Virus record (IMG/VR): IMGVR_UViG_3300022745_000996
Location: 1-37,951 of that record
Direction: 5' to 3' (one strand)
Source: a virus
Length of the DNA: 37,951 nucleotides
The notes beneath the pieces are model-generated. The model was given only the letters and a program-made list of their open reading frames with translations. It searched no databases and was not told the DNA's origin. Below, one piece after another: positions 1-37,951 of this stretch. The position numbers and the translations under genes were made by a program. Each line of letters begins with the position of its first letter. Positions within the stretch are counted from its first letter, which is position 1.

Positions 1-786
1 CTACCAGTTCCGAATCAGCAGTTCACCCTTTTCCGACCGTGTGGAAGCTGGCAGTCCCACGGTGTAGCGGATGGTCAGGCGCTGCTGGTGCAGGCCTTTG
101 AAGGTCTCCCGCATCTCCGGCACGTCGTTCACGCTGACGATCGCTTTGCCCGTCATGGTGCGCATTAGATCGGCCAGTGCGTGGTACTCCTTCATGCCGA
201 AGTCCACGCCATAGCCCTCTGTGGCCCAGTACGGTGGGTCGCAATAGAACAAGGTGTGTGGGCGGTCGTAACGCCGGATGCAGGCCTGCCAATCCATGTG
301 CTCAACCACCACCTGGCTCAGGCGCAGATGGGCGGCGCTGAGGTTCTCTTCCAGGCGCAGCAGGTTGATGGCCTGTGTCGTGGTGGTGGCGACGCCGAAC
401 GTGCGGCCCTCCACCTTGGCACCGAAGCACAGCATCTGCAGGTACAGGAAGCGGGCCGCACGCTGGATGTCGGTGAGGGTTTCCGGGGGCGTGGACTGCA
501 CCCAGATGAACACCTGGCGACTGGTCAGCGCCCATTTGAACTGGCGAACCAGCTCTTCCAAATGGTGCTGGACCACCCTGTAGAGATTGACCAGGTCCGA
601 GTTGATGTCGTTGATCACCTCCACCTTGCTGGGTGCCTTGGCGAACAGCATGGCTGCTGCACCAGCAAAGGGTTCGACGTAGCAGGTGTGCGGTTCGAAC
701 CAGGGGAGGATGTGCTTGGCCAGGCGGCGTTTACCGCCGATCCAGGGAACGAGGGGTTTGGACATGGGGTGAAGAGAGTCCGTCAT
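1..786 (-). CDS. DNA adenine methylase (D12 class), in the position of Mu mom
   Basis: A 261-residue D12-class (Dam-type) N6-adenine methyltransferase, expected to methylate phage and perhaps host DNA using S-adenosylmethionine. Visible motifs are WIGGK at residues 15-19, the SAM-binding stretch FAGAAAMLF at 40-48 and the catalytic DPPY at 183-186. The length fits the family. The first ATG (786) lies inside com, so the genes overlap by 56 bases. A second ATG at 765 (MSKPLVPW) also fits the family start. Neither ATG has a clear Shine-Dalgarno sequence, which would suit translation that depends on Com, as for Mu mom; that dependence is inference. It is the last gene of the leftward operon and its stop codon is the first base triplet of the window. 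The methylation target cannot be read from the sequence. Confidence 0.93.
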   Translation of the reverse strand: MTDSLHPMSKPLVPWIGGKRRLAKHILPWFEPHTCYVEPFAGAAAMLFAKAPSKVEVINDINSDLVNLYRVVQHHLEELVRQFKWALTSRQVFIWVQSTPPETLTDIQRAARFLYLQMLCFGAKVEGRTFGVATTTTQAINLLRLEENLSAAHLRLSQVVVEHMDWQACIRRYDRPHTLFYCDPPYWATEGYGVDFGMKEYHALADLMRTMTGKAIVSVNDVPEMRETFKGLHQQRLTIRYTVGLPASTRSEKGELLIRNW

Positions 787-943
787 GTGTGGTGTTCATG
801 GGGGACGCTCGACGGCGCGCTGGTGTGGCGCTCGGGGCGCTCAATTGGTTGATGTGCCCACAGCGTGGGCACTTGATGGCCAGGCGGGTGTATTCACCTT
901 CGCCCAGTTTGCGGTGGCAGTTGCCACATCTGATTTCATCCAT
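731..943 (-). CDS. com: Com-family zinc-finger translational activator
   Basis: A 70-residue protein with an N-terminal four-cysteine zinc module: C6-x2-C9 and C25-x2-C28 (CGNC and CPRCG), followed by HINQL. This is the signature of Mu Com, an RNA-binding protein that opens the translation start of mom mRNA. The C-terminal half (from about residue 38) is basic and low in complexity. The ATG at 943 is preceded by AAAGG. The GG of that site lies in the 6-bp stem CAAGCC/GGCTTG (946-951 and 970-975). The downstream gene starts inside com, as in Mu, but is a D12 methylase and not mom. The zinc-finger call is strong; regulation of the methylase is inferred from family and position. Confidence 0.88.
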   Translation of the reverse strand: MDEIRCGNCHRKLGEGEYTRLAIKCPRCGHINQLSAPSATPARRRASPMNTTHDGLSSPHVQTPRSLDRR

Positions 944-945
944 TG

Positions 946-1002
946 CAAGCCTTTTGCATTTTTTTGGTAGGCTTGGCCCGCTCTCGCGAGAGTGGGCGGG
1001 CC
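946..1002 (-). promoter_or_regulatory. com leader with two inverted repeats
   Basis: The 144-base gap between com and the hydrolase gene holds two potential RNA hairpins on the minus strand. The outer one pairs GGCCCGCTCTCG (975-986) with 987-1002, leaving a four-base bulge. The inner one pairs 946-951 with 970-975 around an A-rich loop and covers part of the com ribosome binding site. A single GATC lies at 1022-1025, unlike the cluster of three in the Mu mom promoter. Neither hairpin is followed by a T run in the minus direction, so a leader role is more likely than termination. Confidence 0.4.
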
Positions 1003-1087
1003 TTGCCGGACTTGCAGGCGTGATCTGCGGTTGGGGGCTGCTGCGGGTGTTAGCGCACCTTCAGCAGTCGCCCGTTCTTTTTTCTGC

Positions 1088-1537
1088 TCAGCCCTCCTGA
1101 CCAGTCGCTGGAGAAGCGGCCTGGCTCTTGGCCAGCGCAGCCAGCGCCCCCGGCGAATACCGCCAGGCATCGCCCAGCCCAATGGCCGCAGCACAGGCCT
1201 CGGAGCAAAACCAGCGGCTGCGGTCATCCCGCATGAATGGAAGCACGAATCCGAACAGGCCCAGCACGTCGTAACGCTGGCCAGCGTGCACATCGAACCA
1301 CTTGCTGGCCCGCACCGCATCGAATCCAGGCAGGTCAACGATGTCCCACTTGGTGGGGTCAAGCACCATGTTCTTGATGCGCACACCACCGTCGAGGTAG
1401 CTGCTGGAGCCGCACACGCTCTCGCCGTTGCGGTCAGTGCTGAACACCAGCTCGCAATGGCTGTAGGTGGATCGGGTCCACCACTGCACGGCCCGGTCGA
1501 ACAACCGGGTGCGGCCTTTGTAGAGGGCGAGTTGCAT
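1088..1537 (-). CDS. Permuted papain-like (NlpC/P60-type) hydrolase at the end of the tail module
   Basis: A 149-residue protein with the hallmarks of a circularly permuted NlpC/P60 or YiiX-like papain fold: His27 in YSHCELVF near the N-terminus and Cys111 in RWFCSE near the C-terminus. In phages such proteins often act on peptidoglycan or as amidases, but the substrate here is unknown. The ATG at 1537 was chosen because AGGGAG stands about eight bases upstream. A GTG at 1558 would add seven residues and overlap the gene before. The C-terminal 20 residues are Ala/Ser-rich and probably disordered. Position after the fibre genes suggests a virion-associated or late accessory role. Confidence 0.7.
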   Translation of the reverse strand: MQLALYKGRTRLFDRAVQWWTRSTYSHCELVFSTDRNGESVCGSSSYLDGGVRIKNMVLDPTKWDIVDLPGFDAVRASKWFDVHAGQRYDVLGLFGFVLPFMRDDRSRWFCSEACAAAIGLGDAWRYSPGALAALAKSQAASPATGQEG

Positions 1538-1551
1538 CGGCTGACTCCCTG

Positions 1552-2070
1552 TCACCACGCGATGGCGGCAATTTCATCCGCCGTGGCGGCCACATCTAGC
1601 GCGGCCTTGAGTTGCTGCGCCTTGGCAAAGTTGGCCGCACCTGCAGCGAACATGGATGCGTAGAACGCCTTCCAGTCGGCCACCGTTGCAATCGGGGTGT
1701 ATGTGTTGTCCACGGCCTTCCAGCCGCCTGGCCAACCTGGTGGCATTGCACCGTACAGGGTCACAAAGCCGTTCGTGCCATCGATGTCACTGCGGCTGAG
1801 CTGATCACATGCGATCACCTTGCCTGCATGCATGAACGTCGAGAAGTTGGCTGCCAGCCTGTTTGCGTTGATCTCCGCTCTTTTTTCGGCCTTCAGGTCA
1901 TCCAAAGGTGGGCCAGGTGGCACGGGCAGCGGGCCGTCCCACTCGGTCACCTCACCCATGCCAACCACTGTGACGGGCAGGTCCGCCCCATCGCAGCGGT
2001 AGCGGTCGGTTTGTATTTCGATGTGTTCATAGGGCCCGAAAACGTCCTTGGTGGTGGTCAGCTTTTTCAT
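1552..2070 (-). CDS. DUF4376-containing tail fibre accessory protein
   Basis: A 172-residue protein. The stretch from about residue 60 (KRAEINANRLAANF, then ACDQLSRSDIDG and a TLYG/GWPGGWKAVD segment) matches the DUF4376 pattern common in proteins encoded at the distal end of phage tail modules. The N-terminus is a short beta-rich segment and the C-terminus is Ala-rich and helical (ANFAKAQQLKAAL). It overlaps the large fibre gene by four bases (ATGA), so translation is probably coupled. A role in fibre assembly or as a fibre-associated protein is inferred from position. Confidence 0.72.
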   Translation of the reverse strand: MKKLTTTKDVFGPYEHIEIQTDRYRCDGADLPVTVVGMGEVTEWDGPLPVPPGPPLDDLKAEKRAEINANRLAANFSTFMHAGKVIACDQLSRSDIDGTNGFVTLYGAMPPGWPGGWKAVDNTYTPIATVADWKAFYASMFAAGAANFAKAQQLKAALDVAATADEIAAIAW

Positions 2071-3758
2071 GTCATTTCAGCCCGTGCGAGGCGATAAATC
2101 GTGCCGTTGGTGTAGTTCTGGGGTACCAGCCCCCATGACACCGCATCGCTGGTGTGCGTGAACCAAGCCCCAAAGGACGCGCCGATGCCCACCGTGGATG
2201 CATAGCTGGTTACGGTGGTGTCCGTGTACTCATAAAACACACTTGCCGCTGCTGCGTTGCTGATACCGATGCTGCGGCTGCCGACAGACAGCTCCGCACC
2301 CCTGGCACCCTTTGTCGAGGCGATGCCACCGTAGGTGTAATTGCCGTTGGATGCAATCGGCGCAAAGCCGATGGGGGTGACCAGTGGGTCATTGCCGTTG
2401 CTCGTGAAGCGGTAAACGCCCGCAGAAGAGTGCAGAATCGTTGATGTCGAGGTGTGGACCGGGACTGTGCCAGGCGTGGCGAATGCATTGCTGGAAAACA
2501 GAGTCCCGGCGACTGCGGTACCGGCGTTGTCCGTCAGCACGTTGAAGCCGATTGCAGCAGCCATCAGCAGCAGCGCCCTGCCCCCCGCAACCGGCCACAG
2601 GTCGAGCGGGTAGCTTGTGCCAGCACCCATCGACCCAGCCACGCTGATGGTGGCCACCGCGCCGGTGACGTTGACCACGCCGCCATATGCCGTGCCATTG
2701 ACCCACGACGCAGCCCAGCGGCCCGTTGTGAGTGCACATGAGCGCAAATAACTGGTGTTGTTGCAGGCAGTGGATGCGCCGGTGCCCAGCGTGAGCGTGG
2801 AGCCACTGACGGTGTAGGGCTGCGCGTAAAACAGCGTGCCCGACACCGACAGCGCAAGCGCCACGGTCGAGCTGGCAGCATAGACCTGTATTTCGCTGCC
2901 CGTACCGCTGAGCGCCGTTTCGGCCCCGATGGTGACGGTGGACCCGCTGACAGACAGCGCCCGGATGGCATTGACCGTGTACCCACCCCGGATGTACGGC
3001 AGCACGATGCTGGTGCCCACCAGCACGGCGGGGCGCATTTCGTCAAACGCGCTTGCGAGTGTGGCCGTGGCTGCCGTGCCCACCGTGATGGTGGTGCCGC
3101 TGATGCTGACCGACACCGCTTCCAGCGCCGTAGAGCCACTGGGCACGCTCATCACAATGGCTTGCGCGCCGCTGATTGCCACAGCTGACAGGTAGTAATA
3201 CGCATTGAGTGACGCTGACCTGATCAGTGCGGGCGCGCCAAACACCTTATTGGTCTTATCCCATACGACAGCATGCGCGGCCGATGACCCGGACACAATG
3301 ACCAGCTCGTACTGTGTGCCCAGCGCCACCACCGCATTCACCCCGCCGCCACCTGGCGTGGTGGCGAATGTGACGTTGGCCGCGTTGACGGTGATGGGAA
3401 GTGTGTTGACGCTGACCGTGGTGCTGGCCCAGTCCGCACCCTCCACCGGCGTGACTGCAGTGGATGTGCGGTTGGCCAGCCAGTATCCGCCGTTGTACTT
3501 GACGCTTTGCCCAACGGTGTAAGTGGCGCCTGATGACCAGAGGCCTTTGTACTGGTCGGTGTTTTTGACTGCCGCACTGGCTGCGGCCAGCGCCTGGTTG
3601 GCAGCCACGTCGGCTTGCCGGGCGGCCACATCGGCCTGCAATGCGCCCAGCTCGGCGACGTTGGTGCCGTGCCAGCTGACCAGGTTATATGCAGCGGCGT
3701 CGAACTGCGCCTGGTTCATGCCCGGATACGGGGCCGTGGGTGGGGGTGTGAGTGCCAT
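2067..3758 (-). CDS. Tail fibre / tail tip protein with beta repeats and a carbohydrate-binding-like module
   Basis: A 563-residue protein of the tail tip region. Residues 1-60 are Ala-rich and helical (AALQADVAARQADVAANQA). Around residues 70-105 there is a short module (ATYTVGQSVKYNGGYW) resembling a CBM5/12 carbohydrate-binding fold. From about 110 to 480 the protein is beta-rich, with recurring units of the type SGSTVTIG or SGTTITVG followed by a loop, suggesting propeller-like or stacked beta blades. No strong Shine-Dalgarno site is seen before ATG 3758. It is a candidate receptor-binding protein; no specific family could be named with certainty. Confidence 0.65.
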   Translation of the reverse strand: MALTPPPTAPYPGMNQAQFDAAAYNLVSWHGTNVAELGALQADVAARQADVAANQALAAASAAVKNTDQYKGLWSSGATYTVGQSVKYNGGYWLANRTSTAVTPVEGADWASTTVSVNTLPITVNAANVTFATTPGGGGVNAVVALGTQYELVIVSGSSAAHAVVWDKTNKVFGAPALIRSASLNAYYYLSAVAISGAQAIVMSVPSGSTALEAVSVSISGTTITVGTAATATLASAFDEMRPAVLVGTSIVLPYIRGGYTVNAIRALSVSGSTVTIGAETALSGTGSEIQVYAASSTVALALSVSGTLFYAQPYTVSGSTLTLGTGASTACNNTSYLRSCALTTGRWAASWVNGTAYGGVVNVTGAVATISVAGSMGAGTSYPLDLWPVAGGRALLLMAAAIGFNVLTDNAGTAVAGTLFSSNAFATPGTVPVHTSTSTILHSSAGVYRFTSNGNDPLVTPIGFAPIASNGNYTYGGIASTKGARGAELSVGSRSIGISNAAAASVFYEYTDTTVTSYASTVGIGASFGAWFTHTSDAVSWGLVPQNYTNGTIYRLARAEMT

Positions 3759-3780
3759 GTAGTTTTTGCAGTTTGTGTAA

Positions 3781-4701
3781 TCAGGTCAGGCCCTTGATGG
3801 ACAGCGCACAACGGCTGACGTTGGGGTATGGGATGACGATGTCGAAATCGGTAAACCACCCAAACACCTGCATGCAGGCGTAGGTGTCGGAGCCGATATA
3901 GAGGCACGCCGTGCCGCTCAGGCTGGCCAGCAGGTCAAATGTGGCGTCGAGCTCTTCATTCGGGAGCAAGATGGGCAGGCTGGCTTTTTTAGCAAAGTTG
4001 CGTTTGACCAGGTAGGTGTTGCCCCACACATCGGTGGTGTCGGTGGAGTAGCTTTTGATGCCCACGCTTGCGCTGTACTCGACCCCCAGGCCAATGGTGT
4101 ACGGGTAGCCCATGAGCAGCATGCCCACTGCGGCGGTGCCGCCGGTTTTGACCACATCCACCACGATGCTGGCCCCGTAGTAGCTTGGCAGGTCGGTGAG
4201 AGTCACGGCGGATGACACCGGACGGCGGCTGTAATACCATGGGTGCCAGCCAGACACTGGTTTGCGGCCCAGGGTGGTGGTTTTGTCGTAAACCGTACCA
4301 GCGGCGGGGTCGATCATGCGCACGCGCACGCTGTCGGCATCGACGTTTTGCAGTGTGATGCCGTTGACCACTTGCGATGGCATCAACGTGTAGCTGATGC
4401 TGCCCGACTGAGTGGTGCGGGTGGTAATCGAGTTGTCCAGGCATGCCCAGCGGTTGGTGGGTTGCACCTCCAGCCAGCGGGGCGTTGTGCCGGTGGTGGC
4501 CAGCTCTGGCAACGTGGCATTGATGCCAGCCACGGCATTTTCGTAAATTTTGTGGACACCGGTTGCCGTGCGAATGACGCGCTGGCCCACGGTGTAGCTG
4601 GTGGCAGCAGCCCACTCGGCATAGTCGGCCTCTGGCACGCTGGTGCTGATCAGCATGGCATCGGTGATGGCCACGGGTTTGATGATGCGTACGCTGCTCA
4701 T
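3781..4701 (-). CDS. Distal tail protein with CBM-like segment (tail tip)
   Basis: A 306-residue protein directly after the tape measure gene, overlapping it by four bases. Residues 28-60 (EWAAATSYTVGQRVI) look like the same CBM5/12-type module seen in the neighbouring fibre. A WLEVQPTNRW motif and a beta-rich body follow, a pattern I associate with structural tail proteins of phages with a compact tail tip. The C-terminal part (ACMQVFGWFTDFDIVIPYPN) is also beta-rich. No lambda J, K, L or I homologue is recognisable, so this protein and the next fibre may form the whole tip. Function is inferred from position. Confidence 0.6.
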   Translation of the reverse strand: MSSVRIIKPVAITDAMLISTSVPEADYAEWAAATSYTVGQRVIRTATGVHKIYENAVAGINATLPELATTGTTPRWLEVQPTNRWACLDNSITTRTTQSGSISYTLMPSQVVNGITLQNVDADSVRVRMIDPAAGTVYDKTTTLGRKPVSGWHPWYYSRRPVSSAVTLTDLPSYYGASIVVDVVKTGGTAAVGMLLMGYPYTIGLGVEYSASVGIKSYSTDTTDVWGNTYLVKRNFAKKASLPILLPNEELDATFDLLASLSGTACLYIGSDTYACMQVFGWFTDFDIVIPYPNVSRCALSIKGLT

Positions 4702-7700
4702 GCAATGGCCTTTGCGGTACGGGTGGCCAGGGCGTCTCCATCGGGCGTGATGGCCTCCAGCACTTTGGCGCTGCGCAGCGAACTGCCCGCAATGGCTGCG
4801 TTTTCTGCGCTGTTGGCTTGGCGCAGCTCAGCCAGCTCTGCCCGCAGGGCTTTCAGCTCGGCCAGCATGTCGGCTTGCGCATCTGCGTTGCCCCCCCAGC
4901 TTTCGGAGCCCGGGTTGAACGGGTTGAACTTGGCTGGGATGACGGCCTCACCCTGATGGATGTTGGCCGTCATGTCGTAGGGCACGCGGTTGATGCCCAC
5001 ATCAAACGAGGGCAGGCCTTTGCTGACGGCCCAGCCGGACAAGTCGCTGCTGGAGATGGTCAGGCCGTTGCTGGTGAGCAGTGCCGCCAGGTCTGAGCTG
5101 GTGACGCCTTGCTTGATGGCCTCGCTCACGGAGCTGACGAGGGCGGCCTGGTCGCCAGAGCCGATGATGCTCATGAGTTGCGTGCCAGCGGTGTTGATGG
5201 TCTCTTGCCCGTACTTGGCCACGATGCTGGTGTAGCTGCCGTAGTCGGGGGATATGGACGGCATGGGGTAGGAGGTGCCGCCTGTGGTGGTGCCAACGAC
5301 GGGCGTAACGGGCGCTGTGTTGATGCGGCCAATGGCTCCGGTGAGGCCGATGATGGCCCGCTCCAGCGGGGTGAGCCCATTCAGGATTTGCGCACCAATG
5401 CCGCCAACGGTGGTGGTGAGCGAGTTTTCGATGCCGCTGAATGCGCTGACATCCACCGTGAGGGCCGATGCGGCTTTGGCCACATCACCAATGGCGGTGC
5501 TGACGCCATCCAGGGCTTTGGCTTGGTCAATGGTGCCGTCTTGCAGGCCTTTCATGGCCGCCGTGATGGTGCTTGCGCTGTAGCCGTATTGGGTGACGAT
5601 GCGGTCGGCAGCGGTTTGCAGGTCGGTGGCTTTGACCCATTCGGCACGGGCCTTTTGCACTTCGCTGAGTTGCGCCTGAGCAATGCGCTCGGTGCTGATG
5701 CCTGCATCTGCGGCCAATGTTTGCCATTTGATGAGGGTGTCTTGGGCCTTGGCCAGATCGGTGATGCCCTGCTCAAGCGGGGAGAGTTTTTTGGCGTCTT
5801 GCTCGGCCTGGCTGGCCACGGCATCGAGCCCGTTTTTGATGCTGGCGACGATGCGCAGGTAGTCGGCTTGCGTGGCGGTGGTGGCCTTGCCGGTGTCCAG
5901 CACCTTTTGGGCTGCAGCGGTCAGTTTGCCCTGGGCGGTGGTGTCGCCCGCCAGCGCCTGGGCTTGCAGGATGCTGTAGGCGGCTTGTGCTGCGGCGTAC
6001 TGGGCACCGGGGTTGAGCCCGCCAGAATCTGTGGCGTCAAGGTCGGCTACAAAGGTGCGAATGTCTTTGGCCAGGGTGCGCAGGCTGGTGGCACTGGCTT
6101 GCAGGGCGCTGTCCACCGCTTGCTGGGCATTGACCACGCCGTTGATGATGGCGTTTTCTGAGGCGACGGTTTGCTGTGCAATGGCCAGCCAGGCGTTGGC
6201 GAGGTTTTGTTCTGCCGACTTGTATGCCTGCTCGGCAGCTGAGCTGAGTTGCAGCAGGCCACCTGCGAGTTCCAGTACAGCGGCTTTGGCTTGGAGTGTG
6301 GCGTCTTTGCTGGATGCAAAGGCCATGGCGTTGGCCTTGATCTGGCTTTGGCTCAGGTTGGCCACTTGGCCAAAAATCTGGCCAACGCTCAGGCCATCCA
6401 TACCGGATGCACTGACGGCTTTGGCCACCAGGCTGTAGGCGCTGTAGCCGCGCTGTGCGGTGGCCGACAACAAGGCCCCAAGGCTGCTTTGCAGAGAGTC
6501 AACGTAACCGGAGACGGCTTGTTTTTGCTTGTTGATGGCGTCGATCTGGTCTTTGATGGCCTGGTTGGCGTCGTACAGCTGGGCAATGCGGTCCTGCTCG
6601 GCCCGGCCCAGGCTGGTGTACTGCGCCAGGTACTGGGTGCGCTCGGCTGCCAGTGCCGCCGCCTCGTTGCCTTGGGCACGCAGCAGTTGCACGGCCAGGT
6701 CGGCCCCGGTGGTGGTGAGGCTGTCGGTGGCCTGGGCAAATTGCTGTGCCAGGGTGTCCACCGCATTGCCAAAGTCGGCCGTGGCGGCGCTGGCCGCTGC
6801 GGCTGCGGGGGCCACGGCAGCGGCTGCAGTGGCCATGCCGGTGTAGGCCGCAGGCGCGGTGGGGGCGGCAAAGCCTTCGATGCTGCTGCCAATGCTGCTG
6901 GCAATGAGGGTGTTGACGCTGGCCAGCGCATCTTTGAAGCCTGGGTCGTTGACGATGGCGGCAAACGCCGCACCGGCGGCGGACACCTGGGCTTTCATGG
7001 TGTCGATGCTGGCGGTGGCCATGGCTTCGGTCAGCGTGGCCCTGCTGGCCATGGCGGTGACCACGGGGGTCACCAGCTGGGTGGTGACGATGCCGGTGAT
7101 CTGGTTGGCAAAGCCCTGGTACAGGCTGGCTTCAATGCCATAGGTGATTTGGCCTGCAAACGCGGCACCGGCCCCGGCTGGGTCGCTGGTTTGCATGCCG
7201 GTGTAAATGATGCCTGCCAGCGCCTGGCTGCTGGAGCCAATGGCTTGCAGGGCCTGTTCGGGCATGGCCTGGATTTTGGCCAGGGTGGCGGACAGTTCGT
7301 CCATGGTGGGCGTGTCGCCCATGGATTTGACGATCTTGCCCGCCCAGTCGGGCAGGTCGATCTGGTCGATGGCTTGTTTGATGCCTGCGGCCAGGGCGTT
7401 GCCGTACTCTTTGGCACCGGCCTCACCGTTGGCAAATTCTTTTGGGGCCCAGCGGCTGGTTTGGGTGTCACGCCAATCAACCAGGCTTTTGCCGTTGCGG
7501 GTGATGGCCAACGAGCCCCAAGCACCGTCGCTGGAGCTGTCGTCAGCAAAGCCGGTGGCCACGCTGAATTTGTTTTTGCCACCGCCCAGGGCGTCCAGCC
7601 CTTGCAGGATGGACAGAGCTGAGCCTGCGAGTTGTTTGCTGCTGGTGACCACTTTGCTGGACACATCGGACGCACTGAGGCCAAAGCCGATGAGGGCGGA

Positions 7701-10349
7701 CTCCATTTCGTGGATGCCGGTGACGCTGTCGGCGATGGCGGAGCCGCCCATGTGTGGGGTGCCGCTGTTGTCCATACTGGCCAATACCCCCACGAGGCCT
7801 GCAATGCCCAGGGTAATGGGGTCGAACGCGACCGACAGGATGGACGATGCGCTTTGGGCACCTGTAATCATGGCGCTGCCAATGGTGCCCCCCACTTCCT
7901 GGCCCGCGAGCATGATGGACTGGGCCGAAAATGCCGATGTGCCGTAGCTGGCACCGGACAGAATGCCCGCGCTGCTGGCCACACCGCCCATGCCAAACAG
8001 CGAGTTGCCTGCGTTGTACAGGCTGGCAGCGTTGGATGCGGTGCCAAACAGGCTGCCTGCCTGTCTTTGGGCCAGTGCGGCACCGGGGATGCCGATGGAC
8101 GTGCCAATATCAATCAACCAGCGCCGCCCGGTGATCTGCCACAGCATGTCCCACACCCCGGCCTTCAGGGCACGCTCAATCCGATGGGCTGCGCTTTCGC
8201 CTTGCTCACCGATGTGGTTCCAGGCATCATGGGCCACGTTTTCGACGCTGGTCCAGAACGACACTGCCTGCTCCGCAGCCGCCTTGTTGGCAATGGCTGC
8301 CTTGATCTTGGGGATGTACTCCTCATAAGCCGCCGTACCGGCCTTGATGCCCTTGGCCTCCAGCTCGCGCAGGGCAATCGTCACCTGGCGCTGTTCATTG
8401 GTTTGCGACAGCGCCTCGGTTTCGCGCTGGATGGCCAGCAGCATGTCTTTGGCAGCCTGTCCATCCAGCGCGCTGTTGACCTGGCCCGTCAGCGACGCCT
8501 TGTCGCGCAACAGGCGCAGCTCCTGTTCGGCCTTGATGATCACTTCATCGCGGGCACCTGAGTTGCGCAGGTTGATGACTTCCAGCTCTTTTGCCTTGAC
8601 CAATTCTTCTGCTTTGGCGGCCAGGTACACGCGCCGGGCAGCAGTGTCTTTGCCGACCAGGTCAATTTCGGTGCGCAGCTGCGCATTACCGGTCACCAGC
8701 TGGTCGATGGACTGCTGGTACTGGGCGACTTGCTGGCCGGTCAGTTTTTCGTCTAGGGCAACCGCAGCCTGGCGGGTCTGTTGCAGCTTGCGTTCAGCCT
8801 CTTGCTGGGTGAGCACATCGGCCAAGATTTTGGCCTGCACCAGCTGGGCTTCCTTGCTTTTGCGGGTTTTGGCATCCAGCTTGCCAGTGAGCTGTTCGGC
8901 CAGTTGCAGCGCGGTGCGCTCGCCTTCATTGATCTTGACGTAGTGCAGGCCCTGGTTTTGCAGCAGTGCCAGGTTTTGCTTTTCGGCAGCGACACGGGCC
9001 ACCAGGTTGGCCAGCTCGGTGTCGCCAGTCTTGGTTTTGTCGGCGTACTTTTCCTGGATGTTGACGATGCGCTCGGCCAGTTGTTTCTCGGTGAGCTTGC
9101 CCGCATTGATGAGAGCTTGCCCCTCTTCGCGGGCTTTTTGAACAGCCTGTTCCCGCTTTTGCCGATTGCTCTCAAACTGGACTCCCTCCTTGTCCCACGC
9201 CACCATCTTTTCAGTGAGTGCAACCTGTTCCGCTTGGGCGGTTGCGCCACGCTGCTGCAAGAGTACTTCTTGCTGTTTGGTGTCTACCAAGGCCTTTGCA
9301 GCGGCCAAACGCGATTCAATGTCTCCGGCGGCCAGGCCCCTGGATTTGCGGGCATCCAGTTGAGCCTGCAGGGCATCTACCGCCGACTGCGCCGACTTCA
9401 GCGCCCCCTCTGAGCCGGTGTCACGGCCAATGGACTTGATGGCATCCCATGTCTCAGACACCACGTTGCGGATGCCCATCCAGGCCTTTTCCACCAAGCC
9501 AAGGTTGGCCGCCATGTCTTTCGACCGGCCATTGATGGTGTCAGCCAGGGCTTTTTGCGCGACGGCAACCGCCTCTGTGTGCTTGCCCTGGTCAACCAGG
9601 GCCTTGATCTGTTCGTAAGTCGATGCAGTGAGGTAGTGCATCGACTCGTTGAGCTTCAGACTGCCCTCCAGGGGGGCCTTGCCCAGCTCCGCAAACGCCT
9701 TGGCCGTGTCTTCAGCGGCTGCGCCACCCACAGCCTCAAAACGCATGGCTGCAGTGGTGAACTCTTGCAAATGGGCAGCGCCCACCTTGCCCGTGTCCAC
9801 CATAGCACCCAGCACTTCAACGGCCCGGCCTTGGGTGCCCACCACAGCATCCACACCAGCGGCCATGCCCATGAGCTGGCCCTTGGTCACGCCAGCCGCG
9901 TTGCCACTGTTGATGATGGCGTTTTGCAGCGATCGTGATTCCGATGAACCGGACTCAAATGCCACTGCCAGCATGGCCGCCGACCCGGCCACCACGGTCA
10001 GCGGATTGACCAGCCCCAGCACATAGCCACCCAGTGCACGGGCGGCATTGCCTGCACCACCAAACATGTCTTTCAGCTGCCCACCCTGCTGCATCAACAC
10101 CGTCAGCGGAGCCTGGCCACTGGCCAGCGATACGGCAATGTCGGTGAACTGTGCAGGCACACCCCGTAACGCAGCCTGCATTTGCTTGGCCGATATTTCG
10201 GTGGTGGCCGATGCGCTGCGCATGGCCTCACGCATCACATCAGCTGACTGGCGCGTGGCGTTGGCCGCCTCGTTGACACCGGCAATCAGAGGTTTGGGGT
10301 CGGCCCCCAAAACAATGCGAACCCCTTGCCCTTGTGTGTTGCTGCTCAT
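4698..10349 (-). CDS. Tail tape measure protein
   Basis: At 1883 residues this is the largest gene. The N-terminal 300 residues (MQAALRGVPAQFTDIAVSLA, then QQGGQLKDMFGG) match the prophage tail length tape measure family related to lambda gpH. Residues about 320-640 are a long charged coiled coil, followed by hydrophobic Gly/Ala-rich stretches around 750-880 and further helical repeats. In long-tailed phages the protein sets tail length, enters the cell and helps DNA pass. Its size implies a long tail, roughly 280 nm at 1.5 angstrom per residue (inference). CAGGTG precedes ATG 10349. Upstream are the chaperones that are expected to load it. Confidence 0.95.
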   Translation of the reverse strand: MSSNTQGQGVRIVLGADPKPLIAGVNEAANATRQSADVMREAMRSASATTEISAKQMQAALRGVPAQFTDIAVSLASGQAPLTVLMQQGGQLKDMFGGAGNAARALGGYVLGLVNPLTVVAGSAAMLAVAFESGSSESRSLQNAIINSGNAAGVTKGQLMGMAAGVDAVVGTQGRAVEVLGAMVDTGKVGAAHLQEFTTAAMRFEAVGGAAAEDTAKAFAELGKAPLEGSLKLNESMHYLTASTYEQIKALVDQGKHTEAVAVAQKALADTINGRSKDMAANLGLVEKAWMGIRNVVSETWDAIKSIGRDTGSEGALKSAQSAVDALQAQLDARKSRGLAAGDIESRLAAAKALVDTKQQEVLLQQRGATAQAEQVALTEKMVAWDKEGVQFESNRQKREQAVQKAREEGQALINAGKLTEKQLAERIVNIQEKYADKTKTGDTELANLVARVAAEKQNLALLQNQGLHYVKINEGERTALQLAEQLTGKLDAKTRKSKEAQLVQAKILADVLTQQEAERKLQQTRQAAVALDEKLTGQQVAQYQQSIDQLVTGNAQLRTEIDLVGKDTAARRVYLAAKAEELVKAKELEVINLRNSGARDEVIIKAEQELRLLRDKASLTGQVNSALDGQAAKDMLLAIQRETEALSQTNEQRQVTIALRELEAKGIKAGTAAYEEYIPKIKAAIANKAAAEQAVSFWTSVENVAHDAWNHIGEQGESAAHRIERALKAGVWDMLWQITGRRWLIDIGTSIGIPGAALAQRQAGSLFGTASNAASLYNAGNSLFGMGGVASSAGILSGASYGTSAFSAQSIMLAGQEVGGTIGSAMITGAQSASSILSVAFDPITLGIAGLVGVLASMDNSGTPHMGGSAIADSVTGIHEMESALIGFGLSASDVSSKVVTSSKQLAGSALSILQGLDALGGGKNKFSVATGFADDSSSDGAWGSLAITRNGKSLVDWRDTQTSRWAPKEFANGEAGAKEYGNALAAGIKQAIDQIDLPDWAGKIVKSMGDTPTMDELSATLAKIQAMPEQALQAIGSSSQALAGIIYTGMQTSDPAGAGAAFAGQITYGIEASLYQGFANQITGIVTTQLVTPVVTAMASRATLTEAMATASIDTMKAQVSAAGAAFAAIVNDPGFKDALASVNTLIASSIGSSIEGFAAPTAPAAYTGMATAAAAVAPAAAAASAATADFGNAVDTLAQQFAQATDSLTTTGADLAVQLLRAQGNEAAALAAERTQYLAQYTSLGRAEQDRIAQLYDANQAIKDQIDAINKQKQAVSGYVDSLQSSLGALLSATAQRGYSAYSLVAKAVSASGMDGLSVGQIFGQVANLSQSQIKANAMAFASSKDATLQAKAAVLELAGGLLQLSSAAEQAYKSAEQNLANAWLAIAQQTVASENAIINGVVNAQQAVDSALQASATSLRTLAKDIRTFVADLDATDSGGLNPGAQYAAAQAAYSILQAQALAGDTTAQGKLTAAAQKVLDTGKATTATQADYLRIVASIKNGLDAVASQAEQDAKKLSPLEQGITDLAKAQDTLIKWQTLAADAGISTERIAQAQLSEVQKARAEWVKATDLQTAADRIVTQYGYSASTITAAMKGLQDGTIDQAKALDGVSTAIGDVAKAASALTVDVSAFSGIENSLTTTVGGIGAQILNGLTPLERAIIGLTGAIGRINTAPVTPVVGTTTGGTSYPMPSISPDYGSYTSIVAKYGQETINTAGTQLMSIIGSGDQAALVSSVSEAIKQGVTSSDLAALLTSNGLTISSSDLSGWAVSKGLPSFDVGINRVPYDMTANIHQGEAVIPAKFNPFNPGSESWGGNADAQADMLAELKALRAELAELRQANSAENAAIAGSSLRSAKVLEAITPDGDALATRTAKAIA

Positions 10350-10353
10350 GGTG

Positions 10354-10728
10354 TCACCTGCCCGCGTTGCGGATGGCCAGCACCTCGGCCTCCATCACCC
10401 GAATGGCCCACCACACTGGCTCGCGTTTTTTGGGCTTGATGCACTCCATCTGCGTGTGCACACCGGCGTAGTTCAGGCCCACGCACAGGGGCGCTCCCAT
10501 GGCGGGCGTGAGCCATTGCCATTGCGTGGCACAGCGCGCGAAAACAGACCAGGCGTTGGCAAACCATGGGTACAACTCGACGTGGGTGGGGGCGTGTGTT
10601 TGCTGTTTGGGGGGGATTAGCCGGTCTGGGTCCAGCCCCAGCAGGGCACATTCCTGGCGAAACGCCGCGTCCACCAGGCATGTGTCTGCGCTGTCGGCCT
10701 TCAGCTGGTGGCGGACAGCGGCTCGGAG
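10354..10728 (-). CDS. Tail chaperone T domain, made by -1 frameshift (DUF1799-like)
   Basis: This frame lies between the tail chaperone and the tape measure gene, and reads as the T part of a G/GT chaperone pair; the protein resembles DUF1799. It is continuous with the chaperone after a -1 slip at the heptamer in 10728-10734. The fusion would contain 114 chaperone residues plus 124 residues from this frame (238 in total). An independent start is unlikely: the first start-like codon is a GTG at 10674 without a ribosome binding site. By analogy with lambda gpGT, the fusion binds the tape measure and recruits tail tube subunits. The frame continuity is seen directly; frameshifting in the cell is inferred. 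Confidence 0.8.
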   Translation of the reverse strand, partial: LRAAVRHQLKADSADTCLVDAAFRQECALLGLDPDRLIPPKQQTHAPTHVELYPWFANAWSVFARCATQWQWLTPAMGAPLCVGLNYAGVHTQMECIKPKKREPVWWAIRVMEAEVLAIRNAGR

Positions 10729-11069
10729 TTTTTTGCGCCGGCGTCCACGCTGAAGGCATTGAAGTAGCCATTGACAAATGCACTTTCGGTGCCCGCCCAG
10801 TCTTCAAACAGCTCCACCCGCGTGGCCGGGGTGTAGGGCACCACTTCGCCCGTTTTGGTTTTGACGTCCCAGTCCACAAGCACCAAATCCAGAAACTCGG
10901 CGTCAAGCATCTGCTTGGACTCCAGCTTTTCCCGGGCCGCTTTGGCCTCGCTGGTTTTCAGGCGGCGGTAGCGCCCGCGCATTTCCACACGCTCCACAGT
11001 GCCCATGTCACCGGGAATTTGGTACACAACCGCCGCCCAGAAGGCGACCGACGCAATCACAACTGCCAT
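10701..11069 (-). CDS. Tail assembly chaperone (G-like)
   Basis: A 122-residue protein placed between the tail tube and tape measure genes, where siphophages encode the gpG-like chaperone. It carries a KTSEAKAAREKLE helix followed by LVLVDWDVKTKTGEVVPYTP, typical of such chaperones. ATG 11069 was chosen because AAAGGA lies seven to eight bases upstream; a longer reading to 11138 lacks this. The gene ends 25 bases after a slippery heptamer, so most ribosomes should make this short form and a minority the GT fusion. It is expected to act in the cytoplasm and be absent from the finished virion. Confidence 0.8.
   Translation of the reverse strand: MAVVIASVAFWAAVVYQIPGDMGTVERVEMRGRYRRLKTSEAKAAREKLESKQMLDAEFLDLVLVDWDVKTKTGEVVPYTPATRVELFEDWAGTESAFVNGYFNAFSVDAGAKNSEPLSATS
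10728..10734 (-). promoter_or_regulatory. Programmed -1 ribosomal frameshift site (A AAA AAC)
   Basis: On the minus strand the chaperone gene reads GCA AAA AAC TCC near its end, giving the classic slippery heptamer A-AAA-AAC in the correct phase. Slipping back one base gives CTC CGA GCC and then an open frame into the T domain without any stop. The zero frame ends 25 bases later at TGA (10701-10703). Phages with long non-contractile tails nearly always use such a slip between the two genes ahead of the tape measure. Confidence 0.8.
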
Positions 11070-11103
11070 GGCAAAAATCCTTTGTTCAAAATGGAGGAAG
11101 GGG

Positions 11104-12030
11104 TCAGGCCTCAATGGCCCATTCGTCGTTTCCCGCATCGGTGGGGCGGAAGGTCAGGGGCACCTGAATCATTTGCACCCCGTCTTGCTCGCTGAAGCTG
11201 GGCTTGCCCAGCTGAACATTGGGGGCGGTGATCTTCACGGTGTTGGTGGCGGCCTGGCCGTGGCGCAATACCAGCGCACCCAAGGTGCCTGCCTTGACCA
11301 GGTCCACCCAGTTCTTTGTGCCCACGGCTGAGTTTTCGAAGGTGACAGAGCCCACCGACTTGCGGCCCGTGATGCGGGTTTCGTCCACCCCGATCAGGTC
11401 GCGCTTGACCACGGTGTTGCCCATGTCAAAGCTGAATGCACTGGCGATCAGCGTGGCTCCGTGCAGGCTGAGCGTGGTGTTGGCTTTGTTGACGCCAATC
11501 GGGTCCAGGAACGCCGCATAGTTCACGGCGGGCATGGCCCCGCTGTCGGTCACGGGCTCAAAACTGCCTGTGGCCTCAATTTCCCACCATGGCAACGCTT
11601 TTGCATCGCAGCTCACCTTCATGTTCAGCTGCGCGCCTTGCATGCGGTAGACCTGGTTGTCGATCACGCCTTCAATGGTCACGCTCTCAATGCCATCGGT
11701 CACCGGTGCAAACACGGTTTTCACACCCGAAGTCACGGTGGCAGAGGCCGCTGCAGCACGCAACAGCACACCCCAGCCAGGCATGTTGCCAGTGGCAGCC
11801 ACACCGCAAAACGGCACCTTGAATGACACCTTGCGGTACACCGTGGTCATGACCGAGCCACCGGCTCCAAAGAACGGCTTCACATAGTTGAACTCTTGCT
11901 CATCACCTTCCAGCGGTGTGAGGTTCACGTCACGGGCCAACATGGCATCGGCAGCGGCCAGGGTCGGGGCCGTGCCACGGGTGGCTTCCACTTTGACCCG
12001 CAGGGCCATTTTGTTCATGAAAAGGGGCAT
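11104..12030 (-). CDS. Major tail tube protein
   Basis: A 308-residue protein, beta-rich, with ALRVKVEATRGTAPTLAAADA near the N-terminus and LTPLEGDEQEFNYVKPFFG after it, a pattern typical of siphophage tail tube subunits. It should polymerise around the tape measure to form the non-contractile tail tube. The C-terminal segment (VQMIQVPLTFRP) continues the beta pattern. ATG 12030 is preceded by GGAG; further ATGs at 12018 and 12009 are possible but poorer. Neighbours are the tail terminator side upstream and the chaperones downstream, the canonical order. Confidence 0.88.
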   Translation of the reverse strand: MPLFMNKMALRVKVEATRGTAPTLAAADAMLARDVNLTPLEGDEQEFNYVKPFFGAGGSVMTTVYRKVSFKVPFCGVAATGNMPGWGVLLRAAAASATVTSGVKTVFAPVTDGIESVTIEGVIDNQVYRMQGAQLNMKVSCDAKALPWWEIEATGSFEPVTDSGAMPAVNYAAFLDPIGVNKANTTLSLHGATLIASAFSFDMGNTVVKRDLIGVDETRITGRKSVGSVTFENSAVGTKNWVDLVKAGTLGALVLRHGQAATNTVKITAPNVQLGKPSFSEQDGVQMIQVPLTFRPTDAGNDEWAIEA

Positions 12031-12063
12031 GTTTCGCTCCAGTGGTTGGGGGGTGACAGCGGC

Positions 12064-12270
12064 TTAAACCGCTGCGGGGGTGTCGGTGGCAGGTGCATCT
12101 GCCGTGCGTTCGAGCAGCTCGCGTGTGCCATCTGGCTTGGCCACATACAGGCCGCCTTGGCCGTGGTCGGTGCTGTGTGGCACCGTGGCTGCAGTGGCCA
12201 ATGCAGTTCCGGGGATGGGATCGACGCTGGCGGCGTCCAGTACGGGGTCTGGTTTGTCGGTTTCAGCCAT
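12064..12270 (-). CDS. Small acidic protein of the head-tail region
   Basis: A 68-residue protein, acidic and rich in Ala, Pro, Thr and Asp, with a central GGLYVAKPDGTRELLER segment. No family is recognised. ATG 12270 (MAETDKPD) was chosen over a GTG at 12318 that would overlap the gene before; GAGAG lies upstream. The gene sits two bases after the tail terminator gene and before the tail tube gene, so it is probably expressed with both. A structural or assembly role is possible but not shown. Confidence 0.6.
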   Translation of the reverse strand: MAETDKPDPVLDAASVDPIPGTALATAATVPHSTDHGQGGLYVAKPDGTRELLERTADAPATDTPAAV

Positions 12271-12272
12271 GG

Positions 12273-12695
12273 TCACGCTCTCAGGTAGGTCTGGTACACA
12301 AATTCGTCGGACCACCACAGCCGCCCGTTCGCATCCAGGCGCAACAGACGGCCAGCGCCGTACTGCACGGCCTCGCCGGTGGTGGCATCGGGCACCCAGC
12401 CCAGCAGGCTGGTTTTCAGGGCGGCCCGCAGGGGTTTGAGGTCGCTCAGCGCAGCTGCACCGTTGGCGTCACGGCGGTTGTTCACCACCAGCACCACGGC
12501 AAAGCGGTGCAGCACGGTTTGCCGCAGCACCTGTGTGGTGGCACTGGGTTGTGCGTCATCGGTCAGCGGCATCACATACGCAGCCGGGGTGGCCGGTGCG
12601 CCATCGATGGCGGCATCCAGGTCGGCTGTGCCGCCCACCTGGCGCAAACCCGTGGCCATGGCCTTGAGCCGCTGAATCACCAGGTCAAGGTCCAT
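12273..12695 (-). CDS. Tail terminator-like protein
   Basis: A 140-residue protein beginning MDLDLVIQRLKAMATGLRQVGG followed by an AYVMPL strand and an FAVVLVVNNRRD strand, the style of the phage tail terminator family found just ahead of tail tube genes. Such proteins cap the tail tube and join it to the head connector. Its ATG overlaps the stop of the DUF1320 gene by one base (TGATG), so translation is probably coupled. The assignment rests on this pattern and on position; sequence similarity in this family is low. Confidence 0.72.
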   Translation of the reverse strand: MDLDLVIQRLKAMATGLRQVGGTADLDAAIDGAPATPAAYVMPLTDDAQPSATTQVLRQTVLHRFAVVLVVNNRRDANGAAALSDLKPLRAALKTSLLGWVPDATTGEAVQYGAGRLLRLDANGRLWWSDEFVYQTYLRA

Positions 12696-13120
12696 CAGTA
12701 GTGCTCCAGTTGGCCAGGGCCAAACACCCGTTGCGGTGCCCGCATGGCCACGGCATTGCCACTGCCACCAGTTGCGGTGGTCAGTGCAACGCCACCGGCC
12801 AGCTGCACTTCGCCCGTGCCCATGCGGCGCAGCAGCGCCAGGGCGTCCAGGTGGCGCTGGCGCACCAGGTCGGGGGCGGCATCGCCACACAGGTGGTAGC
12901 GGGCCATGTCGGCAGCCAGGCGCACCAGCACCTCGGGCACCACCGCCAGGGGCAGCTGGTAGCGCGAGGCCAGGTAGGTGTCGATTTCCGCATCGGCATC
13001 GGCCAGCGCACGGCCCAGCACCACCGGGTCGATGGACGAACCGTCCACCCTGTTGGTGCGCTGGGCCAGCTCGGCTTCGCCAAAGCGGTCCACCATGTCG
13101 GCTTGGGCTGCGTAGGTCAT
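12695..13120 (-). CDS. DUF1320 / Mu gp36-like head-tail joining protein
   Basis: A 141-residue protein starting MTYAAQADMVDRFGEAELAQ, with IDTYLASRYQLPL and VLVRLAADMARYHL. This is the DUF1320 (gp436/Mu gp36) family, placed between capsid and tail genes and thought to be a head-completion or adaptor protein. The helical N-terminal domain is followed by a Gly/Ala-rich tail. It follows the capsid and decoration genes by a short gap and overlaps the tail terminator by one base. Confidence 0.88.
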   Translation of the reverse strand: MTYAAQADMVDRFGEAELAQRTNRVDGSSIDPVVLGRALADADAEIDTYLASRYQLPLAVVPEVLVRLAADMARYHLCGDAAPDLVRQRHLDALALLRRMGTGEVQLAGGVALTTATGGSGNAVAMRAPQRVFGPGQLEHY

Positions 13121-13146
13121 GGCTGGGGTGCTTGGTCAGCGGTGGC

Positions 13147-13473
13147 TCAGCGCAGAACGCGAATGATGTCGCCCGCCGCAGCGGCAGCGTCACGCGCCGC
13201 ACCAAAGGTCACGCCAGTGGATTGAGGCACCACACGGCCAGAGGCATCGCTTTCCACCGCTGCACCCACCGCAATGGCGGCACCGGCTTCTACCAGCAGC
13301 TCGCCATGGGTGTTCACACCGGCCTGCTCGCCAATGTCGCAGTTGGCATTGGCCGTGCCCAAAGCGCGGGCACCGGCACCACAGGTGCCACCTGCAAAGT
13401 TGACCAGGCGCAGCCGGGTCAGTGCGGTGGTCGCGGCCACGTTGGTGGCCATCAGGATTTTTTCGGTTTGCAT
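13147..13473 (-). CDS. Capsid cement / decoration protein (DUF2190-like)
   Basis: A 108-residue protein with the Gly/Ala-rich beta pattern of DUF2190 proteins: VVESDASGRV-type turns, an AGAAIAVGAAVE strand and a GDIIRVL C-terminus. Several members stabilise expanded capsids by binding the outer shell. It lies two genes after the major capsid gene, where cement proteins are normally encoded. A second ATG (MATNVAA, 13452) is an alternative start. Confidence 0.75.
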   Translation of the reverse strand: MQTEKILMATNVAATTALTRLRLVNFAGGTCGAGARALGTANANCDIGEQAGVNTHGELLVEAGAAIAVGAAVESDASGRVVPQSTGVTFGAARDAAAAAGDIIRVLR

Positions 13474-13479
13474 GAGGGC

Positions 13480-13674
13480 TTACTCCTTTTCAGGTTCAGT
13501 GGGGGCCGGTGCCACGTTGGCACCCTGTTTCTGGGCTGCTGCAGCGGTCAGCTCCACGGCATCGCCAGGCAGGTGCAGAACGCCGTCGTGCAGCAGCGGC
13601 GTGTGCTGGACCACAAAAACCTGGGTTTCCGGCTCGTCGGCAACGGTGGGGGTGGTTTTGCTCTTGGTGGCCAT
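13480..13674 (-). CDS. Small capsid-region protein (DUF7210-like)
   Basis: A 64-residue protein. A lysine/threonine-rich start (MATKSKTTPTV) is followed by LLHDGVLHLPGDAVELTAAAA, a short beta-helix module seen in small proteins between the major capsid and decoration genes of Mu-like phages (DUF7210, from memory). The ATG at 13674 lies 11 bases after the capsid gene stop. The frame extends further upstream but that part only mirrors the capsid gene. Function is unknown; a role in head assembly is likely from position. Confidence 0.65.
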   Translation of the reverse strand: MATKSKTTPTVADEPETQVFVVQHTPLLHDGVLHLPGDAVELTAAAAQKQGANVAPAPTEPEKE

Positions 13675-13685
13675 GTGTGCACCTA

Positions 13686-14612
13686 TCAAGCGTTGGTGTC
13701 GCTGATCAGGTAACCGGCCTCGGCACCCAGCAGGTAGGGGCGGAAGATGTCCGTGTTGCGGATCAGCTCCACCTTGCCGTCTTCGGTGCGGGTGTCCACC
13801 ACCGGTTGGCCGCGCTTGCGCAGCGTGTAGCCGTAGCTGGGCTCGTAGGGGCTGCGCTGGTCGGCACCGCCGCCCACGGTGGGCACGTATGCCAACACCA
13901 TGCTGTCGGCCCAAATGTCGGTCGTGGTGCCGTCGTCAGCGGCCTTCACGGCGCGACCGATGACGATGTTCTCGATCTCAAAAATATCGCGCAGGTCAGC
14001 CAGTTGCACCAGGCGTGAGTGGGTGTCGCTCAGGATGGCTTTGAGCTGGGGGTGCTTTTTCAGGGCCTTCCAGCACTGGTAGCCAATGACCGCCGTGTTT
14101 GGTTCGCGCACGATCTTGGCGCGCACTGCGGCCTTGGCATCGCTGATCACGCCCTCCGGGTCGGAGCTGGCATGGGTGAACTGGCTGGTGCCCGACAACG
14201 TGATCTTGTTGCCCACCGGGTAGTTGGCTGCGTTTTGCGCCATGGCCGCCACGTTGGCTTCGTGGCGCAGGCGGATGCCTTCCACCACGATGTTGGTGCC
14301 ACGGGCTTGCAGCGGGAAGGCGCTTTCGGCGTCTTCGCGGTAGTCAATCGGGTACTCCAGATCGTGTTCGTCCAGCGCCACGTCAATGGAGCCCACGTCT
14401 TCAGGGCTGACCCGGTTGCTCTTGGCGCGCAGGGCACGCTCGGTGTTGTAGATCTTGAAATGCTCTTTCCCGAACTTCGGAATCTTGCCGCCCTCTTTGT
14501 CTACGCTGACAAAGGGGAACAGCTGATCGCCCACGAGCTGGGCATTGGTGTAGCCAATGGCCAGGGCGGTCAGGACCGGGTCAACGACCCGCAAATTACT
14601 CAAACGTCCCAT
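13686..14612 (-). CDS. Major capsid protein
   Basis: A 308-residue capsid subunit with the HK97-like layout of Mu-like siphophages: an N-terminal arm (MGRLSNLRVVDPVLTALAIG), an extended-loop region around LRAKSNRVSPEDV, a central Ala-rich spine helix (HEANVAAMAQNAANY) and a C-terminal RNTDIFRPYLLG strand. A GTSQFTH segment around residue 140 is typical of this group. AGGAG lies about ten bases ahead of ATG 14612. It follows the protease/scaffold gene and precedes decoration and adaptor genes. Confidence 0.95.
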   Translation of the reverse strand: MGRLSNLRVVDPVLTALAIGYTNAQLVGDQLFPFVSVDKEGGKIPKFGKEHFKIYNTERALRAKSNRVSPEDVGSIDVALDEHDLEYPIDYREDAESAFPLQARGTNIVVEGIRLRHEANVAAMAQNAANYPVGNKITLSGTSQFTHASSDPEGVISDAKAAVRAKIVREPNTAVIGYQCWKALKKHPQLKAILSDTHSRLVQLADLRDIFEIENIVIGRAVKAADDGTTTDIWADSMVLAYVPTVGGGADQRSPYEPSYGYTLRKRGQPVVDTRTEDGKVELIRNTDIFRPYLLGAEAGYLISDTNA

Positions 14613-14664
14613 GAGGTGGTGCTCCTATATAGATATGGGTGACGAAGGAAGTGGGCGTGCGGCG

Positions 14665-15126
14665 TCAGCGGATGACGGCGCGGGCAGCGGTGGCGTAGTC
14701 CACCTTGTGCTGTGCGGCATGGGCCTTGATGGCTTTGTGCTGGGCCAGGCGGGCAGGGTCGGCGCTTTCGGCAAACTGGGCGTCGTCGTCGGCCTGGTGG
14801 TCGCCTTGGGCTGCCGCATTGGCCTGGGTGGCGTGCTCGCCAAACTCCACCACCTTGGGCGCTGCGCTCAGCATGGCTTTGAGCTGGTCAACCAGCGGGG
14901 CTTTGGCATCGCCCTCGCCAAACTCCACCACCGCTTCTTGCGTGGCAAAGTGGTCCAGCGTGGCGGCAATGACGCCGGTGTAGGCAGGCAGCAGGCGGCC
15001 TTGGCTGACCAGCCCTTCGGCAAATGCCACGTTGGCGGCATGTGCCTGGGTGGCCTTGTTAGCGGCCAGTTCGGCGCGCAATTTCTGGTTCTCCGCTTCC
15101 AGCGCGGCTTTCTCTTCAGGGGTCAC
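14665..15126 (-). CDS. Internal in-frame start for the scaffolding protein (Mu Z-like)
   Basis: Inside the protease gene, at residue 270, a GTG codon (15124-15126) is preceded by GGAGG with a five-base spacer. Starting there gives a 153-residue protein beginning (M)TPEEKAALEAENQKLRAEL, which is exactly the helical scaffold domain. Mu makes its scaffold Z, and lambda its Nu3, from an internal start in the protease gene. The site and spacing are seen; use in the cell is inferred. Confidence 0.65.
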   Translation of the reverse strand: MTPEEKAALEAENQKLRAELAANKATQAHAANVAFAEGLVSQGRLLPAYTGVIAATLDHFATQEAVVEFGEGDAKAPLVDQLKAMLSAAPKVVEFGEHATQANAAAQGDHQADDDAQFAESADPARLAQHKAIKAHAAQHKVDYATAARAVIR

Positions 15127-15933
15127 GATGTCCTCCAGGGTTGGGGTGGTGATTTGCCCGGTCTGGGCGGACTGTTCAGCGGGCGCTGCGGGTGCAGCGG
15201 CTGAGGCAGTGGGGGATGGAGTGGATGCAGCAGCGGGTTCGCTGAACGCGGGAGCCGGAAGGTCCGCACTGTCTTTGGCGCGTTCTTCGGCCAGCTCCTG
15301 CTGGGCACCTTGTTCCAGGCTGGCCACCTGGTAGCCGGGAATGACCTTGTCGGCCTCGTCCTGGCCAAACTTGCCAATGAACCATTCGCGCAGGCCACGC
15401 CACAGGCCCGCATTGGTCACGTCATCCCATTCAGAGAACGTGATGCAGTCATCGCCATCGGCAAACGCAACCTGCGCCAAACCTTTGATGGCCGGTGGCT
15501 GGGCACCCAGGAATCCCACGTGGCGCAGGTAGTACACGCCGGGCACCGGGTTGCTGGGTGCGTTGGGTGGGTAGAAGCTGGCCGAAATCTTTTTGAACGC
15601 GCCCGCTGCAACCATGTCGGCAAAGTCCGCATTCACCTGGGCGGGCGTGGCGTACATGCCCGCATCGTGGCCATCGTCACCATCGCTGAATGCCACGGCC
15701 TTCACCCAGCCATAGGCGGGCATGTCGTGCTTGGGGTGGCCGATGACCAGCGGCGCTTCGTGCAGCGCAGGGTCGTAGGCCGCAGCGCTGGCGGCCAGGT
15801 CAGATTCTGAAAATGCCAGGCGTGCCCCGCTCATGGCGGTGTGACGGCCTGCCTTGAAGATGTGCAACGGCTTTGCCGAATCAGGGGCAGCCAGTGCGGT
15901 TTGCGTTGCGTTGGTGGGGGTTTGTTTCGCCAT
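14665..15933 (-). CDS. Prohead protease with C-terminal scaffold (Mu I/Z-like)
   Basis: A 422-residue protein. Residues 10-160 (GRHTAMSGARLAFSESDLAA, then EAPLVIGHPKHDMPAYGWV and ISASFYPP) match the Mu gpI head protease family. Residues about 190-265 form a linker ending in an Ala/Pro/Ser-rich stretch. Residues 270-422 form a charged helical scaffold region. The protease should mature the prohead while the scaffold directs capsid assembly. ATG 15933 was chosen; a GTG two codons earlier is possible and neither has a strong ribosome site. The gene begins only 71 bases after the Mor-family gene, which is unusual because lysis, terminase and portal genes normally lie between them. Confidence 0.88.
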   Translation of the reverse strand: MAKQTPTNATQTALAAPDSAKPLHIFKAGRHTAMSGARLAFSESDLAASAAAYDPALHEAPLVIGHPKHDMPAYGWVKAVAFSDGDDGHDAGMYATPAQVNADFADMVAAGAFKKISASFYPPNAPSNPVPGVYYLRHVGFLGAQPPAIKGLAQVAFADGDDCITFSEWDDVTNAGLWRGLREWFIGKFGQDEADKVIPGYQVASLEQGAQQELAEERAKDSADLPAPAFSEPAAASTPSPTASAAAPAAPAEQSAQTGQITTPTLEDIVTPEEKAALEAENQKLRAELAANKATQAHAANVAFAEGLVSQGRLLPAYTGVIAATLDHFATQEAVVEFGEGDAKAPLVDQLKAMLSAAPKVVEFGEHATQANAAAQGDHQADDDAQFAESADPARLAQHKAIKAHAAQHKVDYATAARAVIR

Positions 15934-16004
15934 GCCCACACTGTCGAGGTGGGGGGCGATTTGGGCCGCTGAAAGCCCTTGAGGAAAAAATCAACTGCCG
16001 GTTT

Positions 16005-16430
16005 TCAGTCCAGCAAACTGCCCTGGCGCTCCAGGAAGCGCTCGCGCTCAATGGCGGCAATGATCTGGCGCACCCGCGTCTCGGTGATGTTGTAGGCCTT
16101 GGCCAGGTCGCGTTGGTTGTGGCCTTTGAATTTGGCGTACATCTCGCGGTCGCGGCTGGAGACATGCATGGCCAGGCCCTTGGCAAAGTAAATGGCCTCG
16201 CCGCCCACTTCGTTGGCAATGTGCTGCATTTGCGCCAGCACCTGGGCAGCCCAGGTTTGCAACTGGGCCAGCCAGTCACCACATGGGGCCACCTGACCGG
16301 CACGCGCATCCAGCAGCACCAGCGCTTCAAACATGCACACGGCCACATCGCGCATGCGGTCGGTCATTTTGTCGGGCAGCATGGCTTCCAGTACGGCCAG
16401 TTCGGCGGCGGTCATGTGGCGGTCGGTCAT
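16005..16430 (-). CDS. mor: Mor-family transcription activator
   Basis: A 141-residue member of the Mor/C family, which bind dyad sites as dimers and activate middle or late promoters. The C-terminal helix-turn-helix (KGHNQRDLAKAYNITETRVRQII, about residues 104-126) is clear, and the N-terminal half has the helical dimer segment. ATG 16430 was chosen because GGAG lies seven bases upstream. It overlaps gemA by four bases and is the last early gene. It is the only Mor/C-type gene in the window, so it may serve both late blocks; that is inference. Confidence 0.88.
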   Translation of the reverse strand: MTDRHMTAAELAVLEAMLPDKMTDRMRDVAVCMFEALVLLDARAGQVAPCGDWLAQLQTWAAQVLAQMQHIANEVGGEAIYFAKGLAMHVSSRDREMYAKFKGHNQRDLAKAYNITETRVRQIIAAIERERFLERQGSLLD

Positions 16431-16897
16431 TGGGTCTCCACGCCACAACGGCGGCACCATTTCTTCAAGGCTTCAATCACCTGGGTGATTTGGGGTTGGG
16501 TCATGAAGCGCCAGGCATCCACACCGGTTTGGCGCTTGGCGTAGGCCTGCAGTGCGCCATCGGTGTCTGCACGCACGTGGCCTGCAATGGCCAGGGCATG
16601 CCACAGGGCCCGGGCCTTGCCCCACTGGTAATCGCCAGCGTCGTCGATGTTGCGCACCAGCGCCGGGCGTTTGGGCACATAGGCGGGCTTTTCGCCACGG
16701 GCGGTGGCCGCATTGGCCTGTAGCCCTGCCAGGTGGGCCAGGTACTGGCGACGCTGCAGGGCGGTCATGTTGGCGGCGCTGGCCACGCCCACCACCGCCA
16801 GCTTCAGCGCGCTGGCGTCTTCAGCGCTCAGGCCCAAGGCTTTTTGGGCCATGTGGATGGCGGCCAGGTGGTTTTGGCGGGGGGCGAGTTTGGTCAT
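16427..16897 (-). CDS. gemA: GemA regulatory protein (DUF1018)
   Basis: A 156-residue protein of the GemA/DUF1018 family (Mu gp16), recognisable by NHLAAIHMAQKALGLS at the start, RQYLAHLAGLQA in the middle and the MTQPQITQVIEALKKW C-terminus. In Mu, GemA affects host gene expression and DNA supercoiling. It sits just ahead of mor as in many Mu-like phages and overlaps it by four bases (ATGA). Confidence 0.88.
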   Translation of the reverse strand: MTKLAPRQNHLAAIHMAQKALGLSAEDASALKLAVVGVASAANMTALQRRQYLAHLAGLQANAATARGEKPAYVPKRPALVRNIDDAGDYQWGKARALWHALAIAGHVRADTDGALQAYAKRQTGVDAWRFMTQPQITQVIEALKKWCRRCGVETQ

Positions 16898-16898
16898 G

Positions 16899-17405
16899 TC
16901 AGCCCCGCACGCTCAATGTGAACCGCTCGGCTGGCAGTTCAAGGGATTGGGCCAGCAGGGCACCATCAGCAGCACGCGCCACGGCCAGCAGTTCACCGGC
17001 ACGGCCCGCCAGCTGCGGGGCCACATACAGCTTGCCACCGTGGCGCAGCCCATCGGCGGACACGCGGCGGATGAACCAGGATGTGGCGCGGGCCACCGAA
17101 CGGCCTTTGTATGCATCCCACCCCTGCAAAATCTTGCGAGGGTCGGCAGGCCAGTAGCCCTTTTGCAAGTTGTGCACCGTTCCCCTGGACAGGTTGAGGC
17201 ACTTTGCAGCTTCACGAACGGGACGCACCCTCACAAATGCAAGCAAATCCGGTGGCGCGGAATCCGGCCCAATGAGGGCCTCAACGGGGCATGTTGCAGC
17301 GCTGGTATCAACCCATGCAGTCACTGGGCCACAACCCGTGTCAAAAGCGTCCATTGCGGCCTTTACTGTGCGCAGCAACGGTGCCATGGTGTTTTCAGTG
17401 AGCAT
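16899..17405 (-). CDS. Putative HTH DNA-binding early protein
   Basis: A 168-residue protein not matched to a named family. Residues about 63-85 (VREAAKCLNLSRGTVHNLQKG) form a plausible helix-turn-helix. The rest is mixed, with an RATSWFIRRVSADGLRH segment and an Ala/Leu-rich C-terminal region. ATG 17405 was chosen because a GGGAGGGG run lies just upstream; it overlaps the preceding zinc-ribbon gene by 11 bases. It sits in the early operon between a zinc-ribbon gene and gemA. A regulatory role is likely but unproven. Confidence 0.65.
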   Translation of the reverse strand: MLTENTMAPLLRTVKAAMDAFDTGCGPVTAWVDTSAATCPVEALIGPDSAPPDLLAFVRVRPVREAAKCLNLSRGTVHNLQKGYWPADPRKILQGWDAYKGRSVARATSWFIRRVSADGLRHGGKLYVAPQLAGRAGELLAVARAADGALLAQSLELPAERFTLSVRG

Positions 17406-17853
17406 TGGGCCCCTCCCACACAACGTCTTTGCAGCCAGCTACAGGTTTTTTTGAGCACCATTTGAGCCATTTGCAAATGGCATCGACAGCAGTTGTGCTG
17501 TTCTCCGCTTCGGGCACACCAGGCACAAGCAGCTTGCCGGCACTTGCGCCCAATCCATGGCGGGCTTTGACTTTCAGTGCACCCACCAGTGATGACTTCG
17601 GGCCTCTGGCCAACACAATGGGGCCGCTGCCATCAGCCCCGTCTGCCGGAGGCAGATCACCCACTTCAATCAGACCGGACGCCCAGCACCAGGCGACTTG
17701 CGGGCGCATGTCGTAGTAGCTCTTGCAGCCGCACTTCGGGCAGACCTTCACGCTCATTCTGATGCCATCGGAGCTGCCCTCCGGTTTATCGAGCCATGCG
17801 GATTCCATGGTCTCGTTGCGGCAGCGGGAGCATTTGACAGGGATGTCGACCAT
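17395..17853 (-). CDS. Zinc-ribbon early protein, unknown function
   Basis: A 152-residue protein with a likely zinc ribbon: CSRC at about residues 8-11 and CPKCGCKSYYD around 37-47. The C-terminal part contains further cysteines (WCWASG, CKWLKWCSKKPVAGC), so it may bind more than one metal. It begins two bases after the DUF3164 gene stop; a GTG six bases earlier is an alternative start. No function is known to me; nucleic acid binding is possible. Confidence 0.65.
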   Translation of the reverse strand: MVDIPVKCSRCRNETMESAWLDKPEGSSDGIRMSVKVCPKCGCKSYYDMRPQVAWCWASGLIEVGDLPPADGADGSGPIVLARGPKSSLVGALKVKARHGLGASAGKLLVPGVPEAENSTTAVDAICKWLKWCSKKPVAGCKDVVWEGPNAH

Positions 17854-17855
17854 GC

Positions 17856-18476
17856 TCACACCCCCGCCATATCAAGTGGAATGGCCACATAGTTCTGCGT
17901 AACGTCGTTGCGCACATAGAACCGGATGTAGGGCGTTGTGCTGGCCGTCTGCATGCTGTCGGCAATGGCCTGCATGGCTTGCTGCCACTTGGCGTCGGTG
18001 ATTTCAAGTCGGCGCAGGCCCAGCACGCGGCCTGTGTTGATCTTGCCTTCCTTGTCCGTCTGGAAAGCGTGGTTCACCAGGGCCTTGATGTTGTCGTTGG
18101 CCCCTTGCGCCCACTCGTGCACGCATTGGTCAATCAGGGCCTTGGCGGCCATCAGCTCGGGGCCGAACACGATGCGATCGGCCATCTGGCGCACCAGCTT
18201 GTATTTGCCGTCGTAGCTGGTGAGGGTGACGTTGCCTTTGTTGCCACCGGTCTTGACGCCATACGTTTCCATGCTCATGGACACGAAGGCCGCCACATCG
18301 GCCATGCTGGCCAGCTTGAAGTCTGCCAGCAGCGTGCGCAGGGCCTGGGCCTTTTGGCACATGGCCACCACCAGTTCGTGGCGCACTTTGTCCACATCCT
18401 TCACTTTGCTGTCTGGCACCAGGTTGCCGCTGGCGTCTTGCCAGTAGCCGGGGGGAATGGTGGTCGATTCGGTCAT
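17856..18476 (-). CDS. DUF3164 family early protein
   Basis: A 206-residue protein of the DUF3164 family, a common early gene of Mu-like phages. Marks are the GYWQDASGNLVPDSKVKDVDK start, a central ETYGVKTGGNKGNVTLTSYDG segment and a C-terminus with GLRRLEITDAKWQQAMQAI and YIRFYVR. Its job is unknown. It starts with ATG 18476 after a 22-base gap from the small gene upstream and nearly touches the zinc-ribbon gene downstream. Confidence 0.88.
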   Translation of the reverse strand: MTESTTIPPGYWQDASGNLVPDSKVKDVDKVRHELVVAMCQKAQALRTLLADFKLASMADVAAFVSMSMETYGVKTGGNKGNVTLTSYDGKYKLVRQMADRIVFGPELMAAKALIDQCVHEWAQGANDNIKALVNHAFQTDKEGKINTGRVLGLRRLEITDAKWQQAMQAIADSMQTASTTPYIRFYVRNDVTQNYVAIPLDMAGV

Positions 18477-18498
18477 GGGGTGTTCCTTTCAGTGGGCG

Positions 18499-18774
18499 TC
18501 AGTGGATGGGGGCATGGGCAGGGCGTTCGATGGCGGCAACCAGCAAGCGGCCACCCATGCTCAAGGCGGCGCGTGCGGCCCGTTCGGTGCAGCAGGGGTG
18601 CACGGTGGCCAGCGCATGGAAGTTGGCCAACAGGGCAGCAAGCAAGTCGCCGTGGGGCACGCCACGGGCCAGCTGGCCGTGCAAATACGTGGTCAGGTCG
18701 GCCTGGGGCTGTGGTACATCGGCTGCGGGTTCGTCGGCGTGGGTCGGGGTTTGGATGAACATGGGGGTCTCCAT
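18499..18774 (-). CDS. Small early protein, unknown function
   Basis: A 91-residue protein with a helical C-terminal half (LTTYLHGQLARGVPHGDLLAA, then TERAARAALSMGGRLLVAAI) and a Pro/Ala-rich start. Its ATG overlaps the stop of the gene before by one base (TGATG), which supports coupled translation. No family is recognised. Confidence 0.55.
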   Translation of the reverse strand: METPMFIQTPTHADEPAADVPQPQADLTTYLHGQLARGVPHGDLLAALLANFHALATVHPCCTERAARAALSMGGRLLVAAIERPAHAPIH

Positions 18775-19226
18775 CAGCAGCGGTGGCCATGGCTGAGGCA
18801 GCCTTTGTGGTCATCCGCACCCAGGCGGCCATGTGAACTGGGTGGTGGCACGTACACGGGGGCACGCATCACGTCGTAGCGGTCGGGCTGAGCCATGCGG
18901 CTTGTGGCTTGTGGTGTCAGCTGGGCGGGCACCAGCTTGGGCTGCGTATGGGCGGCGGGACCATGTCCGGCATACCAGCGGCGGAATTCGCCTACACCTT
19001 CGGTGATCAGCTGCCCTCTGGACACCATGTTGTGCAGCCGGGCACGCATGTTTCGGATGGGTGTGGCCTCTGGTTCAGTTCCGGCAAATGTGGCTTGCAG
19101 TTCCTGAAGATCGGCCCCTTCTGGCCGGGTGGACAGGTAGACCATGATGCGGCTGACCACTTTGGGACGCACGATGGCGGGCCACATCTGGCGCGCCGCC
19201 ACGGGTGGTTGGCAAAGGTTGTTCAT
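18774..19226 (-). CDS. Early protein with possible winged-helix domain
   Basis: A 150-residue protein. Residues about 25-90 (SRIMVYLSTRPEGADLQELQ, then IRNMRARLHNMVSRGQLI) resemble a small winged-helix domain. The C-terminal third is Pro/Gln-rich and probably disordered. ATG 19226 overlaps the preceding gene by four bases (ATGA); the frame is open further upstream but that part mirrors the neighbour. Possible DNA binding in early regulation; no named family. Confidence 0.6.
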   Translation of the reverse strand: MNNLCQPPVAARQMWPAIVRPKVVSRIMVYLSTRPEGADLQELQATFAGTEPEATPIRNMRARLHNMVSRGQLITEGVGEFRRWYAGHGPAAHTQPKLVPAQLTPQATSRMAQPDRYDVMRAPVYVPPPSSHGRLGADDHKGCLSHGHRC

Positions 19227-19870
19227 GTGGAAGCGGGTGTGTCTGGTGGGGTGGTCGTGGCCGCGCCGCGCAGTTGCGCCAGCTTTTCGCGCACGGCGGC
19301 GGGCATGGGGGCGGCGTTGCGGTCGCGCTGGTTCAGCTCGGCCAAGGTGGCATCCACCGCACCGAGTGCCTGGCCAGCGGTTACGGCCTGGCCACGCACG
19401 GTGACGGCGGGCTGGTGGGCGCGGCTGGTGCGACGCTCTGCCTCGGACTGGCGCTCTGCCTCGGACTGGCGCTCCAGCGCGGCCTGGGCCTTGTCGCCCA
19501 TGCTTTGCAACATGGCGTACAGGTAGCCGTGGCCCTTGAGGGGCAAGTCCAGCCTGCCCGCCTGGGCGGTGGCCATCATTTGGTCGATGGCCAAGGCCCA
19601 GTTGGCGCGTGGGGCGATCCAGTCGCGGCCATTGCGGCTGATGGACTGGCGCTCCACATCGGGCAGCAGCTCGTGGATGAGCTTGAGCTTTTTGCGGATG
19701 GTCAGCGCTTGCTTGGGCGGTTTGTGCAGCGCGATGTAGCGCAGCAGGTAAGAGCCCACCGGGAAGCCGACGTTGATCAGCCGCTCCAGCACTTGCTGGT
19801 CCACATGCCCGGCGAACACGGTGGCCAAGTCCAGCTCGGTGCCACAAACGGGGCAATGGAGGTCGCTCAC
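19223..19870 (-). CDS. Early protein with N-terminal CxxC motif, unknown function
   Basis: A 215-residue protein beginning MSDLHCPVCGTELDL, a half zinc-finger, followed by a helical domain (VLERLINVGFPVGSYLLRYIAL) and a segment ANWALAIDQMMATA. Residues about 133-148 contain a duplicated RQSEAE unit from an 18-base tandem repeat. The C-terminus is Pro/Thr-rich. It overlaps both neighbours by four bases. Proteins of this kind occur in B3-like early regions, but no function is known to me. Confidence 0.65.
   Translation of the reverse strand: MSDLHCPVCGTELDLATVFAGHVDQQVLERLINVGFPVGSYLLRYIALHKPPKQALTIRKKLKLIHELLPDVERQSISRNGRDWIAPRANWALAIDQMMATAQAGRLDLPLKGHGYLYAMLQSMGDKAQAALERQSEAERQSEAERRTSRAHQPAVTVRGQAVTAGQALGAVDATLAELNQRDRNAAPMPAAVREKLAQLRGAATTTPPDTPAST
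19435..19470. repeat. 18-base tandem repeat, two copies
   Basis: GCTCTGCCTCGGACTGGC occurs twice in a row inside the 19223-19870 gene and encodes a repeated six-residue unit (RQSEAE) in a charged helix. The repeat keeps the frame and could vary in copy number between strains. Confidence 0.85.
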
Positions 19871-20163
19871 AGGTGGCCCCCCAGCTTCATGGCGAGGTAG
19901 GCCACGGCGTAGGCGCAGCTGGCCAGCACCACCGTGACCACAGCCAGCCGCAGCACAAAGCGGCGGGCAGGGTGAATACCGGCACGCTTCAGCTCTGCAT
20001 GGGTGGGTGCACCGCCTTCAATGGCACCGGGTGCGAAGTAGTGACCGTCTTTGGGAAGCAGGCTGGTGTCGTGGCTGGAACAGCCTGGGCAGGTGGGCTT
20101 GAGGCGCTGGCACAGGCCCAGTTCGTCGCAACTGCGGCGCTTGCTGCTGTGTGTGGCGATCAT
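19867..20163 (-). CDS. Small membrane-anchored early protein
   Basis: A 98-residue protein with Cys/His-rich N-terminal half (CDELGLCQRL, then CPGCSSHDTS) and a hydrophobic C-terminal segment at about 73-92 (LAVVTVVLASCAYAVAYLA) that should span the membrane. It overlaps both neighbours by four bases. The mix of a possible metal site and a tail anchor is unusual. Function unknown. Confidence 0.6.
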   Translation of the reverse strand: MIATHSSKRRSCDELGLCQRLKPTCPGCSSHDTSLLPKDGHYFAPGAIEGGAPTHAELKRAGIHPARRFVLRLAVVTVVLASCAYAVAYLAMKLGGHL

Positions 20164-20342
20164 GCGGCCCCCTTTGCCGTGGCACGGCGGTTGGCAATGG
20201 GGGTGACGCTAATGCGCCGGGCATCGGGCCAGTCGGCCATGGTTTGCAGCACCGCTTCAACGCTGCTGGCAAACAAACCTGTGTAGGCCACCCGGTGGGC
20301 GGTGGTGGCAAAGCGGATGCGGAATATGTGCATGGTGGCCAT
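20160..20342 (-). CDS. Small early protein downstream of B
   Basis: A 60-residue protein starting MATMHIFRIRFATTAHRVAY, basic overall. ATG 20342 lies five bases after the stop of the B gene, supporting coupling; another ATG is at 20333. The frame is open further upstream but that part mirrors B. No family is recognised. Confidence 0.55.
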   Translation of the reverse strand: MATMHIFRIRFATTAHRVAYTGLFASSVEAVLQTMADWPDARRISVTPIANRRATAKGAA

Positions 20343-20347
20343 GGCAA

Positions 20348-21352
20348 TCAGCACCCCGCAATGACTTGAGCACCCACCACAGGCGCACCGGCTTTGGCGG
20401 CGGCATTCATGGCACGGCACACCAGGTTGTTCACCACCAGGGGGTAGCACACGCTGCGGGCGTCGGCAGGTTTGCCGCCACGGGGCATGTGGATCAGGCG
20501 GGTGCGGATGGCATCCACCGCGTCGGCGCTGAGCACTTGGTCCAGCTTCAGGTCAAAGCGGGCGAACTTGTGGCGCAGGTAGGCTTCCAGGTCGGCGTCC
20601 AGTGGGTCAAGGGGCACCACTTCGCAGCGCTGGGCCACCTCGCGCACATCGGCGTTTTGGCTACCCAGGCGTTCGCGCAGCTCGGGCTGGCCAATCAGCG
20701 CCACACCAATCAGGCGCTGCATGCCGTCTTTCAGTTCAATGAAGCGCTTCAAGTGCTTGAGCGTGGCCACGGGCAGGCAGTGGGCCTCTTCAATCACCAG
20801 CAGATGGCGGCGGCCCGCCTTGCGGCTGGCGCGCAGCAGCTCATGCACTTGGCGAAAGCGGGCCTCGGGGCTGCTTTTGACCTTCAGGTTGGGGTCCAGC
20901 GCATAAGCGATGGCTTCGGCAATGTGGCTGCTCTTGAGGGTTTTGCCCTTGGTGTCGCTGGCTTCCATGGCCAGCACGTAGGGGCGGATGACCAGCACGT
21001 CGCGCCCTTCGGCCTTGATGCGTTCTTCCAGGTCTTCGGCCAGGGTGGACTTGCCTGCGCCACTCTCGCCGACCACGGCGCAGAAGCCGTGGTGCTGGGC
21101 ACAGTCCATGAGCGCGGCGCGCACGTAGCGCACGCTGGGGCTTTGGAACACGTCGTCGGTGGACTGCACATCGTCCACAAACGGGTTGCGGGGCAGGCCG
21201 AAGTGCTTGCGCGCTTCGGGGGTCAAGGGGGCGTTCTGAAGTAGCATGGCTTCCTCTGTGGTTTCAGGTTTGGTTACCGGGGTTGCAGGGACGGCCTCAG
21301 CAAGGTGCGAACTTGCTGGGGCCAACTTATTGGTGGTGGTGACTGTTTTCAC
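20348..21352 (-). CDS. Transposition ATPase B (MuB/ExeA-like AAA protein)
   Basis: A 334-residue AAA ATPase with Walker A GESGAGKST at residues 95-103 and Walker B LLVIEEAH at 184-191; a LIGVALIGQPEL segment follows as sensor 1. It resembles TniB/ExeA-type ATPases and fills the role of MuB: target DNA binding, target immunity and stimulation of the transposase. The N-terminal 45 residues are Thr/Pro-rich and flexible. It overlaps the transposase gene by four bases (ATGA), typical of the A-B pair. Confidence 0.93.
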   Translation of the reverse strand: MKTVTTTNKLAPASSHLAEAVPATPVTKPETTEEAMLLQNAPLTPEARKHFGLPRNPFVDDVQSTDDVFQSPSVRYVRAALMDCAQHHGFCAVVGESGAGKSTLAEDLEERIKAEGRDVLVIRPYVLAMEASDTKGKTLKSSHIAEAIAYALDPNLKVKSSPEARFRQVHELLRASRKAGRRHLLVIEEAHCLPVATLKHLKRFIELKDGMQRLIGVALIGQPELRERLGSQNADVREVAQRCEVVPLDPLDADLEAYLRHKFARFDLKLDQVLSADAVDAIRTRLIHMPRGGKPADARSVCYPLVVNNLVCRAMNAAAKAGAPVVGAQVIAGC

Positions 21353-23121
21353 AGGGCACCACCGTTCACCACCTTCAGGCCGCTGCGCACCGTCAGGCGG
21401 GCATGCAGGGCATCCAGTTGGTCTTCTGGCACACCGTTGGGGTGCATGGCCCCCACGGCGGCATACAAATCCTTGGTCATGACCAGCCCTTTTTGAGCCA
21501 GCGCGGCGCAGGCTTCAAACTGGTTCAGCACGCGGGCCGGTGCTGACGCAACGCTGGTGCCGGGCATCATTTGTGTGCCGGTGCGTGGCATGAAGGTGCG
21601 CTGGGGGGCCTGATCAATGACGGCCATGGGGTCAATGCGGCCGCCGAATGGAACCGCCTTGGCCTTGAGCTTGGCGTCCACTTCGGCATCGGTTTCAGCG
21701 TCGTAGGCGAAGCGCTGCACTTCCTTGCGGTTGGCATCCAGCGCGGTGTCAGCGGGGCGTGCCCATTCTTCGTTGATGACGTTGGCGTCTGCCCTGAAGC
21801 CTGCGCCGTCACGCACCACCAGGTTGATGCTGTGCAGCACCTCGGTGCCATCGGCATCGTTGTAGACCACGCTGGCGGCATCTGCAACATAGGGGTTGTA
21901 GGTGACCTGCAGCTTTTCGCCGACCATGACGCCGGGCACGCTCTTCACGTCGAATTCCTGGCCCTTGAAGCTGATGGTCAGCGTGTCAGTGACCTTGCGG
22001 GACTCGGGCGTGTGCGTCAGCAGGTTGAAGCACAGCTCACGGCTGGGGGCCACGCGCAGCTGCTCGGCAGTGATGGTCAGCCACTGGTCGTACCGGGTTT
22101 TGCCGTGGCGGGTGTGTACCTTGGTGCTGTTGAACCAGCGGGCCCAGCGCTGGGCGGTGGCATTCAGTTCGTCCAGGTTGGCCACGGGCTTCAGGCGCAG
22201 GCCGCTTTCAAAGCTGCGCTCAATCAGGTCACGGGCTTTTTCTACTTGGCCGGTGGCGCGGGCATTGCCGGGTGCGTGGGCAAGGGTTTTGACCTGCAGG
22301 CGGCGGGCCAGCGTGGTGAACAGGCCGCTGGTGTTGGCGCTGCCCATGTCCATCATCAAAATGAAGGGCACGCCGTGCAGCGGATCGTCGTCGCGTTTTT
22401 GGATGGCGGCAATGAAGCTGTCGGCGAGGTTGGTGCCCGACTCTGCACCCATCACATAGTTGACGAACACCGCACCGGAGTTGTGGTCGGTGACCTCGTA
22501 GGACCACACGCGGTCGGCTTCAATGCGCTTCAAGTTGGCGGGCTTGTTCTTGTAGAACTTGTCACGTTCCATCACCTGCAAGCCGGACTCGGCAGGGTTG
22601 CGGGTGTTCAGGTAATACAGCACGCACAGGCTGGCGTCGATTTGCCAAACGTGGTTGGGGTGCAGGCTCTTCAGCTCCACAGCGGGTGTGGGGCGGTTGA
22701 GCTGGTCAGGGTGCAAGCCATAGCTGCGCAGGGCAGCGGCAATGGCCTGGTCGCTGATGGGCTTGATTTCGCCAGTGGCGGGGTCCACCCGGGTAGCTTC
22801 AATTTCTCTGTTGGCCCGCAGGATTTCCACCGCTTGTCCAATGGACATGAGGCGCTTGCCGGTTTTGCGGTGGCTGGTCATGAGCAGCGCGCTGACGGCG
22901 ATGGCGTCTTTGCGTGTCAGGGACACATCGCCTGCATCACTGCGCTGTTTGCGTTCGGGTTTCACAGAGACCTTTCCAATGTGGCGGTGAAGCGTGGCCA
23001 GGCTGACTCCCAGGCGGCTGCAGGCCTCCTGGTAGATGGCTTGCTTTCCGCCACGCGGGGCCTGTGCAACCGCCTGGCGGACCTGCACAAGGGCTTCAAC
23101 GGTGGCGGGGTTGAGCGACAT
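21349..23121 (-). CDS. DDE transposase A (MuA-like)
   Basis: A 590-residue transposase that cuts phage ends and joins them to target DNA. An N-terminal helix-turn-helix (AIYQEACSRLGVSLATLHRHIG, about 29-50) is followed by end-binding domains and an RNase H-like core with D162 (VWQIDAS), D258 (MMDMG) and E294 (ATGQVEKA). The D258-E294 spacing of 35 is typical for DDE enzymes. A Mu-transposase C-terminal beta domain lies around 365-440 and a charged C-terminal tail should contact B. It is 31 bases after the DUF3102 gene. No clear ribosome site precedes ATG 23121. Confidence 0.95.
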   Translation of the reverse strand: MSLNPATVEALVQVRQAVAQAPRGGKQAIYQEACSRLGVSLATLHRHIGKVSVKPERKQRSDAGDVSLTRKDAIAVSALLMTSHRKTGKRLMSIGQAVEILRANREIEATRVDPATGEIKPISDQAIAAALRSYGLHPDQLNRPTPAVELKSLHPNHVWQIDASLCVLYYLNTRNPAESGLQVMERDKFYKNKPANLKRIEADRVWSYEVTDHNSGAVFVNYVMGAESGTNLADSFIAAIQKRDDDPLHGVPFILMMDMGSANTSGLFTTLARRLQVKTLAHAPGNARATGQVEKARDLIERSFESGLRLKPVANLDELNATAQRWARWFNSTKVHTRHGKTRYDQWLTITAEQLRVAPSRELCFNLLTHTPESRKVTDTLTISFKGQEFDVKSVPGVMVGEKLQVTYNPYVADAASVVYNDADGTEVLHSINLVVRDGAGFRADANVINEEWARPADTALDANRKEVQRFAYDAETDAEVDAKLKAKAVPFGGRIDPMAVIDQAPQRTFMPRTGTQMMPGTSVASAPARVLNQFEACAALAQKGLVMTKDLYAAVGAMHPNGVPEDQLDALHARLTVRSGLKVVNGGAL

Positions 23122-23152
23122 GGGTGTGGGCTGATCGGTGGGTGGGTAGCGA

Positions 23153-24034
23153 TCAGTTGGCCCACTCGGCCACGTCAGCGGCCAACGCCTGATCGGCTGC
23201 GGTGCTCACGTCGGGCAGGTTGAACTCTGTGCGGATGGCGTTCAGCTCGGCCTGCAGCTCGCCCAGCATGGAAGCCATGAACACGGCTTTGTTGGGCTCG
23301 TCTGGCGCGTCGTTGATGGCAGTGAGCGCCTGACGCACACCACCGCGCAGGGCACCGAGGGCATCATGGGAAACGGCCAGCGCCTTCTTTTTGACTTCGT
23401 GCACCAACTCTTGGGGCGGCAGCACATGCACCAGTTGCAGTTTGTCGATTTGCTTGTTCTTGGTTTCAAGCACCTTTTCGACGGCGGTTTTTTCCTGGCG
23501 GGCTTCGCGCAGCTTGGCGCGCAATTCCCTGACAGACATGGTGGCCACGTCGTCCAGCTTGAGTTCGCCGGTTTGGCCGGTCAGTGCAAATTCTTCAAGT
23601 TGCTCCTGATCCAACACCAGCATTTCCATGAGCTTGGATTTCCCAAGCGCTGCCAAATGTGAAGACGTCTTCGCAACTGCAAAGCGATTCGTGATTTGCA
23701 TGTACTGCTGTGCAACACGGGGCTCCAGCTCCAGTCGCTCCAGAGTGGGCAGGAAAGACCCATGTCCGCATGCCTCACGCAGCATCAGCAGGTAGCCGCC
23801 CAGTTCGAACACCGCCAGGTTAATTCGGCGGATGGCATCGCGGGCTCCGTTTTCCAGCGCATCAGGGTTGAGCGAGCCTTCGTACTTCAGTTGTTGCGCC
23901 ACGGCACGCACGCGGGTTTGCTGTTCGGCCAGCACTGTGGACAGCTGGTCCTGGGTAGCTTCAATACGGGTTGCAACAGCTGGCAGCAGTTCTGCGGCGG
24001 TAGGGGTGGCGGGTTCGGTCTTGATGCGTGACAT
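23153..24034 (-). CDS. DUF3102-like early protein
   Basis: A 293-residue helical protein. The segment ELGGYLLMLREACGHGSF with LERLELEPRVAQQYMQI (about 77-116) resembles DUF3102, seen in phage and plasmid proteins. A coiled coil follows at about 160-205 (RELRAKLREARQEKTAVEKV). The C-terminal third contains a further helical bundle. It precedes transposase A in the early operon. Function unknown; a role in DNA transactions is plausible. Confidence 0.72.
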   Translation of the reverse strand: MSRIKTEPATPTAAELLPAVATRIEATQDQLSTVLAEQQTRVRAVAQQLKYEGSLNPDALENGARDAIRRINLAVFELGGYLLMLREACGHGSFLPTLERLELEPRVAQQYMQITNRFAVAKTSSHLAALGKSKLMEMLVLDQEQLEEFALTGQTGELKLDDVATMSVRELRAKLREARQEKTAVEKVLETKNKQIDKLQLVHVLPPQELVHEVKKKALAVSHDALGALRGGVRQALTAINDAPDEPNKAVFMASMLGELQAELNAIRTEFNLPDVSTAADQALAADVAEWAN

Positions 24035-24059
24035 ATCTATACAGATGGGAATGGAGGGG

Positions 24060-24431
24060 TCAGTGAGCGGTCATGGCCTGCTTGAGGTCGGCCAGCTTGG
24101 TTTCAGCGCGCTGGAAGTCGGCCAGCACAGCAAAGGTCAATCGGGTGAACGCGGGGGCTGGATAGAAGCGCCCGTTCTCAGCGTTCTTGCGCGCCCAGCC
24201 CTTCTCAATCAGCTTGGCCATCGCGCGGGTGATTTGGGGCGGGCTGGTTTTGACGGCGGCCACCAGGTCGCCATTGGTGGCTCCGGTGGCTGCGAAACCG
24301 CACAAGGCCTCCAGCACATCCAGTACCAGGCCTGCGCCCTTGCTGTCTGTGGAGTCCTGCTGACCGGGCTTACTCCCGCCAAAAATGGCATTGAAGGTAG
24401 AGGCGGTTTCTTTTTGGCTCAGTGTTGCCAT
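24060..24431 (-). CDS. Winged-helix early regulator
   Basis: A 123-residue protein with an IclR/MarR-style winged helix at about residues 35-95: GLVLDVLEALCGF, then TNGDLVAAVKTSPPQITRAM and a KNAENGRFYPA wing. It probably binds DNA. It lies three bases after the gene before it and 25 bases before the DUF3102-like gene. Similar small proteins occur ahead of transposase genes in Mu-like phages. Confidence 0.72.
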   Translation of the reverse strand: MATLSQKETASTFNAIFGGSKPGQQDSTDSKGAGLVLDVLEALCGFAATGATNGDLVAAVKTSPPQITRAMAKLIEKGWARKNAENGRFYPAPAFTRLTFAVLADFQRAETKLADLKQAMTAH

Positions 24432-24434
24432 GGC

Positions 24435-24917
24435 TCAAAACTCCAGTTCGGGGGTGGCGTAGGCCGCCACGTTGCGTTGGTGGTAGGCCACCTGTTCCAG
24501 GTGGTTGCGCAGGGCTTCCAACGTGGCCGTGGTGTCTGCCTTGTCGCCCTGTTGGTAAAAGTCCTTCAGCAGTTGCAGGGCGCTGGCAAAGCCGGTGTTC
24601 AGCTCCACCATGTCTGCAGGTGTGGCCTGGGTGCCTTTGGGCATGTCAACCAGCAAAAAGCCTTCGCTTGCGGCAAACCAACGGGTCACAAAGTTGATGC
24701 CGCACGCCAGTTCAAACGGGCGCACCAGGTTGGCGGGCATGCGCCCGCTTTGCAGCCACTTGTAGAGGGCATAGTGGTCTGCCACGCCCATGTCGTCGGC
24801 AATGCGCTCCATGCCCTTGTTCAGCCGTTCACGTGCGTGGTCTTTGCACAGCTCCATGGCGTGGCGCAGGCTGGTGGGCTGCAGGCGCTTCCACTGGCGG
24901 GTGGGTTTTGCAGTCAT
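24435..24917 (-). CDS. Early protein with possible CII-like HTH
   Basis: A 160-residue protein. Residues about 15-70 (SLRHAMELCKDHARERL, then IADDMGVADHYALYKWLQSG) look like a DNA-binding helix-turn-helix, followed by LVRPFELACGINFVTRW, in the style of phage CII/CP76-type regulators (weak resemblance). The C-terminal half is helical. ATG 24917 was chosen because AAGGGG lies eight bases upstream; the open frame continues upstream but only mirrors other sequence. It faces an opposite-strand small gene across a 111-base gap. Confidence 0.65.
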   Translation of the reverse strand: MTAKPTRQWKRLQPTSLRHAMELCKDHARERLNKGMERIADDMGVADHYALYKWLQSGRMPANLVRPFELACGINFVTRWFAASEGFLLVDMPKGTQATPADMVELNTGFASALQLLKDFYQQGDKADTTATLEALRNHLEQVAYHQRNVAAYATPELEF

Positions 24918-25028
24918 GCCATGGCCCCTTGCTGTTGGGGTGCCAAACAAAAACCGTTTTTGCATGTGGCGCAACGGCGTTGCACGGGGCAAAGTTTGGG
25001 CATCGCAACAACGACCAGGGAGCACACC
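24918..25028. promoter_or_regulatory. Divergent intergenic region with palindrome
   Basis: This 111-base region separates a minus-strand gene (start 24917) from a plus-strand small gene (start 25029). It contains the perfect inverted repeat GCAACG-G-CGTTGC at 24971-24983, flanked by further TTGC/GCAA half-sites. It could be an operator for a regulator; no clear promoter hexamers could be fixed. The main early transcript probably also crosses it. Confidence 0.4.
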
Positions 25029-25298
25029 GTGGACAACACCCCAAGCAATGCCAAGCTGGCAGGCCAAATTGAGGCGCTGAGCCGTGCCGTGCTGCAGCTG
25101 GCCGCACAGCTGGAAATGCTGCAGCTCATTGATGGCCCCCATCTGTCCCAGGCGTGGCGGGGGGCTGTGCCAGATCGCATGGCGGCTGACTCTCGGGTGC
25201 TGCATGCTGCCCGGCTGCATCTGCAGGGCATGGCGACGGCGCTGGATGACGCCCGCCAAGGTCGGCAAATTCGCCAATCATGCCTTGATCCAGCCTGA
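25029..25298 (+). CDS. Opposite-strand small helical protein inside the early operon
   Basis: An 89-residue protein read against the early operon. It starts at GTG 25029 with AGGGAG six bases upstream. It is Leu/Ala-rich and amphipathic (KLAGQIEALSRAVLQLAAQL) and has high GC at third codon positions, as real genes here do. It overlaps the last 173 bases of the minus-strand gene 25126-25581, whose C-terminal part has poor third-position bias. The codon evidence therefore favours this frame in the overlap. Function unknown. Confidence 0.55.
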   Translation: MDNTPSNAKLAGQIEALSRAVLQLAAQLEMLQLIDGPHLSQAWRGAVPDRMAADSRVLHAARLHLQGMATALDDARQGRQIRQSCLDPA

Positions 25299-25581
25299 AA
25301 CCATGCGCATCACGACCATCAGCCGCCAGCTTGCCGGTGGCATAGTCATCAAGCCATTGGGCGGCAGCATCGCCTTCCAGGCTCAGGGTGGTGCGCGTGG
25401 GCGCAATCTCTTCTTTGCCCATGAGTTCGCACTCAAGGACGCGCTGCACATGCTGGGCAATGCGGTCGGCCATCCAGCCGGGCGGAATGGTGATGTCGCC
25501 ATAGCAGGTGGCAATGGTGAAACCGCGCACCATGTCTGGCACTTGCTTGGCCAGGGCGTAGCGAATGTCTTGATTAACCAT
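25126..25581 (-). CDS. Early protein, unknown function
   Basis: A 151-residue protein. The first 100 residues (MVNQDIRYALAKQVPDMVRG, then GDITIPPGWMADRIAQHV) look like a normal compact domain. From about residue 108 it is Pro/Ala/His-rich and overlaps the opposite-strand gene. The C-terminal part may therefore be an unselected extension. It is the second gene of the early operon, 35 bases after the Ner-like gene. No family recognised and no strong ribosome binding site. Confidence 0.6.
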   Translation of the reverse strand: MVNQDIRYALAKQVPDMVRGFTIATCYGDITIPPGWMADRIAQHVQRVLECELMGKEEIAPTRTTLSLEGDAAAQWLDDYATGKLAADGRDAHGFRLDQGMIGEFADLGGRHPAPSPCPADAAGQHAAPESQPPCDLAQPPATPGTDGGHQ

Positions 25582-25616
25582 GTGAAAATGCCTGTGTATG
25601 TGAAGGGGAATGGGTC

Positions 25617-25811
25617 TCAGGCCAAGGTCTTGGTAGGGTCTGGCTTGAGGCCCAGCTTCACGGCAATGACGTGTGCGTTCCCACGATGGCCTTTGTCAAA
25701 GCCATTGATGACGCGCAGTACTTGCTGTGGCCGATAGCCGTGGTCACGTGCCCATTGGGTGAAGGTTTCACCACGGGCACGGAACTGCGACTTGATTTGT
25801 TCAGGGGTCAT
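25617..25811 (-). CDS. Ner/Cro-like DNA-binding protein
   Basis: A 64-residue protein with a helix-turn-helix (FTQWARDHGYRPQQVLRVIN, about residues 17-36) and a KGHRGNAHVIAVKLGLKP tail. It is the first gene of the early operon, divergent from the repressor, which is the place of ner in Mu. Ner turns down early and repressor transcription. ATG 25811 was chosen because AAAGGAG lies just upstream; earlier ATGs (25826, 25871) give longer forms but the 25871 one lies inside the operator. Function by position and fold. Confidence 0.8.
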   Translation of the reverse strand: MTPEQIKSQFRARGETFTQWARDHGYRPQQVLRVINGFDKGHRGNAHVIAVKLGLKPDPTKTLA

Positions 25812-25848
25812 GACGCTCCTTTGCATGTCAAAACGTTGTGGTGTGTTG

Positions 25849-25877
25849 TTGGCATGTATTTTGGTATTCATTTGAAT
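25849..25877 (+). promoter_or_regulatory. Candidate repressor promoter
   Basis: TTGGCA (25849-25854), a 17-base spacer and TTGAAT (25872-25877) form a plausible sigma-70 promoter pointing to the repressor. The -10 and part of the spacer lie in operator O1. The match is moderate, with four of six bases at -10. Confidence 0.45.
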
Positions 25878-25886
25878 ACCTGTCAA
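25858..25886 (-). promoter_or_regulatory. Early promoter Pe with operator in the spacer
   Basis: On the minus strand a perfect -35 TTGACA (25881-25886) is followed by a 17-base spacer and -10 CAAAAT (25858-25863), pointing to the Ner-like gene 47 bases downstream. The spacer is filled by the 18-base palindrome O1, so a bound repressor would block the promoter. Confidence 0.7.
25863..25880. promoter_or_regulatory. Operator O1, perfect 18-base palindrome
   Basis: GGTATTCA-TT-TGAATACC is a perfect inverted repeat with a two-base centre, placed in the Pe spacer and over the candidate repressor -10. It is the best candidate binding site for the repressor, the Ner-like protein, or both. Confidence 0.75.
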
Positions 25887-25896
25887 CGGATTTGGA

Positions 25897-25914
25897 GATA
25901 TTTTTTTGAATATC
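25897..25914. promoter_or_regulatory. Operator O2, related palindrome over the repressor start
   Basis: GATATT-N6-AATATC shares 14 of 18 positions with O1 and has the same length. It lies 34 bases from O1, centre to centre, and covers the start codon of the repressor and part of its leader, suggesting autoregulation. Confidence 0.55.
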
Positions 25915-26283
25915 GCTGCACGACTTCGTGAGGAGCGTGAAAAGCTCGGTCAAAGCCAGGAGCAGTTCGGACTGATAGGGGGCGTGAAAAAGCTCGCCCA
26001 GATGAACTACGAAAAGGGTGACCGGAGCCCAGATGCGAACTACCTCGCAGCCATTGCGGCTGCGGGCGCAGACGTGCGCTACATCCTCACGGGCCAGCGC
26101 GATGGGCCCGCACCCGTGGTGCTGAGTGCAGAGGAACAAACCATGGTGGCTTACATGCGCGATGCCAGTCCCGCTTTGCGCAAGGCCGCGCTGGGGGTGC
26201 TGCTGTCAGGCAGCAGTGGCGGGGGCAACACCAACATCGTGAGCCGCAGCCTGTTTTCAGGGGTATTCAACCGGGGCAAGTAG
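25906..26283 (+). CDS. XRE-family repressor
   Basis: A 125-residue repressor with an N-terminal XRE helix-turn-helix (ARLREEREKLGQSQEQFG to GADVRYILTG, about 5-63). The C-terminal half holds a helical segment (LSAEEQTMVAYMRDAS) but no LexA-type peptidase, so RecA-driven self-cleavage is not expected. The start is TTG 25906, with GGAG eight bases upstream and no better in-frame ATG. A rare TTG start, with operator O2 on top of it, suggests low and self-controlled expression. It is divergent from the Ner-like gene, in the position of Mu c. Confidence 0.85.
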   Translation: MNIAARLREEREKLGQSQEQFGLIGGVKKLAQMNYEKGDRSPDANYLAAIAAAGADVRYILTGQRDGPAPVVLSAEEQTMVAYMRDASPALRKAALGVLLSGSSGGGNTNIVSRSLFSGVFNRGK

Positions 26284-26298
26284 CCCAGCCATTTTTTT
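26274..26298 (+). terminator. Weak possible terminator after the repressor
   Basis: A short stem GGGC/GCCC (26274-26277 and 26283-26286) followed, after five bases, by seven T residues at 26292-26298. The stem is only four pairs, so termination would be partial at best. Confidence 0.3.
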
Positions 26299-26323
26299 AA
26301 CCAAGAGCCAGGGAGGCTTACGC

Positions 26324-26842
26324 ATGCAGTCAGAAGGCGAACAACAACAAGAGGCTCAAAGCCCACCAAACATCACCATCAACACCACCAGCGTGGACAG
26401 GTCGCTGCTGTGCATGGCCGTCGGTCAAATGAACGTCATCAGGCCTCTCAGCGCGTCAGAAGAGCTGGCCGATCGTGTGCCAGACGCATTCCATCCACAA
26501 ATTGATTGGCTCAAAAAGCAGGGCCATGCCAGTGCCCACGCCTTGCTGCAGGCCTGGAAACATCAAGGACTGGTGGTGCGCGACGGGCGCCTCTCCAGGT
26601 CAAAAATCATGTGGATGGAGGTGATGTACGCATTGCTGTCTGGTCTGCCAATGCTGTTCTTTTTCTTTGCATCCGCCTGGCTTGCGCATGACACGAAGGT
26701 GTTCGTTGACTGGGCGATGCTGATGGGGTTGGTGGTTGCCAGCGCGGTTTCGCTGGTGGGCATCGCGCACTTTCACATCTGGCCACACATCATTGGCGCA
26801 AGGGCGGTTCGCGCCTTGAGTCAATGGGAGCAATCCAGATGA
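26324..26842 (+). CDS. Two-TM membrane protein of the cargo cassette
   Basis: A 172-residue protein. Residues 1-90 are polar and cytoplasmic (PPNITINTTSVDRSLLCMA, then HASAHALLQAWKHQGLVVRD). Two membrane segments follow, around 100-119 (VMYALLSGLPMLFFFFASAW) and 128-150 (AMLMGLVVASAVSLVGIAHF). AGGGAGG precedes ATG 26324 at good spacing. No known phage structural or lysis family fits. It is followed by a coupled gene and sits directly after the repressor, where prophages often carry genes expressed in the lysogen. Confidence 0.65.
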   Translation: MQSEGEQQQEAQSPPNITINTTSVDRSLLCMAVGQMNVIRPLSASEELADRVPDAFHPQIDWLKKQGHASAHALLQAWKHQGLVVRDGRLSRSKIMWMEVMYALLSGLPMLFFFFASAWLAHDTKVFVDWAMLMGLVVASAVSLVGIAHFHIWPHIIGARAVRALSQWEQSR

Positions 26843-27570
26843 TCAATTTCTTGCTGATCGTCTGTGCTTTGGCCTCTGTTGTCTGGGTGGTCTACAAGGT
26901 GAAGAGCAACGATCAGAAGCCTGATAAACCGCTCGTACAAAAGGATGATGAAGTGCTTCCTGATGGGATCAGCCAGTACAAGTCACAACCACAGGTTCTC
27001 GTGGACGGCGTGCAAATCCGCGCGAAGGACGGCACATCAGTAGTGTTGCCACTGCAAGTTACGTCCACTTTGGTCGTTACCACAGATGAGGTTTTTGCCG
27101 ACCTGAACAGGCAGGCCACCCAGGCTCGCAAAGAGGGCGATACAGACCGAGCGGTTGAATTGCTGCAGCAAGCCAAGCAGCGCCAGGGTGATGCATATGA
27201 AGACACGCGCCTGGCGCTGTATCTGCAGCATGCAGGCCGTCTTGATGAGTCGATGGCGGAATTCGACTGGCTATTGAACAAAGTGGATTCACAAGTTGAA
27301 AACGTGTTTGGCCACTGCGCACCCATCATGCGCACAAAGATAAAGGCACATCAACGGTCAAAAATTCATGACAAAGCAAGGCTAGCCGCCAAGCGTGCCG
27401 GTGTCAGTGACTTGAGCAGCCACCACAGCAAGTTGGCTGAAAAGTTTGCCCACGAATGGGAGTCACTGAAGCCCGCAGCCGAACAAGCGGAACGCGAGCG
27501 ACGTGAACATGCCAATCGAAAGGCGATTGCATCTCTTCAGCATCAGAAAGCTACCGGTGACGTGATGTGA
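26839..27570 (+). CDS. Membrane-anchored TPR-like protein of the cargo cassette
   Basis: A 243-residue protein with an N-terminal membrane anchor (FLLIVCALASVVWVVYKV) and a body with TPR-like helices at about 86-150 (NRQATQARKEGDTDRAVELL, then ALYLQHAGRLDESMAEFDWL). The C-terminal end is charged. ATG 26839 has GGGAG eight bases upstream and overlaps the previous gene by four bases (ATGA), so both are translated together. Partner binding through the repeats is likely. No family recognised. Confidence 0.65.
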   Translation: MINFLLIVCALASVVWVVYKVKSNDQKPDKPLVQKDDEVLPDGISQYKSQPQVLVDGVQIRAKDGTSVVLPLQVTSTLVVTTDEVFADLNRQATQARKEGDTDRAVELLQQAKQRQGDAYEDTRLALYLQHAGRLDESMAEFDWLLNKVDSQVENVFGHCAPIMRTKIKAHQRSKIHDKARLAAKRAGVSDLSSHHSKLAEKFAHEWESLKPAAEQAERERREHANRKAIASLQHQKATGDVM

Positions 27571-27618
27571 TGCAGGGTCAAGAACCGCAAGCGTTAGAAC
27601 AATTTTCAAGGAGGAACA

Positions 27619-28602
27619 ATGTCACTGCCACTTCGTAAACGCACGGTGCATTTCTATGAAATACACGTGCATGCCTACTCCAAGTCAGGCATCCAGAATC
27701 CGTCCTGTGCCCCACTACCTGTATTGCTGAATTGCTTTGCCGGACTGGCTACTGCCAGCAAGCTACCTCAGACAGTGCGCAAATCGAGTCAGGTACACAC
27801 AGTGCTATCGGATTGGAATTACGACCAAGCCAGTAACAGTTATCAATTGCTGATCAGCAAGGCCAATGCGGCCTTGTCCGACGTGGCATTGCGCGATCTC
27901 AAGACGGCCAAGTTACGCAAGGCTGGCAAAACAAAGGCGGAAGGCATTGAGGTGTCCGCTCACATCCTCTTGCGGCCCAATGCAAATGGAAAGACAGCCA
28001 CGGTGCTGCTGACCATGGGGGCTGGTGTGGCATCTAAGGACGTTGAGGTGTTACTGCGTGGCTTGTCCCGCATGGCATCCAAGCTGCCAAAAAACAAAAC
28101 CCTGTATTGGTTTGATGATCCATCGGGCGCAAAAGACGACAAAGGTAAGCCCAAACAATACGAGGTGCATTACGGATTTGCCGCCTACAGCCACATGGGT
28201 CAAACGATGACAGAGGCGTTGCGAACCGGTGAGTTCACTTCCATGGAGCTGGTGGCACCGGTGCGCAGCCAGTTTGACGCTGGAGGCAACTTGCAAATCA
28301 CAGAACGCACCTTAACCGTACATGCTGATTTGCCCAAAACCGTGACTGCGGCTGGCGTGCGCAATGCGATTCGTCACTTCCAGAAGCAGCCCGATGCCAG
28401 TATTTACAGCAAGCTGCGCATCCATTACAAGACAGTGTCTGGCAAGACGACCAGCGCCACTTTGGAACTCAACCACCTGGATGCTGCGTTTACGCTGAAG
28501 GAGCAAATCGACTTCACCATGGATGTAGAGGCACAGCAGGAGTCGCTTTGCCCGGCCATCGTCGATGGCATGAAAACACTGTTGCAGTCGGTGCCCACTT
28601 AA
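27619..28602 (+). CDS. Soluble protein of unknown function, cargo cassette
   Basis: A 327-residue soluble protein with AAGGAGG before ATG 27619. The N-terminus (KRTVHFYEIHVHAYSKSG) and the C-terminal half are beta-rich; a helical stretch lies around 140-155 (DVEVLLRGLSRMASKL). No catalytic motif, signal peptide or named family is recognised. Base composition is visibly lower in GC than the structural genes. It is 12 bases from a four-TM membrane gene. The pairing of a soluble protein with a membrane protein recalls phage-defence or exclusion modules, but this is inference. Confidence 0.65.
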   Translation: MSLPLRKRTVHFYEIHVHAYSKSGIQNPSCAPLPVLLNCFAGLATASKLPQTVRKSSQVHTVLSDWNYDQASNSYQLLISKANAALSDVALRDLKTAKLRKAGKTKAEGIEVSAHILLRPNANGKTATVLLTMGAGVASKDVEVLLRGLSRMASKLPKNKTLYWFDDPSGAKDDKGKPKQYEVHYGFAAYSHMGQTMTEALRTGEFTSMELVAPVRSQFDAGGNLQITERTLTVHADLPKTVTAAGVRNAIRHFQKQPDASIYSKLRIHYKTVSGKTTSATLELNHLDAAFTLKEQIDFTMDVEAQQESLCPAIVDGMKTLLQSVPT

Positions 28603-28614
28603 ACTCCGACCACC

Positions 28615-29178
28615 ATGTCGGTGCTATTCAGGCCATTTTCTTTCCTGTCCATCAGCCATCACTCGGGACTACCCGCATTGGTGAACTGGGTGTTGCCGAT
28701 CGTGGCAACGGCCTCGGCATTAGCCATTCTGCAATTGGCAGGTTCAGGCGTGAACGTGTTTGGCACCCAGGGGGTGCTGGATAGGCTGCTGGCTTTCATC
28801 CAAACGTTGGCTGGGTTTTACATTGCTGCACTGGCGGCCGTGTCATCGTTCAACAGCCCTCACTTAGACCGGGAGATGCCCGCGCCAGCGCCCACCATGT
28901 ACATCATGTACAACGGTGGGCGGCAGCTGGTGACACTGACCCGTCGTCGTTTCCTGACGTTGATGTTTGCTTATCTGACATCGCTGAGCTTTTTGTTCAG
29001 TCTGTCCGCCATTGCCATTTTGGTACTGGCACCGGCATTGAAAGTGGCATGGCCTGGCGCAGTCAACACCTTGCATCTACTGGGAACTGGCTTTTTCTTG
29101 TTCGTCCTCTTTCAGATGACGTGCATAACGTTCTGGGGCTTGTTCTATCTGGGTGAACGCATGATTACCCCTGATTGA
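28615..29178 (+). CDS. Four-TM membrane protein of the cargo cassette
   Basis: A 187-residue protein with about four membrane segments: around 22-42 (LVNWVLPIVATASALAILQL), 57-79 (LLAFIQTLAGFYIAALAAVS), 114-139 (FLTLMFAYLTSLSFLFSLSA) and 152-177 (LLGTGFFLFVLFQMTC). Between segments two and three is a Pro/Tyr-rich loop (APAPTMYIMYNGGRQ). It begins 12 bases after the soluble gene. It lacks the features of the holin that follows, and a membrane effector or exclusion role is possible. Confidence 0.65.
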   Translation: MSVLFRPFSFLSISHHSGLPALVNWVLPIVATASALAILQLAGSGVNVFGTQGVLDRLLAFIQTLAGFYIAALAAVSSFNSPHLDREMPAPAPTMYIMYNGGRQLVTLTRRRFLTLMFAYLTSLSFLFSLSAIAILVLAPALKVAWPGAVNTLHLLGTGFFLFVLFQMTCITFWGLFYLGERMITPD

Positions 29179-29194
29179 TGTAGCTGCTTCACGC

Positions 29195-29212
29195 GCGTTC
29201 TAAAACGCTTTT
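29195..29212 (+). terminator. Possible terminator at the end of the cassette
   Basis: A short hairpin GCGTT-CTAA-AACGC followed by TTTT lies just after the four-TM gene. A second repeat, GAGGG-CTAAA-CCCTC, follows at once. The 74-base gap to the holin gene may therefore hold a stop for lysogen transcripts and the start of the late rightward operon. Confidence 0.4.
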
Positions 29213-29252
29213 CTGAGGGCTAAACCCTCCCCCCGGGCAAAGTGCCTGCACC

Positions 29253-29657
29253 ATGCAGACACAAGTCCCCACCTCTTTCTCCAACACCCTCACATCCCGC
29301 ACGCCACGCCTGTTCGGCTGGCTGCTGATCACCATTTGCCTGATGGCGGGCATATGGTTCATCGCCCCGCACCAGCTGCCGGTCAGCCTCTACAAACTCA
29401 GCCTGGTCACCCTGGCTGCCGTGGTGGGCTACTGGCTGGACCGCTCACTGTTCCCCTACGCCCGGCCTGATGCGCTGATGTGCTCCCACATGCTGGACGG
29501 CGATCCCGAGCCAGTGCCCACCTGGGAAATGGGCGACGAAACCGTGGGCCTCGCCCTGTCAGCAGACCGCACCGAATCACTGGTGTTTGGCCTGGCCATG
29601 CTGCGCCGCGCCATCATCGTGGGCTGCGCCATGCTGGCAATGGGCTTGGGGGCCTGA
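29253..29657 (+). CDS. Putative holin
   Basis: A 134-residue protein with two membrane segments at about 22-38 and 45-62 (LYKLSLVTLAAVVGYWLDRS), followed by LFPYARP and a third hydrophobic segment near the C-terminus. The LYKLSLVTLAAVVGYWLDR-type core is typical of holins of Mu-like phages. It starts the lysis cassette and should open the inner membrane. The transglycosylase follows four bases later. Confidence 0.8.
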   Translation: MQTQVPTSFSNTLTSRTPRLFGWLLITICLMAGIWFIAPHQLPVSLYKLSLVTLAAVVGYWLDRSLFPYARPDALMCSHMLDGDPEPVPTWEMGDETVGLALSADRTESLVFGLAMLRRAIIVGCAMLAMGLGA

Positions 29658-29660
29658 GCC

Positions 29661-30308
29661 ATGGTCATCAAAGCCACGCACTGGATTTTGGGCGCACTGG
29701 TGTTCCTGGTTTTGGGTTGGGCCATGCAGGCCGATGCCCAGACCGTCCCCGCCACTGCCCACAAATACCGTGCCGAACTGACCCGCGCCGCCCACACCCA
29801 GTGGGGGCTTGATGCACCCATTGCCGCCCTGGCTGCCCAGGTGCACCAGGAAAGCGGCTGGAACCCTGCAGCCGTCAGCGGCGTTGGTGCCCAAGGCATG
29901 GCCCAGTTCATGCCCGCCACGGCCACGTGGTGGTGCGAATTGAACGGCATGGGCAAGGACGAGTGCCAACCCACCAACCCCACCTGGGCACTGCGCGCCC
30001 TGGTGGGTTACGACAAACATCTGTTTGACCGCACGCCCCCACGCCTGAGCGACTTCGATCGCCTGTGGGTGGCGCTGCGGGCCTACAACGGCGGCCTGGG
30101 CCACTGGCTTGCGGAAAGCCGTGTGGCACAAGTTGCTACAGGCTTTGCACAGCCCAGCCGCCAACAGGTGGACGCAGCCTGCGGCAAGGCCAAGCGCCAC
30201 CCCACTCATTGCCCCGAAAACCTCCACTACCCGGCGCGCATTTTGGGTGTGCTGCAGCCGCTGTATGCGGGTTGGGGCCGGGTCTTCACACAACAGGGGC
30301 GTGTGTGA
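29661..30308 (+). CDS. Endolysin: lytic transglycosylase (SLT)
   Basis: A 215-residue transglycosylase that cleaves peptidoglycan at lysis. Residues 1-26 form a signal or signal-arrest segment (LGALVFLVLGWAMQADA-like). The catalytic Glu64 is in the ES motif QVHQESGW, followed by GAQGMAQFMPATA and the AYNGG motif (about 142-146). It overlaps the spanin gene by one base (TGATG). Confidence 0.9.
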   Translation: MVIKATHWILGALVFLVLGWAMQADAQTVPATAHKYRAELTRAAHTQWGLDAPIAALAAQVHQESGWNPAAVSGVGAQGMAQFMPATATWWCELNGMGKDECQPTNPTWALRALVGYDKHLFDRTPPRLSDFDRLWVALRAYNGGLGHWLAESRVAQVATGFAQPSRQQVDAACGKAKRHPTHCPENLHYPARILGVLQPLYAGWGRVFTQQGRV

Positions 30309-30856
30309 TGTGGGCTCCTGCATTCAATTTCGGTTTGGGCGCACGCTTTGGTCTCCTACAGGTTGCGTTGCTTGCCCTTTTTTCTGCGGCGCTGGTGGCG
30401 CTGGGCGCATGGGCTGGTCACAGCCTGGGCCGTGCGCCCTTGCTGGTGGAGCTGGCACAAGTGCGCCAGGCACAGGCCGAGACGGCCCATCTGCAGGCCA
30501 TGGCCGCTGCGCGCACCTTGAGCCAGGCACAGGCCCGCAGCGACGAGCTGACCGTGCGGCTGGCACGCCAACAGCAACAGGTTTTCAACTTGCAGCGAGC
30601 TGCTCATGCCTCCCTCAACCAGACCACTTTTGACCGCCCTTGCCTCAGCGCTGACGCTGTGCGCGTGCTCAACGGCACCGACAGCGCAACAGACGCTGAC
30701 CTGCCCCCAACCGGCGGCAGCCCTGCTGCAACGGGTGGAGCCTTTGCCACCGATGCCGATGTCGGGCACTGGGCCATTGACGCCCGCGCCCAGCACGAGC
30801 AATGCCGCCAACGGCTGGACGCACTGATTGACTGGCACACCAAAAATGAAAATTGA
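30308..30856 (+). CDS. Rz-like inner membrane spanin
   Basis: A 182-residue protein with one N-terminal membrane segment (about 18-40, LLQVALLALFSAALVALGAW) and a long helical region (ELAQVRQAQAETAHLQAMAA, then RLARQQQQVFNLQ). This is the pattern of an i-spanin. ATG 30308 overlaps the transglycosylase stop by one base. A second gene, in another frame, is embedded within it. Confidence 0.8.
   Translation: MWAPAFNFGLGARFGLLQVALLALFSAALVALGAWAGHSLGRAPLLVELAQVRQAQAETAHLQAMAAARTLSQAQARSDELTVRLARQQQQVFNLQRAAHASLNQTTFDRPCLSADAVRVLNGTDSATDADLPPTGGSPAATGGAFATDADVGHWAIDARAQHEQCRQRLDALIDWHTKNEN
30606..30827 (+). CDS. Rz1-like outer membrane lipoprotein, embedded in Rz
   Basis: A 73-residue protein fully inside the Rz gene in another frame. 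It has a lipoprotein signal peptide with the lipobox-like LCAC (Cys21 lipidated) and a Pro-rich mature part (PLPPMPMSGTGPLTP). Embedded, Pro-rich lipoproteins are the mark of Rz1 o-spanins, which join Rz to fuse the membranes at lysis. Confidence 0.8.
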   Translation: MPPSTRPLLTALASALTLCACSTAPTAQQTLTCPQPAAALLQRVEPLPPMPMSGTGPLTPAPSTSNAANGWTH

Positions 30857-31256
30857 ATTTGAACTGTGGCACCTGGTCACGCTACTGGTGATGTTCCTGG
30901 GAGCCACCGCCGCAGCGGGCAAGCTGTTTTTGGGGCAGCTGCAACGCCACCTGGATGACCGGTTTCAGGCCCAGGACGAAGCCCGCAAGGCCAATCACAC
31001 CGCCGTGTCCGCCAGGCTGGATGCCATTGAAAGCACCAGCCGTGAAGAGGCCAACCAATGGCAACGCGTGGAGCGCGAGCTGATGAGCATGAAGGCCGAA
31101 ATGCCCCTGAACTATGTGCGCAGGGAAGACTACATCCGGGGTCAAAGCGTCATCGAAGCCAAGCTGGACGGCCTGGCCACCAAGTTGGAAAACGCCGTGC
31201 TGCGCATGGCTGTGACAGTGACTTCAAAACGGAGCGAGCATGACCCTGCAAATTGA
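30846..31256 (+). CDS. Membrane coiled-coil protein, Mu-like late accessory
   Basis: A 136-residue protein with one membrane segment at about 8-25 (LVTLLVMFLGATAAAGKL) and a charged helix after it (DDRFQAQDEARKANHTAVS). The segment MPLNYVRREDYIRGQSVIEAKLDG is common in Mu-like phage proteins next to the lysis genes. It overlaps the Rz stop by 11 bases. A TTG at 30828 is an alternative start. Function unknown. Confidence 0.7.
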   Translation: MKIEFELWHLVTLLVMFLGATAAAGKLFLGQLQRHLDDRFQAQDEARKANHTAVSARLDAIESTSREEANQWQRVERELMSMKAEMPLNYVRREDYIRGQSVIEAKLDGLATKLENAVLRMAVTVTSKRSEHDPAN

Positions 31257-31560
31257 CATGGCGCGGGTACGCCGCGAGAGCCTGCGCTGGCTGATTCTGC
31301 TCACGCTGAACAACGCCCGGCCCATTGGTGCCTTTGAGGCCATGGTGCTGACAGTGGCCCAGGCTCAATACCCCGACGCCACGCCACTGGAGCTGCGCCG
31401 CGAGCTGGACTACCTGGCTGACCGCCAGCTGGTGAAAGTGGCCAAAAACCCCGATGGCCGCTGGCATGTGGACCTGACCCGCTACGGTGTGGACGTGGCG
31501 GAATACACGGTGGACTGCGAACCCGGCATTGCCCGCCCCGCCAAGTACTGGGCGGGCTGA
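31240..31560 (+). CDS. Winged-helix-like late protein
   Basis: A 106-residue protein with a probable winged-helix fold (SLRWLILLTLNNARPIGAFE, then LRRELDYLADRQLVKVAKNP and a short wing). Proteins of this type precede the small terminase gene in Mu-like phages. It overlaps the gene before by 17 bases and is nine bases ahead of the terminase. DNA binding is likely, function unproven. Confidence 0.7.
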   Translation: MTLQIDMARVRRESLRWLILLTLNNARPIGAFEAMVLTVAQAQYPDATPLELRRELDYLADRQLVKVAKNPDGRWHVDLTRYGVDVAEYTVDCEPGIARPAKYWAG

Positions 31561-31568
31561 AGAGGACC

Positions 31569-32156
31569 ATGCACATGGGCCGTAAACCCACCATCAGCCG
31601 CTTGCCGCTGGAAGTCAAAAGCTACATCGAAGCCATGCTGGCCACCGGTGGCCAGACGCTGAACGAGCTGATCGCCGACCTGCAAGAGCGCTACCCCGCC
31701 GAGGCCGACGCGGGCAAGCTGCCCAGCCGCAGCGCCCTGCAGCGCTACGGCAGCAAGTTGGACCGCCGCCTGTCGGCCATCAAAGCCAGCACCGAGGCCG
31801 CCAAGCTCATCCAGGCCCAGGCGGGCGATGACCAGGACGCCCGCAGCGAGGCCCTCACGGCGCTGGTACAGAGCGAACTGTTTGATGCCATTCTGGCCCT
31901 GCAGGAAGCCGACGAAGTGGATGCCGACGGCAACCCCCAGTTGGATGCGGGCGACCGGCTGGCCATGCTCAGCGCCGCCGCCAAAAACATCGCCACGCTG
32001 ACCCGCAGCAGCGTGGCCCTCAAAACCTTCCAGTCCCAGGCCCGCCAGCGCGCCAAGGAAGCCGCTGCCACCGTGGACAAGCTGGCCAAAACGGGCGGCC
32101 TGTCTGCCGATGCCGCCACCGATCTGCGCCGGCAGATTCTGGGCATTGCCGCCTGA
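31569..32156 (+). CDS. Small terminase-like protein (DUF3486, Mu gp27)
   Basis: A 195-residue protein of the DUF3486 family. It begins MGRKPTISRLPLEVKSYIEA after a short leader, includes PSRSALQRYGSKLDRRLSAI, and ends in an all-helical half. It should recognise the phage packaging site and bring the large terminase. AAGAGGA lies before the ATG at 31569; the ATG at 31575 has better spacing. Two extra genes separate it from the large subunit, which is unlike Mu. Confidence 0.85.
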   Translation: MHMGRKPTISRLPLEVKSYIEAMLATGGQTLNELIADLQERYPAEADAGKLPSRSALQRYGSKLDRRLSAIKASTEAAKLIQAQAGDDQDARSEALTALVQSELFDAILALQEADEVDADGNPQLDAGDRLAMLSAAAKNIATLTRSSVALKTFQSQARQRAKEAAATVDKLAKTGGLSADAATDLRRQILGIAA

Positions 32157-32182
32157 CGCAAACCATTTTCAAAGGAGCAAGC

Positions 32183-32491
32183 ATGAGCAACATCATCAAA
32201 CCCACCGTGGGCCGCAAGGTCTGGTATCGCCCATCTGCACACGACAAAACAGGCCCAATTCCTATGGTCGCAGGCGCAGATCAGCCACTGGATGCCACTG
32301 TCATTGCAGTGTGGTCCGACCGCCTGGTCAACGTACTGGTGACCGATGTGTATGGCAAACAGTTTCCTGTTCTGTCGGTGGATTTGCTGCAGCCAGGGGA
32401 TGAACCTCGCAAAGACGCAGAAGGCAATGTCGCCGGGCGCTACGTGGAATGGATGCCGTATCAGGCGTCCAAGTCCCCAGCCACGATCTGA
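32183..32491 (+). CDS. Small protein between the terminase genes
   Basis: A 102-residue protein with AAGGAG ahead of ATG 32183. The KVWYRPSAHD start and an ATVIAVWSDRLVNVLVTD strand pattern are seen in small proteins of many phages; no function is known to me. It is the first of two genes placed between the terminase subunits. Confidence 0.7.
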   Translation: MSNIIKPTVGRKVWYRPSAHDKTGPIPMVAGADQPLDATVIAVWSDRLVNVLVTDVYGKQFPVLSVDLLQPGDEPRKDAEGNVAGRYVEWMPYQASKSPATI

Positions 32492-32656
32492 AACATTTTG
32501 GGCGAAAACGTGCGCATGACTGAATGCCGGAAGGTCACGAACCTGTCCGCGAAGCTTGGCTCTATGACTCCTGCCCCAGGCGGACGAGACACCCAACGGT
32601 CGAAAAATGCTGAAGGTAGCCCGCACGCAAGTAGCCCAACCATAAAGAAGCACTGC
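32492..32656. other. 165-base gap without a recognisable gene
   Basis: This stretch between the 102-residue gene and the Gp49-like gene holds no convincing coding region, promoter or terminator. It may be a scar from insertion of the two genes between the terminase subunits. Confidence 0.5.
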
Positions 32657-33052
32657 ATGTCTCTCACCGATCAAACCATCGAAGCAGAAATCCAGGCCAA
32701 AGGCCTGACTGCACCCCGCATCACACCGGCTGACATTGAAGCGAACATCACCAGCGAGCACTACTTCACGGCTGGTGACGGCTATGCGGGCGCTCTGAGC
32801 GTTGACCCGAAATTCGACACTCTCCCAGTTGATGAGCGTGTCATCAGCCCGCCTGAGCAGCTGGACCTGTTGACCTTCTGTGTGCTGGTGCTGCGCAACG
32901 GATTCACCGTCACGGGCGAGTCGGCTTGTGCCAGCCCAGAGAACTTCGACGCTGTCGTTGGCCGAAAGATCGCCCGCCAGAACGCCATCAACAAGGTTTG
33001 GCCGCTGATGGGCTATTCCCTGCGCGAGCGCCTGTCTGAAGTCCGAACCTGA
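32657..33052 (+). CDS. Gp49-family phage protein
   Basis: A 131-residue protein of the phage Gp49/66 family, recognised by APRITPADIEANITSEHYFT, LLTFCVLVLRNGFTVTGE and ASPENFD...GRKIARQNAINKVWPLMGY. The function is unknown; members are common in many phages as accessory genes. ATG 32657 was chosen as the family start. It ends 22 bases before the chosen large terminase start. Confidence 0.85.
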   Translation: MSLTDQTIEAEIQAKGLTAPRITPADIEANITSEHYFTAGDGYAGALSVDPKFDTLPVDERVISPPEQLDLLTFCVLVLRNGFTVTGESACASPENFDAVVGRKIARQNAINKVWPLMGYSLRERLSEVRT

Positions 33053-33074
33053 CCATTTGGTTGACGTCAACAAC

Positions 33075-34628
33075 ATGGTCACCACCACCGTTCCAGCCGT
33101 GATCCCAGCCGTACTGCCCAACACCGCGCAGGCTGACGTGCCTGCGGCGCTGATGGCGTACCAGCAGCGGTGGGTGGCCGATCAGTCTCCACTCAAGGTC
33201 ATCGAAAAGTCCCGCCGCACCGGCCTGACCTGGGGCGAGGCTGCCGACAACGTGTTGACAGCCGCCAGCGACCGCAGCGCCGGTGGGCAGAACGTCTATT
33301 ACATCGCCTACAACCAGGACATGACCATCGAGTACATCCAGGCCTGCGGCATGTGGGCTCGGATGTTCAACCACGCAGCGGGCCAGATTGAAGAAGGCTT
33401 TTGGGACGGCGAGAGCGAGGAAGACAAGAACATCAAGACGTACACCATCCGCTTTCCCAACAGCGGGTTTCGGATCGTGGCGTTGTCCAGCAGGCCCAGC
33501 AACCTGCGCGGTCGGCAAGGGGTCATCGTCATTGACGAAGCCGCCTTCCACGAGAAGCTGAAAGAGCTGCTGAAAGCGGCCCTGGCCATGTTGATCTGGG
33601 GCGGCAAGGTGCGGGTGATCAGCACCCACAACGGCACCGACAACCCGTTCAACGAACTGGTGACCGACATTCGCGCCGGGCGGCGCAAGGGCACGGTGCA
33701 CCGCGTCACTTTCCAGGAAGCGGTGGCCGATGGCCTGTACAAGCGGGTGTGCCTGCGGCTGGGCAAACCCTGGTTGGCGGAGGAACAAGCCGCCTGGATG
33801 GCCGACGTGTACGCCTTCTATGGCGATGGTGCCGCCGAAGAGCTGGACTGCACCCCGGCCAACAGCACCGGGGCCTGGCTCAGCCGTGCCCTGATTGAAA
33901 GCCGCATGTCGGTGGACACACCAGTGCTGCGCTGGGCCTGCAAACAAGGCTTTGAGGTGCTGCCCGACCACATTCGCACGGCGGAATGCCGTGACTGGCT
34001 GGAAGGCCAAATGCTGCCCCTGCTGGAGCGCCTGCCCACCGATGTGCAGAGTTTTGACGGAGAAGACTTTGGCCGCACCGGCGACTTGAGCGTGCACGTG
34101 CCCCTGCTGCAGCACCAGAACCTGGTGCGCCGCTGCCCCTTCCTGGTGGAGCTGCGCAATGTGCCGTTTCAGCAGCAGGAGCAGGTGGCGTATTTCCTGC
34201 TGGACCGCTTGCCTCGCTTCATGGGCGGCGCGTTCGATGCCCGTGGCAACGGCCAGTACCTGGCAGAGCGGGCCATGCAGAAATACGGGGCCAGCCGCAT
34301 TCAGCAGGTGATGCTCTCCGAAAGCTGGTACCGCGAGCACATGCCCCCGGTGAAGGCTGCGCTGGAAGACGGCACGCTGGACGATTTGCCCAAAGACGCC
34401 GATGTGCTGGCCGACCTGCGGGCGGTACAGGTCATCAAGGGCGTGCCCCGAATTCCCGACACCCGCTCCATCGGCGAAGACCAGGGCAAGCGCCACGGCG
34501 ATGCCGCTGTGGCGGTGGCCTTGGCGTATTACGCCAGCCGCGAACTGAATCATGGGCCTGTGAAGGCCTCCACCCGCAAGCGCAAGCCAATGCAAGACAT
34601 TGGCGGCCTGTCACTGAGGGGCTACTGA
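33075..34628 (+). CDS. Large terminase (Mu gp28-like)
   Basis: A 517-residue packaging motor. Walker A-like KSRRTGLTWG is at about residues 45-54 and Walker B GVIVIDEAAF at about 149-158. A nuclease-like FDGEDFGRTGDLSV motif lies at about 327-340, and the C-terminus has HGDAAVAVALAY. It should pump DNA and cut at headful size, as in Mu. ATG 33075 was chosen over a TTG at 33057; no strong ribosome site is visible at either. Confidence 0.92.
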   Translation: MVTTTVPAVIPAVLPNTAQADVPAALMAYQQRWVADQSPLKVIEKSRRTGLTWGEAADNVLTAASDRSAGGQNVYYIAYNQDMTIEYIQACGMWARMFNHAAGQIEEGFWDGESEEDKNIKTYTIRFPNSGFRIVALSSRPSNLRGRQGVIVIDEAAFHEKLKELLKAALAMLIWGGKVRVISTHNGTDNPFNELVTDIRAGRRKGTVHRVTFQEAVADGLYKRVCLRLGKPWLAEEQAAWMADVYAFYGDGAAEELDCTPANSTGAWLSRALIESRMSVDTPVLRWACKQGFEVLPDHIRTAECRDWLEGQMLPLLERLPTDVQSFDGEDFGRTGDLSVHVPLLQHQNLVRRCPFLVELRNVPFQQQEQVAYFLLDRLPRFMGGAFDARGNGQYLAERAMQKYGASRIQQVMLSESWYREHMPPVKAALEDGTLDDLPKDADVLADLRAVQVIKGVPRIPDTRSIGEDQGKRHGDAAVAVALAYYASRELNHGPVKASTRKRKPMQDIGGLSLRGY

Positions 34629-34639
34629 GCCCAAACACC

Positions 34640-36103
34640 ATGGCCAACCAGAACACCGCATCGTTGACCGATCAGATCGCCACCCGTGAGCGAAGCATCA
34701 ACTTCTACGCACTGGGCATGCTGCTGCCCAACCCTGACCCGGTACTCAAGGCGCAGGGGCGGGACATTCAGGTGTACCGCAATTTGCGATCGGACGCACT
34801 GGTGGGTGGGTGCATCCGCCGTCGCAAGAGTGCCGTGAAGGCGCTGGACTGGGGGCTGGACCGTGAGCAGGCCGCCAGCCGGGTGGCCAAGTCCATCAAA
34901 GGCATCCTGGATGACCTGGACATGGAGCGGATCATTGGGCAGATGCTGGACGCCACGCTGTATGGCTACCAGCCCATGGAAGTCATGTGGGAACGGGCGG
35001 GCAACTTGCTGGTGCCGGTGAATGTGGAGGCCAAGCCGCCCGAGTGGTTTCACTTCGACCCGGAAAACCGCCTGCGCTTCAAGTCCAAAGAGCAGCCGCT
35101 GTATGGCGAATTGCTGCCGGAACGCAAGTTTCTGCTGCCACGGCAAGACCCCACGTACCAGAACCCCTATGGCTTTGCCGACCTGAGCATGTGCTTTTGG
35201 CCACTGACGTTCAAAAAGGGTGGGCTGAAGTTCTGGCTGTCGTTCACCGAAAAGTTCGGCAGCGCCTGGCCCGTTGGCAAACTGCCGCGCAGCGCATCCG
35301 CCACCGAACGCACCGAGTTGCTGGACAGCCTGGAGGAGTTGATTCAAGACGGCGTGGCCGTCATCCCCGACGATGGCAGCGTGGACATCAAGGAAGTGGC
35401 GGGCAAGGCGGCCAGTGCCGACCTGTACGAAAAACTGGTCATGCACTGCCGGGGCGAAATCGCCATCGCGTTGCTGGGGCAGAACCAGACGACCGAGGCC
35501 ACGGCCAACAAGGCCAGCGCCGCCAGCGGCCTGGAAGTGACGCAGGATTTGCGTGATGGCGACGCCACCCTGGTGTCGGCAGCGGTCAACCAGCTGGTGC
35601 GCTGGATTTGCGATGCCAATTGGGGTGCGGTGGACGCCCCCATCTTCAGCATGTGGGACCAGGAAGCCCAGGACAAGCTGCAGGCCGAACGGGACAAAAG
35701 CAACTACGCAGCCGGGGCACGGTTCACCAATGCCTATTGGATGCGGGGCTATGGCTACCAGGAAACGGACCTGCAACCCGAGATGCAGGCTGCTGTGGCC
35801 CCTGTTGCGCCCATGGCGCGGTCGGCCCCGTCAACCCTGTCCGCCTCGTTTGCCGAAAGTGCACCATCGGCAGCAGATGCCATCACCGATCAACTGATGG
35901 CTGCTTCGCAAAGCACCTGGCAATCGATGCTGGACCGTGTGCAAACCGTGGTGGAGCGCTCACGCTCCATGGCCGATGTGCAAAAAACCTTGGCCGAGGC
36001 CTATGGCGGGCTGGACCCTGATGCGTTGCGCCGGTTGATGGCGGCGGCCTTTGCATTGGCTGAACTCAAGGGCATGGCGGATGCCATGGACGATGCCGCA
36101 TGA
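34640..36103 (+). CDS. Portal protein (DUF935, Mu gp29-like)
   Basis: A 487-residue portal of the DUF935 family. Marks include DPVLKAQGRDIQVYRNLRSD, GGCIRRRKSAVKALDW and a stem region around PPEWFHFDPENRLRF, followed by LTFKKGGLKFWLSFTEKFG. It forms the ring through which DNA enters and leaves. The C-terminal 90 residues are helical and Ala/Ser-rich. It overlaps the F-like gene by four bases (ATGA). Confidence 0.92.
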   Translation: MANQNTASLTDQIATRERSINFYALGMLLPNPDPVLKAQGRDIQVYRNLRSDALVGGCIRRRKSAVKALDWGLDREQAASRVAKSIKGILDDLDMERIIGQMLDATLYGYQPMEVMWERAGNLLVPVNVEAKPPEWFHFDPENRLRFKSKEQPLYGELLPERKFLLPRQDPTYQNPYGFADLSMCFWPLTFKKGGLKFWLSFTEKFGSAWPVGKLPRSASATERTELLDSLEELIQDGVAVIPDDGSVDIKEVAGKAASADLYEKLVMHCRGEIAIALLGQNQTTEATANKASAASGLEVTQDLRDGDATLVSAAVNQLVRWICDANWGAVDAPIFSMWDQEAQDKLQAERDKSNYAAGARFTNAYWMRGYGYQETDLQPEMQAAVAPVAPMARSAPSTLSASFAESAPSAADAITDQLMAASQSTWQSMLDRVQTVVERSRSMADVQKTLAEAYGGLDPDALRRLMAAAFALAELKGMADAMDDAA

Positions 36104-37323
36104 ACACCATCGGTGTGCAACCAACGGGTGGTGCCGGGTTGGCGGTGGGCTTTGGCACACCGTTCGAAGCGCAAATTGACTTTCTGAAGAACAAGCTGCG
36201 TTTGCCCACCGAGCGGTGGGATGACATTCAACGATCTGCCCACGACCGTGCCTTCATGGTGGCCGGTGCAGCCCAGGCCGATTTGCTGCACGACTTGCAC
36301 CAGGAGGTGGTCACCGCCGCACAGCAGGGTGAAGGGGTGCAAGCATTCACCAAGCGGTTTCGCACCGTGGTGGCTCAGCATGGTTGGACGGGGTGGACCG
36401 GCGAAGGCACGCCTGAAGGCGAGGCCTGGCGGGCACGTGTCATCTATCAAACGAACATGGCCACGAGTTATGCAGCAGGCCGGTACCGGCAAATGACCGA
36501 CCCCGCATATGTGCGCCTGCGCCCGTTCTGGCGTTACCTGCACAGCGACACGGTGATGCACCCACGGCCACTTCACCAGTCGTGGCACGGGTTGACATTG
36601 CGGCATGACCATCCCTTCTGGCAAAGCCATTTCCCGCCCAATGGCTGGGGCTGCCAATGCCGTGTGGCATCGGTCAGCCAGGCAGAAGGCGAGGCCAGCG
36701 CTCAGGCCGGACTGGGCACTCCACCCGCCAATTGGCGCACGACCGACGCCCGCTCAGGCGCGCCGCTGGGCATCGACAAGGGGTTCGATTACGCCCCAGG
36801 TGCCGGTGTGGATGTGCCTTTGCGCACCATGGTTCAAAACAAGCTCATCACCTATCCGCCCGCCATTGGAAAGGCGCTGGCGGCAGACGTGAACCGGTAC
36901 ATCAACAGCACGCAGTCTGCCGCTGACTTTGTGGCGCAGGTGCTGGAGAACGGACTGCGCAGGGATCAGCTGTGGGTGGGGTTTGTGGAGACCCCCCAGG
37001 CGCTCAGCCGCGCCACGCAGGTGGATACCACCGGATACTTTGTGGTGATTCCGGCAGATGCACCTCGCCATGTGCAGGCCAGCCATGGCACGGACGGGAA
37101 AGGCCAGAGGCCAGCCATGCCCGCTGACTTTGAGCACATTGGATCGGTTCTGAACGAGGCGGACCAATTGAAGGCCGGGTCACCCAGTCGCCATGGTCAT
37201 GAAACCGTTGTGGCATCGAAACGGATCGGTGACGAGGTGTACCGGGCCGTGTTTGAGGTGTTGCCAGGCAAAAAAAACAGGGCCTTGGCCCTGCTGTCTT
37301 TGGTCATCAAGACCGGAAAATGA
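36100..37323 (+). CDS. Minor head protein (Mu F-like) with nuclease-like C-terminus
   Basis: A 407-residue protein. Residues about 1-195 match the Mu gpF head morphogenesis family, ending in HPFWQSHFPPNGWGCQCRV (171-189). From about 270 the protein continues with a separate beta-rich domain (DQLWVGFVETPQ, GYFVVIPADAPRHV, then MPADFEHIGSVLNEADQL and YRAVFEVLP), resembling the PBECR2 (barnase/EndoU/colicin/RelE-like) nuclease fold. Such fusions occur in other phage head proteins. The N-terminal part should help head assembly; the C-terminal activity is inferred only. Confidence 0.85.
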   Translation: MNTIGVQPTGGAGLAVGFGTPFEAQIDFLKNKLRLPTERWDDIQRSAHDRAFMVAGAAQADLLHDLHQEVVTAAQQGEGVQAFTKRFRTVVAQHGWTGWTGEGTPEGEAWRARVIYQTNMATSYAAGRYRQMTDPAYVRLRPFWRYLHSDTVMHPRPLHQSWHGLTLRHDHPFWQSHFPPNGWGCQCRVASVSQAEGEASAQAGLGTPPANWRTTDARSGAPLGIDKGFDYAPGAGVDVPLRTMVQNKLITYPPAIGKALAADVNRYINSTQSAADFVAQVLENGLRRDQLWVGFVETPQALSRATQVDTTGYFVVIPADAPRHVQASHGTDGKGQRPAMPADFEHIGSVLNEADQLKAGSPSRHGHETVVASKRIGDEVYRAVFEVLPGKKNRALALLSLVIKTGK

Positions 37324-37423
37324 AACCGCACGCCCCCGACCAAAACGTCCGAAACGAACCGGTTATCCAACCGGGAGCCGATACAGCGTGCAGTGCTGCC
37401 AATTTTATGGGCGTCGCCACCAC
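37324..37423. other. 100-base gap between F- and G-like genes
   Basis: No gene is seen. The inverted repeat CCGGTT-ATCC-AACCGG lies at 37359-37374, without a T run, so it is not a normal terminator. It could reduce or separate expression of the two genes. Confidence 0.4.
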
Positions 37424-37951
37424 ATGACAACTTTCACCATTGACATCCAGGACACCGGTCTGCGCGAAGCACTGAGTGCGGTGGCCGCCAAGGGCGAAGA
37501 CATGCAGCCCTTTCTGCAAACCCTGGGCGATGACCTGGTGGAGCGTGTCAAACGCCGGTTCGAAACCAGCACCGGTCCTGACGGCGTGGCCTGGAAGCCC
37601 AATGCCCCCGCCACCCTGGATGCCTTGAGCGAACGGCTGGGCAAGTCCTACCGGAAAAAGTCGGGCGCGCTGAATGCGAAGGGGCAGCAAAAGATCGCGG
37701 GGAAACGGCCACTCATCGACACCGGGCTGCTGCGCCAACAAATCGTGGCCCAAGCCAATCGGCAAAGCGTCACGGTTTCGGCCACCAGCCTGTATGCGGC
37801 GATCCATCAATTCGGCGGTCAGGCTGGGCGCGGGAAAAAGATCACCATTCCAGCTCGCCCTTTCATGCCCGTACAGGCAGACGGTGACCTCTATCCGCAA
37901 GAGCGTGCGTTTGTCCTGAACGCGATCAACAGCTACCTGTCGGGCCGTTGA
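37424..37951 (+). CDS. Virion morphogenesis protein (Mu gpG-like)
   Basis: A 175-residue protein of the Mu gpG / phage virion morphogenesis family: LREALSAVAAKGEDMQPFLQ, then RRFETSTGPDGVAWKPNAPA, ending with an AAIHQFGGQAGRGK loop and IPARPFMPV. It acts in head-tail joining or tail completion. ATG 37424 was chosen as the family start; no ribosome site stands out. Its stop codon ends the window. Confidence 0.9.
   Translation: MTTFTIDIQDTGLREALSAVAAKGEDMQPFLQTLGDDLVERVKRRFETSTGPDGVAWKPNAPATLDALSERLGKSYRKKSGALNAKGQQKIAGKRPLIDTGLLRQQIVAQANRQSVTVSATSLYAAIHQFGGQAGRGKKITIPARPFMPVQADGDLYPQERAFVLNAINSYLSGR

Follow-up and report, generated by a model that had tools for sequence, protein, structure and literature searches.

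Genes and sites of the early control region

The window, that is, the whole 37,951-nucleotide stretch of IMG/VR record IMGVR_UViG_3300022745_000996 that was analysed, contains a divergent repressor/Ner gene pair whose 94-bp intergenic region has one strong leftward promoter, pE, and two putative operators, O1 and O2, lie at this promoter and at the repressor start (Table 1). Since the early operon comprises ner, a CII-like gene, and a MuA-type transposase gene, the window can be assigned to a B3/BcepMu-type transposable phage; the features found for this type are the transposase, a gp16-family Ner (81.9 bits against TIGR04111, cutoff 34) divergent from the repressor, and the leftward promoter between them, recognized as a 10/12 sequence match. 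The repressor family profile matches the P22 c2 and 434 repressors, and PF01381 (HTH_3) was found at E ≤ 0.001 as the N-terminal fold in 22 of the 22 family members, while the window repressor alone scored 19.9 against PF01381, under the cutoff of 23. Within its 125 residues only the HTH was matched, with no sign of a CI C-terminal domain.

Table 1. Coordinates of the genes and sites of the switch region, with the evidence for each.
Feature	Positions	Strand	Evidence or remark
O1, putative repressor operator, GGTATTCATTTGAATACC	25863..25880	.	spacer position conserved; sequence tracks the repressor HTH
O2, putative second operator, GATATTTTTTTGAATATC	25897..25914	.	14/18 to O1; relatives arranged alike
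pE -35 hexamer, TTGACA	25881..25886	-	sequence; conserved in relatives
pE -10 hexamer, CAAAAT (family consensus CATAAT)	25858..25863	-	sequence; relatives
Repressor RBS, GGAG	25894..25897	+	8 bp before the TTG, touches O2; sequence
Rightward hexamers TTGGCA...TTGAAT (sequence-only reading)	25849..25877	+	unsupported as a promoter
Ner-like HTH protein, BcepMu gp16 family, 64 aa, ATG at 25811, early operon gene 1	25617..25811	-	TIGR04111, phrog_925
Repressor, 125 aa, TTG start, 434/P22-c2-type HTH, short C-terminal part	25906..26283	+	profiles
CII-like regulator, early operon	24435..25277	-	phrog_101, 4.5e-22
MuA-type transposase, early operon	21349..23121	-	phrog_310, 2e-107

The sigma-70-like pE consists of a perfect TTGACA (25886-25881), a 17-bp spacer, and CAAAAT (25863-25858), together matching the consensus at 10 of 12 positions, and a leftward promoter at least this good was reached in 1.2% of the shuffles of the intergenic region. 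This promoter had been recognized correctly in a sequence-only reading, which also had its spacer filled by a perfect 18-base palindrome; O1 does fill the spacer, but it is symmetric at 16 of 18 positions only, with perfectly complementary 8+8 arms around a TT centre (GGTATTCA-TT-TGAATACC). The outermost left G of O1 doubles as the first base of the -10 hexamer. The second, related palindrome of the same reading held up: O2 shares 14 of 18 positions with O1, begins 34 bp from it, and spans the TTG start codon of the repressor at 25906, and a match of this grade arose in 1 of 5000 shuffles of the 109-bp region around O1. O1 is the sole site within three mismatches of GGTATTCANNTGAATACC in the whole window (expected 0.03). 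A search for other operators across the window gave one three-mismatch match at 28103-28120, which is compatible with chance, and a repeat finder run on the window did not report O1 or O2.

The O1 palindrome by itself is only moderately unusual, as 58 of the 5000 shuffles of the 109-bp region also reached 16/18 and the window holds 12 such 18-mers; hence, the weight rests on the exact position of O1 and on its conservation in relatives. These counts would suit a chance palindrome of an AT-rich intergenic region, but dozens of relatives with different sequences have a palindrome at the same spacer position and a second copy paired with it. Judged by these comparative data, the chance reading is already refuted, and we give it practically no weight.

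Position and pairing of the two sites in related phages

Loci were gathered with the repressor and Ner proteins from three phage groups, and named phages were added. For the position test, a locus had to have exactly one GTCAA between the two genes, and loci more than 70% alike were removed, which left 36; the 18-mer palindromy was scored at each offset from GTCAA, and this motif alone served as the anchor, with palindromy playing no part in picking the site. The only palindromy peak falls on the promoter spacer, where the best of three offsets was 6.06 of 9 vs 3.44 ± 0.29 in the control triplets. The O1 sequences are diverse among the relatives, and the TTGACA of pE is conserved. For the tests of architecture, ownership, and mosaicism, the O1 calls relied on palindromy and promoter scores.

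A second O1-like site outscored shuffles at p < 0.05 in 41 of 58 loci and at p < 0.01 in 28, and some of the 58 have no clear O2. In the 37 loci with a strong O2 (at least 12/18), the site lies 29-42 bp from O1, with a median of 31 and nearly all values in the range of 29-34, and an in-frame start codon falls inside O2 in 36 of them. JBD25 is the plainest case, with ATGGGTAAATTTCTACCCAT as O1 and ATGGGTAAAAATCTACCCAT as O2, the first ATG of which is in frame with the repressor HTH. The O1-O2 distance varies by roughly half a helical turn among the loci, which gives no indication of cooperativity at a fixed phase. The proposal of a compact two-operator immunity switch is borne out to the extent that the architecture of both sites is conserved across many relatives and that O1 follows the repressor HTH, not Ner.

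KS10 and Mana are exceptions without a clear O1. In the 100 bp upstream of the repressor of KS10 (L049), there is no clear spacer operator, and AACGTTTG...CAAACGTT arms about 16 bp apart lie between the genes. In four further loci (L087, L092, L094, and L131), the Ner-like gene and leader are present and small proteins of other types replace the adjoining HTH repressor. Moderate conservation over 51 loci was also seen for a T/G-rich stretch upstream of the -35 anchor (offsets -30 to -62, approximately 25820-25852 in the window); this stretch reads C/A-rich in the leader of the early transcript and may be a leader element or a Ner site. The L028-type Ner gene and leader occur at ≥90% identity in 465 of 5426 complete E. 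coli genomes, and this search, together with a near-mode phage search, found the backbones to be widespread.

Ownership of O1 and transcription of the repressor

Over 74 non-redundant loci, O1 similarity and the HTH-segment identity of the repressors are correlated (Mantel r 0.35; the maximum of 5000 permutations was 0.16). In the 59 loci with a Ner, O1 similarity gave r 0.50 to the HTH and 0.006 to Ner, and a repeat with other filters gave 0.48 and 0.058, respectively. The set retains a few miscalled loci, such as L087 and L092, which should weaken rather than create the operator-HTH correlation. The permutations leave some relatedness in, so that pairs in unlike Ner backgrounds matter. The window and L156 are such a pair, sharing KKLAQxNYEKG and 17 of 18 operator bases with a Ner similarity of just 0.34. 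The window HTH type, GGVKKLAQxNYEKG, recurs with small changes in L156, L105/L117, L123, and phages 520873 and Acica, and all the carriers have (G)GTAT/ATACC-type arms, with a Ner that is unlike or not annotated.

A competing owner is the Ner-like protein, which would use O1 and O2 to turn off the repressor during the lytic cycle, after the manner of Mu. The ner gene is transcribed from pE and its product binds DNA, and in Mu the corresponding region is where Ner acts. In this family, operator similarity is nevertheless uncorrelated with Ner and correlated with the repressor HTH, and phages with near-identical Ner proteins carry unrelated O1 sequences. Ner was rejected as the owner of O1 on the lack of an operator-Ner correlation in the 59 loci and in the repeat, and we regard the Ner-site reading as very unlikely; the window likewise departs here from the Mu c/Ner operator system, in that no such correlation points to Ner action at O1 or O2. 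Because the O1 sequence follows the repressor HTH and not Ner, O1 is best assigned to the repressor as its operator. The same co-variation of operator and HTH supports the prediction, made for a 434/P22-c2-type repressor, that a dimer would bind palindromes of 14-18 bp.

The sequence-only reading also placed a rightward promoter over O1, so that one site could shut both directions. TTGGCA (25849-25854) and TTGAAT (25872-25877) can indeed be read 17 bp apart with 9 of 12 matches, and overlapping pE/pC2 promoters are predicted, though not shown, for B3 and Fc02 (PMC9936078). Against this, the key A2 of the -10 is missing, a pair of at least 9/12 occurs in 26% of shuffles, and the rightward hexamer scores over 51 loci are unconserved and equal those of shuffles (7.12 vs 7.13). 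In RNA-seq of the Fc02 lysogen, most repressor transcription seems to come from a distal promoter, pC1, and pC2 seems active only after induction (PMC9936078). We rejected the rightward promoter at O1 because it is no better than shuffles here or over the 51 loci, and without it the claim of a single site for both directions loses its support; an O1 that alone governs both directions through an overlapping repressor promoter is improbable in our estimate. A weak or activator-dependent repressor promoter may overlap pE.

The reading that we favour, and hold to be quite probable as a whole, is that the repressor silences pE from O1 and limits itself from O2, and that the cassette of sites and HTH is exchangeable. 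Comparison of the relatives shows where O1 and O2 lie, that both are conserved, and that O1 goes with the repressor rather than with Ner; we infer repressor binding, repression, and autoregulation. A dimer of the 125-aa repressor would occupy O1 between the -35 and -10 of pE and exclude RNA polymerase, and thus would silence the early operon from ner through the CII-like gene to the transposase. The homologous pE of Fc02 becomes active once a temperature-sensitive repressor is inactivated, as seen by RNA-seq (PMC9936078). At O2, over its own start codon, the repressor most likely would exert negative autoregulation by blocking transcription into its gene, either at initiation or as a roadblock.

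Whether O2 mainly serves as a roadblock to distal rightward transcription, instead of blocking initiation near O1, is a variant of this last step that we consider a serious possibility, if a little below even. No promoter-like rightward site is present near O1, a distal pC1 is reported in Fc02 (PMC9936078), and O2 lies where the message must pass, since 36 of the 37 strong O2 sites include an in-frame start codon. On the other side, a promoter scan of 24400-25910 passed no rightward site, distal or near O1, and in this respect the window differs from Fc02 with its reported distal pC1.

Mosaicism and comparison with known switches

Near-identical Ner genes occur with several unrelated repressor HTH types; JBD25-type O1 (TGGGTA) and Fc02-type O1 (TGGGAC) are an example of two types with the same Ner. 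In 61 representative pairs with the same Ner and different HTHs, the identity is approximately 0.6-0.9 over the leader and the -10, roughly 0.24-0.5 over O1, and 0.24-0.36 beyond, the -35 excepted; the drop sits at the -10/O1 edge and goes to near background. On the repressor side, 42 pairs have HTHs less than 45% identical and still similar C-terminal 55 residues, as in the JBD25/Fc02-type repressors, and the last residues of the PM105 and Ps60 repressors are common to both. This pattern suggests that O1, the -35, O2, and the HTH-coding part are swapped between phages as a compact specificity cassette, while the segment with the Ner gene, leader, and -10 to its left, and in many cases the C-terminal part of the repressor to its right, would be kept. 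As the simplest reading of the identity pattern, we infer recombination as the source of the mosaic.

In the P2-like loci L045, L046, and L048, repressor HTHs of the same type and spacer palindromes stand beside unrelated leftward genes, which are an annotated Arc-like repressor in 520873 and hypothetical proteins in Acica and Carl1; the cassette may therefore cross phage kinds. These three P2-like phages resemble the window in their related repressor HTH and in a spacer palindrome beside TGTCAA, with GTAT/ATAC-type arms like those of the window in 520873 and Acica, but they have a P2-like genome, and no gp16-type Ner annotation is attached to their first leftward gene.

The closest kin are the B3-like phages (Beetrevirus and relatives: B3, Fc02, JBD25, JBD67, Ps60, and PM105), which share with the window the divergent repressor and BcepMu-gp16-type Ner, the short intergenic region, the leftward pE, and the operator in its spacer, most of them also with a copy over the repressor start, whereas the operator sequence and the repressor C-terminus differ. 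The BcepMu-like phages share the gp16-family Ner and the gene order; the spacer of PhiKM is occupied by a perfect palindrome, TGCTCATAATTATGAGCA, in contrast to KS10, whose switch has BcepMu gp16/gp17 homologues and, unlike the window, no spacer operator that could be discerned. P22 c2, 434, and lambda CI have the 434/P22-type HTH repressor in common with the window, and their control regions contain palindromic operators of similar length, one of them between the -35 and -10 of an early promoter. The lambda CI-type switch utilizes three operators per region and a self-cleaving C-terminal domain, whereas the window has two sites, the second over the repressor start, and a repressor in which no self-cleaving domain was found. 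In the case of the lambdoid phages Gifsy-1 and Gifsy-3, heteroimmune repressors recognize different operators and yet share their antirepressors, which makes DNA specificity separable from a second interaction (PMC3121763); the putative exchange boundary of the window type lies at the -10/operator edge of the early promoter.

Already known are operators placed between the -35 and the -10, repressor and Ner genes in divergent pairs, and, from Gifsy (PMC3121763), heteroimmune repressors that share partners. In the open-licence literature searched, we found no description of the spacer operator in such phages, of a layout of two sites in which O2 overlies the start codon, of the occurrence of this layout in transposable and in some P2-like phages, or of the -10/operator joint.

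We think it rather likely, with less assurance than for the switch itself, that the pE spacer is a general immunity socket, in which transposable and some P2-like phages would swap immunity through the O1/-35/O2/HTH cassette, with the left joint at -10/O1 and the right joint in the repressor linker, and keep the early operon and the repressor C-terminus. If this is true, the immunity group would be readable from the 17-bp spacer, and for B3- and BcepMu-type phages it could be predicted from the spacer and the recognition helix. The dozens of natural operator/HTH pairs would provide material for a recognition code, and the pattern points to a specific recombination joint for changing superinfection immunity.

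Follow-up and report, generated by a model that had tools for sequence, protein, structure and literature searches.

Four genes, gp1 to gp4, separate the repressor from the lysis genes in a Mu-like phage, and an initial annotation of the DNA regarded them as one cassette and as a candidate for an undescribed system. The question is whether these genes belong together, and whether the system they encode is new. The window analysed here is the whole stretch of 37,951 nucleotides (positions 1 to 37,951 of IMG/VR virus record IMGVR_UViG_3300022745_000996), which also carries the Mu-like transposase, B protein, head and tape-measure genes.

Layout and composition of the locus

Table 1. Features of the repressor-to-lysis stretch (positions of the window).
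Feature	Position	Strand	Evidence or remark
HTH gene divergent from the repressor	25617..25886	-	phrog_925 HTH DNA binding protein, E 4e-26; 'Ner-like' is our own label
HTH repressor, leading the presumed lysogenic unit	25906..26283	+	phrog_8, E 6e-12; Pfam HTH_3, E 8e-4, under the curated cut-off
gp1, orphan of 172 aa with two membrane segments in its C-terminal part	26324-26842	+	Shine-Dalgarno AGGGAGG, by eye
gp2, 243 aa (revised start), N-terminal membrane segment and TPR-like region	26839..27570	+	ATGA overlap with gp1
gp3, 327 aa, RexA-like (PDC-M53A), presumed cytosolic DNA-binding sensor	27619..28602	+	PADLOC, E 2e-40
gp4, 187 aa, RexB-like four-pass membrane protein (PDC-M53B), presumed effector	28615..29178	+	PADLOC, E 1.3e-51
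Possible terminator hairpin in the gp4-holin gap	29195..29208	+	pattern scan only; number of matches in the region at chance level
Holin, right border	29253..29657	+	Holin_2-3, E 6e-30
SLT endolysin	29661..30308	+	Pfam SLT, E 9e-15

As the initial annotation had it, four plus-strand reading frames are flanked by an HTH repressor and by a Holin_2-3 holin with an SLT endolysin (Table 1). The second frame was first listed as 26824-27570 (248 aa). The start at 26839 is more likely, because the ATG there overlaps the stop of gp1. The GC contents of gp1 to gp4 are 0.565, 0.529, 0.534 and 0.541, and the holin, endolysin, terminase, portal, capsid, tape-measure and transposase genes of the same record have 0.62-0.65, which bears out the lower GC reported earlier. 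Codon-position GC in gp1, gp3 and gp4 is ordered as in those comparison genes, with position 2 lowest and position 3 highest; gp2 is exceptional in that position 1 (0.64) exceeds position 3 (0.58).

Hydropathy in 19-residue windows gives 2, 1, 0 and 4 membrane segments for gp1 to gp4, in line with the earlier count of three membrane proteins out of four. The good ribosome sites ascribed to the whole set were recovered in part: judged by eye, they are strong before gp1 and gp3, moderate before gp2 and not obvious before gp4, which starts 12 nt past the gp3 stop. Promoter and terminator counts in the region are at chance level in a pattern scan. None of the four proteins passes a Pfam/NCBIfam cut-off, and phage structural, lysis and replication families were unmatched, which agrees with the first description. 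The four are real genes, yet not a single cassette.

gp3 and gp4 as a PDC-M53 pair

Both subunits of the PADLOC system PDC-M53 are matched over nearly the full length of gp3 and gp4. PDC-M53A (PDLC04696) covers residues 7-323 of 327 in gp3 and PDC-M53B (PDLC04699) covers residues 3-186 of 187 in gp4, and the two matches are adjacent on the same strand, with only the 12-nt gap between them. The family label 'unknown' has to be dropped for gp3 and gp4. PDC-M53 itself is a computational candidate only. PDC systems in PADLOC are described as unpublished candidates (PMC11811056), and the name PDC-M53 was not found in the literature searched.

Further matches were a phrog_8257 hit for gp4 (E 1e-31) and a weak PADLOC Cas2e hit for gp3 (E 0.017). 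Lysis or morphogenesis roles for the four proteins were considered and rejected, as no such family was matched; holin families gave no match to gp4 at E up to 1, while the next gene matches Holin_2-3. By hydropathy, a soluble gp3 and a four-pass gp4 reproduce the sensor/membrane layout of the RexABpp type.

The AlphaFold2 models have a pLDDT of 93 for gp3 and of 95.8 for gp4, the latter being helical with long helices. No useful solved relative was found for the gp4 model, whose helical-bundle matches reach Z 8.7 (PA28), a value in the common range for bundles. For gp3, BFVD returned four viral models (E 2e-11 to 4e-10), all of uncharacterized proteins. Scanned with the single gp3 sequence, genome_contigs gave no hit and viral_contigs a single locus, and the best match of its alignment profile to PDB sequences was only E 0.51.

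Comparison with known Rex-like pairs

RexABpp (PP_5643-PP_5644) is the exclusion pair of Pseudomonas putida prophage P1, where the order is repressor, two genes, rexA, rexB; in deletion strains, rexA and rexB proved to be the only ones of these four required against the phages assayed (PMC12894663). Both rex genes are required, RexA binds DNA, overexpression of RexA leads to RexB-dependent growth arrest and membrane leakage in P. putida, and the growth-suppressing effector is the membrane protein (PMC12894663). Locus L120 of our collection has an S24/HTH repressor, a HIRAN protein (137 aa) and proteins of 78, 330 and 188 aa, followed by hicBA on the other strand, an order that fits the one published for P1 (PMC12894663). 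Its pair scores higher against PADLOC than gp3 and gp4 do (PDC-M53A 8e-157, PDC-M53B 2.8e-72). From the gene order and the IMG number we take L120 to be P1.

The membrane protein of L120 and gp4 share 34% identity (pairwise E 7e-31), and gp3 is only about 20% identical to the L120 RexA, over 221 aa (E 6e-7 pairwise, 5e-5 against 127 partners). The sizes (330/188 versus 327/187 aa), the order of repressor, two genes, rexA and rexB, the four-pass partner and the PADLOC system name are in common. PDC-M53 and RexABpp seem to belong to a single family. The intervening genes differ: the HIRAN and 78-aa proteins of P1 and the membrane and TPR-like proteins found here are unrelated by similarity test, and the present phage, unlike P1, is Mu-like and transposable. 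'Undescribed' is thus not a fitting word for gp3-gp4, a named candidate homologous to a tested exclusion pair.

Lambda RexAB shares with gp3-gp4 the arrangement of a soluble sensor and a membrane protein, encoded behind the repressor with the sensor gene leading. gp3 and gp4 are larger, however (327/187 versus 279/144 aa), two extra genes follow the repressor here, and neither protein matched the Pfam (PF15969/PF15968) or PADLOC RexA/RexB models at E up to 1, whereas the lambda controls gave 1e-97 and 9e-92 with Pfam and 9e-110 and 9e-61 with PADLOC. Against lambda RexA and RexB, with only four sequences in each lambda alignment, profile-profile scores were not significant (E 0.039 and 0.047), and 5/150 and 12/150 shuffled decoys scored as high.

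In the structure comparison, lambda RexA (8twq) ranked second by Z among 995 chains against the gp3 model (Z 6.9, rmsd 16.2), and its 214 aligned residues made the longest alignment among the best 50 rows listed. This Z lies in the common range of the tool, where unrelated-looking proteins reach Z 6.7. Kinetochore chains of Iml3 and CENP-N scored Z 5.5-7.2; RdgC and IML3/CHL4 are structural relatives of RexA (PMC11077077). Foldseek found no PDB match to the gp3 model at E <= 1e-3; its best was Iml3 (E 3e-3), and lambda RexA was absent among the best 50 rows.

Two-gene prophage exclusion by a soluble and a four-pass protein is also described for Sbash gp30/gp31, CarolAnn gp44/gp43 and Butters gp30/gp31 (PMC12894663; PMC7542560). 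These differ in coming from actinobacterial phages, and we liken them to gp3/gp4 by description; Butters differs further in its reversed wiring.

Recurrence of the pair and its boundary

An ORF lies directly upstream of the membrane gene in 146 of the 152 loci carrying a gp4-like gene. Nearly all distinct upstream partners (126 of 127; six of the 127 come from the loci that seeded the gp3 profile) match the gp3 profile, and rexA and rexB are in most cases -14 to +16 nt apart. A simple similarity test detected a same-strand, upstream repressor-like ORF in 34 of 133 loci and none in the other 99. The pair is present in Mu-like and other tailed phages, in tail-less phages and on one plasmid, where the partner matches the gp3 profile (8e-37) but not gp3 itself by tblastn. 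In Shigella phage SfII it is encoded on the strand opposite that of Q and the lysis genes, and in a Vibrio phage without a tail it adjoins the integrase.

Searches with gp1 gave no relatives in the viral_contigs scan, in the 152 fetched RexB-like loci or in phage records (tblastn), and no match to seven proteins from the same stretch in other loci. Matches in 4 of 399 genomes (E 2.6e-4 to 9.5e-4) were weak, lay inside open frames of 401-872 aa and were judged to be chance. By these comparisons gp1 has no convincing relative. gp2 matches phrog_38637 (E 1e-7) and, under cut-off, TPR families; its single-sequence scan of viral_contigs gave nothing. Its relatives occur in seven loci (L077, L080, L160-L163 and L186), beside rexAB in L077 and L080 and without gp3/gp4 in the other five.

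A blastn comparison with the contig of a sister phage (L074, the same contig as L001) aligned 27596-30115 at 83% and nothing over gp1 and gp2, both of which that contig lacks. The left edge of this homology falls just before gp3, and on this alignment 27596 is the module boundary. What recurs is thus the pair and not the set of four: since gp1 and gp2 do not travel with gp3-gp4, recurrence fails for the cassette as first drawn and holds for its last two genes.

Proposed function and alternatives

We consider it likely, from homology and layout, that gp3-gp4 serves abortive exclusion, as a RexAB-type module belonging to the PDC-M53/RexABpp family. The pair would be read in the lysogen, probably from the repressor side. 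gp3 would act as a DNA-clamping dimer that senses a product of infection, probably replication or recombination DNA of the superinfecting phage, and once triggered would switch on gp4. The latter would be an oligomeric inner-membrane pore whose opening harms the membrane, halts growth and aborts the infection. The lysogen-expressed exclusion or defence suggested by the initial annotation is in this way well supported, by homology only, for gp3 and gp4.

A four-gene defence system, with gp1 and the TPR-like gp2 as adaptors or regulators of gp3-gp4, would account for the close spacing on one strand, the ATGA coupling of gp1 and gp2, the shared low GC and the gp2 relatives adjoining rexAB in L077 and L080. 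We reject it because of the homology boundary, from which the sister phage shares DNA rightward without gp1 or gp2, and because gp2 recurs separately; it seems very unlikely. Among the 152 RexB-like loci gp1 relatives occur in none and gp2 relatives in two, and both intervening genes of P. putida P1, unrelated to gp1 and gp2 by the similarity test, are dispensable (PMC12894663). We judge gp1 to lie outside the RexAB-type module and gp2 to be an independent neighbour; they look like separate accessory genes at the same site, which exclusion probably does not need. With gp3-gp4 resembling a tested exclusion pair and gp1-gp2 apparently exchangeable, we see in the locus a further case of a known kind of defence.

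The wiring within the pair could also be that of mycobacteriophage Butters, whose RexAB-like pair is described in PMC7542560 and discussed in PMC12894663. Soluble gp3 would then itself, as effector, block the incoming phage, and membrane-bound gp4 would keep gp3 inactive until infection. Gene layout alone is the same under both wirings, but in RexABpp, the nearest tested relative, both genes are needed and the membrane protein suppresses growth (PMC12894663), and we regard the Butters arrangement as improbable. There is an even smaller chance that gp3-gp4 does not serve defence and instead tunes the phage's own lysis-lysogeny decision or lysis timing. Its place between repressor and holin would suit such a role, and lambda RexA is reported to be able to bias the bistable switch in a RexB-independent way (PMC11077077). 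Against it stand the pairs outside the repressor-lysis context (SfII, the Vibrio phage, the plasmid) and the holin models, which match the next gene and not gp4. The exclusion module with gp4 as effector is the reading we retain.

A possibly related pair and wider meaning

In L162, one of the loci with a gp2 relative, a DUF6731 protein and a membrane protein of roughly 155 aa occupy the same repressor-to-lysis place. The gp3 profile against DUF6731 gave a non-significant E 0.08 with one sequence and E 0.015 with three (1/150 decoys as high), and the membrane partner against the gp4 family gave E 0.0022 (1/150 decoys as high), values that are no more than suggestive. The L162 DUF6731 protein had no relatives in viral_contigs or phage records. 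Together with its membrane protein it may be an undescribed alternative pair. It is conceivable, though we hold it doubtful, that Burkholderiales Mu-like prophages swap several soluble-sensor and membrane-effector pairs at this stretch, PDC-M53 being one and the DUF6731 pair, maybe a very distant RexAB-like branch, another.

For this phage stretch the finding is otherwise ordinary. Only five systems of the RexAB kind have been described so far (PMC12894663, 2026), and an anonymous-looking cassette now becomes a testable member of that kind, while PDC-M53, a candidate from computation only, is tied to an experimentally tested system. That the pair turns up not only in Mu-like and other tailed phages but also in phages without tails and on a plasmid suggests that exclusion of the RexAB type is a common accessory among Proteobacteria and not a peculiarity of lambda. 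Many natural pairs could then be used to ask what sets RexA off.

Layout of the four-gene interval

A Mu-like transposase and B protein are encoded on the minus strand of the window, a viral record 37,951 bases long that also carries head, tape-measure, terminase and portal genes. Four plus-strand open reading frames (genes 1-4) occupy the interval between the repressor and the holin/SLT genes. The initial annotation had noted a GC content lower than in the structural genes and membrane segments in three of the four. GC is indeed 0.53-0.57 here, compared with 0.62-0.65 for holin, endolysin, terminase, portal, capsid, tape-measure and transposase, and hydropathy gives 2, 1, 0 and 4 membrane segments for genes 1-4, respectively. 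The probable start of gene 2 is position 26839, where its ATG overlaps the end of gene 1 (ATGA). Good ribosome sites had been ascribed to the whole group; judged by eye, genes 1 and 3 have strong sites and gene 2 a moderate one, and none is evident for gene 4, which is separated from gene 3 by 12 nt.

Features of the window and of compared loci (L-numbers; positions are those of the respective record)
Feature	Position	Remark
HTH repressor	25906-26283	before the four genes
HTH gene		divergent from the repressor; 'Ner-like' is our own label
Gene 1	26324-26842	172 aa
Gene 2	26839-27570
Gene 3	27619-28602	RexA-like, 327 aa
Gene 4	28615-29178	RexB-like, 187 aa
RexABpp-like pair	L120:4985-6546	PADLOC PDC-M53 match
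DUF6731 + membrane protein	L162:6865-8200	between an HTH-like gene and lysis genes
DUF6731 + membrane protein	L191:3934-5273
DUF6731 + membrane protein	L192:4045-5372	repressor-like match (61%) about 1.1 kb upstream

Family and pairing of genes 3 and 4

Genes 3 and 4 gave no Pfam or NCBIfam match above the cut-off. In PADLOC, gene 3 matched subunit A (E = 2e-40) and gene 4 subunit B (E = 1.3e-51) of the candidate system PDC-M53, so these two genes, previously taken to be of unknown family, form a known pair (called rexAB below).

Relatives of gene 4 were found in six phage records (two tail-less Vibrio phages, Shigella phage SfII in two records, Salmonella phage F1055 and Moraxella phage Mcat23), and in all five of the phage regions examined the relative is preceded by a gene encoding 327-357 aa. 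Gene-4 profile scans added 66 bacterial-genome loci, together with 80 of the 130 confirmed IMG/VR loci. An adjoining reading frame of at least 150 aa, ending beside the gene-4 match, was present in 146 of 152 loci, a set that leaves out the window's own copy (L007) and includes duplicates, e.g. L001/L074 and L008/L075. Four of the six partner-less matches (L041, L066, L096, L122) lie within 400 bases of where the sequence used for that locus begins; L018 and L033 have room. The distinct partner proteins number 127, including six from loci that seeded the gene-3 profile, and 126 of them matched this profile at E < 1e-3. The rexA-rexB gap was mostly -14 to +16 nt.

Where 1.5 kb or more of upstream sequence was covered (133 loci), a repressor-like reading frame on the same strand lies within 3.5 kb upstream of rexA in 34, which is likely an undercount since it was scored by simple similarity to six seeds from these same loci. 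The genes between repressor and rexA differ among the 22 loci listed. In the tail-less Vibrio phages L003 and L006 (Vinavirales) a rexAB-type pair lies near the record end, adjoined in L003 by an integrase.

Relation to RexABpp and to lambda RexAB

The IMG/VR contig L120, which from its number we take to be P. putida KT2440, encodes in order an S24/HTH repressor, a HIRAN-domain protein and proteins of 78, 330 and 188 aa, followed by HicB and HicA on the opposite strand. This is the order reported for P. putida prophage P1, namely a CI-like repressor, PP_3897, PP_3898, PP_5643 and PP_5644, where only the last two (RexABpp) are reported to be required to exclude the tested phages; PP_5643 is a DNA-binding protein with a fold like that of lambda RexA, and PP_5644 is a growth-suppressing effector with four predicted membrane helices (PMC12894663). 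The L120 pair matched PDC-M53A at 8e-157 and PDC-M53B at 2.8e-72, and PDC-M53 and RexABpp therefore appear to be a single family. The best PDC-M53A model is PDLC04694 for L120 and PDLC04696 for the window. Window gene 4 is 34% identical to its L120 counterpart (pairwise E = 7e-31), whereas gene 3 is 20% identical across 221 residues (E = 6e-7 pairwise, 5e-5 against 127 partners). Our literature search found no paper naming PDC-M53, neither PADLOC nor PDC is mentioned in the main text on RexABpp (PMC12894663), and the link was not found in print as far as searched.

Gene 3 was modelled with AlphaFold2 from 86 sequences (mean pLDDT 93, pTM 0.81). The model gave no Foldseek match in the PDB at E <= 1e-3; the top match was kinetochore protein Iml3 (E = 3e-3), and lambda RexA was absent among the best 50. 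With VIA-align, the Z score was 7.2 for Iml3 (4it3), 6.9 for lambda RexA (8twq) and 5.5-6.5 for the CENP-N chains that came next. RdgC and IML3/CHL4 are named as relatives of RexA, which is argued to shift between closed and open domain arrangements, in PMC11077077; such a movement could account for the alignment to 8twq being the longest among the matches listed (214 residues) at an rmsd of 16.2. Human phosphoglucomutase 1 (Z 6.7) and plant PR-10 proteins (Z 6.2) also matched, so the fold evidence by itself is not decisive. Sequence comparison of the pair with alignments of lambda-type RexA and RexB, built from four sequences apiece, was not significant, 5 and 12 of 150 decoys, respectively, scoring equally high. 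On these grounds the pair is filed under PDC-M53/RexABpp, as RexAB-like in its presumed working, and is not assigned to the lambda sequence family.

Genes 1 and 2

Genes 1 and 2 are judged to lie outside the module, and the proposal of a four-gene set is not supported. In a sister phage (L074) nucleotide alignment with the window (83%) starts at 27596 and runs through genes 3 and 4 into the lysis genes; over genes 1 and 2 there is no alignment, and DUF2513 and DUF4124 genes stand in their place. Relatives of gene 2 were found in seven loci (L077, L080, L160-L163 and L186, Pseudomonas phage JBD18), two with rexAB beside them and five without. The window's repressor is matched in six of the seven (all except L162), and its holin and/or endolysin in five (L080, L160, L162, L163, L186). 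In the family group around genome G001 (that of L008), gene 2 was found in four and PDC-M53B in three of 399 genomes, with no overlap. Gene 1 had no convincing relatives among viral contigs, the 152 loci, the 399 genomes or phage records.

The N-terminal membrane segment of gene 2 and the region following it, dozens of residues, are absent from the aligned L077 and L080 relatives; the window's gene 2 may be a fusion. A small protein with a weak, below cut-off DUF4282 match follows the gene-2 relative at L077:4464-4934 and L160:5733-6194. One of these prophages carries rexAB and the other does not, which suggests that the gene-2 relative and the DUF4282-like protein form a second mobile pair.

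Proposed mechanism

In the reading that we favour, gene 3 would act as a sensor detecting an infection product on DNA and would then switch on gene 4, which would harm the membrane and halt growth, so that infection is aborted. For the P. putida relative, published work reports that both genes are required, with DNA binding and membrane leakage; it also reports that the two proteins did not interact in a two-hybrid analysis, and that there was no depolarization and leakage in a subpopulation only (PMC12894663). Both the trigger step and the pore therefore stay proposals in P. putida too. The main mechanistic rival is a reversed wiring of the pair, of the type that PMC7542560 attributes to Butters.

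A DUF6731 and membrane-protein pair

In the corresponding stretch of prophage L162, between an HTH-like gene and the lysis genes, a gene-2 relative precedes a DUF6731 protein directly followed by a small membrane protein. DUF6731 was found in three of 299 genomes, and in all three loci the gene after it encodes 151-160 aa with hydrophobic segments. Neither protein matched PADLOC at E up to 0.1, and our literature search found no paper naming DUF6731. In profile alignments, the membrane partner shared 104 columns with the gene-4 family (E = 0.0022), and DUF6731 shared 27 columns with that of gene 3 (E = 0.015), one of 150 decoys scoring equally high in each case. DUF6731 and its membrane protein may be a second, undescribed soluble-plus-membrane exclusion pair, weakly similar to the RexA/RexB-like families.
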